DNA of 64,000 bases from an uncultured Pelagibacteraceae bacterium (GTDB lineage: Bacteria > Pseudomonadota > Alphaproteobacteria > Pelagibacterales > Pelagibacteraceae), in assembly GCA_902624045.1 (NCBI GenBank), contig CACNVX010000003.1:18788-82787 (forward strand), read 5' to 3'. Both the position numbers and the translations under genes were made by a program. Below the pieces are notes generated by a model that saw only the letters and a list, made by a program, of their open reading frames with translations, did no database searches and was not told the origin of the DNA. Every line of letters starts with the position of its first letter. Positions within the stretch are counted from its first letter, which is position 1. Shown here piece after piece: positions 1 through 64,000 of this stretch.

Positions 1-20
1 GGATTATAGTGAGTTCTCAT
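1..20 (-). CDS. Possible 5' end of the next gene of the rib operon (nusB expected), truncated by the window edge
   Basis: ATG at 20..18 overlaps the ribH TGA stop (ATGA); only 6-7 codons visible; identity from the usual alphaproteobacterial order ribH-nusB. Confidence 0.25.
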
Positions 21-409
21 TTTTGAGACAAAACTGAAATCACAGCTTCTGCAGCTTCAGCACCCTTTTTTCGTCTTACTCTTGCTTGAGCCATATTAAG
101 ACAAGTAATTATTCCATTTCCAATTGGTTTTTTGCTATCTATAGATAATTTCATTATGGCATTTGTTGATGCTTGGGAAATAAAATCGAAATGAGGTGTT
201 TTACCTTTAACTATACATCCTAAAGCTAAAAAACCATCAAATTTTTTTAAATTTTTTGAGATTGTAACTGGAATTTCAAAAGCACCAGGTACCTTAATAA
301 TTTTTATTATGTTTTTTTTTGGAATTATTTTTAAAGCACTTTTTATTAAGCCTTCAGCAATATCCTTATAATAATCTGCTACAACAATTAAATATTTTTT
401 TTTCATCAA
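17..409 (-). CDS. ribH: 6,7-dimethyl-8-ribityllumazine synthase
   Basis: ORF with VPGAFEIP and GCIVKGKTPHFDFI motifs; rib operon context. Confidence 0.95.
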   Translation of the reverse strand: MMKKKYLIVVADYYKDIAEGLIKSALKIIPKKNIIKIIKVPGAFEIPVTISKNLKKFDGFLALGCIVKGKTPHFDFISQASTNAIMKLSIDSKKPIGNGIITCLNMAQARVRRKKGAEAAEAVISVLSQK

Positions 410-1506
410 ATTAATTCTTGTTTTGTAATTTTTATACCATAACCATCAAGACCAATAACTTTTTTTGGTGATTTAGTGATTAATATCATATTTTTAATTT
501 TTAAGTCTTTAATAATTTGAGCTCCAATACCATAATTTTTTATTAACTTGTCGTTTCCCTTTTTATAAAAATCTTTATTTTTATAATCTTTTAAAGTCTG
601 AGTTACTGACTTTAAATTTGAGTCTTTGATAAATACCAAAACACAATTTTGATATTTTTTAAAATAATTTAAGGTCTTGTTGAATGAATTTGGTAGTGAT
701 TGATTTATTAGATAGTTTTGGACAACATTAGACGAAATTACTCTCACTCTTGGAGTAATACCTTTTTTTATTTTGCCTTTTATTAATGCAAAATGTTCTG
801 AACCATCTAAAAGATTCTCATAAATTCTAATGCTATATTTTTGATTTTTTACATCAATCATGCTTTGCTTTTTTAGTTTAATAAGTTTTTCTTTTTTTAG
901 TCTATATGCGATCAGATCTTCTATTTTTCCAATTTTTAATTTATGTTTTTTTGCAAAATTGAATAAATCTTGACCTTTAGCCATTGTTCCGTCTTCATTC
1001 ATAATTTCACAAATTACAGCAGAGTTATTTTTTTTTGCTAATTTAGATATATCAACTGAAGCTTCGGTATGACCTGCTCTAACAAGAACTCCACCATCTT
1101 TAGCAATAATTGGAAACACGTGACCAGGTGAAACAATTTCATTTTTATTTACATTTTTTTTTGATGCAATTTTAATTGTTTTCGCTCTATCTTTAGCAGA
1201 TATACCTGTTGTAATTCCTTTTTTTGCTTCAATAGAAATTGTGAAAGCCGTCTTGTTTCTTGATTGATTTACTGGCGACATTAAAGATAAATTTAATTTT
1301 TTTGCTTGAAGTAAATCAAGTGCTAAACAAATTAAACCTCGCCCGTATTTTGCCATGAAGTTAATATTCTTTGCATTTGAGTCTGATGTTGAAATAACTA
1401 AATCTCCCTCATTTTCTCTTTTTTCATCATCTACTAAAATAAACATACCGCCTTTTTTAGCTACGCTTATAATTGACTCTATTGACGAAAAATTATTTTT
1501 TTCCAT
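406..1506 (-). CDS. ribB: 3,4-dihydroxy-2-butanone 4-phosphate synthase with degenerate GTP cyclohydrolase II-like C-terminal domain (RibBX type)
   Basis: N-terminal DDEKRENEGDL and RAGHTEASVD motifs; C-terminal domain lacks the GCHII Cys/His zinc motif. Confidence 0.9.
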   Translation of the reverse strand: MEKNNFSSIESIISVAKKGGMFILVDDEKRENEGDLVISTSDSNAKNINFMAKYGRGLICLALDLLQAKKLNLSLMSPVNQSRNKTAFTISIEAKKGITTGISAKDRAKTIKIASKKNVNKNEIVSPGHVFPIIAKDGGVLVRAGHTEASVDISKLAKKNNSAVICEIMNEDGTMAKGQDLFNFAKKHKLKIGKIEDLIAYRLKKEKLIKLKKQSMIDVKNQKYSIRIYENLLDGSEHFALIKGKIKKGITPRVRVISSNVVQNYLINQSLPNSFNKTLNYFKKYQNCVLVFIKDSNLKSVTQTLKDYKNKDFYKKGNDKLIKNYGIGAQIIKDLKIKNMILITKSPKKVIGLDGYGIKITKQELI

Positions 1507-2086
1507 TAAAATAGTTCCTAACGTATTTAGACAAGATATCTATCTCTATGTTTACTAAACTAGATTTTTTTAAAGTTGATAAATTCGTTTCTTTGTAGGT
1601 GTGAGGGATAATCCAAATTTGGAAACCTTTTTTAGTTACTTTTGAAATTGTTAGAGAAATACCATTTACACAAATTGATGCTTTTTCTATTAAGTGTTTT
1701 CTTTCTTTTTTAGTTAATTCAAAGTCAAAAAGAAATGATTTATCTATTTTTTTAATACTTAAAACTTTACCAACAGTATCAACATGTCCTTGACAAATAT
1801 GTCCTGAAATTTTTGTACCATATTTTAAAGGTAATTCTAAATTTATTTTATCTTTTAATTTTAAAAATTTAAATTTTGAACGAATTATCGTTTCTTTCGA
1901 GAGGTAAAATTCCATAATTTTAGATTTATATGAAATTAAAGTTAGACAAACACCATCACAAGCAACAGACAAACCTATGTCTTTATTTGATACTTTAATG
2001 TTACTTTTTACAAAAATATTAAGACCTTTAGGTCTTTTAATAATTTTAGTTATTATACCTTGATTATAAATTATTCCATTAAACAT
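1493..2086 (-). CDS. ribE: Riboflavin synthase alpha subunit
   Basis: Two lumazine-binding repeats (MFNGII..., GHICQGHVDTVG, CVNGISLTI). Confidence 0.93.
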   Translation of the reverse strand: MFNGIIYNQGIITKIIKRPKGLNIFVKSNIKVSNKDIGLSVACDGVCLTLISYKSKIMEFYLSKETIIRSKFKFLKLKDKINLELPLKYGTKISGHICQGHVDTVGKVLSIKKIDKSFLFDFELTKKERKHLIEKASICVNGISLTISKVTKKGFQIWIIPHTYKETNLSTLKKSSLVNIEIDILSKYVRNYFNGKK

Positions 2087-2091
2087 AATTT

Positions 2092-3195
2092 CTATCTATA
2101 TAGTGTTATTCTGTCTTTTCGCAAATTCAGATTTAAATTAATCTTTGTTTTATACTTTTGATTTAAAGTTTTCATACCAGTAAATTTTATATATTCTAAG
2201 CTTTTAGAAAGATTTTTAGGGCTTTTAAATAAATAAAATTTATTAAAAATTTTGTTTTTAACCAGTGAATTTGTTAGATCATTTCCACCCTCTATTAATA
2301 AATTCCTACAGCCAAAATTATATAATTTTTTTAAAATTTCTCTCATATCAAATCTATTATCTCTATCAATTTTAGATTTAATAAGAATAATCCCTTTTCT
2401 TTTAAATTTAGAAATTTTTGATTTATCAGCTTTGTTATAAAATATTAAAGTATTTCCATTATTAGAGGTTTTTATTATATAGCTGTTCGTTTTACTGTTT
2501 AAATTATTATCTAAAATAATTCTTTTAGGAGAAAAATTTTTCATACTTTTTAAACGACAACTTAATTTAGGATTATCTTTGTTTAGTGTTTTGTATGTAA
2601 TCATCAAACTATCGTTTTGATATCTCAAAAGATGCGTAAATTGATCTGAGTAAATATTTGTAATTTTTTTTTGATACTTACTGTAAATAATATTGTATTT
2701 TGAAATAGCTATTTTGCCTGTAACATAAGGTAATTTTTTTTTTCTATTAAAAAAATAAGGATAATAAAAGTTTTCAATTTTATTTTTTAATAAACCTTTT
2801 TTTACAATTATTTTTTTTGAATTTAAAATTTTAAAACTTTTATTTCTTACTCTTTTGTCTATGTCTGTAACAGAATATATGACCTCAGCAATTTTAGATT
2901 TAATTATGAAGTCAGTACATGGTGGTGTTAATCCATGGTGACAACATGGTTCTAAGGTAACATACATTTTTGAGCCCTTTAAATCTTCGAAACTATTCTT
3001 GATTGCATTAGATTCAGCATGAGGTCTTCCATTAAATGAGGTTTGACCTATAGAAATAATTTTGTCATTTTTAACAATTACACACCCTACTGAGGGATTT
3101 GACCCAGTGAGACCGTGACGAGATCTAGCTAGATCAAGGGCAATCTCCATGTAAAATTTATCTTTTAATGTAAAATTATCTTTTTTTGTAGACAT
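2092..3195 (-). CDS. ribD: Bifunctional diaminohydroxyphosphoribosylaminopyrimidine deaminase / reductase
   Basis: Deaminase motifs HAE and [12 protein letters not shown]-terminal LLIEGG. Confidence 0.92.
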
Positions 3196-3634
3196 CTAGC
3201 TTGTCCACGAATTGTACAAAGTCTTTTTCTTCTCTAAAATTTCTATATACAGATGCAAATCTGACATATCCAACTGGATCTAAATCTTTTAGACCCTCCA
3301 TAACCATTGTTCCAATTGTATTAGTAGCTATTTCACTTTGACCGAGTTCTTCTAGAGATCTTGAAATTTGACTTATAAATTTTTCTATTGTCTCAGTGTC
3401 TATGGGTCTTTTTTTTAAAGCAATGTAAATTGATTTGGATAGTTTATCCCTATCAAATGTTGATTTCCTCCCATTTTTTTTTACTACCATTAATTCTCTA
3501 AATTGAACTCTTTCAAAAGTTGTAAAACGAGCTCCACAAACACAAAGTCTTCGTCTTCTTATAGCTGTACCATCTTCTGTTGGTCTAGAGTCGACTACTG
3601 AGGTCTCCCCTTTTTTACATATTGAGCAAATCAT
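3176..3634 (-). CDS. nrdR: Transcriptional repressor NrdR
   Basis: Zn ribbon CSIC...[21 protein letters not shown]-cone domain. Confidence 0.95.
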
Positions 3635-3637
3635 TTA

Positions 3638-4945
3638 CTAAAGGTTCTTATATATCGGAAATGACGAAGTTAAAGAAATAACTTCATTTTTTACTTCTTC
3701 TTCTATTTTGCTATTATCAGAGGGATTTTCAGACAATCCTTTTAAGGTTTTTGTAATTAATTCTCCAACAGTTTTAAATTCACTTAATCCAAAGCCTCGT
3801 GTTGTAGCTGCTTGTGTACCTAATCTAATACCTGATGTAATCATGGGTTTTTCTGTATCAAAAGGAATACCATTTTTATTACAGGTGATATTTGCTCTAG
3901 ATAAACTTTCAGCTGCAAGATTGCCTTTTACATTATAAGGTCTTAAATCTACCAACATCAAATGAGTATCTGTTCCATCCGAATAGATTTTAAATCCATT
4001 ATTTTTTAAAGTTTCTGCAAGCATCTTAGCGTTTGCTAAAACAGATTTAATATAATCTTGAAATTCTGGCTGTAATGCTTCCAAAAATCCAGCAGCCTTA
4101 GCAGCAATAATATGCATCAAGGGTCCACCCTGATAACCAGGAAAGACTGCTGTATTAAATTTTTTAGCAAGATCTTCGTGATTAGTTAAAATTATGCCAC
4201 CTCTTGCACTTCTAAATACTTTATGTGTAGTTGATGTAACAACATGTGCATAATCACAAGGATTAGGGTAACCTTTACCTGCAACTAAACCCGAGAAGTG
4301 TGCCATATCAACCATTAAATATGCGCCAACTTTATCTGCTATCTCTCTAAATCTTTTAAAATCAATTACTCTAGAATAAGCACTTCCACCAGCAATTATT
4401 AGTTTAGGTTTATGCTCTAAAGCAAGTTTTTCAACATTATCATAATCAATTAGCTCTGATTCTTTATCAACATCGTACCCTATTGCGTTAAACCATTTAC
4501 CAGACATTGAAATTTTTAATCCATGGGTTATATGACCCCCTGAATTTAAACTCATTCCCATAAAAGTATCACCTGGGCTTAACAAAGCTAAAAATACTGC
4601 GCCATTTGCTTGAGCACCTGAGTGTGGTTGCGCATTTGCAAATTTACAATTAAATAACTTTTTTAATCTTTCAATAGCAAGATTTTCAGCAACATCAACA
4701 TGCTCACAACCATTGTAATATCTTTTACCAGGATAACCTTCAGCGTACTTATTAGTTAAAACTGAACCTTGTGCTTCTAATACTGCTTGAGAAACTATAT
4801 TTTCAGAAGCGATTAGTTCTATATGCTGTTGTTGTCTAATTAATTCTTCTTTTATAGCTTTATAAAGCTCTGGATCTTTTACCGATAAACTATCTTCAAA
4901 GAAACTTTTATAACTATCGTTTAAATAATTTTTTTCACTAGACAT
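3638..4945 (-). CDS. glyA: Serine hydroxymethyltransferase
   Basis: PLP site [14 protein letters not shown]; full length. Confidence 0.97.
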
Positions 4946-4947
4946 AA

Positions 4948-5373
4948 TTATATTTTCTTTATTCTTTTTGAATGTCTCCCACCATCAAATTTAGTATTTA
5001 AAAAAACACCTACAAACTTTAAAGCATTTTTTTTAGATATCAATCTTGATCCTAATGTAATGATGTTTGCATCATTATGCAATCTGGATAATTTTGTTGA
5101 TTTTAGATTAAAACATTGTGCTGCACGAATATTTTTATGCTTATTTGCCGCAATATTCATACCTGTCCCAGATCCACATACTAAAATACCAATATTGCTT
5201 TTATTGACTTTAACCTTTCTTGCTACTTTATGTGCATAGTCTGGATAATCAACTTTACTGTCATTCATTGGACCAAGATCCATAAATTTAATTTTTTTAT
5301 TTGTTAAATAATTTTTGATTGTTTCTTTTAATTTAAATCCAGCGTGATCAGATGAAATAAAGATAGTTTTCAA
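4948..5373 (-). CDS. rpiB: Ribose-5-phosphate isomerase B (RpiB/LacAB family)
   Basis: [10 protein letters not shown] and [15 protein letters not shown] motifs. Confidence 0.92.
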
Positions 5374-5374
5374 A

Positions 5375-6013
5375 TTAATTAAATTTATAATCTAAAACAC
5401 AAGCAACTAAATGTATTCTATTTTCTTCCCCACCATTAAATGCATTGTGATATTTAGTATTATTAGTAACCCATACTGAACCATCAGCAGGCATATGCTT
5501 TGCAACATTATCTATAACCATTATGCAACCTGGATTTGTGATAATGGGTATATGTAATCTTGGTTCCGGATCTCTATGCCAACTCAATGTTGATCTTGGT
5601 TCTTTTAATAAAATTCTCATACGACCCAGTTTATACTTTGATGACAATACATCGTATACTTCCTTAAAGTATGTATTTTCATAATCCTTTACGAATTCAG
5701 AATACGCTGACTCATCTAATGTTTCATCTCTAACAACTTCTTTTCCTGATTTATCAGGTTTTGTCCAATATACACCTCTTGCCTTGTTACCTTTAATAGA
5801 ATCTGGATCTCCAGGTATTTGAGTTAGTGATATTGCTCCAAAGTGTGTTACACCTGCGTCATCAAATTTTTTAATTTTAACTATTTGATGATATGCTTCT
5901 TGTAACTTTTGAATATCAAATTTAATTTCTTGTTTTTGAAAATCACTGAAGTCAAGGACTCTCTCTTCTTTCTTAATATTTAAATCTATTACTTTTGAAA
6001 TTTCGTTAATCAT
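5375..6013 (-). CDS. Aspartyl/asparaginyl beta-hydroxylase-like 2-oxoglutarate/Fe(II) oxygenase
   Basis: HRDPEPRLHIPI (HxD) ... KYHNAFNGGEENRIHLV distal His/Arg. Confidence 0.7.
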   Translation of the reverse strand: MINEISKVIDLNIKKEERVLDFSDFQKQEIKFDIQKLQEAYHQIVKIKKFDDAGVTHFGAISLTQIPGDPDSIKGNKARGVYWTKPDKSGKEVVRDETLDESAYSEFVKDYENTYFKEVYDVLSSKYKLGRMRILLKEPRSTLSWHRDPEPRLHIPIITNPGCIMVIDNVAKHMPADGSVWVTNNTKYHNAFNGGEENRIHLVACVLDYKFN

Positions 6014-6085
6014 CTTGATTGCTTTCTATCCTTTTTTTTAAATATGTGTATATTACATTTGTCGCAATTAAAAAGTAAATAAAAC

Positions 6086-7075
6086 ATGATTATTGGTAAA
6101 TATCCCAGTCTAAGACTTAGAAGAAATAGAAAAGAATCTTGGTCAAGAAGACTGATTCAGGAAAACACTTTAGGTCCAAACGACTTTATATTACCTATTT
6201 TTTTAATTGAAGGATCTAATAAACGTCAAGCAATTTCATCTATGCCAGGAGTATACCGGTATACTATTAATAGATTGAGCCAAATAATAGACAGAGCAAT
6301 AATGAAGAAGATACCTATGGTCGCTCTTTTTCCAAAAACCCAAAATGTACATAAAGATGAATTAGGTACAGAATCTCTTAACGAAAAAAATTTAGTTTGT
6401 AGAGCAATTAAAGAAATTAAAAAAAGATACAAAAATCAAATTGGTATAATGTGTGACGTAGCGTTAGATCCCTACACATCACATGGTCATGATGGATTAA
6501 TTAAATCTAATACTATACTAAACGACGAGACTATAGAGGTGTTGATTAATCAATCATTACTTCAAGCAGAGATGGGTTGTGATGTTATTGCCCCATCAGA
6601 TATGATGGATGGTAGAATAGGAAAAATAAGAAAAGCTCTAGACAAGAATAAATTCCAAAATGTTCAAATATTATCTTATGCTGCAAAATATGCTTCAAGC
6701 TTCTACGGACCTTTTAGAGACGCTGTAGGATCTAAAGGTTCGTTAAAAGGAGATAAAAAGACCTATCAAATGGATTATAGGAATTCCGATGAAGCATTAA
6801 GAGAGGTTGCGCTGGATATTAAAGAAGGTGCTGACATGGTAATGGTTAAACCAGGTATGCCCTACTTAGATATTATAAAGTCTATAAAAGAAAAATTTAA
6901 ATTACCAGTTTTTGCTTATCAAGTATCAGGAGAATATAGTTTAATTGAGACAGCTATAGCTAAAAAATTAGTTAATAAAGATGCCATATATGAAAGCTTG
7001 GTTGCTTTTAAGAGAGCTGGTGCCAATGCTATAGTAAGTTATTATGCTGACAGAATTGATAAAATTATTAAATAA
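6086..7075 (+). CDS. hemB: Delta-aminolevulinic acid dehydratase
   Basis: MCDVALDPYTSHGHDG, MVKPGMPYLDII, catalytic Lys regions. Confidence 0.97.
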   Translation: MIIGKYPSLRLRRNRKESWSRRLIQENTLGPNDFILPIFLIEGSNKRQAISSMPGVYRYTINRLSQIIDRAIMKKIPMVALFPKTQNVHKDELGTESLNEKNLVCRAIKEIKKRYKNQIGIMCDVALDPYTSHGHDGLIKSNTILNDETIEVLINQSLLQAEMGCDVIAPSDMMDGRIGKIRKALDKNKFQNVQILSYAAKYASSFYGPFRDAVGSKGSLKGDKKTYQMDYRNSDEALREVALDIKEGADMVMVKPGMPYLDIIKSIKEKFKLPVFAYQVSGEYSLIETAIAKKLVNKDAIYESLVAFKRAGANAIVSYYADRIDKIIK

Positions 7076-7756
7076 TTATTTTAAGGTATTTAAGAATAAT
7101 AATCTACTATTTGGATAATTTAAATTATTTGGTTTCAATATAGTTTTATCTAAATAATCACCTACTAATTTCAAACCAATTAATAATAAATTTAAATCAT
7201 TAACTTCTGTATCTTTTTCAATTAAAAAATTAGGAACATATTTTTTTTCTTTTGATGAACTTGCATAATATATATTTTTATTACCCTCTAATTCTTTTTC
7301 AACTAAACTTTCAAGAGCTAAGTCATATCCTAATATTTTAAGTAACTCCAATTCCCAAAATATATATTTTTTTAACCAATCTTTTTCTTTTAAAATTAAA
7401 AATAAATTTTGAATTATAAAATAAACTTTGTCGTTAGATTGAGCCTCTGCGGTCAGTATTTTAATTAAGTTCATAGCAGATGTGATGCAGGATAACTTTT
7501 GATTGTTATCAAAATATAAAGGGGTATATGCATTTAAAATTTCAATTTTAAAATAACCTATTCTGTTTTCATTTTTAGAATTGTAATTTACATGAAGTTT
7601 ATTGCCAATCTGAAGATAATTTTTAATTTTTTTTGAAGTTCCACCAAATATAATTCCAGATATCTTTCCTTTATCTTTTGTAAATAATTCGGCAATTATT
7701 GAGTTTTCATTATATCTTGATTTGCTTATTAAAAAGCCTTCATCTGACCAATTCAT
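7076..7756 (-). CDS. recO: DNA repair protein RecO
   Basis: MNWSDEGFLISKSRYNENSIIAELFTKDKGK; start set at internal ATG giving ATGA overlap with rnc (track ORF starts at 7780). Confidence 0.88.
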   Translation of the reverse strand: MNWSDEGFLISKSRYNENSIIAELFTKDKGKISGIIFGGTSKKIKNYLQIGNKLHVNYNSKNENRIGYFKIEILNAYTPLYFDNNQKLSCITSAMNLIKILTAEAQSNDKVYFIIQNLFLILKEKDWLKKYIFWELELLKILGYDLALESLVEKELEGNKNIYYASSSKEKKYVPNFLIEKDTEVNDLNLLLIGLKLVGDYLDKTILKPNNLNYPNSRLLFLNTLK

Positions 7757-8421
7757 ATTTTGTTTGTTTTTTTTAAACATTCTATAGCAGCATTTTGCTC
7801 AGCGTCTTTTTTTGATTTTCCAGTAGCTATAAAATATTTTGTATTGGGTAATCTTACTCCAACTTTAAATATAGGTTTATGTCTTGGACCTGTATTTGAA
7901 ATTAATTTATACGTAGGTAATTTTTTGAATTTTTTTAAAGTACGTTCCTGCAACTTTGTTTTTGCATCTATTTCAGTAACTACACTTTTTTCAATATGAT
8001 TTTTCCACAAGTTTAATATTGTTTTTTCAACAGTTGTAAAACCTTTATCAAGATAAATAGCACCAATTAATGCTTCACAGCTATCAGATATAATTTTGTC
8101 CTCAATTTTTATCTTTTTATTGTTAGGATTAAATGTTTTCACATAACTATTTAAATTGATTTTTTTTGCTATATCCAGACACGTTTTTTTATTAACTAAT
8201 GATGCAAATTTTTTATCAAGGATACCTTCTTTTTCTGCAGGATAAATTTCTAAAAGTTTTTTTGCTATTACTAAACCGAGAACTCTATCCCCCAGAAATT
8301 CTACCTTTTCATTATTTTCATTTGGATTAAAGCTTTTATGCGTAAGGGCTTGGATAAGAAGATCTTTATTTTTAAATTTTACATCAATTTTTTTTTCTAA
8401 ACTCTGATAGTTAATTTTCAT
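7753..8421 (-). CDS. rnc: Ribonuclease III
   Basis: NEKVEFLGDRVLGLVIA signature and C-terminal dsRBD. Confidence 0.96.
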   Translation of the reverse strand: MKINYQSLEKKIDVKFKNKDLLIQALTHKSFNPNENNEKVEFLGDRVLGLVIAKKLLEIYPAEKEGILDKKFASLVNKKTCLDIAKKINLNSYVKTFNPNNKKIKIEDKIISDSCEALIGAIYLDKGFTTVEKTILNLWKNHIEKSVVTEIDAKTKLQERTLKKFKKLPTYKLISNTGPRHKPIFKVGVRLPNTKYFIATGKSKKDAEQNAAIECLKKTNKI

Positions 8422-9158
8422 TAATTGATTTTATTAAATGTTCTATTAAATCTTATTGACTTATGCCATTTCCAAAATTCTATAAAACTTCCTATTTTTT
8501 TATCAGACGAGAAAAATATAAATTGAGCTTTTCCTACTAAATTATCTTTATGCACATATCCAACACTTGTTAAGTACCTGCTATCTTTAGAACAATCTCT
8601 ATTGTCACCTAAAAAGAAATAATGATCTTTTGGTACAGTGAACACATTAGAATTTTGATAGGTATAATCTTTTAGATACACTGTATGAAACTTTTTTCCA
8701 TTTGATAACTTTTCCTCAAACCTATAAACATCAATACTTTTGTTTCCACAGAAAATAGTAGTTTTGTTATTAATCTTAGATTTAAAAATTTCAGAATTAT
8801 TTAAATATAAATTAGAGTCTATAAACTGAATTTTATCTCCTGGTAAACCAATTAATCTTTTAATGTAATCTGTTCTATTATCTGCGGGAGTTTTAAACAC
8901 AATCACATCACCTCTTTTGGGAGAGCTAAACATAATTCTTTTGTTTAATATTGGAGGGCTAAAAGGGAATGAATGCTTACTATAACCATAGGTATATTTT
9001 GTTACAAATAATCTATCACCTACTAATAAAGTAGGTTCCATGGATGAAGATGGAATATAAAATGGTTGTACTAAAAGCGATCTAATTATAATTGCTATTA
9101 CTAAAGCATAAATTAAAGTTTTTATATTTTCTAAAAAAAAATTTTTATCTAAACTCAT
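8421..9158 (-). CDS. lepB: Signal peptidase I
   Basis: PSSSMEPTLLVGDRLFV, YIKRLIGLPGD, LGDNRDCSKDSR. Confidence 0.95.
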   Translation of the reverse strand: MSLDKNFFLENIKTLIYALVIAIIIRSLLVQPFYIPSSSMEPTLLVGDRLFVTKYTYGYSKHSFPFSPPILNKRIMFSSPKRGDVIVFKTPADNRTDYIKRLIGLPGDKIQFIDSNLYLNNSEIFKSKINNKTTIFCGNKSIDVYRFEEKLSNGKKFHTVYLKDYTYQNSNVFTVPKDHYFFLGDNRDCSKDSRYLTSVGYVHKDNLVGKAQFIFFSSDKKIGSFIEFWKWHKSIRFNRTFNKIN

Positions 9159-9541
9159 AATGTTTGAATAATTGCAAATGCCGTTGAGTATTTTTTTTCA
9201 TCCGAAATTGATAGAAAACATTTAAAATTTTTAATTTTAAAATTTTTCTGTATGATTTTTGTAATTTTTTTATTTTTAACATAATAAGGCTTTCCCATTT
9301 TGTCATTAACAACTTCTATATCTTTAAAATTTAAATTCATACGAAAACCTGAGCCAATAGCTTTAGAAAATGCTTCTTTTGCAGCAAATCTCTTAGAAAA
9401 ATAAGCTACTTTATTATTTACAAGGTTGGATTGTTTCAATTCTTTAGATGTATAAATTCTTTTTTTAAATAAAGTATTTTTAATAGATTTTTGAATTCTT
9501 CTATTTTCAACAATGTCAACACCAATGCCAAGAATTTTCAT
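9155..9541 (-). CDS. acpS: Holo-[acyl-carrier-protein] synthase
   Basis: GIGVDIVENRRI, FAAKEAFSKAIG. Confidence 0.93.
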   Translation of the reverse strand: MKILGIGVDIVENRRIQKSIKNTLFKKRIYTSKELKQSNLVNNKVAYFSKRFAAKEAFSKAIGSGFRMNLNFKDIEVVNDKMGKPYYVKNKKITKIIQKNFKIKNFKCFLSISDEKKYSTAFAIIQTL

Positions 9542-10261
9542 TTACTCTTTTATAATTTTTTTAAAGTTTTTAATTACTTTCGAAAGTCCACAAAATAGAG
9601 ACTCTCCAATTATAAAATGTCCAATATTATACTCTTCTATATCTTTTATATTAGTTAATATCTTGGTGGTTTTATAGTCTAAACCATGACCAGCATGAAC
9701 TTCTATATTTAAACTTGATGCTAATTTTGCACTTTTTTTAATTCTGTTTAATTCACTAGAATAATTTTTTTTTGATTTAACTAGATTTGCTAGTTTACCT
9801 GTATGTATTTCAATACAATCAGTATTTAATTTTTTAGCAAGTCTAATATCATTTATAGAAGGGTTAATGAATAAACTTGTTCTTATCTTTGCTTTTTTAA
9901 ATTTTTTAATTATTTTCTCTAATTTATTGAGATTGTTTTTTATATTTAAACCTCCTTCAGTGGTAATTTCTTTTCTATTTTCTGGAACTAAACAAATAAA
10001 ATTTGGTTTTATCTTAAGTGCTTTATTAACAATTTCTTGATTCATAGAAATTTCAAGGTTTACAAGTACCTTTTTTAAACCACATATTTTTTTTGCGTCA
10101 ATATCATTTATATGTCTTCTATCTTCTCTTAAATGAATTGTCACAGAGTCAGCTCCATAATTAATAACTTTTTTGGCTGCGTATAATGGATCTGGATGTT
10201 TCTCTCCACGAGCGTTTCGTAAAGTTGCAATATGATCTATATTTACGCCTAACCTTTTCAC
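9542..10261 (-). CDS. pdxJ: Pyridoxine 5'-phosphate synthase
   Basis: LGVNIDHIATLRNARG, HAGHGLDY, FIIGESLF. Confidence 0.96.
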   Translation of the reverse strand: MKRLGVNIDHIATLRNARGEKHPDPLYAAKKVINYGADSVTIHLREDRRHINDIDAKKICGLKKVLVNLEISMNQEIVNKALKIKPNFICLVPENRKEITTEGGLNIKNNLNKLEKIIKKFKKAKIRTSLFINPSINDIRLAKKLNTDCIEIHTGKLANLVKSKKNYSSELNRIKKSAKLASSLNIEVHAGHGLDYKTTKILTNIKDIEEYNIGHFIIGESLFCGLSKVIKNFKKIIKE

Positions 10262-10845
10262 TTTATAAATCTGCTTCCTGGGGTTGTTATTGGTATAGAT
10301 TTAAGTTCTAGTGGTAATTTATTTGCTTTGTAAGTAGGAACATCTATTTTCAGATGTGATATTATTCTAGTTCTTATTTTTAAAGATTGTTTAGTTGATC
10401 GATCAATTATAGATGCAAATCCAATTAATTTAGCTTTTGATTTTTTAATTAACTTTACACATTCTAAACTTGATTTTCCTGTAGTGATTACATCTTCTAT
10501 AATTATTACTCTTGCACCTTTTTTAATATTGAATCCTCTTCTAAGAGTAAATTTACCATTTACCCTTTCACAAAAAATTGTTTCTTTTTTTAGCAATTTT
10601 CCTATTTCATATCCAATAATAACTCCTCCCATTGCAGGTGCTAGTATTAAATCAATTTTTTTAAATTTTTTTTTAATTTTATTTGCTAAAGATTTACAAA
10701 TTTTATCAGCTAGATTAGGGAAGCTTAAGAGTTTTGCACACTGAATATATTTTGAAGAATGTAGACCTGAGGATAGAACAAAGTGACCTTCTAATAATGC
10801 ATTAGTTTTTTTTAAAATATTTAAGGATTTTTTGTGTGAAAGCAT
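10258..10845 (-). CDS. pyrE: Orotate phosphoribosyltransferase
   Basis: GHFVLSSGLHSSKYIQCA; VIIIEDVITTGKSS PRPP motif. Confidence 0.95.
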   Translation of the reverse strand: MLSHKKSLNILKKTNALLEGHFVLSSGLHSSKYIQCAKLLSFPNLADKICKSLANKIKKKFKKIDLILAPAMGGVIIGYEIGKLLKKETIFCERVNGKFTLRRGFNIKKGARVIIIEDVITTGKSSLECVKLIKKSKAKLIGFASIIDRSTKQSLKIRTRIISHLKIDVPTYKANKLPLELKSIPITTPGSRFIK

Positions 10846-12556
10846 TTCTTTTTTCTTCGTGTCTGATTATCTTAAATTTTATACTCTTTTGTTTTAGCTC
10901 TGCAATAAAATTAGTAAAATTCTTAAGATTTCTAATAATTAATTTAAATTTAAAATTAATATAATTGGGATTTTTACCAACCATTTCTAAACTTGATATA
11001 TTTAATTTATGACTTCCAATAAGTGAACTTATATCTCCTAATTGACCTGGCTTATCAGGTAATGACATCCATAGAGTAGTGTTATATTTTTTTGTTTTTT
11101 CCTCTTTTTGCTCTCCTTTATCATGCCAATATCTTCTTATTGCTGCTCTAGCTTTACCTGTTTTAGTTGTTGGTATCCAATGAAGTGACGGTGAATTATT
11201 TTTAGATGTTATAATATTTACACGATCACCATTTCTTAAAATGGTTTGTAGTTCGCTTTTGTTTCCATTAATTTCACAACCAACTGCTGAATTACCAATT
11301 TTAGTGTGGACTGCATAAGCAAAATCTATTGCTGTTGCATCTTTAGGTAATTTTATTACTGAACCTTTTGGTGTAAAACAAAATACGTTTTCTTGAAACA
11401 TTTGCAGTTTTGTATACTCATATGAGTCTTCAGGGTTTTCATTTTTTTCTATAATCTCAACAAGATCTTTTAACCAATCATACTCCTTCCAGCTTAAAGA
11501 ATTAAATTTTTCAGAAGATTTATACTGCCAATGAGATGCAACACCTCTTTCTGCAAATTCATGCATTTCTTGTGTTCTAATTTGAATTTCTATCGGTTTT
11601 TTGTTTGAACCAATTACAGATGTATGTATAGATTTATAACCATTAATTTTTGGAGAAGAAATATAATCTTTAAATTTTCCTGGTATGCAATTCCATTTTT
11701 TATGAAAAATACCAAGAGTTTTGTAACACTCATCTACGTTTTTTAAAATTATTCTAAAACCAATAATGTCTGTTATTTGTTCAAGTGAAACTCTTTTCTT
11801 TTGGACCTTTCTCCAAATTGAAAAAGGTGTTTTTTCTCTACCATGTATCTCGGCATTAATTTTATTATCATTCAAGATTTCACTTAATTCAAAAGATTGT
11901 TCTTCAAATAAATCTTTTCTGTCCAATTTTATTTCATCAAGCCTTTTTTTTATTAATTTTCTTGCATCGTTATTTAAAATTTCAAAAGACAAATCCTCAA
12001 GCTCGTCTCTTATTCTGTGCATTCCCATTCTGTCTGCTAATGGAGCATAAATTTCCATAGTTTCTTGAGCTATTCTTTTTCTTTTATCTTCTTTTGTGAT
12101 CGCTTTAATAGTTCTCATGTTGTGTAATCGATCTGCAATTTTAACTAACAAAACTCTAATATCTTTTGATGTTGCTAAAATTAATTTTCTAAAATTTTCA
12201 ACTTTAGAATTTGCACCAGCTGAATTTTCGAATACTGATATTTTAGTTACACCGTCAACTAAATCAGCAACCTCATCACCAAACTCTTGTTTTATGGTTT
12301 CATAAGTTGCAAAGGTATCCTCTATGGTATCGTGCAATAAACCTGTGGTAATTGTCGCGCTATCTAATTTTAATTCAGTTAAAATATTTGCAACCTCAAT
12401 TGGATGAACTGAATAAGGATCACCTGAAGCTCTTTTTTGACTCTTATGTGCGTTAACAGCAAAATTATATGCCTTGTCCAATTTTTCAGGATTTAGAAAT
12501 TTATTATAATTTTTAACCTTATTTATAAGTTCATTTGAATTAAGCATATTTAACAT
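10802..12556 (-). CDS. spoT: Bifunctional (p)ppGpp synthetase/hydrolase, Rel/SpoT family, apparently lacking the region between TGS and ACT
   Basis: HD domain LLHDTIEDT, synthetase IEIQIRTQEMHEFAE, TGS VFCFTPKG, C-terminal ACT-like. Confidence 0.93.
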   Translation of the reverse strand: MLNMLNSNELINKVKNYNKFLNPEKLDKAYNFAVNAHKSQKRASGDPYSVHPIEVANILTELKLDSATITTGLLHDTIEDTFATYETIKQEFGDEVADLVDGVTKISVFENSAGANSKVENFRKLILATSKDIRVLLVKIADRLHNMRTIKAITKEDKRKRIAQETMEIYAPLADRMGMHRIRDELEDLSFEILNNDARKLIKKRLDEIKLDRKDLFEEQSFELSEILNDNKINAEIHGREKTPFSIWRKVQKKRVSLEQITDIIGFRIILKNVDECYKTLGIFHKKWNCIPGKFKDYISSPKINGYKSIHTSVIGSNKKPIEIQIRTQEMHEFAERGVASHWQYKSSEKFNSLSWKEYDWLKDLVEIIEKNENPEDSYEYTKLQMFQENVFCFTPKGSVIKLPKDATAIDFAYAVHTKIGNSAVGCEINGNKSELQTILRNGDRVNIITSKNNSPSLHWIPTTKTGKARAAIRRYWHDKGEQKEEKTKKYNTTLWMSLPDKPGQLGDISSLIGSHKLNISSLEMVGKNPNYINFKFKLIIRNLKNFTNFIAELKQKSIKFKIIRHEEKRNAFTQKILKYFKKN

Positions 12557-12568
12557 TATACCACTAAA

Positions 12569-13087
12569 TCAAATTTGTTTAATAGATCTAATGTCTCTAT
12601 CAGGAAGTAGAGAAATCAAGGTTTTAACATCAATTTGTTTATCAGGATGGATCCAATTCTTTTGAATTTCAAATAAAGGAAATAATACAAAATTTCTTTT
12701 ATGCATCATTTTGTGAGGTAAATTAACTCTAGCATTTCTTTTGGATACCAATTTATTAAAATCAATTATGTCTAAATCGCACGTACGAGGTGCGTTTTTT
12801 TTTGCTTTTTTTCTGCCTAATCGAGTTTCTATAGATTTACATATTTTTAAAAGTTCTTGGGGATTGTAATGGCATTTTAATTTTAAAATAATATTTAAAA
12901 ACTTTGGTTTTCTTGAATCTGGCCAGGAAGGAGTTTCGTAATAACTTGATACCGACAGAAAATCTAAATTAAACTCTGCTAATAAAAATTTTGCTTTTTC
13001 TATATTTGTTTTTCTTTGGCCTAAATTCGAACCTATTCCTAAAAAAACAATTTTAGCTCGATTTTCTAATATATCTTGCCTTTTCAC
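12569..13087 (-). CDS. folK: 2-amino-4-hydroxy-6-hydroxymethyldihydropteridine pyrophosphokinase
   Basis: [21 protein letters not shown]; probable GTG start at 13087 (track ORF extends to 13147 inside smpB). Confidence 0.85.
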
Positions 13088-13523
13088 GGTTCCAATCTCT
13101 ACTTTTTTTTGTGGCTCTTTTATCATATTGTTTTTTACCTTTTGCAACTGCTAGTTCTATTTTAGCCTTTCCTTTTTTAAAATACATTTTTGTTGGAACT
13201 AATGTGAAACCATCTCTTTGCATTTTACCTATTAATTTATTTATTTCTTTTTTATTAAGTAGTAACTTTCTGTCGTTAGTTGGATTATGATTAGAGTAAC
13301 TGGCTTGCTTGTATGGAGAAATATGTGAATTAATTAAAACAATTTCACCTCTCTTCTCAACTGCATAAGACTCAGCAATATTCACCTTACCATCTCTTAC
13401 TGATTTAATCTCAGATCCCTTTAGAACAATTCCAGCTTCAAAAATATCTTCAAAAAAATAATTAAAACTAGCTTTTCTGTTTAAACAAATAATTTTTAAA
13501 CCAGGATTGGTTTTTTTGTTCAT
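13053..13523 (-). CDS. smpB: SsrA-binding protein SmpB
   Basis: [41 protein letters not shown]. Confidence 0.96.
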
Positions 13524-14404
13524 TAAATTAATTTAGCAGACTGAAGAGCTTTTTTTACAATTTCTTTTGTTTTCTCTGTTACTTTTACAAGTGGTAGTCT
13601 TACACTATCATCACAAAGGCCCAAAAGTTTTGCAGCGTATTTTACAGGACTAGGATTGCTTTCGACAAACAATGAGTGATGAACCGGTTGTAATATTTTA
13701 TCCAATCTTTCTGCCTCTTTTATTTCGTTATCAGTGTCTGATTTTGATAATCTTTGAAAATCAGAACAAAGTTTAGGAGCAATGTTTGCAGTGACACTAA
13801 TAGTGCCCACCCCACCACGTTTATTAAATTCAAAAACATTGTCGTCATTACCAGTTAATTGAATAAAATCTTTACCCAATTTTTCAAGAGTTTGATTAAC
13901 TCTATTTAAATCACCTGTTGCATCTTTAACACCAACTATGTTTTTTAATTCATAAAGTTTAGCCATTGTGTCCACTGACATGTCAATCACAGATCTACCA
14001 GGAATATTATAAATTATTATTGGAATGCCGCACGTGTCATTTATTGCTTTATAATGTTGATACAAGCCTTCTTGTGTTGGTTTATTGTAATAAGGTGTAA
14101 CTATCAAAGCTCCACTAGCTCCTGCTTTTTCTGCATGAGTAGTTAATGAAATAGCCTCTTCTGTTGAGTTTGATCCTGTTCCTGCAATAACTGGAATTTT
14201 TCCATTACTTTCTTTTATACATAAATCTATTACTCTTTGATGCTCATCATGGCTCAACGTAGGGGATTCACCAGTTGTACCGGCCGGAACAAGTCCATTT
14301 GTTCCATTATCGATCTGAAAATGAATTAATTTTATATATGCTTCCTCATCTAGACCATTATTTTTAAATGGTGTAATTAAAGCAACATTTGATCCTTTAA
14401 ACAT
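13523..14404 (-). CDS. dapA: 4-hydroxy-tetrahydrodipicolinate synthase
   Basis: [42 protein letters not shown]. Confidence 0.96.
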
Positions 14405-14447
14405 AAATACTTATAACATAGTTTATAGATTCATATACTAAAAGATT

Positions 14448-16673
14448 ATGCTCAAAAAAATATTATTTTTAGGTTTCACTGTAACAACATTAATGTTTTC
14501 AAATAATCTCTTTGCTGGAATCAATTCAATTGTTCCATTAAAAAAACCTGTTTTAAGTAATGAAGAAATTCAAAAAAAAATATCAATAAATATACTAAAA
14601 CCTTTAAAGAAACCCTCACAAAAAAAGGAGATCAAAATTGAGGAAGTAGTTGTTAAAAAAGAGTTAATTTTAAAAGAAAAAAAGTTAAGTTTTAAAATAC
14701 CAAAGAAAAAACCAACTGTTGCTGGTCTTAGTACTAGCATGAATATAAAAATATCAAAATATTACAATAAAAGAGATTATGGAATAGCTAAAAAAGCCAT
14801 TTCTGAAATGCAAAAAAGTAAATGGTCCTCTGCACTTAAAATATCAAAAAAAGCAAAAGACAAATCAATTTATAATTTTATACAATGGAGACATCTTTTA
14901 ACGTCTGGTAATCAAGCATCCTTTTATGAATATCAAGTTTTTTTAAATAATAATTCAGATTATCCAAGAATAGAAAGAGTTAGATATCTAGCAGAACATA
15001 AACTATCAACAAAAACTGTTTCGCCAAAAAAAATAATAAATTGGTTTGGAGAAAAAGATCCATTAAGTGGTTATGGTAAAATGATACTTGGAGAAAGTCA
15101 CATTTTAATTGGAGACAAAAATAAGGGTAAAAAACTAATTAAAGAAGGTTGGATAACAGCAGATTTATCTAAAAATGAATTAAGATACTTTAGAAAAAAA
15201 TATAAAAAATTCTTAAATGCAGATGACTATATAAAACGAGCTGATTATTTAGCCTGGAACGGTGATCGTTGGGATTTACAAAGATTAATAAGATATCTGC
15301 CAAAAGATTATGAACTTTTATATAACGCGAGATATCTTTTAATGAGTAAAGGTTATGGCGTGGACCAAGCAATAGCAAATGTTCCTCAAAAATTTAAGAA
15401 TGATGCTGGGTTAAACTATGATCGATTAAAATGGAGAAGAAAAAAAGGCCGTGTAGACTCTTCAACAGAAATCTTATTGAAAATAAGAAATGATAAAGAA
15501 TATTTAGTCAGACCTGATAAATGGTGGAAAGAAAGAGAAATTATTTCAAGAGCATTACTATATAAAAAGAAATACGAAATTTCATATAAAATCTCAAGTA
15601 ATCATGGAATGACTGAAGGATCAGAATATGCTGAAGCAGAATGGATGAGTGGTTGGATAGCATTCAGTTTTTTAAAAGATCCATTGACTGCTAAAAATCA
15701 TTTTAAAAATTTTTATGAAAATGTTAGTTACCCAATAAGCCTGTCTAGGGGTGCTTATTGGCTTGGGAGAGCCTATGAGAAAATAGGTGATAGAGAACAA
15801 TCAAATAATTGGTATAGAGAAGCAACAAAATATCTAACAACATATTATGGTCAACTAGCTTTTTTGAAATTAAATCCAAATGGAAAATTTGAATTAGATA
15901 AAGATAGGGAAATCGATCCAAAATATAGAATTCAATTTTTTAATAAAGAACTTGTAAAAATTTCTTATCTTTTAGATGAATTAAAGAAAGATAAATATAC
16001 AAAACATATTTTAAGACATTTAGCGAACGATAATATAGCTAAAGGCAGTGAGCTTTTAGCTGCAGAATTAGCCACTAGTATAAACAGATACGATTTTGCT
16101 ATTCAAGTTTCAAAGATTGCTTCTTACCAAAAAAGGTTTCATAATAAATACAATTACCCAATAATTAGTACACCTAAATATATTAACAAAAGAAAAATTC
16201 CAGAAAGTGCTTTAATCCTATCTATAATTAGACAAGAAAGTGAATTTGATTTAGAGGCTAATAGTCATGCTGGTGCAAAAGGATTAATGCAATTGATGCC
16301 TTACACAGCAAAATTAGTTTCAAAACAAGCTAAACTTCCTTATTCAAAATCAAGATTAACTAAAGATCCTGAATATAATATCAATTTAGGATCTCACTAT
16401 ATAGCTGGGCTGATTCTTCAATATGACGGTGCTTACCCTTTTGCAGTCGCTGCATATAATGCTGGGCCCAACAGAGTTAAATATTGGAAAAGAATAAATA
16501 AAGATCCACAAAAAAAACAAGTTGACTATGTTGATTGGGTTGAATTGATAAAATTTAGAGAAACTAGAAATTATGTACAGCGTGTTTTGGAAAATTATAA
16601 TGTTTATAGATATATACTGGAACAACGACCTGTAGCTATGAAAAACTTTTTTAAGGATCAGCCTCTATTTTAG
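14448..16673 (+). CDS. slt: Soluble lytic murein transglycosylase
   Basis: Signal-like N-terminus; SLT domain RQESEFDLEANSHAGAKGLMQLMPYTA ... NAGPNRVKYW. Confidence 0.92.
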   Translation: MLKKILFLGFTVTTLMFSNNLFAGINSIVPLKKPVLSNEEIQKKISINILKPLKKPSQKKEIKIEEVVVKKELILKEKKLSFKIPKKKPTVAGLSTSMNIKISKYYNKRDYGIAKKAISEMQKSKWSSALKISKKAKDKSIYNFIQWRHLLTSGNQASFYEYQVFLNNNSDYPRIERVRYLAEHKLSTKTVSPKKIINWFGEKDPLSGYGKMILGESHILIGDKNKGKKLIKEGWITADLSKNELRYFRKKYKKFLNADDYIKRADYLAWNGDRWDLQRLIRYLPKDYELLYNARYLLMSKGYGVDQAIANVPQKFKNDAGLNYDRLKWRRKKGRVDSSTEILLKIRNDKEYLVRPDKWWKEREIISRALLYKKKYEISYKISSNHGMTEGSEYAEAEWMSGWIAFSFLKDPLTAKNHFKNFYENVSYPISLSRGAYWLGRAYEKIGDREQSNNWYREATKYLTTYYGQLAFLKLNPNGKFELDKDREIDPKYRIQFFNKELVKISYLLDELKKDKYTKHILRHLANDNIAKGSELLAAELATSINRYDFAIQVSKIASYQKRFHNKYNYPIISTPKYINKRKIPESALILSIIRQESEFDLEANSHAGAKGLMQLMPYTAKLVSKQAKLPYSKSRLTKDPEYNINLGSHYIAGLILQYDGAYPFAVAAYNAGPNRVKYWKRINKDPQKKQVDYVDWVELIKFRETRNYVQRVLENYNVYRYILEQRPVAMKNFFKDQPLF

Positions 16674-16765
16674 TGGCGGAAGAGGAGGGATTCGAACCCT
16701 CGGTACAAGTTTCCTCGCACGGTCATTTAGCAAACGACTGGTTTCAGCCTCTCACCCACTCTTCC
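16674..16765 (-). tRNA. tRNA-Ser(GCU), CCA encoded
   Basis: Minus strand GGAAGAG...CTCTTCC G CCA; anticodon loop TTGCTAA with GCT at 16731..16729; long variable arm; GGTTCGAATCC T-arm. Confidence 0.95.
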
Positions 16766-16832
16766 GTATGACATTGTGTATTAAGCGATTGTATTGAAAA
16801 TTCAATATATATAAAGTATTTATTCAATTATT

Positions 16833-18086
16833 ATGAAAAATAAGTACTCAGTATTTTCGTTAATTAAAAATGCTTTTTCATATCATGAAAATTGGCAAAG
16901 AGCATGGAAAGACCCTGCTCCTAAAAAAGAGTACGATGCAGTTATTGTTGGTGGTGGTGGACATGGATTAGCAACAGCCTACTATTTAGCAAAAAAACAC
17001 AATATGAATAATATTGCTGTAGTCGAGAAAGGTTGGATTGGTGGAGGGAATACTGGACGGAATACTACAATTATTAGATCAAATTATTTATGGGACGCTA
17101 GTGCAGGATTATATGATCATGCATTAAAAATTTGGGAAGGCTTGTCTCAAGAACTAAATTACAATGTAATGTTTAGTCAAAGAGGTGTAATGAACCTTGC
17201 GCATAATTTACAAGATGTTAGAGACTTAAAAAGACGAACACATGCAAATAGACTTAATGGTATTGATGCAGTTTACTTAAGCACTGAAGAAGTTAAAAAA
17301 TTTTGTCCAATTATAAATACATCGCCAGATATTAGATACCCTGTTTTAGGAGGAACTTTACAACGTAGAGCTGGTACAGCGAGACACGATGCGGTTGCAT
17401 GGGGATATGCCAGAGGAGCTGATGCAATGGGTGTTGATATTATTCAAAATTGTGAAGTTAAAGGAATAAAAAGAAATGGAGATATTGTTGAAGGAATAGA
17501 AACAACAAAAGGATTTATAAAAACTAAGAAAATTGGTGTAGTTGCAGCTGGTCATTCTAGTGTAATAGCAAATATGGCTGGTCTAAGACTTCCACTTGAA
17601 AGTAAACCTTTGCAAGCTTTAGTTTCTGAACCTGTGAAACCAATTATTGATACAGTTGTAATGTCTAACGCAGTGCATGCATATGTCAGTCAATCTGACA
17701 AAGGAGAATTAGTCATTGGTGCTGGAACGGATGATTATGTTTCTTATACTCAAAAAGGTAGCCATCAAATAGTTGAAGGAACGTTAAATGCTATTTTAGA
17801 ATTATATCCTATTTTCAGTAGAATGAGAATGTTAAGACAATGGGGAGGAATTGTAGATATTTGTCCTGACGCTAGTCCAATTTTAAGTAAAACTTCAATT
17901 AAAGGATTATACTTTAATTGTGGTTGGGGTACTGGAGGATTTAAAGCAACTCCTGGATCTGGAGATTTGTTTGCACATACTATTGCAAATGATGAACCAC
18001 ACAAACTTAATGCTGCATTTAATTTAAATCGATTTGTAAGTGGAGACCTTGTTGATGAACATGGGGCTGCAGCGGTTGCTCATTAA
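16833..18086 (+). CDS. soxB: Sarcosine oxidase, beta subunit
   Basis: FAD motif [21 protein letters not shown]-terminal [18 protein letters not shown]; order soxBDAG. Confidence 0.95.
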
Positions 18087-18361
18087 TGTTTTTAATAAAC
18101 TGCCCGTACTGTGGAGAACGTGATCAGCAAGAATTTAAAGCTGGTGGTGAAGCTCACATTGAAAGACCTAAACAACCAACAGAATTAAGTGATGATGAGT
18201 GGGCAGAATATTTGTTTATGAGAAAAAATATTAAAGGTGTGCAATTTGAAAGATGGAATCATGCACATGGTTGTCGTAAATGGTTTAATATGGTTAGAGA
18301 TACATCTAACGATGAAATAAAAGCAATTTATAAAATGGGTGAAAAACCACCTTCTCAATAA
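18086..18361 (+). CDS. soxD: Sarcosine oxidase, delta subunit
   Basis: CPYCGERDQQEFKAGGEAHIERP; HAHGCRKWFNMVRDT. Confidence 0.95.
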   Translation: MFLINCPYCGERDQQEFKAGGEAHIERPKQPTELSDDEWAEYLFMRKNIKGVQFERWNHAHGCRKWFNMVRDTSNDEIKAIYKMGEKPPSQ

Positions 18362-18362
18362 A

Positions 18363-21300
18363 ATGACTAAAAATTTAAGAGTAAAAACTAGTGAGTATAT
18401 TGATGAAACTAATAGAATTTCCTTCAAATTTAATGGCAAAACTTATCACGGTTATAAAGGAGATACTTTAGCTTCTGCATTACTTGCAAATGATGTTCAT
18501 TTGGTGGGTCGAAGCTTTAAATATCATAGACCTAGAGGAATTATGACGTCGGGTTCAGAAGAACCAAATGCCATAGTACAAATAAACCCTGGTACCAACA
18601 GAACAGAACCTAATGTTAGAGCAACAGAAGTCGAGATTTACGAGGGTTTAGAAGCATCTAGTCAAAATTGTTGGCCAAGTGTAGAATTTGATATTGGTGG
18701 AATAAACAATTTTCTCTCCCCTTTTTTTCCAGCAGGTTTTTATTACAAAACATTTATGTGGCCTGCTAGTTTCTGGGAAAAATATGAATTTTTCATAAGA
18801 CATTCAGCTGGTTTAGGAAAATCACCAACATCTAGTGACCCTGACGTTTATGACCACCGAAATGTTCACTGTGATGTATTGGTTGTAGGCGCAGGTATAG
18901 CAGGGATATTAGCAGCAAAAAATGCAGCTAAAAACAATTTTAAAACTTTATTAGTTGATGAAAAAAATGAACTTGGTGGATCAACTATTTATGAAAATAA
19001 CGAATTCAATAAAATTGATAATAAAAAACCTTCAGAGTGGTTAAAAAAAGAAATAGAGGACCTTAAAGATATTGAAAATCTTGAGATAAAAACTAGAACA
19101 AGTGTGGCCGCTTATCATCAATATAATTATCTCTTAGCTAGAGAAAATTTAACTGATCATTTAGAGACTAAAGATAAAACAAATAAAATCAGACAAAGAC
19201 TTCTTAAAATTAGGGCTAAGAAAGTTATTTTAGCCACAGGTGCATTAGAAAGACCATTAATATTTAATAATAATGATAGACCAGGAATAATACTTTCTTC
19301 TGCTGTAAAAAAATACAGTGAATTTTATGGTGTTGCGTGTGGTAGTAAAAATGTATTTTTTACTAACAATGATAGCGCTTATGAAAGTGCTTTGTCACTA
19401 TACAACAAAGGTATAAATGTTGAAGCAATTATTGATATAAGAGAGCAATCTGAAAGTAAAATTGTTAAAAAAGTTGAAGAAGTAGGTATCAAAATTTACT
19501 GGTCTTATTCGATTGTTGATACAGCTGGATACAAAAGACTAAATAGTGTTTCAATTATGAAGCTATCTAATGATGGTACTTCTGTTACTGGAAGTAAAAT
19601 TTCTATTTCATGTGATTGCTTAGGAGTTGCTGGTGGTTGGACACCTGCAGTGCATTTATATACACAATCAGGCAGTAAACTTGTATTTGATGAGGAAAAA
19701 AATGTATTCTTACCAAATCAAAATACATCTAACCAAATAAGTGTAGGATCTTGTGGTGGAGATTTTAAGATCGATGAAATTATTAAAAATTTAAATCAAA
19801 AACTTAAAGATAACTTAAACATTAAAGAAACAGATTTTGATAACATTAAAGTTGAGATTGATCAGGAAAACTCAAAAAGAAATATTTGGTTACTACCTTC
19901 TAATAAACCTTTAGGCAAAACTAAACCATTTGTAGATTATCAAAACGATGCAACTGCTAAAGATATTAAGCTAGCATTAAGAGAAGGTTTTAGATCTATT
20001 GAACATGTAAAAAGATACACGACTACTGGTATGGGAACTGATCAAGGTAAACTAGGGAATATGCATGCGTTAGGCATAATTGCTGATACAGCAGGTGTTA
20101 AAATGGGAGAATTAGGAACAACCACTTTTAGACCTCCTTACACACCTTTGACATTTGGGACAATTGTTGGTCGAAATGTAGGAAAATTTTTTGATATTTT
20201 TAGAAGAACACCAATGAATGATTGGCATGTTGAAAATAAAGCTAAATTTGAAAATGTAGGTCAATGGAAGCGTGCATGGTATTACCCTATTAATGGAGAG
20301 ACAATGCATCAAGCGGTACAAAGAGAAAGTAAGGCAGCAAGAGAGAGTGCTGGTATATTGGATGCCTCTACACTTGGTAAAATTGATATTCAAGGAAGTG
20401 ACGCTTCAGAATTTTTAAATAGAATTTACACTAATGCTTGGTCTAAATTAGCTATTGGTAAATGCAGATATGGTCTGATGCTAAATGAAGATGGTATGGT
20501 TTATGATGATGGTGTTACAACTAGATTGGGAGAAAATCATTATATAATGAGCACAACAACAGGTGGAGCTGCTAATGTTTTAGGAAAGCTTGAAGATTAT
20601 CTTCAAACAGAATGGCCAGAACTAGATGTATACTTAACATCTGTAACTGATCATTATGCTACTGCAAGCTTATGTGGTCCTAATAGCAAAAATATTCTTA
20701 AAAAAATAATACCAGATTTAGATTTATCAGATGAAAATTTTCCGCACATGTCATTTAAGGAAGCCAATATTGGTAATATCAAATGTAGAATAATGAGAAT
20801 TAGTTTTACAGGTGAACATAGTTACGAAATTAATGTTCAGGCGAGTTATGGAAAAGATTTATGGGAAAAATGTATAGAGGCAGGTAAAGAGTTTAATATT
20901 ACGCCTTATGGAACTGAAACAATGCACTTATTGAGAGCAGAAAAAGGTTTTATAATTGTTGGTCAAGATACAGATGGAACTATGACACCTATTGATCTTC
21001 AAATGGATTGGATAGTTAGCAAAAAGAAATATGATTTTATAGGTAAAAGATCTCTATACAGATCCGATACTATGAAAGAAGATAGAAAACAATTAGTAGG
21101 ATTGTTAACCGATGATCCAGAAATAGTTTTAGAAGAAGGAGCTCAAATTGTTTCAAAGTTAAATCAAAGTCCTGTTGAAATGCTTGGACATGTAACTTCA
21201 AGTTATTTCAGTCCAAACTTAAATAAATCAATTGCACTAGCAGTTGTTAGAGGTGGAAAAGACATGATGGGTAAAAAACTTTTTATACCAATGGAAGATA

Positions 21301-21368
21301 AAAATATTAATGTAACTGTTGCAAATCCAGTTTTTTATGATGAAAAAAATGAGAGGTTAAATGCTTAA
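18363..21368 (+). CDS. soxA: Sarcosine oxidase, alpha subunit
   Basis: YKGDTLASALLANDVHLVGRSFKYHRPRGI; FAD domain; GcvT-like C-terminus; start set at MTKNLRVK. Confidence 0.95.
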   Translation: MTKNLRVKTSEYIDETNRISFKFNGKTYHGYKGDTLASALLANDVHLVGRSFKYHRPRGIMTSGSEEPNAIVQINPGTNRTEPNVRATEVEIYEGLEASSQNCWPSVEFDIGGINNFLSPFFPAGFYYKTFMWPASFWEKYEFFIRHSAGLGKSPTSSDPDVYDHRNVHCDVLVVGAGIAGILAAKNAAKNNFKTLLVDEKNELGGSTIYENNEFNKIDNKKPSEWLKKEIEDLKDIENLEIKTRTSVAAYHQYNYLLARENLTDHLETKDKTNKIRQRLLKIRAKKVILATGALERPLIFNNNDRPGIILSSAVKKYSEFYGVACGSKNVFFTNNDSAYESALSLYNKGINVEAIIDIREQSESKIVKKVEEVGIKIYWSYSIVDTAGYKRLNSVSIMKLSNDGTSVTGSKISISCDCLGVAGGWTPAVHLYTQSGSKLVFDEEKNVFLPNQNTSNQISVGSCGGDFKIDEIIKNLNQKLKDNLNIKETDFDNIKVEIDQENSKRNIWLLPSNKPLGKTKPFVDYQNDATAKDIKLALREGFRSIEHVKRYTTTGMGTDQGKLGNMHALGIIADTAGVKMGELGTTTFRPPYTPLTFGTIVGRNVGKFFDIFRRTPMNDWHVENKAKFENVGQWKRAWYYPINGETMHQAVQRESKAARESAGILDASTLGKIDIQGSDASEFLNRIYTNAWSKLAIGKCRYGLMLNEDGMVYDDGVTTRLGENHYIMSTTTGGAANVLGKLEDYLQTEWPELDVYLTSVTDHYATASLCGPNSKNILKKIIPDLDLSDENFPHMSFKEANIGNIKCRIMRISFTGEHSYEINVQASYGKDLWEKCIEAGKEFNITPYGTETMHLLRAEKGFIIVGQDTDGTMTPIDLQMDWIVSKKKYDFIGKRSLYRSDTMKEDRKQLVGLLTDDPEIVLEEGAQIVSKLNQSPVEMLGHVTSSYFSPNLNKSIALAVVRGGKDMMGKKLFIPMEDKNINVTVANPVFYDEKNERLNA

Positions 21369-21924
21369 TTATAATTCAGTTATTAAAAATGAAATTAATC
21401 ATGAAAGTGTTTCTATAAAAGAAATCTCTCCGGTAATAAAAATTAATGTAAGAGGTAAAAAAAGAGAGTTTTTAACAAATATTGGTAAAAATCTTAATAT
21501 GATTTTACCAACAGAGGCAAACACTTCATCAACGAGTGACAAATTAACAGCTATATGGCTTAGCCCAGATGAATGGATGATAGTCTCAAATGAGCTAGCG
21601 AGTAAAGACACTAATAAAAACGATCTATATGAGGTCTTATTTAATAGTATTTCAAAAACAAATTTAGGTGCTGTTATAGATGTAACAGATCAATTTGTTC
21701 AATTAGAGCTTAAAGGAAACAATATCTTTGAAATTTTTTCAGCAGGATCTCCCTTTAATTTTAATGAATTTAAGGAAAAGAAAGGATCAACAACCCAAAC
21801 AGTTTTAAATCACATAGATGTAATTCTTCATCATAAAGATGAAAATATTGTGAATTTATTTGTTAGAAGGTCTTTTGCCGAACATCTTTATTCTTGGATT
21901 GAAGACAGTGCCTCTAGGCTATAG
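21361..21924 (+). CDS. soxG: Sarcosine oxidase, gamma subunit
   Basis: Position after soxA; WLSPDEWMIV and GCV_T-like fold residues. Confidence 0.88.
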   Translation: MLNYNSVIKNEINHESVSIKEISPVIKINVRGKKREFLTNIGKNLNMILPTEANTSSTSDKLTAIWLSPDEWMIVSNELASKDTNKNDLYEVLFNSISKTNLGAVIDVTDQFVQLELKGNNIFEIFSAGSPFNFNEFKEKKGSTTQTVLNHIDVILHHKDENIVNLFVRRSFAEHLYSWIEDSASRL

Positions 21925-21928
21925 TAGC

Positions 21929-22456
21929 TTATTTTTTTCTTCTATAATCCCATGGCATTTCAAATTTACCTTGCCAGAGACCTAATTTATTATTTTTAGC
22001 ATTAATTTCATCAGATACATATTTTTTTGAGTATTTTCTATAAACTACTGCGTAACCATTAGAAACTAGCCATGAGTTTAAATTTAAATTTCTTTTATAA
22101 CATTCTCCAATCAATCTATTATATCTATCAACGTTTAAAATTTTACATTTAATTTCTTTATTATTAACTTTTTTTTTTAATTTTTCAGTTGAAATTTTTC
22201 CACAAGGATAGTCTTTGTGAAAAGAAAAAAAAATTATTGTTAAATAGGGTTTTTTACACATCTGTTTGAACTCGGGAGCATCTATTCCATGCAGTCTAAT
22301 TTTTTTTGCATTAATTTTAATTGTATCACCATCAATGATTTGTGCATTACCAGAGATTTCTTTTATTTCTTCAGACTTAACATCATTATATGTAAGTATA
22401 AAAAAGATAGAACAAATTATGATTAAAATTATTACTTTTTTTTTAGTAAAAAACAT
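21929..22456 (-). CDS. Secreted/membrane-anchored staphylococcal nuclease-like (thermonuclease) protein
   Basis: N-terminal TM; IDGDTIKINAKKIRLHGIDAPE ... DRYNRLIGECY. Confidence 0.85.
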   Translation of the reverse strand: MFFTKKKVIILIIICSIFFILTYNDVKSEEIKEISGNAQIIDGDTIKINAKKIRLHGIDAPEFKQMCKKPYLTIIFFSFHKDYPCGKISTEKLKKKVNNKEIKCKILNVDRYNRLIGECYKRNLNLNSWLVSNGYAVVYRKYSKKYVSDEINAKNNKLGLWQGKFEMPWDYRRKK

Positions 22457-22477
22457 TCTATTTCTATCTTCAAAAAA

Positions 22478-23815
22478 TTAAACATAAGCTAGTTTATTAT
22501 TTATGTAATACTTCACATATAAAAATAACAGAAGCGAAATTGTCCATTGAAATATAGCCCATATATAAAAAAAGGTTTTAAAATCTGCACCGATAGTTAT
22601 TGCTATATAAAACGATAAAATAGGCACAACCACATTTCTTATGATATTATTAATCATAGCTTTTCCCGATCTCTTTAAAGCCATAAAAAAACCATTTGAT
22701 AAGAAAAATATTGGATAGGCAGGTAATATAATTGCAGAAATTTTTAAATAAATCGATCCATATAAAATAACCTCTTTATCAGATGAAAAGAATTTTGGGA
22801 CAACATCTGCTAATGAAAAAACTAATATTCCAGCAATTATCATTAAAAAAATTCCATATTTTATTGATACAAAATAAGTATTTTCCACTCTATCAAGAAA
22901 TTTAGCACCAATATTTTGGGCTATTATAGAAATTATTGCGGTATTAATTCCTAATATTGGAAGTAACACAACTTGTTCTATTCTTGTTGCTGCACCATAA
23001 CCAGCTACTGCATATTCGCCTGATAAACCAACAAAACTAAAAACTATTATTGCAGCAATTGAATAGCCAAAAATTGCTAAAGCAATGGGCATAGATTGAA
23101 AAAAAATTTCTATAAGAAACAAAAATTTTATTTTTAAGTATTCGATAGTAATATGTTTAATTCTACTATTATTGATTATTTTTATTAGGATAATTAAAAA
23201 TGAAACAGACTGAGCAATTAATGTTGCTATACCTATGCCTGCTACACCAAGTGGTGGAATAAATAAAAAACCAAAAATCAAAATAGGATTTAAGATTATA
23301 TTTAATAAAAAGGATAAGATTAAAACATTTCTATAAGTTACTGTATCACCTTCAGCATGCAAAAAAGAATTCAAAGCTACAACTAAAATAAATATAATTG
23401 TTCCTGGAAATATAATATTCATATATTCAAGACCCAAATCTGTCACTTCTTTAGAGGAATTCATAATATAGAATACTTTTTCTGAAAAGAATAAGCCGAT
23501 GAAAGTTATAAAAAGTGAAATTATTATTCCAAAAAAAATTACATGAGTAAAATATTTTAAAGCTTTCTTTTCATTTTTTTCACCTATACTACTGCCAATA
23601 AGAGATGTTCCAGCTACCGTAACACCAATTGAGGTTGCAACTATAATAAAATATAAAGGAAAAGATTTACTTAGTGCTGCTAAGGCCTCTGGTGATATTT
23701 TGCCTGCATAGAAAGTATCTACAATATTATAGAGCGTTTGAAATAATGTTCCAACACTTGCAGGTATAGCAAGTTTTTTCACTAATCTTGAAATGTCATC
23801 TTTCAATAAATCCAT
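22478..23815 (-). CDS. MATE family efflux transporter
   Basis: 12-TM; LAIPASVGTLFQTLYNIVDTFYAGKISPEALAALS. Confidence 0.92.
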   Translation of the reverse strand: MDLLKDDISRLVKKLAIPASVGTLFQTLYNIVDTFYAGKISPEALAALSKSFPLYFIIVATSIGVTVAGTSLIGSSIGEKNEKKALKYFTHVIFFGIIISLFITFIGLFFSEKVFYIMNSSKEVTDLGLEYMNIIFPGTIIFILVVALNSFLHAEGDTVTYRNVLILSFLLNIILNPILIFGFLFIPPLGVAGIGIATLIAQSVSFLIILIKIINNSRIKHITIEYLKIKFLFLIEIFFQSMPIALAIFGYSIAAIIVFSFVGLSGEYAVAGYGAATRIEQVVLLPILGINTAIISIIAQNIGAKFLDRVENTYFVSIKYGIFLMIIAGILVFSLADVVPKFFSSDKEVILYGSIYLKISAIILPAYPIFFLSNGFFMALKRSGKAMINNIIRNVVVPILSFYIAITIGADFKTFFYIWAIFQWTISLLLFLYVKYYINNKLAYV

Positions 23816-23827
23816 AATGAAAATAAA

Positions 23828-24733
23828 TTAATACTCTTTTTGGAAGGTATGTCTTTTTCCCTCTTTTTTAGCAAGATTTATTTGCTTTTGCCGCATTCTA
23901 AATCTTAATTTTTGATCTTTTGTTAATGTTGAGTAACACTTTGGACACGAAACACCTTCTTCATATTTTTCTGACTTTTTTTCTTTTGTTGAAAGAGGTT
24001 TTCTACAACCACTACAAATTCCGTATGTTCCTATTTTTAATCCATGTTTTAGACTAACTCTATTATCAAAAACAAAGCACTCACCTCTCCATAAACTTTT
24101 TTTCTTATTAGTTTTTTTTAGATAATTTAAAATACCACCATTTAACTGATAAATATTCTTAAACCCTTTTTTCTCTAAATATACAGATGCTTTTTCACAT
24201 CGTATACCACCAGTACAAAACATAGCTATGGGCTGATTTTTATTTAATTTTTTTAAATATTTAGGAAAGTCCCTAAAGTTATCAATCTCAGGATTAATTG
24301 CACCTTTAAATGTTCCAACATCGTACTCAAATGGCTTTCTTGCATCTATGAGAATAGTTTCTTTTTTTTTAATTAACTTGTTCCATTTACTTGGATCTAC
24401 ATGGCTATCTCTTTTTTTTATTCTTTTATTTAAACTTAAATTCATAGGCACAACCTCATTTTTAATTTTTACTTTAGGTTTATGAAAAGGTTGGAATAAG
24501 CTCTTAGAGATATTGCTGTTATCGAAATTCTTAAATTTAAGTTTTTTTTTTAATTTATTAATTACGAATTTTATATCTGTCGATTTTCCTGAAACTGTTC
24601 CATTAACCCCCTCTTTAGAAATAATTATTGTTCCTCTAACTTTTTTTTTATTTAAAGTTTCTAATAATCCTTTTTGGTTCTTCTTCAGATAAGGAATTTT
24701 AATAAATTTATAAAAGCCAACTATTACAAACAT
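23828..24733 (-). CDS. trhO: tRNA uridine(34) hydroxylase, O2-dependent (TrhO/YceA, rhodanese-like)
   Basis: MFCTGGIRCEKASVYLEKKGFKNIYQLNGGIL active site; C-terminal Cys pairs. Confidence 0.9.
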   Translation of the reverse strand: MFVIVGFYKFIKIPYLKKNQKGLLETLNKKKVRGTIIISKEGVNGTVSGKSTDIKFVINKLKKKLKFKNFDNSNISKSLFQPFHKPKVKIKNEVVPMNLSLNKRIKKRDSHVDPSKWNKLIKKKETILIDARKPFEYDVGTFKGAINPEIDNFRDFPKYLKKLNKNQPIAMFCTGGIRCEKASVYLEKKGFKNIYQLNGGILNYLKKTNKKKSLWRGECFVFDNRVSLKHGLKIGTYGICSGCRKPLSTKEKKSEKYEEGVSCPKCYSTLTKDQKLRFRMRQKQINLAKKEGKRHTFQKEY

Positions 24734-25383
24734 TATAATTTTCTACAAACAGTCATACCATCACCAAGTGGAACTATTAATTTTTCTATCCTTTCATCCT
24801 TTGAAATATGATTATTAAATTCTTTAATATTTTTAGTAAATTTGTCAGTATTATTTTGATTAACTACTTCACCATACCACAAAACATTATCGATTATTAT
24901 TAAACCATTTTTATTTAATAATTTTAAAGAACGTTCATAATATTCTATATAATTAGTTTTATCGGCATCAATAAAAACCAAATCAAAATTTTCATTTTTA
25001 ATTTCATCCAAACTTTCTAAAGCTGGTTTAATTAATGTTTTAATTTTATGTTCTTGATTAGCTTTTTTGAAAAAATCTGTTGCAACTTTATTAGTTTCAC
25101 TATTTTTATCTAAAGCAATTATTTTGCCATCATCTGATAATGCTAAAGCCATGGACAATGTGCTTAATCCTGTAAATGTACCAATCTCTAAAACTTTTTT
25201 TATGTTTGAAATTTTAATTATTAAATGGAGAAATTGACTTTGTGAAATTGATATTTGCATTCTTTTGATATCACCAAGTGAAGTATTGTAATCAATTATT
25301 TCCTTTTGGATTGGATGTAAATTTAACCCATGACTTAATATATAATCTTGAAGTTCTTTATTTATTTTTAGGTCTGAACCCAT
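24733..25383 (-). CDS. SAM-dependent O-methyltransferase (COG4122 / Methyltransf_3 class, TrmR/YrrM-like candidate)
   Basis: KKVLEIGTFTGLSTLSMA, DLVFIDADKTNY, LIIIDNVLWYGEV. Confidence 0.85.
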   Translation of the reverse strand: MGSDLKINKELQDYILSHGLNLHPIQKEIIDYNTSLGDIKRMQISISQSQFLHLIIKISNIKKVLEIGTFTGLSTLSMALALSDDGKIIALDKNSETNKVATDFFKKANQEHKIKTLIKPALESLDEIKNENFDLVFIDADKTNYIEYYERSLKLLNKNGLIIIDNVLWYGEVVNQNNTDKFTKNIKEFNNHISKDERIEKLIVPLGDGMTVCRKL

Positions 25384-25388
25384 AAGTT

Positions 25389-26864
25389 TTAAAGTTTTTT
25401 CTTTAAAATCTCATTGACTAATTGAGGATTAGCTTTTCCACCAGAAACCTTCATTACTTGGCCAACAAAGAAACCAAATAATTTTACTTTACCTGATTTA
25501 TATTCAATAGCTTTATCTCTATTATCATCAATAACTTTGTCTATAAGTGCCTCTAGTGCTTTGGGATCACTCTCTTGTTTTAGACCTTTTTCTTCTACAA
25601 TTTTCTTAGGATCTTTGTCACCTTTCATCATTTGTTCAAAAACTGTTTTTGCTATTTTTCCAGAAATAGTTCCGTCTTTAATTAAATTAATTAATTTTGA
25701 TAAGTTTCCTGCACTTATAGGACTTTCAGTTATTTCTAAATTCTTTTCATTTAAAGCTGCAAATAATTCACCAATTATCCAATTTGTTGCTAGTTTTACA
25801 TCTGATTTCTTAATTACATTTTCAAAGTAATTAGATGTTTCGATATCTGATACTAAAATGTTAGCTTCGTAAGGTGATAATTTAAATTTTTCTATAAACC
25901 TTTTTTTCTTTTCATCCGGGAGTTCGGGAATTTCTGATTTTAAATTTTCAATAAAATCATCAGAAACTTCTAATGGCAATAAGTCAGGATCTGGAAAATA
26001 TCTATAATCATGAGCATCCTCTTTTGATCTCATTGATCTAGTCTCATTCTTTTTAGTATCAAAAAGTCTTGTTTCCTGATCTATTGTTTGACCATCTTCA
26101 ATTAAATCAACTTGTCTGTTCGCTTCGTATTCAATAGCCATCTGCATGAACTTTATAGAGTTAACGTTTTTAATTTCACATCTAGTTCCAAATTCTTTTG
26201 AACCTTTCTTTCTAACAGATACGTTTACATCAGCTCTTAAAGATCCTTCTTGCATATTTCCGTCACAGGTTCCTAAATATCTCATTATTGATCTTAATTT
26301 CTTAATATATGCATTAACCTCATCTGGAGATCTTAGATCTGGCTTACTTACAATTTCCATCAAAGCTACACCTGATCTATTTAAATCTACAAAAGTATTT
26401 TTAGGGTCTAGATCATGAATGCTTTTACCAGCATCTTGCTCTAAGTGTAATCTCTCTATACCTACCTCTTTTTGTCCATCGGGCATATCAAGTATTACTT
26501 TACCCTCACCTACAATTGGATCTTTGAATTGTGAAATTTGATATCCTTGAGGTAAGTCAGCATAAAAATAATTTTTTCTATCAAAGACAGATCTCTTATT
26601 GATTTTAGCTTTTAAACCAATTCCTGTTTTAATAGCTTGTTTTACACAATATTCGTTTATTACTGGCAACATTCCAGGAAACGCTGCATCAACTAAACTT
26701 ACTTGAGTATTTGGTTCAGCTCCAAATTTGGTTGCTGAAGTTGAGAATAATTTTGAGTCCGATGTAACTTGCGCATGAACTTCTAGACCGATGACAACCT
26801 CATATTGATTATCATGTCTATTAATTAAATATTCAGATTTGTTCTTACTCACTTGATCCACCAA
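25389..26864 (-). CDS. gatB: Asp-tRNA(Asn)/Glu-tRNA(Gln) amidotransferase subunit B
   Basis: [40 protein letters not shown]. Confidence 0.97.
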
Positions 26865-28306
26865 TCAGTAATATTGTTTTTAAAATTAATTTTTTCTTCC
26901 ATAGCGTATGCTATATTTAATATATTTTGTTCATCAAAAGCTTTACCAATTATCTGCAATCCTAAAGGATATCCTTTAGTATCATGTCCTGCAGGTATAG
27001 ATATTCCTGGTAAACCAGCTAAATTTACTGGAACAGTAAAAATATCATTTAAATACATTGAAACTGGATCATTTGTTTTCTCACCAATTTTAAAAGCTGA
27101 ACTTGGAGTGGATGGAGTTAGAATTGCATCAACTTTTTTATAAGCTTCATCAAAATCGTTTTTTATAAGTTTTCTTACCTTTTGAGCTTTAAGATAATAA
27201 GCATCATAATATCCTGAGGATAAAACATAAGTTCCAATCATTATTCTTCTTTGAACTTCAGCACCAAATCCCTCAGATCTAGTTTTTTCATACATATCAA
27301 TAAGATTTTCCCCCTCAGCTCTAAAACCATATTTAACACCATCATATCGAGCTAAATTAGATGAAGCCTCAGCTGGAGCTACAATGTAATAAGTTGGTAG
27401 CGCATAATTTGTATGAGGTAGAGATATATCAATAATCTCAGCACCACAATCTTTTACATATTCAATACCTTTTTTCCATAGATCTTCTATTTCCTTAGGC
27501 ATACCATCTACTCTATATTCTTTTGGTATTCCTATTTTTTTACCCTTGATGTCTTTTGTTAATTCCTTGCTGTATTCGTTCCTTTTAAAATCTATTGATG
27601 TAGAGTCTTTTTCATCATAAGTGCTAATAACTTCTTGTAACAATGCACAATCTTTAACATTTTGTGCCATTGGCCCAGCTTGATCTAAAGATGATGCAAA
27701 AGCTACAATTCCATATCTAGAGCAACTACCATAGGTAGGTTTTAGTCCAACTGTTCCTGTAAAAGAGGCTGGCTGTCTTATGGATCCACCTGTATCTGTT
27801 CCTATAGTTATTGGTGTTAATTGAGCTGCAACTGCTGAAGATGATCCTCCAGATGATCCTCCTGGAACTAAATTTTTATCAATTGGGTTTTGCACATTTC
27901 CAAAAAAACTAGTTTCGTTAGACGAGCCCATTGCAAATTCATCACAATTTAATTTACCCACTAGGATAGCCCCTTCATTCCAAATGTTTTGTGTTACTGT
28001 CGACTCATAAGTTGGAACAAAGTTATTTAAAATCTTACTACCTGCAGTGGTTCTTAAATTTTTTGTACAAAATAAATCTTTCACAGCCATTGGAATACCG
28101 GGCAATTTTAGATCAAGATTAGGTTTTTCATCAAACGTTTTTGCTTTATTTAAAGCATTTTCATAATCCTCAGTTATATATACATTTAATTCTTTTGATT
28201 TTTCTGACCTTTCAACAAATGCTTTAGTAACTTCACTTGAGGAAAGTTTTTTACTTTTTATATTTTCTACTAACTCAGACAATGATTGTTTTGTTATATC
28301 TGACAT
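26849..28306 (-). CDS. gatA: Asp-tRNA(Asn)/Glu-tRNA(Gln) amidotransferase subunit A
   Basis: Amidase signature [23 protein letters not shown]. Confidence 0.97.
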
Positions 28307-28593
28307 TATTCAATTACCTTTGGTACAACAAAATAATCCTCATTTTCTTTAGGAGAATTTTTTATTACTTGTTCTCTTAAATTTTTGCTTTTTACTTCAT
28401 CTGGTCTTAATTTAAGGGTTGTTTCAGCAACAGAAGTTAATGGTTCAACATTGTCAGTTTTTAATTCGTTAAGTTTTTCAATAAAATCGAAAATTGAATT
28501 TAAATCTCCTGCAAGTTTCTCTGCTTTTTTCTCATCTACAGAAATTCTTGATAGTTTAGATATGTGCTTTATTGTTTTAAGATCGATACTCAT
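28306..28593 (-). CDS. gatC: Asp-tRNA(Asn)/Glu-tRNA(Gln) amidotransferase subunit C
   Basis: MSIDLKTIKHISKLSRI ... LRPDEV; start trimmed from track ORF (28623). Confidence 0.92.
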   Translation of the reverse strand: MSIDLKTIKHISKLSRISVDEKKAEKLAGDLNSIFDFIEKLNELKTDNVEPLTSVAETTLKLRPDEVKSKNLREQVIKNSPKENEDYFVVPKVIE

Positions 28594-28643
28594 ATGGTAT
28601 TTAAATATGTCGCAAACTATCACTTAAGTTTAAAATATACAAT

Positions 28644-29099
28644 ATGATCACTATTGAAGAATTCAAAAAAAAACAGTCTGAAACCTCTAGATTGATTGGT
28701 TTAGATCTTGGTTCAAAAAGAATCGGTGTATCAATTTGTGACGAGAAACAGTCAATAGCGACACCCTTTAAAACTATCAATAAAACCAATAATGATGATC
28801 TAATCAACGAATTAAAAAAAATAATAGAAGAAAACAATATTAAAGGAATTGTCATTGGATATCCAATTAACATGGATGGTTCATTAGGTCCTTCTGCACA
28901 GTCAGTAAGTGATGTATCTAAAAATATAGACCAAAATGTTGGGGTAGATGTTTGTCTATGGGATGAAAGACTTTCAACCGTAGGTGCATTTAATCTGTCT
29001 AGTCAGCTTGATGTCAATGTTTCTAAGCGTGAAAAAAACATAGATCAGAACGCAGCTGCATTTATCCTCCAAGGAGCTATAGATTATTTAAATAATTAA
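28644..29099 (+). CDS. ruvX: Putative Holliday junction resolvase / pre-16S rRNA nuclease YqgF
   Basis: IGLDLGSKRIGVSICDE, LWDERLSTVGA. Confidence 0.92.
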   Translation: MITIEEFKKKQSETSRLIGLDLGSKRIGVSICDEKQSIATPFKTINKTNNDDLINELKKIIEENNIKGIVIGYPINMDGSLGPSAQSVSDVSKNIDQNVGVDVCLWDERLSTVGAFNLSSQLDVNVSKREKNIDQNAAAFILQGAIDYLNN

Positions 29100-29141
29100 T
29101 CCTTGCCATTTAATGGCTTTATAGCTATAGAGTTAATTTTA

Positions 29142-30083
29142 ATGGCAATTAAAACCAATAACGCTGTTAAAATCTCACAAAAACATCTGTTAGGTATCCA
29201 AGATTTATCAGTAAATGATATAAATTATATACTTGATGAATCAGAGGCTTTTATAAAATTAAACCAGAGTAAAAATAAAAAAATCGACGTATTAAGAGGT
29301 AAAACTCAAATTAACTTATTCTTTGAACCATCCACAAGAACTCAAAGTTCTTTTGAGCTTGCTGGAAAAAGACTTGGTGCAGATGTTATGTCGATGAATA
29401 TGGGTAACTCAGCAATTAAAAAAGGTGAAACTTTGATTGATACTGCAATGACTTTAAATGCAATGCATCCTGATATAATCGTTATCAGACATCAAGATTC
29501 CGGTGCTTGTAATCTTCTATCTCAAAAAGTTAATTGTGTTGTTCTTAATGCTGGTGATGGTAGACGTGAACACCCTACCCAAGCATTATTAGATGCATTA
29601 ACAATTAGGAATCGAAAAAAAAAAATTCAAGGATTAAAAATAGCTATCTGTGGAGATATACTTCATTCTAGAGTAGCTAGATCTAATATTTATCTTCTTA
29701 CAATGTTAGGAGCAGAAGTTAACATAGTTGCACCTACAAATCTTATGCCAAAAGAAATTGAAAAATTTGGTGTAAATATATTTACTGATATGAAAAAAGG
29801 TGTCAAAGATTGTGACATTGTAATGATGCTTAGATTACAAAATGAAAGGATGACTAGTTCATATCTTTCATCAAATAGAGAATATTATGAATATTATGGA
29901 TTAACGCCAGATAAACTTGATCATGCAAAATCAGATGCTTTGATCATGCATCCTGGTCCAATGAATAGAGGAATAGAGATTGATACTAGATTAGCAGATG
30001 ACATAAACAAAAGTGTAATTAAGGAACAAGTTGAATTAGGTGTTGCTGTAAGAATGGCATGTTTAAAAATTTTTTGTGAATAA
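29142..30083 (+). CDS. pyrB: Aspartate carbamoyltransferase catalytic subunit
   Basis: [32 protein letters not shown]; start trimmed to MAIKTNNAV. Confidence 0.95.
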
Positions 30084-31370
30084 ATGAAAAAACAATACTT
30101 TATAAATGCAAATATTATAGACCCTCATAATTCTATAAATGAAAATGGTGGATTAATAATTGGAGAAGAAGGAAAGATAGAAGCTATAGGAAAAAAGGTA
30201 AATACAAACAATTTACCAACTAGAGAAAAACCCACTGATTTAAAAGGAAAATATATATTTCCTGGTATAGTGGATATGAGAGTTTTTGTAGGTGAGCCTG
30301 GATATGAATATAAAGAAAATTTTAAGACATTAAGTAATGCCGCGTTATCAGGAGGAGTGACTTCTGTTGTTACTATGCCTAATACAGATCCAATTATTGA
30401 TAATGTTTCAATTGTAGATTTTCTAAAAAGACGAGGAAGAGATAAATCTAAAATAAACATCTTTCCTTGTGCTTCATTAACTCAAAATACCGATGGCACC
30501 AATATGACTGAATTTGGATTACTGGCCAAAAAAGGAATTATTGCTTTTACAGATGGTGTAAAAACAATTCAAAATACTAGACTAATGTCTAGAATTATGA
30601 ATTCAGCCAAGGATTTGGGATGTCTTATAATGCAACATGCTGAAGATTACGATTTAGCAAAAAATGGAATGATTAATTCTGGTATTATTGCAACAAAACT
30701 AGGTTTATCAAGCATACCCGATATTGCTGAAAGAATTATAATAGAAAGGGATCTTACTCTTTTAGAAAAAACTAAATGTCGATATCATATATCTCAACTT
30801 TCAGTAGGAAAATCTGTAGATATAATTAAGGAACGTAAACAAAACATTAAATTTACTTGCGGTGTATCAATAAACAATCTTTCACTAAATGAAAATGATA
30901 TTGGAGATTTTAGAACATTTTTAAAGTTATCACCTCCACTGAGAAGAGAAGAAGATCGAGAAGCTTTAGTTCAAGGATTAAAAGATAAAACTATTGATGT
31001 AATTGTTTCTGACCATAAACCTGAAGATGAAGAATCCAAAAGATTAACTTTTGCTCAAGCTGCGACAGGTGCATCTGGTATTGAAACATTGTTATCTTTA
31101 AGTTTAGAATTATTTCATAATGGATCTCTAAAACTAGAAACCATCATTCAAGCTTTAACCTCTAACCCAGCAAAAATATTAAATATAAATAAAGGAAACC
31201 TGTCTATTGGTAATGATGCAGATTTTTGTATAGTAGATATCTATAAACCATGGATTGTAAAAAAAGAAAATTTAATCTCTAAATCTAAAAATACTTCTAT
31301 TGAAGATAAGAAACTTCAAGGAAAAGTAACCAATACATTTGTAAAAGGTATAGAATTATTTAAAATATAA
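30084..31370 (+). CDS. Dihydroorotase-like protein (probable non-catalytic PyrC'/PyrX)
   Basis: DHOase fold, follows pyrB; HxH replaced by RVF in DMRVFVGEPG. Confidence 0.88.
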   Translation: MKKQYFINANIIDPHNSINENGGLIIGEEGKIEAIGKKVNTNNLPTREKPTDLKGKYIFPGIVDMRVFVGEPGYEYKENFKTLSNAALSGGVTSVVTMPNTDPIIDNVSIVDFLKRRGRDKSKINIFPCASLTQNTDGTNMTEFGLLAKKGIIAFTDGVKTIQNTRLMSRIMNSAKDLGCLIMQHAEDYDLAKNGMINSGIIATKLGLSSIPDIAERIIIERDLTLLEKTKCRYHISQLSVGKSVDIIKERKQNIKFTCGVSINNLSLNENDIGDFRTFLKLSPPLRREEDREALVQGLKDKTIDVIVSDHKPEDEESKRLTFAQAATGASGIETLLSLSLELFHNGSLKLETIIQALTSNPAKILNINKGNLSIGNDADFCIVDIYKPWIVKKENLISKSKNTSIEDKKLQGKVTNTFVKGIELFKI

Positions 31371-31372
31371 AA

Positions 31373-31951
31373 ATGGAACTTTTTATAATAGGTATAACCT
31401 CATACCTAATGGGATCAATTCCTTTTGGATTAATTTTAACCAAAGTATTTTTAAAAAAAGATATTAGAGAAATCGGTTCTGGTAATATTGGCGCAACAAA
31501 TGCTTTAAGAACTGGTAACAAGTTAATTGGTTATTCAACACTAATACTTGATGTATTAAAGGCAGTAATACCTGTTTTATACGTTAAAATTAATTTTCCT
31601 GATGCAGTATATATATCAGCTTTATGCGCTTTTATAGGTCATGTGTTTCCAGTATGGTTAAAATTTAAAGGTGGCAAAGGTGTAGCGACATATGTTGGGA
31701 TACTTTTTTCTTTAAATATTATTTTTGGTTTAGTGTTTGGTATTTGTTGGTTAATAATTTTTTTAATTTCTAAATATTCATCTTTATCTTCCTTGATAGG
31801 ATCACTTTCTATACCTATTTATATTTTAATTTTTGAGGGTTCAGAAAATGTATTTTTTTACGCAATAATGTTTATTTTAATATTTTTTACCCATAGAGAA
31901 AATATTAAACGCTTGAAAAATAAAGAAGAAACTAAGACAAAAATTTATTAA
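31373..31951 (+). CDS. plsY: Acyl-phosphate glycerol-3-phosphate acyltransferase
   Basis: YLMGSIPFGLIL, IGSGNIGATNALRTG, GHVFPVWLKFKGGKGVAT. Confidence 0.96.
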   Translation: MELFIIGITSYLMGSIPFGLILTKVFLKKDIREIGSGNIGATNALRTGNKLIGYSTLILDVLKAVIPVLYVKINFPDAVYISALCAFIGHVFPVWLKFKGGKGVATYVGILFSLNIIFGLVFGICWLIIFLISKYSSLSSLIGSLSIPIYILIFEGSENVFFYAIMFILIFFTHRENIKRLKNKEETKTKIY

Positions 31952-31988
31952 TTTGACTATCAAACTCTTTTGAGTAGTTTGTTATTTT

Positions 31989-34571
31989 ATGAATCTAGTC
32001 ATAGTTGAAAGCCCTGCTAAAGCGAAAACAATAAATAAATATTTAGGTGATAACTATACCGTTTTAGCTAGCTATGGTCATATTAGAGATCTTCCTTCAA
32101 AAAATGGATCAGTTGATCCTGATCAAAATTTTAAAATGGAATGGGAAGTTGATAGCTTTTCAAAAAAATATTTAAAAGAAATTACTGATGCTGCGAAAGA
32201 TTCTTCAAAAATAATTCTTGCTACTGACCCAGATCGTGAGGGTGAGGCAATAGCATGGCATGTAAAAGAGTATTTAAATGAAAAAAAACTTTTGAAGGAT
32301 AAAGAAATTGAACGTGTGGTATTTAACGAAATAACAAAAAAAGCCGTTACACATGGTATTGAAAATCCAAGACAGATAGAGCCCTTATTAGTCGATGCAT
32401 ACATGGCTAGAAGAGCACTAGATTATTTGGTAGGGTTTAATATATCACCAATACTTTGGACGAAACTACCTGGTTCAAAATCTGCAGGTAGAGTTCAATC
32501 TGTTGCACTGAAATTGATCACAGAAAGAGAGCATGAAATTGAATTATTCAAACCTGAAGAATTTTGGACATTAAGTATTAATTTTCAGGATAAAAACAAA
32601 AGCAACATTACAGCAAGTATTTCTCAACTTGATGGAGAAAAAATTGAAAAATTTTCATTTAAAAATAAAGAAGAAATTGAAAAGGCAATTTCCAATATTA
32701 AGATCAAAAAATTTAACATAACTGATATTTCCTCAAAAGTTGTTAGCAGAAATCCCTCGGGACCCTTTACTACTTCAACACTTCAACAAGTTGCTTCTAG
32801 CAGATTGGGTTTTGGTGCATCAAGAACAATGCAAATAGCACAAAAACTTTATCAAGGAATAGAAATTGAGGGAGATACAGTTGGATTAATTACTTATATG
32901 AGAACGGATGGAACTAATTTATCAGCTGATGCCGTCACTGATTTTAGAAATTTTATTAAAAAACAATATGGTAACGAATACTTGCCAGAAAATCCAAATA
33001 ATTACTCAGGAAAAAAAGCAAAAAACGCTCAGGAAGCTCATGAAGCAATAAGACCAACTGATATTAATAGAAATCCAGACTCAATTAAAAAGTATTTAAG
33101 TTCTGATCAGCAAAAATTATATTCTTTAATTTGGTCTAGAGCACTATCGTCTCAAATGGAAACAGCAAAATTTGATAGAAATACAATAACGATTGAGTCT
33201 GAAGACGGTAAAACTATATGTAAATCAAGCGGATCGGTATTGAAATTTGATGGATTTTTAAAAATTTATTCAAATCAAAGCAAAGATGATGATGAGCAAA
33301 TTTTACCTGAGATGTCAAAAGGGCCAATTAATATAGAAGCTCTTATTGATGAAGAACATTTTACCCAACCTCCCCCACGTTACTCTGAGGCGAGCTTGGT
33401 TAAAAAATTAGAAGAGTTAGGAATTGGAAGACCTTCAACTTATGCAAGTATCATTTCAACAATAGCAAATAGAGGCTATGCAGAAATAATTAATAAAAGA
33501 TTTTTCCCAACTGACAGAGGTAAATTAATTTCTGCGTTTTTAGAAAAACTATTTTCAAAGTATGTAGATTATAACTTTACAGCTGGACTAGAGGATCAGC
33601 TAGATGAAATAACTTCTGGAAAAGAAAGCTGGTTAAAAGTCTTAGAAATGTTTTGGAAAGATTTTAATAGCAATGTTTCAGAGGTAAAAGAAAAAAGAAC
33701 TAGAGAGGTTTTAGATCTTTTAAATGAAAGTTTGGGAGCGTTGATATTTGACACTGATAAAGAAGGAAAGATAGTTAGAAAATGTCAGTTATGTGACACA
33801 GGTTCACTTAGTTTAAAAAATAGTTTTAGAGGAGGTGCGTTTATTGGATGTTCAAACTATCCAGAATGTAAATTTACAAGACCATTATCAAAAGCTAAAG
33901 CGGCTGCTCAATCACAACTTGCTGAACCAAAATTTCTTGGAAAACATGAAAATGGAAATGATATTTTTCTAAAAAATGGACGATTTGGTCCTTATCTTCA
34001 GTATGAGAAAGTTCTCGAAGAGAATATTGAGCAAGAAAAATCTAAAAAAAGAAAAAAAATTAAAAAAAATAAACCTGATGTTAATGAACTATTAAAAAAC
34101 GTATCTATACCAAAAGGAATTGAATTAGAAAGTATTGATTTAGATAAAGCAAAATTTTTATGTTCGCTTCCTAAATCATTAGGCATTAATCCAGAAAATC
34201 AAAAAGAAATTACCTTAAATACTGGTAGATTTGGACCATATTTAAAATGTGAAAATAAATCAGCTAGAATAGAAAATGTCGAAGAAATTTTTTCTATAGG
34301 ATTAAATAGAGCAATTACACTCATAGCTGAGGCAAAACCTGGAAGAATGTCTTCTTCAATTATTAAAGATTTAGGGGAGCATCCTGAGGATAAAAAGCCA
34401 ATCCGAATCATGAAAGGTCAATATGGACCATACATTAAATACAAATCTCTAAATGCAACAATCCCAGAGGAAAAAGACCCAGTAGAGTTAACAATGGAAG
34501 AGGCTCTTATACTAATTGAGAAAAGAAGAGAATACGATAAAAATAAAAAATCTAAAAAAAAGAAAAAATAA
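31989..34571 (+). CDS. topA: DNA topoisomerase I
   Basis: VIVESPAKAKTINKYLG, Tyr active site GLITYMRTDGTNLS, C-terminal Zn finger. Confidence 0.97.
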   Translation: MNLVIVESPAKAKTINKYLGDNYTVLASYGHIRDLPSKNGSVDPDQNFKMEWEVDSFSKKYLKEITDAAKDSSKIILATDPDREGEAIAWHVKEYLNEKKLLKDKEIERVVFNEITKKAVTHGIENPRQIEPLLVDAYMARRALDYLVGFNISPILWTKLPGSKSAGRVQSVALKLITEREHEIELFKPEEFWTLSINFQDKNKSNITASISQLDGEKIEKFSFKNKEEIEKAISNIKIKKFNITDISSKVVSRNPSGPFTTSTLQQVASSRLGFGASRTMQIAQKLYQGIEIEGDTVGLITYMRTDGTNLSADAVTDFRNFIKKQYGNEYLPENPNNYSGKKAKNAQEAHEAIRPTDINRNPDSIKKYLSSDQQKLYSLIWSRALSSQMETAKFDRNTITIESEDGKTICKSSGSVLKFDGFLKIYSNQSKDDDEQILPEMSKGPINIEALIDEEHFTQPPPRYSEASLVKKLEELGIGRPSTYASIISTIANRGYAEIINKRFFPTDRGKLISAFLEKLFSKYVDYNFTAGLEDQLDEITSGKESWLKVLEMFWKDFNSNVSEVKEKRTREVLDLLNESLGALIFDTDKEGKIVRKCQLCDTGSLSLKNSFRGGAFIGCSNYPECKFTRPLSKAKAAAQSQLAEPKFLGKHENGNDIFLKNGRFGPYLQYEKVLEENIEQEKSKKRKKIKKNKPDVNELLKNVSIPKGIELESIDLDKAKFLCSLPKSLGINPENQKEITLNTGRFGPYLKCENKSARIENVEEIFSIGLNRAITLIAEAKPGRMSSSIIKDLGEHPEDKKPIRIMKGQYGPYIKYKSLNATIPEEKDPVELTMEEALILIEKRREYDKNKKSKKKKK

Positions 34572-34573
34572 AA

Positions 34574-35035
34574 ATGAATTTCGAAAACAAAATTAAAGAG
34601 TTAAAGATTAATCTTCCAGAAGCGAAACCACCTGTTGGATCATATGTAGCTACAAAAATTGTTGGTAATTTACTTTATATCTCTGGACAAATTTCTATTT
34701 CAGAAAGTGGTGAATTGATAAAAGGAAAAGTTGGTAAAGATTTAACAGTAGAAGAAGGTTATAAGGCGGCAGAGAGATGTGGTTTAAGTATTATATCTCA
34801 GGCAAAAGTAGCTTGTAATGGAGATCTATCTAAAATCAAATCTTGTGTGAAATTAACTGGTTTCGTTAATTCAACAGATAACTTTACTGATCAACCAAAA
34901 GTAATTAATGGTGCATCAGATTTAATTGCTTCCGTTTTTGGAGATTCAGGTATGCATACTAGAGCCGCAGTAAGCACAAACAGTTTACCTCTGGGTGTTT
35001 CTGTTGAAGTTGATGCTATATTTGAATTAAATTAA
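34574..35035 (+). CDS. RidA/YjgF/YER057c family protein
   Basis: LYISGQISISESGELIKGKVGKDLTVEEGYKAA; full length. Confidence 0.88.
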   Translation: MNFENKIKELKINLPEAKPPVGSYVATKIVGNLLYISGQISISESGELIKGKVGKDLTVEEGYKAAERCGLSIISQAKVACNGDLSKIKSCVKLTGFVNSTDNFTDQPKVINGASDLIASVFGDSGMHTRAAVSTNSLPLGVSVEVDAIFELN

Positions 35036-36334
35036 TTATCTTCCGATACCAAAATATTTAATATTTAATTTCTTCATCTTTAAAGGATCATATAAATTTC
35101 TCATATCAAATATTTTAAAATTACTTTTATTAATTAATTTTTTAAAATTGAGTAATTTAAAATCATTCCACTCTGTATGCAAAATTATTAAATCTGCATT
35201 AAGGCATGCCGATGTAATACTTGTAGAAAATTTTACGTTTTTTAAATTTTTGAATTCAATTTTCTCTCCTGAAGGATCATAATAATTAATTTTACAATTT
35301 TTTTTGTTTAAATAATTAATCATAGGTATACTTGAAGCTTCTCGCATATCATCTGTATTCGGTTTAAAAGTGACACCTAAAAAAGTAATTTTTTTATTTT
35401 TCAGCTTGTTATTCAAAATTGATTTTACTCTTTCTAATAATAAAGTTTTTCTGGCATTATTTGAGGCAACTACACTTTTTACAATTGATAAATCAGTTTT
35501 AAACTTATTTCCAATATCGATTAGAGCGCGAGTATCTTTGGGAAAACAAGAACCTCCGTAAGCTGGTCCAGCTCTTAGAAATCTATCACCAATACGTTGA
35601 TCTGAACCCATGCCTAGTGAAACATCTTTAACATCTACACCTGATTTTTCACAAAGATTAGCTAGCTCATTTATAAAAGAAATCTTTGTTGCTAAAAAGG
35701 AATTCGAGGCATACTTAATTAGTTCGGCTCCTCTTCTTGACGTATTAAAATATCTACTACTTTTTTTAATTATTGGCATATATAAAGATTTAAGTATCTT
35801 ATTTGCTTTTCTACTTTCTGTTCCAATTATAACACGATCAGGATAAGTAAAGTCTCTTATAGCTTCACCTTCTCTTAAAAATTCAGGATTTGAAACTACA
35901 TCAATTAATTTTTTTTTTCTTAAATTGTTTAAAATTTTTTCAATTTTATCACCTGTAGTTACAGGTACAGTTGATTTTGTTACAATAATTTTATAGCTGG
36001 ATATCAATTTTTTAAGCTCATTTACAACATTAAAAACATATTTTAAATCTGCAGAATTACTATTTTTTTTTGTTGGAGTGCCTACGCAAATAAAAATTAT
36101 ATCTGAATTTTGAACAGCTTTTTTTAAATTAGATGTAAAAAATAATCTTTTTTGTTTATAATTTTTCTTTAATATTTCCTCTAAACCAGGTTCATATATT
36201 GGGACTACACCTTTATTTAAAGAATTGATTTTATTAATATCTTTATCAACGCAATAAACTGTATTCCCTAAGTCAGAAAAACATACACCACTAACTAAAC
36301 CAACATAACCTGTTCCAATCATGCACAGTTTCAT
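35036..36334 (-). CDS. ugd: UDP-glucose 6-dehydrogenase
   Basis: MIGTGYVGLVSGVCFSDLGN, AYGGSCFPKDTRAL catalytic Cys. Confidence 0.95.
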   Translation of the reverse strand: MKLCMIGTGYVGLVSGVCFSDLGNTVYCVDKDINKINSLNKGVVPIYEPGLEEILKKNYKQKRLFFTSNLKKAVQNSDIIFICVGTPTKKNSNSADLKYVFNVVNELKKLISSYKIIVTKSTVPVTTGDKIEKILNNLRKKKLIDVVSNPEFLREGEAIRDFTYPDRVIIGTESRKANKILKSLYMPIIKKSSRYFNTSRRGAELIKYASNSFLATKISFINELANLCEKSGVDVKDVSLGMGSDQRIGDRFLRAGPAYGGSCFPKDTRALIDIGNKFKTDLSIVKSVVASNNARKTLLLERVKSILNNKLKNKKITFLGVTFKPNTDDMREASSIPMINYLNKKNCKINYYDPSGEKIEFKNLKNVKFSTSITSACLNADLIILHTEWNDFKLLNFKKLINKSNFKIFDMRNLYDPLKMKKLNIKYFGIGR

Positions 36335-37146
36335 AATTTACCTATTTCTATAGAAGAATTTATATAACCATCTATTGTACCACAGTCGAGATATTTACCT
36401 TCAAAGTTATGTGCTATAAAATTTTCTTTATCATTAATTAATAACTGAATAGCATCTGTAATATGTATCTCTTTACCTTCTTTTGGTTTCAAAGATTTAA
36501 TTTTATTAAAAATTGATTGAGGTAAAATATATCTTCCTATAACAGCTTTATTTGATGGGGCTTTGTTTCTTGAAGGTTTTTCTATAACGCCTTTAATTGT
36601 AAAATTTCTTGAATTTAATTTTTTGTTAATTTTATATATTCCCCATCTTGAAACATTATTTTTTTTAACTTTCATAGATGCCATAACAGAAGCCTTATAT
36701 TTTTTATGAACGTTAATCATCGCTTTAGAACAATTTTTCTGAATTATTAAATCATCAGGTAGCAACATTAAAAAATATTTATTTTTAATAAATTTTTGAG
36801 TTTTGAGAACAGCATCACCGGTCCCTTTAGGAGTGTTTTGAAAAACGAACTTAATTTTATTTTTATATTTAAGAATCCTCTTATATTCATTAAGTATTCT
36901 TGGGTCTTTATTTTTTTTTATAATTTTCTTGTAAAAATTGTCACTATAAAAATATTTTTTTATCATTAATTTTTTGCTAGAAATAATAAATATAATCTCT
37001 TTAATACCTGCATCTAAACATTCATCAATAATATATTCAATTCCAGGTCTACCATTAATAGGTAGAAGCTCTTTAGCAAAAACACTAGTTAAGGGCAACA
37101 ACCTGGTACCAAGTCCAGCCAATGGAATAATTGCTTGTTTAATCAT
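36331..37146 (-). CDS. galU: UTP-glucose-1-phosphate uridylyltransferase
   Basis: AIIPLAGLGTRLLPLTSVFAKELLPI. Confidence 0.93.
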   Translation of the reverse strand: MIKQAIIPLAGLGTRLLPLTSVFAKELLPINGRPGIEYIIDECLDAGIKEIIFIISSKKLMIKKYFYSDNFYKKIIKKNKDPRILNEYKRILKYKNKIKFVFQNTPKGTGDAVLKTQKFIKNKYFLMLLPDDLIIQKNCSKAMINVHKKYKASVMASMKVKKNNVSRWGIYKINKKLNSRNFTIKGVIEKPSRNKAPSNKAVIGRYILPQSIFNKIKSLKPKEGKEIHITDAIQLLINDKENFIAHNFEGKYLDCGTIDGYINSSIEIGKL

Positions 37147-37180
37147 TTAAATGTTTTACTTATCTAATATTTTAATACAA

Positions 37181-37996
37181 ATGAAAATTTTATTAAACAA
37201 TAGATCATTAATTGAATCATTAAGGCCATTTAATGACCTTGGTTTTGTTCCAACTATGGGCGGTATACACGAGGGTCATTTATCACTAATAAATAAATCA
37301 AATAAACTTTGTAAAAAAACAATTGTAAGTATTTTTGTTAATCCAAAACAATTTAACAATAAAAAAGATCTAATATCCTATCCACGAAATATCAAAAAAG
37401 ATTTACAAATTCTAAAAAAATGTAAAAAAGTTGATTTTGTTTATCTTCCAAAATTTAAAGACATTTACAAAGATACAAAAAAATCAAAAATTAAACTACT
37501 TAAAAAAGATAAAATTTTATGTGCTAGATTTAGAAAAGGTCACTTTGAAGGAGTTTTAGATGTGATGAATAGATTGACTAAAATTGTGTGTCCTAAAAAA
37601 ATATTTATGGGAGAAAAAGATTTTCAACAATTATATTTAGTCAAAAAACTGTTGGAAAGAAAATACAAAACAAAAATTATTTCATGTAAAACTATACGAG
37701 ATAAAAGCAATATTGCTCTATCATCTAGAAATATTCTATTAAATAAGTTTAATTTAAAAGTTGCTGCAAATGTATATAAAAAATTATTAAATATTAAAAA
37801 AAATATTAAAAATAAGAAAAATATTTCGAACTTTTTAAATCTTAAAAAAAAAGAATTAAATGATAATTATAGTATTAAAATTGATTACCTAGAATTAAGG
37901 AATATAAGTAATCTAAAAATTTCAAACACGATGAAAAATTCAAAATTGTTTATTGCCTACCATCTAAACAATGTCAGATTGATTGATAACCTTTAA
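37181..37996 (+). CDS. panC: Pantothenate synthetase
   Basis: FVPTMGGIHEGHLSLINKS, VSIFVNPKQFN, MGEKDFQQ, SSRN; start trimmed to MKILLNN. Confidence 0.94.
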   Translation: MKILLNNRSLIESLRPFNDLGFVPTMGGIHEGHLSLINKSNKLCKKTIVSIFVNPKQFNNKKDLISYPRNIKKDLQILKKCKKVDFVYLPKFKDIYKDTKKSKIKLLKKDKILCARFRKGHFEGVLDVMNRLTKIVCPKKIFMGEKDFQQLYLVKKLLERKYKTKIISCKTIRDKSNIALSSRNILLNKFNLKVAANVYKKLLNIKKNIKNKKNISNFLNLKKKELNDNYSIKIDYLELRNISNLKISNTMKNSKLFIAYHLNNVRLIDNL

Positions 37997-37998
37997 TT

Positions 37999-39372
37999 TT
38001 ATAAAAAATAAGCCCCAACACCTAAAAAGGAAACAAAACCAATTACATCTGTAATCGTCGTTACAAAAACACTTGAAGCAATTGCCGGATCAATTTTCAT
38101 CTTTTTTAAAGTAAAAGGAACCAATATACCAAATAATCCAGCAATGATCATAGTTAGTACCATAGATATTGCGATAATCATTGAAAGAATATTATCTTTA
38201 AACCAAAGTTGAACAATTAAAGCACTAATTGCTGCAAATATAATTCCATTTAAAATACCAATAGAAAATTCTTTAAATACATTTGATGAGAAATTATTTT
38301 GAGTTAAATCGTTTGTGGCTATAGTTCTAACCGTTACAGCAAGAGTTTGCATTCCAGCATTTCCACCCATTGAAGCAACTATTGGCATCAAGAAAGCTAA
38401 TACTACCATTTGTTCAATGGTTGCTCCAAATAAACTAATGCACCATGTTGCTAGAAAGGCAGTAAATAAATTAAGTAAAAGCCAATTGAATCTTCTCTTT
38501 GTTTTTTTTACAACTCCATCAGTAATTTCTTCATCTCCTACCCCTGCTAATCTTAAAGCATCTTCTTCAGCTTCCTCTTTCAAGACTGTTAAAACATCAT
38601 CGTTCATAATCATACCAACTAATTTATTGTTTTTGTCTACAACAGCGGCTGAATTCAAATTGTAATTTTCAAATAAGTTAGCAACTTCTTCTTTATCCAT
38701 TTCAACAGGAATTAATAATTGAGATTCTGACATTATTGTTGCCATTTTAGTGTCACGAGGTGTTGTCAAAACTTTAGATGAAGGAACAGTGCCTATTGGT
38801 TTAAAATCCTCATTAACAATAAAAATTTCTAAAAACTCCTCTGGCAAATCTTTGTTTTCTCTTAAATAATCAATTGTTTGACCCACAGACCAATTACTTG
38901 GTATAGCTGTAAATTCACGCTGCATAAGTCTAGCAGCGGTATCTTCTGGATAACTTAAGCTTTCTAATAAAGCAAATCTATCCTTTGGCGGTAAAGAACT
39001 AAGAATTGCATTTTTGTCCTCTTCAGGAACATTTTCTAAAATAGATATTGCATCATCTGACTCTAGACCTTTTAGAATACTAACTATAGAATCTGAGGAT
39101 AAATAAGTAATAATTTCAGATTGAATAGATTCGTTTAATTCAACAAAAACTTCTGGATCAATATTAAAATTATTTAATTTAATTAAACTTTCTCTATCCC
39201 CTTCACTAAGGTGCTCAATAATATCTGCAGCATCTGCAGGGTGCATTTCATTGAAAGAATTAGTAATAAATTGAGCGTCATTGTTAGCTATTTTGCTAGT
39301 AACAACTCTTATATATTCTTTATTAAATTCAAAATTTACTTTTTTATCTTTAGTTTTTTTAGTTAAAGACAT
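37999..39372 (-). CDS. mgtE: Magnesium transporter MgtE
   Basis: MgtE N-domain, CBS pair, C-terminal TM with MPIVASMGGNAGMQTL. Confidence 0.95.
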   Translation of the reverse strand: MSLTKKTKDKKVNFEFNKEYIRVVTSKIANNDAQFITNSFNEMHPADAADIIEHLSEGDRESLIKLNNFNIDPEVFVELNESIQSEIITYLSSDSIVSILKGLESDDAISILENVPEEDKNAILSSLPPKDRFALLESLSYPEDTAARLMQREFTAIPSNWSVGQTIDYLRENKDLPEEFLEIFIVNEDFKPIGTVPSSKVLTTPRDTKMATIMSESQLLIPVEMDKEEVANLFENYNLNSAAVVDKNNKLVGMIMNDDVLTVLKEEAEEDALRLAGVGDEEITDGVVKKTKRRFNWLLLNLFTAFLATWCISLFGATIEQMVVLAFLMPIVASMGGNAGMQTLAVTVRTIATNDLTQNNFSSNVFKEFSIGILNGIIFAAISALIVQLWFKDNILSMIIAISMVLTMIIAGLFGILVPFTLKKMKIDPAIASSVFVTTITDVIGFVSFLGVGAYFL

Positions 39373-39433
39373 AAATCTACCTATTGTTTAGATTTGCACT
39401 ATTAATACATAATAAAGATAATACAATTTATAA

Positions 39434-40051
39434 ATGAATATTGAGATCAAAAAGTCAATAAAACCAATAAATTATTTTGATGCTATAAGTGTACTAGAGT
39501 CAAGATTAAAGGATTTATACGATAATACTGAGCAAGAATTAATTTGGACTTTGGAGCATAATGAAGTTTTCACAGCAGGAACTTCTTATAAAGAAAATGA
39601 AATTATTGATAAATCCATCAAAATTTTAGAAACAAATAGAGGTGGTAAAATTACCTACCATGGGCCAGGTCAATTAATATGTTATTTTGTTCTAGATTTA
39701 AGAAAAAAAAAAGATATCAGAAAATTTATAACAATTATTGAAAAAACAATAATTCAAACCTTAAAATTTTATAAAATAGAAGCTTTTCCGGATAAAGATA
39801 ATATCGGTATATGGCATAAATCTAATAATGAAGTTAAAAAAATTGCTGCAATAGGTATCAGAGTTAGCAAATGGATTGCCTATCATGGTTTTGCAATAAA
39901 TATAAATAATGATCTAGAAAATTATAAAAAAATTATACCTTGTGGGATTTCAGATAAAGGAGTAACTAACTTAAGAAATATAATAAATCAAGATTACTCA
40001 AATCTAAGTGATATATTAATTAAAAATTTTATTTTAAATTTGAAAATCTAA
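39434..40051 (+). CDS. lipB: Lipoyl(octanoyl) transferase
   Basis: [24 protein letters not shown] active-site Cys. Confidence 0.93.
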
Positions 40052-40946
40052 GTCTTTTAGATTTTAAAAGTTTTTTAAAATAATCAGGTAATAATGCTGA
40101 ATACGTATGTTTTATATCGTTAATTTTAAATTTAATTTGATATGAATGTAACATTAAATTTTTATTAATTCCCTTATTTGAATTTGGTAATTTATATTTT
40201 GTATCACCAAATATAGGATTTCCTATTGCATATAATTGTTTTCTTAACTGATGTTTTCTTCCAGTAATAGGTTTTAACTCTAATAAACTAGCTTCAGAAT
40301 TTTTATCAATCACTTTAAAAATTGTTTTTGCTTTTTCAATTATTTTTTTATCCCCATCGTATTTAATTAAATCATCATCCCATACACCGGATTTTTTATT
40401 AATTTCACCTTGGCAGATAGCTAAATATGTTTTGTGTACTTTTCTTAATCTAAATAAAGAAGTAAGCAATTGAGCGCTCTCTCTGTTTTTAGCCATTATA
40501 AAAACTCCAGAAGTATCTTTATCTAATCTATGAACAGAATATGGTTTTGTTCCTTCAAAAATTTCACTTTTAGAAAAAATATCAACTAGATTTTTTTTTG
40601 ATTTAGTTCCACCTTGAACCGATATGCCTGATGCTTTGTTTAAAACAACAAAATTGTCATTGTTGTCAATAATTTGATCTTCATTTGATCTTATAATTTC
40701 TTTTGATGGTAAAAACTTAATTTTTTTTTGTTGAATTCTTTCTTTAAATTCAATGTTGAATATATTTATTTCATCATTCGTTTTTACTTTAAAAGAGCTT
40801 TTAACTTTCTTTCTATTGAGTTTTATTTTTCCTGTTCTTAAGTATTTCTCCACAAGTCCTTGTGGAATTTTTCCAATTTTGAGTCTTAACCATCTGTCCA
40901 AACGCATATCATTACACGTTGAATCAACGATGTAAGATTTTTTCAT
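40029..40946 (-). CDS. rluC: RluC/RluD-type 23S rRNA pseudouridine synthase
   Basis: S4 domain; [17 protein letters not shown]. Confidence 0.9.
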
Positions 40947-40956
40947 GATTTAAGAT

Positions 40957-41400
40957 TTAAGCTGTAGCTTGTTTTTTCTCTTCTGTTTTAGGAGATTCTT
41001 TTGTTGTGTCTTTCTTTGGTTTATCAACTCTCTTGGCTTCAACATCTCTATCAACAAATTCAATTATTGCCATTGGAGCATTATCTCCATATCTAAATCC
41101 AGCCTTAATTATTCTTGTATAGCCACCATTTCTATTCTGATATCTTTTAGAGAGTGTTTTTTTAACTTTATTAGCTGATTTAATATCCTGCAGTTTAGAG
41201 ACTAACATTTTAGTAGTTTGTAAAGTTTCTTTTTTACCTAAAGTTATAATTTTGTCAGCTTGCGGCTTTAAAAATTTAGCTTTTGGTAAAGTAGTTTTGA
41301 TTTGCTCATACTTAATTAATGAATTCAACATGTTCTTAAGCAAAGCTTTTCTATGCTCTGATGTTCTGTTTAATTTTTTATTAGCAAATCCATGTCTCAT
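40957..41400 (-). CDS. rplQ: 50S ribosomal protein L17
   Basis: [24 protein letters not shown]. Confidence 0.97.
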
Positions 41401-42428
41401 TAAATTGCTTCCTCTAATTTTTTGGACATCTCGGCAATATTGTCTGGTGGCCAGTTAGGTATTTCCATACCTAAATATAATGACATGCCAGTTAAGACTT
41501 CTTTAATTTCGTTTAGTGATTTTCTTCCAAAATTAGGTGTTCTTAACATTTCACCCTCAGATTTTTGGACCAAATCACCAATATAAATAATATTATCATT
41601 CTTTAAACAGTTCATTGATCTAACAGATAGTTCTAACTCATCTACTTTTCTTAATAGGTTTTTGTTAAATTCAGGCTCAGTAGAAACCTCTTTAACAGGT
41701 GCTTCAACTGGTTCGTCAAAATTAATGAACATTTTAAGCTGATCTTGAAAAATCCTAGCTGAATAGGCCACAGCATCTTCTGCTGAAATAGATCCATCAG
41801 TTTCAACTTCCATGGTCAATTTGTCATAATCCAAAGCTTTACCTTCTCTTGCTGTACTCACAGAATAAGAAACTTTTTTAACTGGGCTATAAAGAGAGTC
41901 AATAGCTATGAGACCTAGTGGTGGTTCTTCAGGTTTATTCAATTCTGCTGGTACATAACCTTTACCTGTATTGACATTCATTTCCATATGAAATGAAGTA
42001 TTTTCATCTAAATTACAGATAACTAAATCAGGATTTAAAATTTCAACGTCAGCAACTGCTGTTATATCAGATGCTTTTATCTCACCAGGTCCTTTTGCAT
42101 CTAAAATTAATTTTTTTGTTCCTTCTGAATTACTTTTAAGTGCTAAAGATTTAACATTCAGTACAATATCAGTAACATCTTCTCTTACACCTTTAATTGA
42201 TGTAAACTCATGTAAAACTCCATCAATTTGAATAGAGGTTACTGCTGCGCCTCTTATTGAAGATAGTAAAATTCTTCTTAGAGAATTTCCTAAAGTTAAC
42301 CCATAACCTTTTTCAAGAGGCTCAGCTACGATTTTCGCATGAGTTAAATCTTCACTTATTTGCACATCTAGCTTAGATGGTTTAATTAGCGACTTCCAAT
42401 TTTTTATATTAACATTTTCAACTTCCAT
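41400..42428 (-). CDS. rpoA: RNA polymerase alpha subunit
   Basis: [18 protein letters not shown]-terminal helix-hairpin domain. Confidence 0.98.
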
Positions 42429-42877
42429 TAAACTCTCCTTTTTTTTGGTGGTCTAGTTCCATTATGCGGCATAGGTGTTGTGTCCTTTATAGACAAAATT
42501 TTAAATCCTCTTGCTTGTAAAGCTCTCAGCGCTGTTTCACGTCCAGATCCAGGTCCTTTAACTTCTACAGACAAAGTTTTCATACCGTACTCTAAAGCTT
42601 TAGAGGCTGCTGAGTCTGCTGCTATCTGAGCAGCATATGGAGTGGATTTTCTTGATCCTTTGAAACCTTTTTGTCCTGCAGATGCCCAAGATATTACATT
42701 TCCATTTGTATCAGCTATTGAAATAATTGTATTGTTGAATGTAGATTGTACATAGGCAACTCCATTTAAAATATTTTTTTTTATTTTTTTCTTTTTTGAA
42801 TAAGTGCTTTTTGCACTTTTTTTTGAAGATTTATCTACCTTCTGATCTTTAATTTCAACTTTATCACTTTTTGCCAT
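42428..42877 (-). CDS. rpsK: 30S ribosomal protein S11
   Basis: [42 protein letters not shown]; lysine-rich N-terminal extension. Confidence 0.97.
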
Positions 42878-42878
42878 A

Positions 42879-43264
42879 TTACTTTTTAGTTGGTGTTAAT
42901 TTTTTTCCTGCAATTGCAATTGCTTTACCTTTTCTTGTTCTAGCGTTACATCTTGTTCTTTGTCCTCTTACAGGTAATTTTTTTCTATGCCTTGTTCCTC
43001 TATAGCAAGCTAAATCTATTAATCTTTTAATACTTAATGAATAATCTCTTCTTAAGTCACCCTCAACTTTAAAGTTTTGATCTATATATACTCTCTAATT
43101 TTTAGTATTTCCTCATCAGTTAATTCATTGATTCTTTTTGCTTTAGGAATTTCTAAAGATGAACAAATCTGTTGTGAAAATTTATCACCAATTCCATAAA
43201 TGTAAGTTAACCCTACATACACGAGCTTATTTTGTGGAATGTTTATACCTGCGATACGAGCCAT
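42879..43264 (-). pseudogene. rpsM: 30S ribosomal protein S13 with a 2-nt frameshift (would be about 127 aa if corrected)
   Basis: First 60 aa [13 protein letters not shown]...LKIREYI then TAG; S13 continues in another frame as [52 protein letters not shown]...TPTKK*; tract TATATATA at 43083..43090. Confidence 0.9.
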
Positions 43265-43286
43265 AATTTTGTGATAAATTGTGCCT

Positions 43287-43314
43287 TTTATATAAGAACA
43301 TTGGTTAAAGTCAA
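43287..43314 (-). promoter_or_regulatory. Sigma70-like promoter upstream of rpsM (alpha operon)
   Basis: -35 TTGACT (43314..43309), 16-bp spacer, -10 TATAAA (43292..43287) in the adk-rpsM gap. Confidence 0.6.
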
Positions 43315-43318
43315 CGCC

Positions 43319-43882
43319 TTAAACATTTATAAAAGTGTCTATTTTACTAGTTATTTCTTCAATTTTTAGACTTCCATCAATCTCTTGGAAATTAGGATTC
43401 TTTGAGTAAAAATTGAGCACGGGTTTAGTAGTTTCCATATAAGTGTCATATCTTTTAAGTATTGTAGCAGAGTCATCATCGGACCTATTTTCAATAATTT
43501 TTCTTTTTTCAAGTCTTTTTAATATTGTTTCTTTGTCCACATTTAAAAATAAAATTAAATCTATTTTTTGGCCTGTTTCCTCAAGTAATAAACTCAAATT
43601 TTTAGCCTGACTTAAAGATCTTGGGTATCCATCAAAAATTAATTTATTTTTATTTGTAGGGTCAGATACTAACTTTTTAATTAGCTTATTTATAATTTCA
43701 TCACTTACAAACTTTCCATTTGTTATATCTCTATTTATAGTTTTACCAATATCAGTATTTTTTTTTATTTCGTTTCTTAACATTTCACCAGTTGAAATTT
43801 GATAGGAATTCAATTTATTGACTATATATTTGGACTGAGTACCTTTTCCAGCACCTGGTGGTCCAAATAAAATAATATTCAC
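43319..43882 (-). CDS. adk: Adenylate kinase
   Basis: MNIILFGPPGAGKGTQSKYIV; DGYPRSLSQA. Confidence 0.96.
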   Translation of the reverse strand: MNIILFGPPGAGKGTQSKYIVNKLNSYQISTGEMLRNEIKKNTDIGKTINRDITNGKFVSDEIINKLIKKLVSDPTNKNKLIFDGYPRSLSQAKNLSLLLEETGQKIDLILFLNVDKETILKRLEKRKIIENRSDDDSATILKRYDTYMETTKPVLNFYSKNPNFQEIDGSLKIEEITSKIDTFINV

Positions 43883-45163
43883 TTATTTACCAAATTTTGT
43901 TTTTTTTATTAGCTGCTCGTATTGAGAGCTCATTAATCTAGTTTGTATTTGAGTCACTGTATCTATAGCTACCACAACAACTATAAGTATAGATGCACCA
44001 CCTAAATAAAAAGGAATTGGATAGTTTGCAATTAAAAACTCTGGCATTAAACAAACTAAAGTTAAGTATAAAGCACCAATTGTGGTTAACTTTATAGATA
44101 TATTTTCAATATATAAGGCTGTACTTTCACCAGGTCTTATCCCAGGTACAAATCCTCCATATTTTCTAAGATTTTCTGCTGTTTCTGTTGGATTAAAAGT
44201 TATTGATGTATAAAAAAAAGTAAAGAATATAATTCCTGAAGCGTAAAGCAACATATATAAAGGCTGACCCTGAGTAAAATAAGAGCTTAAATTTAAAAAA
44301 GTTTCATTATTTGAAAAAGAAAAATTAGAGAATGTCACAGGTAATAATAAAAGCGCTGATGCAAAAATTGCGGGTATTACTCCAGCTTGATTAATTTTTA
44401 ATGGTAAGTGTGATGACTCTCCTCCATACATCTTATTGCCCATTTGTCTTTTTGGATAATTAATTATTATTTTTCTTAATGCTCTTTCCATAAAAACAAC
44501 AAATAAAATTGTAATTATCAATAAAATAAACAATGACAAAATCATAAATGTAGAAACTGCACCAGTTCTACCTAATTCAAAAGTCGTTACAAGTGCTCTT
44601 GGTATTTCAGCAACAATACCAGCAAAAATTATTAACGATATACCATTACCAATACCTCTTTGAGTAATTTGCTCTCCTAACCACATTAAAAATATTGTTC
44701 CTGCAACAATAGTAGTTACAGTGGTAATTTTAAAAAAAGCTCCTGGATTAATCACTAAGTCAGCTGAGGATTCTAATCCAACAGATAAACCATATCCTTG
44801 AACTGTTGCAAGTAAAACTGTTCCATATCTAGTAATTTGTGTAATTTTAGCCCTTCCATTCTCACCTTGGGCTTTTAAATTTTTAAAATAATCAGAGACA
44901 CCTGTTAAAAGTTGAACAATAATTGCGGATGAAATATATGGCATTATTCCTAAAGCAAATATTGCCATTCTACTTACAGCTCCTCCAGCAAATACATTAA
45001 ACATTCCTAGTAATCCTTTTTGGTTACCTTCCATCATTATTTTTAATTGCTCTGGATCAATTCCAGGAAGAGGAACAAAAGTTCCAAATCTGTAAACTGC
45101 TAAAATTAATACAGTAAAGATTATTCTATTTCGTAAATCATTTGTTGATGATGAAGCGCTCAT
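43883..45163 (-). CDS. secY: Preprotein translocase subunit SecY
   Basis: PLPGIDPEQL, GIMPYISSAIIVQLL, spc operon position. Confidence 0.97.
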   Translation of the reverse strand: MSASSSTNDLRNRIIFTVLILAVYRFGTFVPLPGIDPEQLKIMMEGNQKGLLGMFNVFAGGAVSRMAIFALGIMPYISSAIIVQLLTGVSDYFKNLKAQGENGRAKITQITRYGTVLLATVQGYGLSVGLESSADLVINPGAFFKITTVTTIVAGTIFLMWLGEQITQRGIGNGISLIIFAGIVAEIPRALVTTFELGRTGAVSTFMILSLFILLIITILFVVFMERALRKIIINYPKRQMGNKMYGGESSHLPLKINQAGVIPAIFASALLLLPVTFSNFSFSNNETFLNLSSYFTQGQPLYMLLYASGIIFFTFFYTSITFNPTETAENLRKYGGFVPGIRPGESTALYIENISIKLTTIGALYLTLVCLMPEFLIANYPIPFYLGGASILIVVVVAIDTVTQIQTRLMSSQYEQLIKKTKFGK

Positions 45164-45172
45164 GTTAACAAA

Positions 45173-45625
45173 TTATTTTTTTAATTGTATAGATCCACCA
45201 ATTTTTTCTAGTTTTTCTATTGCTGCTTTTGAAGCAAGATCAGCTTCGATATTAATTTTATCTTTTACGTCACCCGATCCTAAAATTTTTAATTTTTTTG
45301 AGTTTTTATTTATTAATCTAAGTTTTTTTAATAATTCTGAGTTTAATACTTCTTTTGGGTTGATATTTTTTTTGTCAATAAATGATTGAATTTTATCTAA
45401 GTTTAAAATAGCGACACTCTCTTTCGAAATTGGGTTAAATCCTCTTTTTGGAAGTCTCCTATACAACGGCATTTGACCACCCTCAAAACTTTTTATAGCA
45501 ACTCCAGATCTAGATTTTTGACCCTTAACACCTCTCCCAGATGTTTTGCCTTTACCAGAACCAATACCTCGTCCAACTCTCATTTTTGATTTATTGATTT
45601 TAGGTCTGTTATTTAAATTAATCAT
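45173..45625 (-). CDS. rplO: 50S ribosomal protein L15
   Basis: GRGIGSGKGKTSGRGVKGQKSRSG. Confidence 0.97.
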   Translation of the reverse strand: MINLNNRPKINKSKMRVGRGIGSGKGKTSGRGVKGQKSRSGVAIKSFEGGQMPLYRRLPKRGFNPISKESVAILNLDKIQSFIDKKNINPKEVLNSELLKKLRLINKNSKKLKILGSGDVKDKINIEADLASKAAIEKLEKIGGSIQLKK

Positions 45626-46140
45626 TATCCTCTTTTTTCTATTATTTCAGAAATTTTTTTATTTCGTATTGCAGATATTTGTTTTGGCGAACTTTGTTTC
45701 ATCAAAGCTTTCATAGTAGCCCTTATTACATTATGTGCATTAGATGTTCCCATAGATTTAGCAACAATATCCTTTACGCCTAAAACTTCACAGACAGCTC
45801 TGACAGGACCTCCTGCAATTATTCCAGTTCCCTTAGAAGCAGCCCTTAAAACTATTCTCCCAGAACCGTCCTTAGCTCTGACATCATGATGAATAGTTCT
45901 GCCTTCTCTTAATGGTATATGTGTAAGTTTTCTTCTTGCCATCTCATTAGCTTTTTTAATAGCATCGGGTACTTGTTTAGCTTTTGCGTGCGCTATACCA
46001 ATTTTACCTGCTTGATTTCCAACAACTACAAGGGCTGAAAATCCAAATCTTCTTCCACCCTTAACAACTTTGGTTATACGATTTATGTGGACTAATTTTT
46101 CTAATATATCGTCTGTTTTTTTATCTTTTAAATTTTCCAT
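45625..46140 (-). CDS. rpsE: 30S ribosomal protein S5
   Basis: VKGGRRFGFSALVVVGNQAGKIG. Confidence 0.97.
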   Translation of the reverse strand: MENLKDKKTDDILEKLVHINRITKVVKGGRRFGFSALVVVGNQAGKIGIAHAKAKQVPDAIKKANEMARRKLTHIPLREGRTIHHDVRAKDGSGRIVLRAASKGTGIIAGGPVRAVCEVLGVKDIVAKSMGTSNAHNVIRATMKALMKQSSPKQISAIRNKKISEIIEKRG

Positions 46141-46142
46141 AA

Positions 46143-46499
46143 TTAAAATTCCATTCCATTTTCTCTTAACGTTTCTGCAAACACCTTAATTCTACCATGA
46201 TATTTGTATGAACCTCTATCAAAGTAAATTTTGGTAATTTTTTTCTCCTGAGCTTTTTTAGCTAGCTTTTGAGCAACTAATCTAGATAATTCTGTTTTAT
46301 TAACTTTATCTACAGATTTAAGATCCTTTTCTACTGATGATGCTGATAACAAAGTTATTTTTTTTGTGTCGTCTATTATTTGTGCTGAAATATTCTTTGA
46401 AGATCTTGAAATGCTTAGCCTAAAACGATCTTTTGATGCAACTTTTCTAACTTTATTGCTAACTCTAAATCTTTTTCTTATATTAGCGTTTAACCTCAT
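46143..46499 (-). CDS. rplR: 50S ribosomal protein L18
   Basis: L18 family sequence; [26 protein letters not shown]. Confidence 0.96.
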
Positions 46500-47038
46500 T
46501 ACTTTTTCTTTCCTTCTTTTTTAAGAACATATTGTCCTTTTTCTCTAACACCTTTTCCTTTATATGGTTCAATTTTTCTCAAAGTTTTAATTTTGGATAC
46601 TACCTCACCTACTAATTGTTTGTCAGAACCAGTAATTTTTAATGTTGTTTGTTTTTCGACAGCAATTTTAATACCCTCTGGAATATCAAAATTAATGTCA
46701 TGACTATAACCTAATTGTAGATTTAATTGATTTCCCTTTAATGCTGCTCTGTAACCAACACCAACTAATTCTAATATTTTTTCGTAACCTGTACTTGATC
46801 CTATCACAGCATTATTAATTAAACTTCTATTCATCCCCCAAAGTCTCTTAGAGTTTTGATCTACTTTTTTTGGTTTTATGGAAATTTCTTTTCCTTCAAT
46901 TATGTCTAAATTAAACATCTCTAAATCAACGTTGATTGATTTTTTCCCCAAAGGTCCTTCTATATTTATAATGTCACCTGCTAAAGCAACCTTAACTTTT
47001 TCAGGGATAGATATGTTTATTTTACCTATTTTAGACAT
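46499..47038 (-). CDS. rplF: 50S ribosomal protein L6
   Basis: [37 protein letters not shown]. Confidence 0.97.
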
Positions 47039-47433
47039 TAAAATACCTTACAAATTATTTCGCCACCAACTTTTTGTTTTCTTGCATCTATATCAGTCAT
47101 TACTCCTTTTGGGGTCGACACAATAGCAATTCCTAAACCATTATTTATTTTAGGTAAACTATCTGCAGATGAAAAAATTCTTCTTCCTGGTTTTGATACT
47201 CTTTCAAAAGCACTTATTACCGGGTTACCAGAATGGTACTTGAGCTCTAATGACAAAATAGGTTTTTTCTCTTCAGAAGTTACTTTAAAATCTTTAATAA
47301 AACCTTCATTTTTAAGTATATCTGCTATTTTAGTTTTAAAATTAGATGAAGGTAATTCCACTTTTTTATGGTTTCTTGCTTGAGCGTTTTTAACTCTTGC
47401 AATCATATCTCCTATCGGGTCACTTAAACTCAT
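47038..47433 (-). CDS. rpsH: 30S ribosomal protein S8
   Basis: DPIGDMIARVKNAQ; GLGIAIVSTPKGVMTD. Confidence 0.97.
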   Translation of the reverse strand: MSLSDPIGDMIARVKNAQARNHKKVELPSSNFKTKIADILKNEGFIKDFKVTSEEKKPILSLELKYHSGNPVISAFERVSKPGRRIFSSADSLPKINNGLGIAIVSTPKGVMTDIDARKQKVGGEIICKVF

Positions 47434-47444
47434 AATTATCCTTT

Positions 47445-47750
47445 CTACCAGCTAGATTTAACTAAGCCAGGTATCTTTCCTTGTAATCCTAATTGTCTTA
47501 ATGCAATTCTTGATATCTTTAATTTTCTATAAACACCATGTGGTCTTCCTGTTATTTCACATCTATTCATAATTCTTGTTTTAGCAGAATTTCTTGGCAG
47601 TTTAGATAATTTTTGCTGCGCTTTAAATCTTTCCTCTAATGATAATTTTTTATTCATAACAATTTTTTTTAATTCTTGTCTTTTTTTATAAAACTTGTCA
47701 GAAAGCTTAATTCTTTTTTTATTTTTATTAACAGCGCTTAACTTTGCCAT
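47445..47750 (-). CDS. rpsN: 30S ribosomal protein S14
   Basis: [39 protein letters not shown]. Confidence 0.97.
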
Positions 47751-47752
47751 AT

Positions 47753-48553
47753 TTAATTATCTCCTTTTTTAATAAATGGGAAATTCATTTTTTCTAGTAA
47801 CGCAAAACTATGTTCTTTATTTATTGCTTTAATAACTATTACTATATCTAAACCTCTGACTTTATCTGCTCTATCAAAACTTACTTCTGGAAAAATTATA
47901 TGTTCTTTGATGCCAAATGTATAATTACCAAATTTATCAAATCCTTTTGGTGACAAACCTCTAAAATCTTTAATTCTTGGTAAAGCAATATTCACTAGTC
48001 TGTCTAAGAATTCATACATTCTATTTTTTCTTAAAGTTACTTTTAAACCAGCATTTGATCCTTTTCTGGTTTTAAAATTTGCGACAGATTTTTTAAATTT
48101 TGTTGTAACTGGCTTTTGTCCAGTAATCTTAGCCATATCCTCTTCACATGATTTTAAAATCTTAGAATCTGTAGCATCTAAACCAAGACCCATATTTAAA
48201 ATAACTTTTTCAATTCTTGGAGACATATAAATATTTTTAAACCCAAATTGGACTTTTAATGCAGGCTGAATTTCTTTATTGAATATTTCTTTTAATCTTG
48301 GTGTCATTATTTTTTTAGCCTCTTTTTTCTTAGCCCCTATTTCATCAATTAGTTTTAAGTTAGAAATATGAATAAAACTTTCCTTTGAAAAAATTCCACC
48401 TTTTTTCTCTTTTGTTGTTTTAACGTGTTTTTTAACCATATTTATTTCTTTAACTTTAGCTCTGTTATTAGCTCTATCAAGTTCAATAACTTCACCCTCT
48501 TTTTTTTTATCTTTTCCAGTTAAAACTTTTACTTTCAAACCTTTTTTAATCAT
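47753..48553 (-). CDS. rplX-rplE: Single ORF encoding L24 (48553..48308) fused in frame to L5 (48307..47753)
   Basis: 266 aa: L24 [20 protein letters not shown]... then ...[47 protein letters not shown] (L5); no stop at the A7 junction. Confidence 0.92.
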
Positions 48554-48921
48554 TATAAAACCTCTGGCGCCAAAGAAATAATTTTCATTTGACCTCTACT
48601 TCTTAATTCTCTTGTGACAGGACCAAATATTCTTGTTCCTACAGGTTCTCCTTTATCATCGACCAGCACAGCTGCATTATTATCAAATCTAACTTTAGAA
48701 CCATCGTTTCTGTGTATTCCTTTTTTAACTCTAACTACAACTGCTTTATGAACAGACCCTTTTTTAACTTTTCCTTTTGGTATTGCTTCTTTAACTGCAA
48801 TTACAATAGTATCACCAATACTGGCATATCTTCTTTTTGAACCACCTAAAACTTTTATGCACTCAATTCTTTTTGCACCGGTATTGTCAGCTACTTGTAA
48901 TTCTGTTTGAACACCAATCAT
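48553..48921 (-). CDS. rplN: 50S ribosomal protein L14
   Basis: [27 protein letters not shown]. Confidence 0.97.
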
Positions 48922-49157
48922 TACTTTGAACTCTCCATAACTTGAAATTTTTTGTTTTTTGAAAATGGTTTACTCTCAATAATTGAAACTTTGTCTCCAG
49001 TTTTATACTTATTATTTTCATCATGAGCGTTATAATTTTTTCTAACTTTTATTACTTTTTTTAAAATTGGATGAGAATACTTTCGTTCTACCATAACTGT
49101 AACTGTTTTATTTGGTTTGTCGCTTATAACTACACCTGTAAGTATTTTTTTAGGCAT
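48921..49157 (-). CDS. rpsQ: 30S ribosomal protein S17
   Basis: [28 protein letters not shown]. Confidence 0.96.
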
Positions 49158-49341
49158 TTGCTTTTCCTTTTAAAATTGTTTTTAATCTTGCTATTGTTTT
49201 TCTGGTTTCCCCAATTTTAGCTGGATTTGTTACTTGTGAATTCATTTTTTGAAATCTGAAATTAAAAAGATCTTTTTTAAGTTTATCAATATTCTTCACA
49301 ATTTCATCCTTTGATAATTTTTTAATTTCTTGTTTTTTCAT
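49150..49341 (-). CDS. rpmC: 50S ribosomal protein L29
   Basis: [35 protein letters not shown]. Confidence 0.96.
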
Positions 49342-49751
49342 TATGCAAATCTCTTAATAGTTTTAGTCTTAATTGGTAATTTTGCTGATGCTTTGTATAA
49401 AGCTTCTTTAGCAATTTGTTCTGAAACACCATCAACTTCAAACAATATTCTTCCTGGTTTTACTCTACATGCGAAGTATTCAGGTGAGCCTTTTCCTTTA
49501 CCCATTCTGACTTCGATTGGTTTTTTTGAAACTGGTATATTTGGAAATATTCTTGTCCAAACTCTTCCTTGCCTTTTCATGTGTCTTGTTAGAGCGACCC
49601 TAGCAGCCTCAATTTGTTTACCAGTAACTCTTTCAGGCTGTAAAGCTTTTAAAGCGTAAGCACCATAATTGATAGTGCTAGCTCTTGTGGCATTACCATG
49701 AATTCTACCTTTGTGGGCTTTTCTCCACTTTGTTCTTACTGGTTGAAGCAT
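49341..49751 (-). CDS. rplP: 50S ribosomal protein L16
   Basis: [47 protein letters not shown]. Confidence 0.97.
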
Positions 49752-50431
49752 TATTGTTTACCCTCTTTTGGTGTTACCTTGTTTGTTTCTTGGCTAAATT
49801 CTCTAGCAAAAACCTCACCTTTATAAATCCAAACTTTAATTCCAATAATTCCATAAGTAGTGAGTGCCTCCGCTTCGGCATAATCTATATCAGCTCTTAA
49901 TGTATGTGATGGAATGCTTCCATCTCTTAGCCACTCTGTTCTTGCTATTTCGTTTCCACCTAATCTACCACTTACCGATACCTTAATCCCTCTAGCGCCT
50001 AACCGGATACATGACTGCATTGCTCTTTTCATGGCCCTCCTATACGAAATTCTTTTAACAAGCTGCTGTGCAATATTTTCTGCAACCAAATATGCGTTAG
50101 TTTCCGGTTTTTTTACTTCTTTAATATTTAGATTAACTTCATTTTTTGTGAATTTTGATAAATTATTTTTAATCTTATCAATATCACTCCCTTTTTTTCC
50201 AATAACAAATCCAGGTCTTGAAGTATAAATTGTAACATAACATTTATTAGATGTTCTTTCTATCATTACCTTAGATACACCAGAGTTTATTACGTTTTTC
50301 TTAATATATTCTCTGATTTTAAAATCTTCGATCAAATAATTCCCAAAATCTTTTTTCTTGGCATACCATACAGAGTCCCATCCTCTGTTGACACCTAATC
50401 TAAAACCTACTGGATTAACTTTTTGTCCCAT
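49751..50431 (-). CDS. rpsC: 30S ribosomal protein S3
   Basis: [26 protein letters not shown] domain. Confidence 0.97.
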
Positions 50432-50813
50432 GTTTCTCCAATTGTTTTGCTTCTGATAAAATTATTGTAATAGTAGACCAAGGTTTTAATATTGGTGCTG
50501 CTCTTCCTTTAGCTCTAGGTCTAAATCTTTTCATAACTATTTTTTTTCCACAGTAAGCTTCTTTAACAATCAATTTGTCAATGTCGTATTGAAAGTTATT
50601 TTCGGCATTTGCAACTGCAGAACTAATTGTTTTTCTAACATCTCTAGTGACTCTCTTTTCAGAAAACTGTAAATCTCTAATAGCAATATCAACTTTTTTA
50701 CCAACGATACTTCTAAGTATTGGATTTAGCTTTCTAACGCTTGATCTAATGCCGTTGTTAATAGATTTCACTGTTTTATCTTTAGTTTTGTCAATTTTCT
50801 TTTTTTTACCCAT
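50415..50813 (-). CDS. rplV: 50S ribosomal protein L22
   Basis: [23 protein letters not shown]; operon position. Confidence 0.96.
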
Positions 50814-50815
50814 AA

Positions 50816-51112
50816 TTATTTCTTCTCTGCTGTTGCTGGTTTAGCTTTCTTATCAGCTGGTGTATGACCAAAGAATGTTCTTGTTGGTGCAAATTCGCCC
50901 AATTTATGCCCAACCATATCCTCTGATACTGTTATTGGTATAAATTTTTTTCCATTATAAATTTGGAAGCTTACCCCTACAAAATCAGGTAAAATTGTAG
51001 ATTTTCTTGACCATGTTTTAATAGGAATTTTCTTTGGATCGTCCTTATACTTGTCAACTTTCTTCATCAAGCTTTCTTCTACAAACGGGCCTTTCCAAAC
51101 TGCTCTAGCCAT
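50816..51112 (-). CDS. rpsS: 30S ribosomal protein S19
   Basis: [36 protein letters not shown]. Confidence 0.97.
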
Positions 51113-51951
51113 TATTTAGTATCCTTTCTCTTGTTTCTTCTCTTCACTATAAATTTATCTGTTCTCTTATTATCTCTAGTTTTTAAACCTTTAGCAGATT
51201 GTCCAGTAGGTGAAACTGGATGTCTTCCTCCAGCAGATTTTCCTTCACCACCTCCATGAGGGTGATCAACTGGGTTTTTAACAACACCTCTAGTATGAGG
51301 TCTTCTACCTAACCATCTTGATCTACCAGCTTTTCCAATTTTGATATTTTTTTGATCCGGATTACTTAAAATTCCTATTGTAGCTAAAGCTCTTGAATCT
51401 ATCTTTCGAACCTCACCTGAAGCTAATTTTATTAAACTATAATTTCCATCTATACCACTGATAGTGACTGATGAACCAGCCGCTCTAGCTATTTTTCCAC
51501 CACTACCTGGCTGTATCTCAACATTATGTATATTGATGCCAACTGGTATGTCTTGCAATGGCATACAATTACCTACTTTGATCTCTTTTTTAGAGCCACT
51601 TTCAACCTTATCTCCAACTTTAATTTTTTGCGGTGCTAGGAAATATGAGTGAGTACCGTCTACAAATTTAACTAACATAATATAGCAAGATCTATTAGGA
51701 TCATATTCTACTCTTTCAACTGTAGCTTCCATGTCGAACTTTTTTCTATAAAAATCAACATGCCTATACATTTTTTTGTGTCCACCTGCCCTATTAATAG
51801 AAGTAATATGGCCATTATTATTTCTACCTTTCATAGCATTTTTAGGCGAAACTAATGCCTTAAACGGTTTACCTTTCCATAAACCACTTCTATCAACCAA
51901 AATTGTTCCTCTTGTAGATTTTGTATAGGGTTTAAAAGTTTTTAATGCCAT
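51112..51951 (-). CDS. rplB: 50S ribosomal protein L2
   Basis: [33 protein letters not shown]. Confidence 0.98.
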
Positions 51952-51954
51952 TTG

Positions 51955-52248
51955 TTAAATTCCTGTTGTTAGATCAATGCTCTGACCTTTTTTTAGAGTA
52001 ATAATTGCTTTTTTGTATCCAGATACTTTTACTTTTCTACCTCTGGTAACTTTTGTTCTATTTTGTTTATTTATAATGTTTATTTTCGTAACGTTAACTT
52101 TAAATAATTTTTCAATATTTTTTTTTAAATTCTTCTTATTAGCTCCATTTGGAACTTTGAAAACAATTTTATTCATTTCAGATAGGTTAGTTGATTTTTC
52201 AGTAACCACTGGTGAAACAATTTTATCGTATAGGTGAATTTTTTCCAT
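51955..52248 (-). CDS. rplW: 50S ribosomal protein L23
   Basis: IVSPVVTEKSTNLSE; VSGYKKAIITLKKGQSIDL. Confidence 0.96.
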   Translation of the reverse strand: MEKIHLYDKIVSPVVTEKSTNLSEMNKIVFKVPNGANKKNLKKNIEKLFKVNVTKINIINKQNRTKVTRGRKVKVSGYKKAIITLKKGQSIDLTTGI

Positions 52249-52249
52249 T

Positions 52250-52873
52250 TTATGAATATCTCTTTTCTAGTTCTTTTACAGAACTCTCTGTAAAAACTAC
52301 TTTTTTGAATTTAATAATATCGTAAGCGCTGAAATGATTCACATCTGTAACTTTAACATTTGGAATATTTCTTACTGATTTTTCAATCTTCTCTTTCGAA
52401 CTTTTATCTAAAATTATTAGAGAGTTTTTAATTTCAAGTTTATTAATTATTGAGTTCATCTCTTTTGTTTTTTTAATTTCAGATCTAAAGTCATTTAGAA
52501 TTAATAAATTTTTATTATTATTTTTTTCTGTAATTAATGAAGCTACGCTTTGTTTTTTCTCGGTTTTGTTTAATTTTCTTTTTTTATATGCCAATTCACC
52601 TTTTGGTCCATGAGCAATACCACCGCCTACAAATATAGGAGCTTTTCTGCTGGCATGTCTTGCTCCGCCAGTTCCTTTTTGAGCATATATTTTTGAAGTT
52701 GGTCCTTTTACTTCATTTTGTTGTTTAGTTTTGGCATGTCTTCCTTTGTAATTAGCATTTGTTTTATAAAGAACAGCACTAACTAATTTATGGTTAATTT
52801 TTGCAGAAAAGATCTTATCTAAAACTTCAATACTATCTTTTTTTCCATCTATGCTAATTTTATCTAATTTCAT
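52250..52873 (-). CDS. rplD: 50S ribosomal protein L4
   Basis: KIYAQKGTGGARHASRKAPIFVGGGIAHGP. Confidence 0.97.
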   Translation of the reverse strand: MKLDKISIDGKKDSIEVLDKIFSAKINHKLVSAVLYKTNANYKGRHAKTKQQNEVKGPTSKIYAQKGTGGARHASRKAPIFVGGGIAHGPKGELAYKKRKLNKTEKKQSVASLITEKNNNKNLLILNDFRSEIKKTKEMNSIINKLEIKNSLIILDKSSKEKIEKSVRNIPNVKVTDVNHFSAYDIIKFKKVVFTESSVKELEKRYS

Positions 52874-53583
52874 TATTTTTTCTTTTTTTCAGGTGTTTTT
52901 TTAGCCTCTTCTGCTGCTGCTTGTTTTTCACCAATTGTCATTTTACTTATATTTTTTACTGATTTTCTAACCATCACTTCAGAATTTTTTGAACCAGGTA
53001 TTGATCCTTTTAAGTAAAGAAGTTCGTTTTCTATATCAGTTTTAATTATTTCAATATTTTGCATTGTTCTTAGCTTGTCACCCATATGACCTGCCATTTT
53101 CTTTCCCTTAAAAACTTTTCCTGGATCTTGGCTATGCCCAGTTGAACCATGAGCTCTGTGAGATATTGATACACCGTGGCTGGCTCTTAAACCACCAAAG
53201 TTATGTCTTTTCATAGCGCCTGCAAATCCTTTACCAATAGTTTTTGATCTTGTATCTACAAATTTGATATCTTTGAATATTTCTAAACCAAATTCGTTTC
53301 CCTCTTTGTATTCAGATGTATCATTTACTCTAAATTCTTTTAATCTTTTCTTAGCTTCTGTATTTTTCTTAGCAAAAACACCTTTCATAGCTTTTGTTAA
53401 TTTTGAATTTTTAATTTTTCCATATCCAAGCTGAACTGCTTTATATCCTCTTTTTTCTTCTTCAATTACTTGTATAACCCTGGCTTTTTCAACCTTAAGT
53501 ACAGTTACAGGCACTAATTGACCAGATTTATAGAACTCTCTTGTCATACCAATTTTTTTTCCTAATAAAGCTATTTCACTCAT
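52873..53583 (-). CDS. rplC: 50S ribosomal protein L3
   Basis: LLGKKIGMTREF; GFAGAMKRHNFGGLRASHGVSISHRAHGSTG. Confidence 0.97.
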   Translation of the reverse strand: MSEIALLGKKIGMTREFYKSGQLVPVTVLKVEKARVIQVIEEEKRGYKAVQLGYGKIKNSKLTKAMKGVFAKKNTEAKKRLKEFRVNDTSEYKEGNEFGLEIFKDIKFVDTRSKTIGKGFAGAMKRHNFGGLRASHGVSISHRAHGSTGHSQDPGKVFKGKKMAGHMGDKLRTMQNIEIIKTDIENELLYLKGSIPGSKNSEVMVRKSVKNISKMTIGEKQAAAEEAKKTPEKKKK

Positions 53584-53585
53584 AA

Positions 53586-53894
53586 TTAAATTTTTATCTC
53601 CACATCTACACCTGAAGCTAAATCAAGTTTCATCAATGCTTCTACAGTTTGTGGTGTTGGTTCAATAATATCTATTAATCTTTTGTGTGTTCTTGACTCA
53701 AACTGCTCTCTACTTTTCTTATCTATATGAGGTGATCTTAAAACTGTGTATCTTTCAATTCTTGTAGGTAATGGAATTGGTCCCTTAATTGTAGCTCCAG
53801 TTCTTTTTACTGTATTTACAATCTCTTCTGTGGAAGCATCTAAAACTTTATTATCATATGCTCTTAATTTAATTCTTATGTTCTGTTTTTCCAT
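53586..53894 (-). CDS. rpsJ: 30S ribosomal protein S10
   Basis: [47 protein letters not shown]. Confidence 0.97.
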
Positions 53895-53896
53895 GA

Positions 53897-55975
53897 TTAT
53901 CCTGCAATCTTCTTAGTTACTTCGTCTTGAACATTTTGTGGAACTTTTGAATAATGATCAAAAAACATTGAATATTGTGCTCTACCTTGAGACATTGATC
54001 TTAAGTTATTTATATAACCAAACATATTTGCTAAAGGAACCATTGCAGTAATTACAGTTGCATTACCTCTTTGTTCTTGAGTGCTGATTTGACCCCTTCT
54101 ACTGTTTAAGTCTCCTATAACGTCACCCATGTAATCTTCAGGTGTTACAACCTCAACTCTCATTACAGGTTCTAATAATTTTAATCCGCCTTTTGTACAA
54201 GCCTCTTTAAAACAAGCCCTACTTGCTAATTCGAATGCTAATACACTTGAGTCAACATCGTGATGTAAACCATCTAAGATAGTTACCTTATAATCTATCA
54301 TTGGAAAACCAGCTAAAATTCCAGTATCCGAAACTGTTTCTATACCTTTTTCAACACCTGGAATAAATTCTTTTGGAATTGCACCACCTTTGATTTTGCT
54401 CTCAACATCTCGACCTTTGCCAGGTTCTTGAGGCTCTACTAAAAGTTTAACTTTTGCAAATTGACCAGCACCACCACTTTGTTTTTTATGAGTGTATTCA
54501 ACCTCTGAAGCAGCTTCTATAGTTTCTCTATAAGCAACTTGTGGAGCTCCAACATTTGCTTCTACTTTAAATTCTCTTTTCATTCTATCAACAATAATAT
54601 CTAGGTGTAACTCACCCATTCCTTTAATAATGGTTTGTCCTGACTCTTCATCTGATGTAACTCTAAATGAAGGATCTTCCTTGGCTAACCTGCCTAAAGC
54701 TTCACCCATTTTTTCTTGGTCCGCTTTGGTTTTTGGTTCTACTGCTATTTCAATTACTGGATCAGGAAATTCCATTGGTTCAAGTAGAACTGAATTTTCT
54801 TCGTCACATAAAGTGTGTCCTGTAATTGTATTTTTTAATCCAGCTAAAGCTACTATGTCACCTGCATTAGCTTCTTTAATATCTTCACGAGAATTTGCAT
54901 GCATTAGTAGCATTCGTCCAACTCTCTCTTCTTTCTCTTTAGAAGAATTGAACACGGCAGTACCAGTTTTAATTGTACCTGAATAAATTCTTATAAAAGT
55001 TAATGAGCCAACAAATGGATCGTTAGCCACCTTAAAAGCTAAAGCTGAAAAAGGAGCATTGTCCTCAAATTTCATTTCCATATCCTCTTCACTACCTAAT
55101 TTAGTTCCTTTGATAGAACCAATATCTACTGGGCTTGGTAAATAATTCACAACAGCATCAAGTAAAGGTTGAACGCCTTTATTTTTGAATGCTGAACCTG
55201 TTAAAACTGGAACAAAACTAAAATTTAGTGTTCCTTTTCTTATACATTTAACTAAATCATCCTCTTTAATTTCTTCTCCATTCAAATATGCTTCCATTAA
55301 TTTTTCATCTTGTTCTACGGCTGTTTCTACTAATTCTGTTCTATATTTTTCTGAAATTTCTTTTAAGTCCTCTGGAATTTCTTTGTATTCCCATTCAGCT
55401 CCTAATGCCTCATTTTTCCAAACTTGAGCTTTCATTTTAACAAGATCAACTACACCAGATAAAGAGGCTTCAGCACCTATAGGAACTTGTACTACCAAAG
55501 GTTTGGCACCTAGTCTGTCTTTAATCATATCTACACATCTAAAGAAATCAGCACCTGTTCTATCTAATTTATTAACAAAACAAATTCTTGGCACTTTGTA
55601 CTTATCGGCTTGTCTCCAAACTGTTTCGGATTGAGGCTCTACACCTGCAACACCGTCAAAAACAGCAACTGCACCATCTAAAACTTTTAAAGACCTTTCT
55701 ACTTCGATTGTAAAGTCAACGTGACCAGGAGTGTCAATAATATTAATTCTATGATCATTCCAAAAACATGTAGTAGCAGCAGATGTAATTGTAATACCTC
55801 TTTCTTGTTCTTGTTCCATCCAATCCATTGTTGCTGCACCGTCGTGTACTTCACCAATTTTATGACTTTTACCTGTGTAGTATAGAACTCTTTCAGTGGT
55901 GGTAGTCTTACCAGCATCAATGTGAGCCATGATGCCAATATTTCTATATTTATCTAATGAATGAGTTCTAGCCAT
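53897..55975 (-). CDS. fusA: Elongation factor G
   Basis: [38 protein letters not shown]. Confidence 0.98.
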
Positions 55976-55981
55976 ACTTTA

Positions 55982-56452
55982 TTACCACCTAAAATGAGCA
56001 AAAGCCTTGTTAGACTCTGCCATTTTATGTACATCCTCTCTTTTTTTAACTGCTGCACCTTTTTTTTCATAAGCATCGTAAAGCTCATTAAAAATTTTGT
56101 CTGCCATGTGTTTATCTTTTCTTTTTCTTGCTGATTCAACTAACCATCTAATTGCTAAAGCCTGAGCTCTTTTACTTTTTACTTCTACAGGCACTTGGTA
56201 TGTAGCTCCGCCAACACGTCTAGATCTGACTTCCACTGTTGGTTTTATATTATTTATTGCTTCATTAAAAATATTTATTGGCTCATCTTTTGTTTTTGTT
56301 TTAATTTTTTCTATTGCATCATAGACTATTTTTGAAGCAATACCTCTTTTACCATCATACATAATGTTGTTTATTAATTTAGGAATGATAGTTGAATTAA
56401 ATTTTGGATCTGGAACTACATTTTTTTTCGGTTGAGTTTTTTTTCTAGACAT
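55982..56452 (-). CDS. rpsG: 30S ribosomal protein S7
   Basis: PDPKFNSTIIPKLINNIMYDGKRGIA; RVGGATYQVPVEV. Confidence 0.97.
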   Translation of the reverse strand: MSRKKTQPKKNVVPDPKFNSTIIPKLINNIMYDGKRGIASKIVYDAIEKIKTKTKDEPINIFNEAINNIKPTVEVRSRRVGGATYQVPVEVKSKRAQALAIRWLVESARKRKDKHMADKIFNELYDAYEKKGAAVKKREDVHKMAESNKAFAHFRW

Positions 56453-56823
56453 TATTTACCTTTTTTTGTTCCGTATAGAGATCTTCTTTGTTTTCTGTTA
56501 GCAACACCTTGAGTATCTAAATTACCTCTTAAAATATGGTAACGCACACCTGGTAAATCTTTTACTCTTCCTCCTCTAATTAATACTACTGAGTGTTCTT
56601 GAAGATTATGACCTTCTCCAGGAATATAAGCTGTTACCTCGAAACCATTAGACAATCTTACTCTTGCTACTTTTCTTAATGCAGAGTTTGGTTTCTTAGG
56701 AGTTGTTGTATAAACTTTAACGCATACACCTCTTTTTAAAGGTTGTTTTTGTAAAGCAGGAACTTTGTTCCTTGCAGCTGGTTTAACTCTTTTTTTTCTT
56801 AACAACTGATTAATAGTTGGCAT
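56452..56823 (-). CDS. rpsL: 30S ribosomal protein S12
   Basis: [52 protein letters not shown]. Confidence 0.98.
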
Positions 56824-56857
56824 AAATTTTTCTTTAAAATTAATTTATTTTTAGATG

Positions 56858-56879
56858 AAAATAACTGACAGGTTATTTT
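56858..56879 (-). other. Perfect 8-bp stem hairpin in the rpsL leader
   Basis: AAAATAAC-CTGTCA-GTTATTTT on the minus strand. Confidence 0.45.
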
Positions 56880-56881
56880 GT

Positions 56882-56932
56882 GGCAGCGTTTAGCACTGTT
56901 AGAAGCACTACATTCCAACCAAAAACACCGCC
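56882..56932 (-). ncRNA. Candidate structured leader/processing element in the rpoC-rpsL spacer
   Basis: Outer 10-bp stem GGCGGUGUUU/AAACGCUGCC (two G-U) enclosing inner 7-bp stem GUUGGAA/UUCUAAC (one G-U) with loop UGUAGUGC. Confidence 0.5.
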
Positions 56933-56960
56933 AAATTACTTATTAATATCCCTTTGTCAA
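56933..56960 (-). promoter_or_regulatory. Possible sigma70-like promoter in the rpoC-rpsL spacer
   Basis: Perfect -35 TTGACA (56960..56955), 16-bp spacer, weak -10 TAATTT (56938..56933). Confidence 0.35.
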
Positions 56961-56989
56961 ACTAAAACTGCAATTTTTAGGCGATTTTT

Positions 56990-59900
56990 TTACTGATTTG
57001 CCTGTTTTTCTTCAGGTTCTGAACCTTCTATTTTATCCTGCTCTGCTAAGAAATTATTATCATCTTCTAGAGCTTTATTGTTCCATCTATTTTTAATATT
57101 ACCAGTACCTGCTGGAACTAATCTTCCAACAATTACATTCTCCTTTAGACCATTTAATGGATCAACTTTTCCTTTAATTGCAGCATCTGTTAGTACCCTT
57201 GTAGTTTCTTGAAACGAAGCTGCTGAAATAAAAGATTCAGTTTGAAGTGAAGCTTTAGTGATACCCATTAAAACCCTCTCACCAACAGCTGGTGTTTTGC
57301 CATCTGCAACTAATTTTTCATTGGTATTATCAAACTTAATTCTATCTACTACCTCGCCTGGCAAATAACTTGAATCTCCAGATATTTTTACTTCAACCTT
57401 TTTAAGCATTTGTCTTAATATAGTTTCGATATGCTTATCGTTAATTATTACACCTTGTAATCTATAAACTTCTTGAACTTGGTTAACAAAATATTCTGTT
57501 AATTCTTTTATTCCTAAAATTCTTAAAATATCGTGTGGCAATGGTTGGCCATCTAAAAGATATTCTCCTTTTTGAATTTTTTCACCAGGGTTAAAATTGA
57601 TATGTTTACCTTTTGGAATCAGATAGTTTGATGGTTCCGATCCATCTTCAGGAACAATAGATACTCTTTGTTTACCTCTTACCTCTTTACCAAATACCAC
57701 ACTGCCATCATTTTCCGCAATGATTGCACTATCCTTCGCTTTTCTAGCTTCAAATAACTCAGCAACTCTTGGAAGACCTCCGGTTATATCTTTTGTTTTT
57801 GTAGTTTCCTTAGGTAATCTAGCAATAACATCTCCTGCATAAACCTTTTGACCATCTTTAATTGATAAAATCGAGTCTGGTACTAAATAATATCTAGCTT
57901 CATTATCATCAGCTTTTTTAATCACATTTCCTTTTTCGTCTCTTAGAGTAATTCTAGGTTTTAAATCAGTGCTTTTTGATTGACCTCTCCAATCGATTAC
58001 TGATTTAGAAGAAATTCCTGTTGCATCATCAGTAGTTTCTTGAATTGATACACCATCTATTAAATCTACATAACTCGCCGTACCACTTTTTTCTGCAATA
58101 ACCGGTGTTGTATATGGATCCCATTCGCAGATTTTATTGTTAGCCTTTACTTTATCTCCGTTATTGAAAAATAATCTTGAGCCATAAGCAACTTTATAAA
58201 CTGCTATCTGAACACCCTTATCATCCTCAATAGAGAGCTGAGTATTTCTTCCCATTACAATTAAATTCTTTTTTGAATCCTCTAAAATATTTGAGTTTAT
58301 AATTTTTAGTGTTCCATCACTTTTAGTTATAATTTGAGAGTCTTGTTTAACTGAAGCTGTACCACCAACGTGAAAAGTTCTCATCGTTAATTGTGTCCCA
58401 GGTTCTCCAATTGATTGAGCTGAAATCATTCCTATTGCTTCCCCGACATGAACCATTTTACCTCTAGATAAATCTCTTCCATAACATGTTGCACAAACAC
58501 CTTCTTTAGAGCTACATGTCATCACTGAATAAACTTTTATTGATTTTACACCTGCTGCATCAATTTTATCACAACCAGCTTCATCAATCATTTCAGATTT
58601 TTTAATAATTACCTCACCTGATAAAGGATTTTTAACCTCAGCAGCTGTAACTCTCCCTAATGCTCTTTCAGATAAACTAACTACAACATTACCACCCTCT
58701 AAAATTTCAGAAAGCTCTATAAATCCAGGATCGTCACATTTGATTTTTGTTATTGTTAAGTCTTGAGCTACATCACATAATCTTCGAGTTAAATAACCAG
58801 AACTAGCTGTTTTAAGTGCTGTATCTGCTAAACCTTTTCTAGCTCCATGTGTTGAATTAAAGTATTCTAGAGCAGTTAAACCCTCTTTAAAATTTGAAAT
58901 AATTGGACTTTCAATAATTTCTCCTGAAGGCTTAGCAATTAAACCTCTCATACCAGCTAATTGTTTCATTTGTGCTGCCGAACCTCTTGCGCCACTATCC
59001 GCCATCATGAATACTGAATTTATCTTCAAACCTTCGTCAGTTTTTTCTGTTGCAGAAATTCCTTTCATCATTTCTCCCGCGACTTTATCTGTACACTTTG
59101 ACCAAGCATCAACAACTTTATTATATTTTTCACCTCGCGTGATTAAACCTTCTGCATACTGGGTTTCATAATCTGCAATTAATTTTTTTGTATCTTCAAT
59201 TAATTGAGTTTTGTTTTTTGGAATTATCAAATCGTCTTTTCCAAATGAAATACCTGCTTTAAAGGCATGTTTAAATCCTAAATCTTTGAGTCTATCACAG
59301 AATATAACTGTAGTTTTTTGCCCACAAAACCTGAAAACAACATCAATTATTTCTGAAACAACTTTTTTTGGTAACAACCTGTCTACTAAAGAAAATTTAA
59401 TATTACTATTTTTAGGTAATAGATTTGCAAGTAAAAATCTTCCTGCTGTTGAAGTATATTTCTCAATTTTTTTATTACCTTTATCATCAACAGTTTCATA
59501 TCTTGAAATAATAGTGCTATGAACATTAATTTGCCCAGAAGATAATGCAAACTCAATCTGATCTGAATTAGTAAAATACCCTGCTGGTTTGTTGGATATA
59601 GGTTCTTGCGAAAGATAATAAATACCTAAAATCATATCCTGACTAGGAACAATAATTGGTTTACCGTTAGAAGGTGAGAGAATATTATTTGTTGAAAGCA
59701 TTAATATTCTTGCCTCCAACTGAGCTTCTAAACTCAGGGGAACATGAACTGCCATTTGATCACCGTCAAAATCAGCATTGAATGCTGCACAAGTAAGTGG
59801 GTGTAATTCAATCGCATCACCTTCTATTAATTTTGGCTCAAAAGCTTGTACCCCAAGTCTATGGAGAGTTGGTGCTCTGTTTAGTAGAACAGGGTGTTCT

Positions 59901-61162
59901 CTTACAATTAGTTCTAATGCATCCCAGACTGCATTAGTTTCTTTCTCTACTAACTTTTTTGCTTGCTTGATAGTTGAGGCTAAACCTAATTTATTTAATC
60001 TTGCGTATAAAAATGGTTTAAATAGTTCTAATGCCATTTTTTTTGGTAATCCACATTCATGCAATTTTAAATCTGGACCAACAACAATTACTGATCGTCC
60101 TGAATAATCAACTCTTTTACCCAATAAATTTTGTCTAAATCTTCCTTGTTTACCTTTTAACATTTCAGCAAGAGATTTAAGAGGTCTCTTACCTGTACCT
60201 GTAATTACTCTACCTCTTCTACCATTGTCAAAAAGAGCATCAACAGATTCTTGAAGCATCCTTTTTTCATTTCTTACAATGATATCTGGAGCTTTAAGAT
60301 CCATTAATCTTTTTAATCTGTTATTTCTATTGATTACCCTTCTGTATAGATCGTTAAGATCTGAAGTGGCAAATCTACCACCATCTAATGGTACTAAAGG
60401 TCTTAATTCAGGTGGTATAACTGGAACCACAGTCATAATCATCCACTCAGGTTTTTGACCAGTTTCAATAAATGACTCGATTAATTTTAATCTTTTAATT
60501 GCTCTTTCTTCGTTTACCTTAGATTTTGTCTCCTTAATAAAACTTACAAGATTTTTTCGTTCATTCTCTAAATCTAAATTTTTTAACATTTCAAGAACAG
60601 CCTCTGCACCTATACCTGCTGTAAAACTTTCTTCACCGAATTCATCTTGATATTTTGCTAACTCTTCTTCATTCAAAAGTTGATTTTTTTGCAAACCAGT
60701 TAAACCTGGCTCTATAACTATAAAGTTTTCAAAATACAGAACTCTCTCTATTTCTTTTAATTTCATATCTACAGCTAAAGCAATTCTACTTGGTAAAGAT
60801 TTTAAAAACCAAATATGAGCTACTGGGGTAGCAAGATTGATATGACCCATTCTTTCTCTTCTTACATTTGATTTAGTAACTTCAACTCCACACTTCTCAC
60901 ATATAATTCCTCTGAATTTCATTCGTTTATACTTCCCGCATAAACACTCATAATCTTTTATTGGTCCAAAAATCCTTGCACAAAATAAACCATCTTTTTC
61001 TGGTCTGAAAGTTCTGTAATTAATGGTTTCTGGTTTTTTGATTTCACCAAATGTCCATGATTTAATTTTTTCGGGACTCGCTAGTGAAATCTTTATACTA
61101 TTAAAATTTTGAGCTTCTGATATTTCATTACTCTTAAATAGATCTGTTATTTCTTTTTTCAT
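56990..61162 (-). CDS. rpoC: RNA polymerase beta' subunit
   Basis: [38 protein letters not shown]. Confidence 0.99.
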
Positions 61163-64000
61163 TAATTAAGCTCCACATTTAATGCTAATGATTTAATTTC
61201 TTTAACTAAAACATTAAAAGATTCTGGTATTCCAGACTCAAAATTTTCTTCACCTTTAACTATGGTCTCATATACCTTAACTCTTCCCGCGACATCATCA
61301 GATTTTACAGTCAAGATCTCTTGTAAGGTATAAGACGCCCCATATGCCTCAAGTGCCCAAACCTCCATTTCACCAAACCTTTGGCCACCTAATTGTGCTT
61401 TACCACCAAGTGGTTGTTGGGTAACTAAACTGTAAGGCCCTGTAGATCTTGCATGTATTTTGTCTTCAACTAAATGATGAAGTTTTAACATGTAAATTAT
61501 TCCAACCGTTACAGGTCTATCAAATTTCTCTCCAGTTCTTCCATCCCATAAAAAGGTTTGACCAGAGCCTGGGAGATTTGCTAATTCAAGCATTTCAGTA
61601 ACATTTTTCTCTTTTGCACCGTCAAAAACTGGTGTTGAGATCGCAATACCATTTTGTAAGTTTTCACAAAGATCCTTAAATTCGTTCTTGCTTAGCTTAT
61701 CAACTTTCTCGTTAAAAATTTCTTCTCCATAGACAGATTTCAAGAATTTTTGGATCTTTTCTGTTTTTTCAATTTTTTTATGATTCTCGTTAACTAAATT
61801 TTTAACTTGTTCACCAAATTCTTTACAAGCCCACCCAAGATGTGTTTCCAAAATTTGTCCAACATTCATCCTACTTGGTACTCCTAGTGGATTTAATACA
61901 ATATCAACTGGCCTACCATCTTCTCTATATGGCATGTCTTCAACAGGTACAATTTTACTTACGACTCCTTTGTTTCCATGTCTTCCAGACATCTTATCAC
62001 CAGGTCTTAATCTTCTTTTGATAGCAACAAATACTTTTACCATTTTCATAACGCTTGGTAGTAAATCATCACCACTTCTAATTTTTAAGACTTTATCCTC
62101 AAATCTTTCTGTTATGTCTTGTTTCGCATTGTTATATTGATCTTTTAATTGGGCTAATGTTGCTTCATTATTTGCATTACCTACTGTAATTTTAAAGACA
62201 TCGTTAATTGATAATTTATTAATTGTATCAAAATCAAGCTTAGTTCCTTCAGATAAATCTTTTATTTTTTTATTTAAAGATGATCCTGATAGGAATTGTG
62301 AGGCTCTTTGTTTAATGCTTCTCTCTAATATTTCTTCCTCAACAATTTTATCCTGTTGAACTTGTTCAATTTCAGCTCTTTCAATAGTTATTGATCTTTC
62401 GTCTTTCTCAATTCCATGTCTATTGAATACTCTTACATCTACAACTGTCCCACTAGAGCCTCTAGACATTCGTAAAGATGTATCTGTCACATCAATAGCT
62501 TTTTCTCCAAAAATTGATCTTAATAATTTTTCCTCAGGGCCAGACGCTGAGTCTCCTTTTGGAGTAACTTTACCAACTAAAATATCTCCAGCATTAACCT
62601 CTGCACCAATATAAACTATTCCAGACTCATCAAGGTTTTTTAAAGCTTCTTCATTTACATTTGGTATATCTCTTGTTATTTCTTCTTCACCAAGTTTAGT
62701 ATCTCTCGCCATTATTTCGTATTCAACAATATGAACAGATGTAAATACGTCATCTGTAACACATCTTTCTGATATTAGGATTGAGTCTTCAAAGTTATAA
62801 CCTTGCCACGGCATGAATGCTACAGTAACATTCTTGCCTAGTGCAAGTTCACCTAATTTTGTTGAAGGACCATCGGCAATGATATCTCCAGATTTAACTT
62901 TATCTCCAACTCTAACTAGCGGTCTTTGATTTATGCAAGTATTTTGGTTGGACCTTTTAAATTTTTGAAGGTTATAGATATCTACTCCAGACTTACTAAA
63001 GTCTGTTTCCTCAGTTACTTTAATAACAATTCTTTTACCATCTATTTTATCAACAATTCCATCACGCTTAGCAACAATTGTAACACCAGAGTCTAAGGCA
63101 ACATCACTTTCAATTCCCGTACCAACAAGTGGCGACTCAGGTTTTAACAATGGAACTGCTTGTCTCATCATGTTTGACCCCATTAAAGCTCTGTTGGCAT
63201 CATCATTTTCTAAGAATGGAATTAAAGATGCTGCAACTGAAACTAATTGTTTTGGTGATACGTCAATGTAATCAATAGAGTCGGGTTTAGATAATAGAAA
63301 GTTTAGGTTTTGTCTGCACGAAACTAATTCCTCTGTAATTTTCCCATTTTTATCAAGTTTTGTGTTTGCTTGAGCAATAGTAAATTTTGTTTCTTCCATT
63401 GCTGATAAGTATTCGACTTTATCCTGAACAATGCCATCCTTTACTCTTTTATATGGACTTTCAATAAAACCATATTTATTTATTTTTGCGTAAGTAGATA
63501 AACTATTAATCAAACCAATATTTGGACCCTCTGGTGTTTCAATTGGACAAATTCTTCCATAGTGAGTTGGATGAACGTCTCGAACTTCAAAACCTGCTCT
63601 TTCTCTTGTTAAACCACCCGGACCTAACGCTGAAACTCTTCTTTTATGAGTAATTTCAGATAAAGGATTTGTTTGATCCATAAACTGAGATAGTTGTGAA
63701 CTTGCAAAAAAATCTTTCAATGAAACTGTTAATGGTTTTGCATTAATTAGATCTTGTGGCATAGCCGATTCAACATCTAGAGTTGTCATTTTTTCTTTAA
63801 TGGCTCTTTCCATTCTGTAAACTCCAATCCTAGCTTGGTTCTCAACTAGCTCACCAACAGAACGTACTCTTCTATTTCCTAGATGATCGATATCATCAAC
63901 ATCGTCTTTTCCATCGCGTAAATCTAACATTTTATGAATTATCGCAATGATATCGTCATTTCTTAATATGGTAATTTTATCAGAACACTCTTGGTTTAAT
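61162..64000 (-). CDS. rpoB: RNA polymerase beta subunit, 5' end truncated by the window edge
   Basis: [22 protein letters not shown]; frame stays open upstream of 63930 ([46 protein letters not shown]) to the edge. Confidence 0.98.

Follow-up and report, generated by a model that had tools for sequence, protein, structure and literature searches.

Regulatory leaders of ribosomal-protein operons

A ribosomal-protein leader is usually controlled by a product of its own transcript. Such a protein is the ligand in all characterised cases (PMC2704228). In Escherichia coli, S7 is a known regulator of the str operon and acts on a site between rpsL and rpsG, while the S10 leader is controlled by L4 through transcriptional attenuation (PMC10931766). 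For Alphaproteobacteria, the open-access literature searched reports no S7 site like that of E. coli and no L4 leader.

The closest described element is the rpsL RNA motif of SAR11, which Meyer et al. (2009) found in 'Candidatus Pelagibacter ubique' and marine metagenomes and nowhere else, and for which no binding partner was named (PMC2704228). It is catalogued in Rfam as RF01823 ('rspL') and drawn as a three-way junction. Naville and Gautheret (2010) reported attenuators in rpsL leaders, including those of Rickettsia; no common feature was seen among them, and the Pelagibacter element failed their criteria (PMC2965389). In Rhodobacter sphaeroides, a 75-nt RNA from the rpsL 5' UTR was seen in a PNPase mutant (PMC7866481).

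The rpsL leader of a Pelagibacteraceae genome

The window, the whole stretch of DNA that was analysed, comprises 64,000 nt of an uncultured Pelagibacteraceae bacterium. As the first-pass annotation had observed, a 166-nt gap stands out in an otherwise tightly packed ribosomal-protein cluster. The gap separates rpsL from an open reading frame taken as rpoC, whose end matches that of the same frame adjoining rpsL in other genomes. Downstream genes overlap or sit a few bases apart. The features of the locus are as follows.

56990-61162: open reading frame taken as rpoC, on the far side of the spacer from rpsL
56824-56989: the spacer
56955..56960, minus strand: TTGACA, -35 box of the operon promoter, present in all 165 relatives
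56933..56938, minus strand: -10 box TAATTT (TANTTT in relatives), in 165 of 165
56928..56932, minus strand: GGCGG adjoining the -10 box, varying freely relative to its supposed pairing partner
56844..56934, minus strand: full match to RF01823 (cmscan, 86.3 bits; gathering threshold 37)
56452..56823, minus strand: rpsL (S12; Pfam PF00164), first gene downstream of the leader
52250..52873, minus strand: rplD (L4; Pfam PF00573), in the same gene run, proposed here as a candidate regulator

An Rfam search, which the first-pass annotation had suggested, identifies the spacer as a member of RF01823, lying 3' of rpoC and 5' of rpsL as the family does. The locus itself is thus already known. A match to mir-982 in the window is attributable to chance (15.5 against 70 bits). 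Among 397 sampled genomes of the same order, RF01823 was found in 228, all of one genus. In a sample of 20 genomes of that genus without a match, 13 assemblies have no S12 match either, two contain only a truncated copy, and in the remaining five rpsL is complete but its leader has diverged.

The two promoter boxes are separated by exactly 16 nt in all 165 spacers of the genus, and TTGAC-type boxes occur at the equivalent place in other Alphaproteobacteria. A generic sigma-70 scan of the window does not report TTGACA-N16-TAATTT because the -10 box is weak. Given the invariance of this promoter, the RNA probably starts near 56926 (about 56925-56928), which is below the 5' arm of the outermost helix drawn in the first-pass annotation. 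The GGCGG sequence would then be a GC-rich promoter discriminator rather than a helix arm; other families have CGCG-like discriminators in the equivalent position.

Conserved structure of the leader

The first-pass annotation had drawn an outer helix between GGCGGUGUUU (56932-56923) and AAACGCUGCC (56891-56882), an inner helix GUUGGAA/UUCUAAC, and a perfect 8-bp hairpin, AAAAUAAC-CUGUCA-GUUAUUUU, at 56879-56858. All of these letters are present on the minus strand, and the drawn fold is the minimum free energy (MFE) fold of the whole spacer. Its folding energy does not stand out (z = -0.75, equalled by 47 of 200 shuffles) and is thus uninformative as evidence for structure.

Conservation was examined in an alignment of 165 distinct spacers from the genus, with a null in which the changes of each column were placed randomly on the spacer tree. 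Neither drawn helix is conserved: across the spacers the outer is 78% and the inner 59% paired, both with zero compensatory events. The strongest covariation falls on a helix that had not been drawn, P2 (UAGUGC/GUGCUA), which is 99% paired with 18 compensatory branch events against 1.5 in the null. The repeated AGUGC that had been placed in an apical and an internal loop is real, but its copies form the two arms of P2. The 3' hairpin is better supported than the drawn helices (87% paired; four compensatory branch events against 0.5), although it is specific to SAR11. By the criterion given in the first-pass annotation, loss of pairing in homologues, the structure as drawn is refuted, since its helices are not the conserved ones, but the element is not: it covaries in P2 and, at class level, in a core hairpin. 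Together with the RF01823 match, this covariation supports the view that the str/S10 superoperon has a structured leader with a regulatory role. The parts of the core hairpin and the hairpin that follows it are given below.

56916..56921, minus strand: 5' arm of core helix P1, UGGUUG, pairing with 56881-56886; class-wide covariation
56911..56915, minus strand: 5' side of the internal loop, GAAUG (GNNG elsewhere), conserved, a candidate ligand contact
56905..56910, minus strand: 5' arm of helix P2, UAGUGC, covarying
56891..56896, minus strand: 3' arm of helix P2, GUGCUA, covarying
56887..56890, minus strand: 3' side of the internal loop, AACG (RACG elsewhere), conserved
56881..56886, minus strand: 3' arm of core helix P1, CUGCCA; class-wide covariation
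56858..56879, minus strand: the SAR11-specific 3' hairpin

The SAR11 consensus of the core is UGGUUG-GAAUG-UAGU...ACUA-AACG-CUGCCA. Pairing of UGGUUG with CUGCCA excludes P1 and P3 of the RF01823 junction and keeps P2, so that the two folds are mutually exclusive except for this helix. In the junction, the 3' arm of the 3' hairpin pairs instead with GGAAUG (56916-56911). Within the genus the junction helices P1b, P3 and P1a are paired in 96%, 91% and 75% of cases, with zero compensatory events, one strand hardly varying. The folds are also nearly isoenergetic. For RNA of the window starting at 56926, the junction-like fold has -15.0 kcal/mol and the core plus 3' hairpin -12.6 kcal/mol; if the start is moved one base downstream, the MFE structure (-13.9 kcal/mol) resembles the core fold. 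Neither fold visibly encloses a ribosome binding site or a terminator.

An RNase III processing site had also been put forward. A long near-perfect duplex of the type cut by this enzyme is absent, and such a site is unlikely because the conserved part consists of only 9-11 interrupted base pairs. A possible further pairing, UUGGC (56934-56930) with GYCAG (56869-56865), shows four compensatory events in a single pair, where the null reaches at most 2, but begins upstream of the point at which the RNA is inferred to start.

A core hairpin across Alphaproteobacteria

A similar hairpin lies just below a similar promoter in another family of the order (loci L168-L172) and in other Alphaproteobacteria, for example GGGCUG-GCGG-UAGG...CCUA-GACG-CAGCCC. 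The loci from other Alphaproteobacteria came from a scan of genome contigs with the S12 protein, in which only one SAR11 record was present; the SAR11 spacers came from a separate genome search. Rfam 15 gave no match on 20 non-SAR11 core loci, nor on ten alphaproteobacterial ones found later.

A covariance model of the core (R1; 32 positions, 16 sequences) was built after removal of the SAR11-specific parts. Every training hairpin came from an RF01823 locus or an rpsL leader and had been picked with a descriptor in which pairing and RACG are obligatory; for this reason, the position of the matches and the sequences found later weigh more than the first alignment. In 386 genomes of the class, R1 found one site each in 35 genomes, and of the 30 sites fetched, 29 immediately precede rpsL. 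The model was then rebuilt from 47 matches (R2) and likewise matched 35 of 386 class genomes with E values of 0.1 or less. With the limit raised to 2, it matched 44 of 314, most genomes being without a match; rpsL lies downstream of 11 of the 12 further R2 sites fetched (E 0.028 to 1.6). Among 299 genomes drawn from the whole phylum, R2 had no match outside Alphaproteobacteria. Confirmed sites come from about 25 sampled families.

At class level, seven of the nine base pairs show double changes, with 96.8% pairing and a covariation score of 0.456 against 0.159 in shuffled alignments; the signal collapses when the alignment is slid. The covariation was repeated on the later-found sequences (97.6% paired). 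In the window, the leader of the str/S10 ribosomal-protein operon contains P1, the GNNG/RACG loop and P2, and this core is the sole match in its genome, at 28.3-31.1 bits, a score to be read with the window sequence being among the training rows. With most sampled genomes lacking a match, the core appears to be scattered through the class, either patchily or often too diverged for a 35-position model.

Some leaders outside this set deserve mention. L057 and L061, which have no match, look by eye like diverged copies of the core. Seven Rhizobiales leaders (L054, L055, L056, L060, L064, L065, L067) have an early GATGTGAG, later CCTCTGC, and then a GC-rich hairpin, and are possibly another leader form or a diverged copy of the core. 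A different conserved stretch, GTCAAAGTAACCCGG, followed at a distance by GGTGGAG and TCGTG, is common to the rpsL leaders of four loci (L103, L104, L128, L130), some 330 nt before the gene; these loci are from Croceicoccus, Erythrobacter, Altererythrobacter and a genome titled Actirhodobacter. A second, weak match in genome G470 (L342, G470:C1:311422-311473; 29.2 bits) lies inside an open reading frame resembling a response regulator with a phosphatase-like part; being away from any ribosomal gene, it is probably due to chance.

Terminator-like hairpins in long leaders

Terminator-like hairpins, defined as those at or below -18 kcal/mol, were counted in 75 distinct leaders longer than 100 nt and in dinucleotide shuffles of these. 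They are present in 51 of the 75 long leaders, against a mean of 5.7 in the shuffles, and this enrichment makes attenuation likely in such leaders. The 15 short leaders, those of SAR11 and the like, have no terminator-like hairpin, and in the window no intrinsic terminator lies in the leader, nor between the core and the first gene. The attenuator proposed in the first-pass annotation thus finds support in the long leaders of related Alphaproteobacteria but not in SAR11, which would appear to have lost its leader terminators. The 75-nt RNA reported from R. sphaeroides would fit a short leader RNA, if that species carries the core.

Gene position and the candidate ligand

The genes that follow the core differ between lineages. 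In genus g61, the core follows rpsL-rpsG-fusA-tuf and precedes rpsJ at all 29 loci fetched in the order search (L291-L319). Elsewhere in that family, other genera carry it in front of rpsL, and G833 has both sites. In G470 (L281), the core lies between tuf and rpsJ; rpsL is 4.4 kb upstream, and its own leader gave no core match, showing by eye a promoter-like stretch and a terminator-like hairpin. In G869, the core precedes rpsG. The window has only a two-base gap between fusA and rpsJ (53894-53897), with no tuf between them, unlike g61.

These positions bear on the proposal, made in the first-pass annotation, of an autogenous site for S12 or S7, the products of the first two genes downstream. 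Most core sites do stand directly before rpsL-rpsG, and S7 has its precedent in E. coli. Moreover, rpsL and rpsG overlap by one base in the window, which makes an E. coli-like intercistronic S7 site impossible there. However, while S7 and S12 are encoded in the target transcript at the window, this is true of neither in the rpsJ leaders of g61, nor of S12 in G869. Likeness to rRNA does not help either: GUUGGAAU presumably resembles, at first sight, alphaproteobacterial 16S rRNA near the S7 site, but the core model has no match above chance in E. coli 16S or 23S rRNA, where an 8-base match is expected by chance, and rRNA mimicry was set aside. Given the own-transcript rule, the sites before rpsJ and rpsG disfavour S12 and S7, and a site for either protein is unlikely. 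They point to a ligand encoded from rpsJ onwards, which we regard as reasonably likely. That this ligand is L4, the E. coli precedent, is possible but distinctly more doubtful; neither the comparison with the E. coli S10 leader nor that with E. coli rRNA speaks for it.

Two other explanations concern the structure and the mode of action. The RF01823 junction might alone be functional, with the hairpin of other Alphaproteobacteria as a separate element, given that several relatives, as well as window RNA starting at 56926-56927 (-15 to -16 kcal/mol), have the junction as their MFE structure, and that P1b is so consistently paired. Yet both elements occupy the same position relative to promoter and gene, with the same CUAAACG signature and the same P2, and junction helices P1 and P3 lack compensatory events. 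In addition, L161-L165, of the same genus and without an RF01823 match, keep the core, which is the MFE structure of L165, the only one folded. A solely functional junction is thus quite unlikely. The hairpin could instead be merely a 5'-end stabiliser or a processing signal, or the leader could yield a trans-acting small RNA. In favour of this group are its location at the 5' end of the RNA, the leader RNA that accumulates in the R. sphaeroides PNPase mutant and the Rfam typing of RF01823 as sRNA. A stabiliser, however, has no need of a conserved internal loop, and the element is tied to ribosomal-protein operons, with terminator-like hairpins after the core in long leaders; this group of explanations is very unlikely. 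The element of the window is, we consider with some confidence, a cis-acting 5' leader RNA of the SAR11 str-S10 superoperon and is predicted to be a ribosomal-protein leader.

A proposed model for the leader

Transcription from TTGACA-N16-TAATTT would start at about 56926, and the core hairpin would be transcribed first: P1 (56921-56916/56886-56881), the loop GAAUG/AACG, and P2 (56910-56905/56896-56891). This hairpin is the candidate binding site for a ribosomal protein of the same transcript. In the longer leaders of other Alphaproteobacteria, a terminator-like hairpin stands between the core and the first gene, and regulation there is most likely by transcriptional attenuation, the mechanism that L4 uses on the S10 leader of E. 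coli. In SAR11, the leader is short and without a terminator, and would fold either as core plus 3' hairpin or as the RF01823 three-way junction. Protein binding to the core might shift the balance between these folds and so alter the translation or stability of the operon mRNA. Such a two-fold switch is a tentative proposal, with the chances somewhat against it.

The comparison with known systems is mixed. Like the E. coli S10 leader, the core leads the S10 gene run, shares an attenuation design in long-leader relatives, and in g61 stands at the same gene, rpsJ. It differs in that the core model gave no sequence or structure match at the E. coli rpsJ leader even with filters off, in its usual place before rpsL, and in the absence of a terminator in SAR11. 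The E. coli S7 site acts on the same gene group, but it is intercistronic, whereas the core is a 5' leader. The rpsL attenuators of Naville and Gautheret resemble the long leaders in their terminators. RF01823 is the same locus as that of the window, known only from SAR11, whereas the core hairpin reaches other Alphaproteobacteria. The shared core, its spread, its sites in front of rpsJ and rpsG and the lack of terminators in SAR11 are new here; none of them came up in the open-access literature searched or among the new ribosomal leaders that Eckert and Weinberg tabulated (2020; PMC7247131).

It is tempting to speculate, at slightly less than even confidence, that the core marks a wider ribosomal-protein leader across Alphaproteobacteria, with an S10-operon protein as its ligand, which has moved between rpsL, rpsG and rpsJ. 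RF01823 would be its terminator-less form, streamlined SAR11 having turned an attenuator into a two-state leader.

Since 2009, RF01823 has stood without an assigned regulator or relatives outside SAR11, and it can now be placed in a wider family. This family offers cultivable relatives for ligand tests, and the rpsJ position in one genus narrows the choice of ligand. It also suggests how the largest run of ribosomal-protein genes may be regulated in Alphaproteobacteria.
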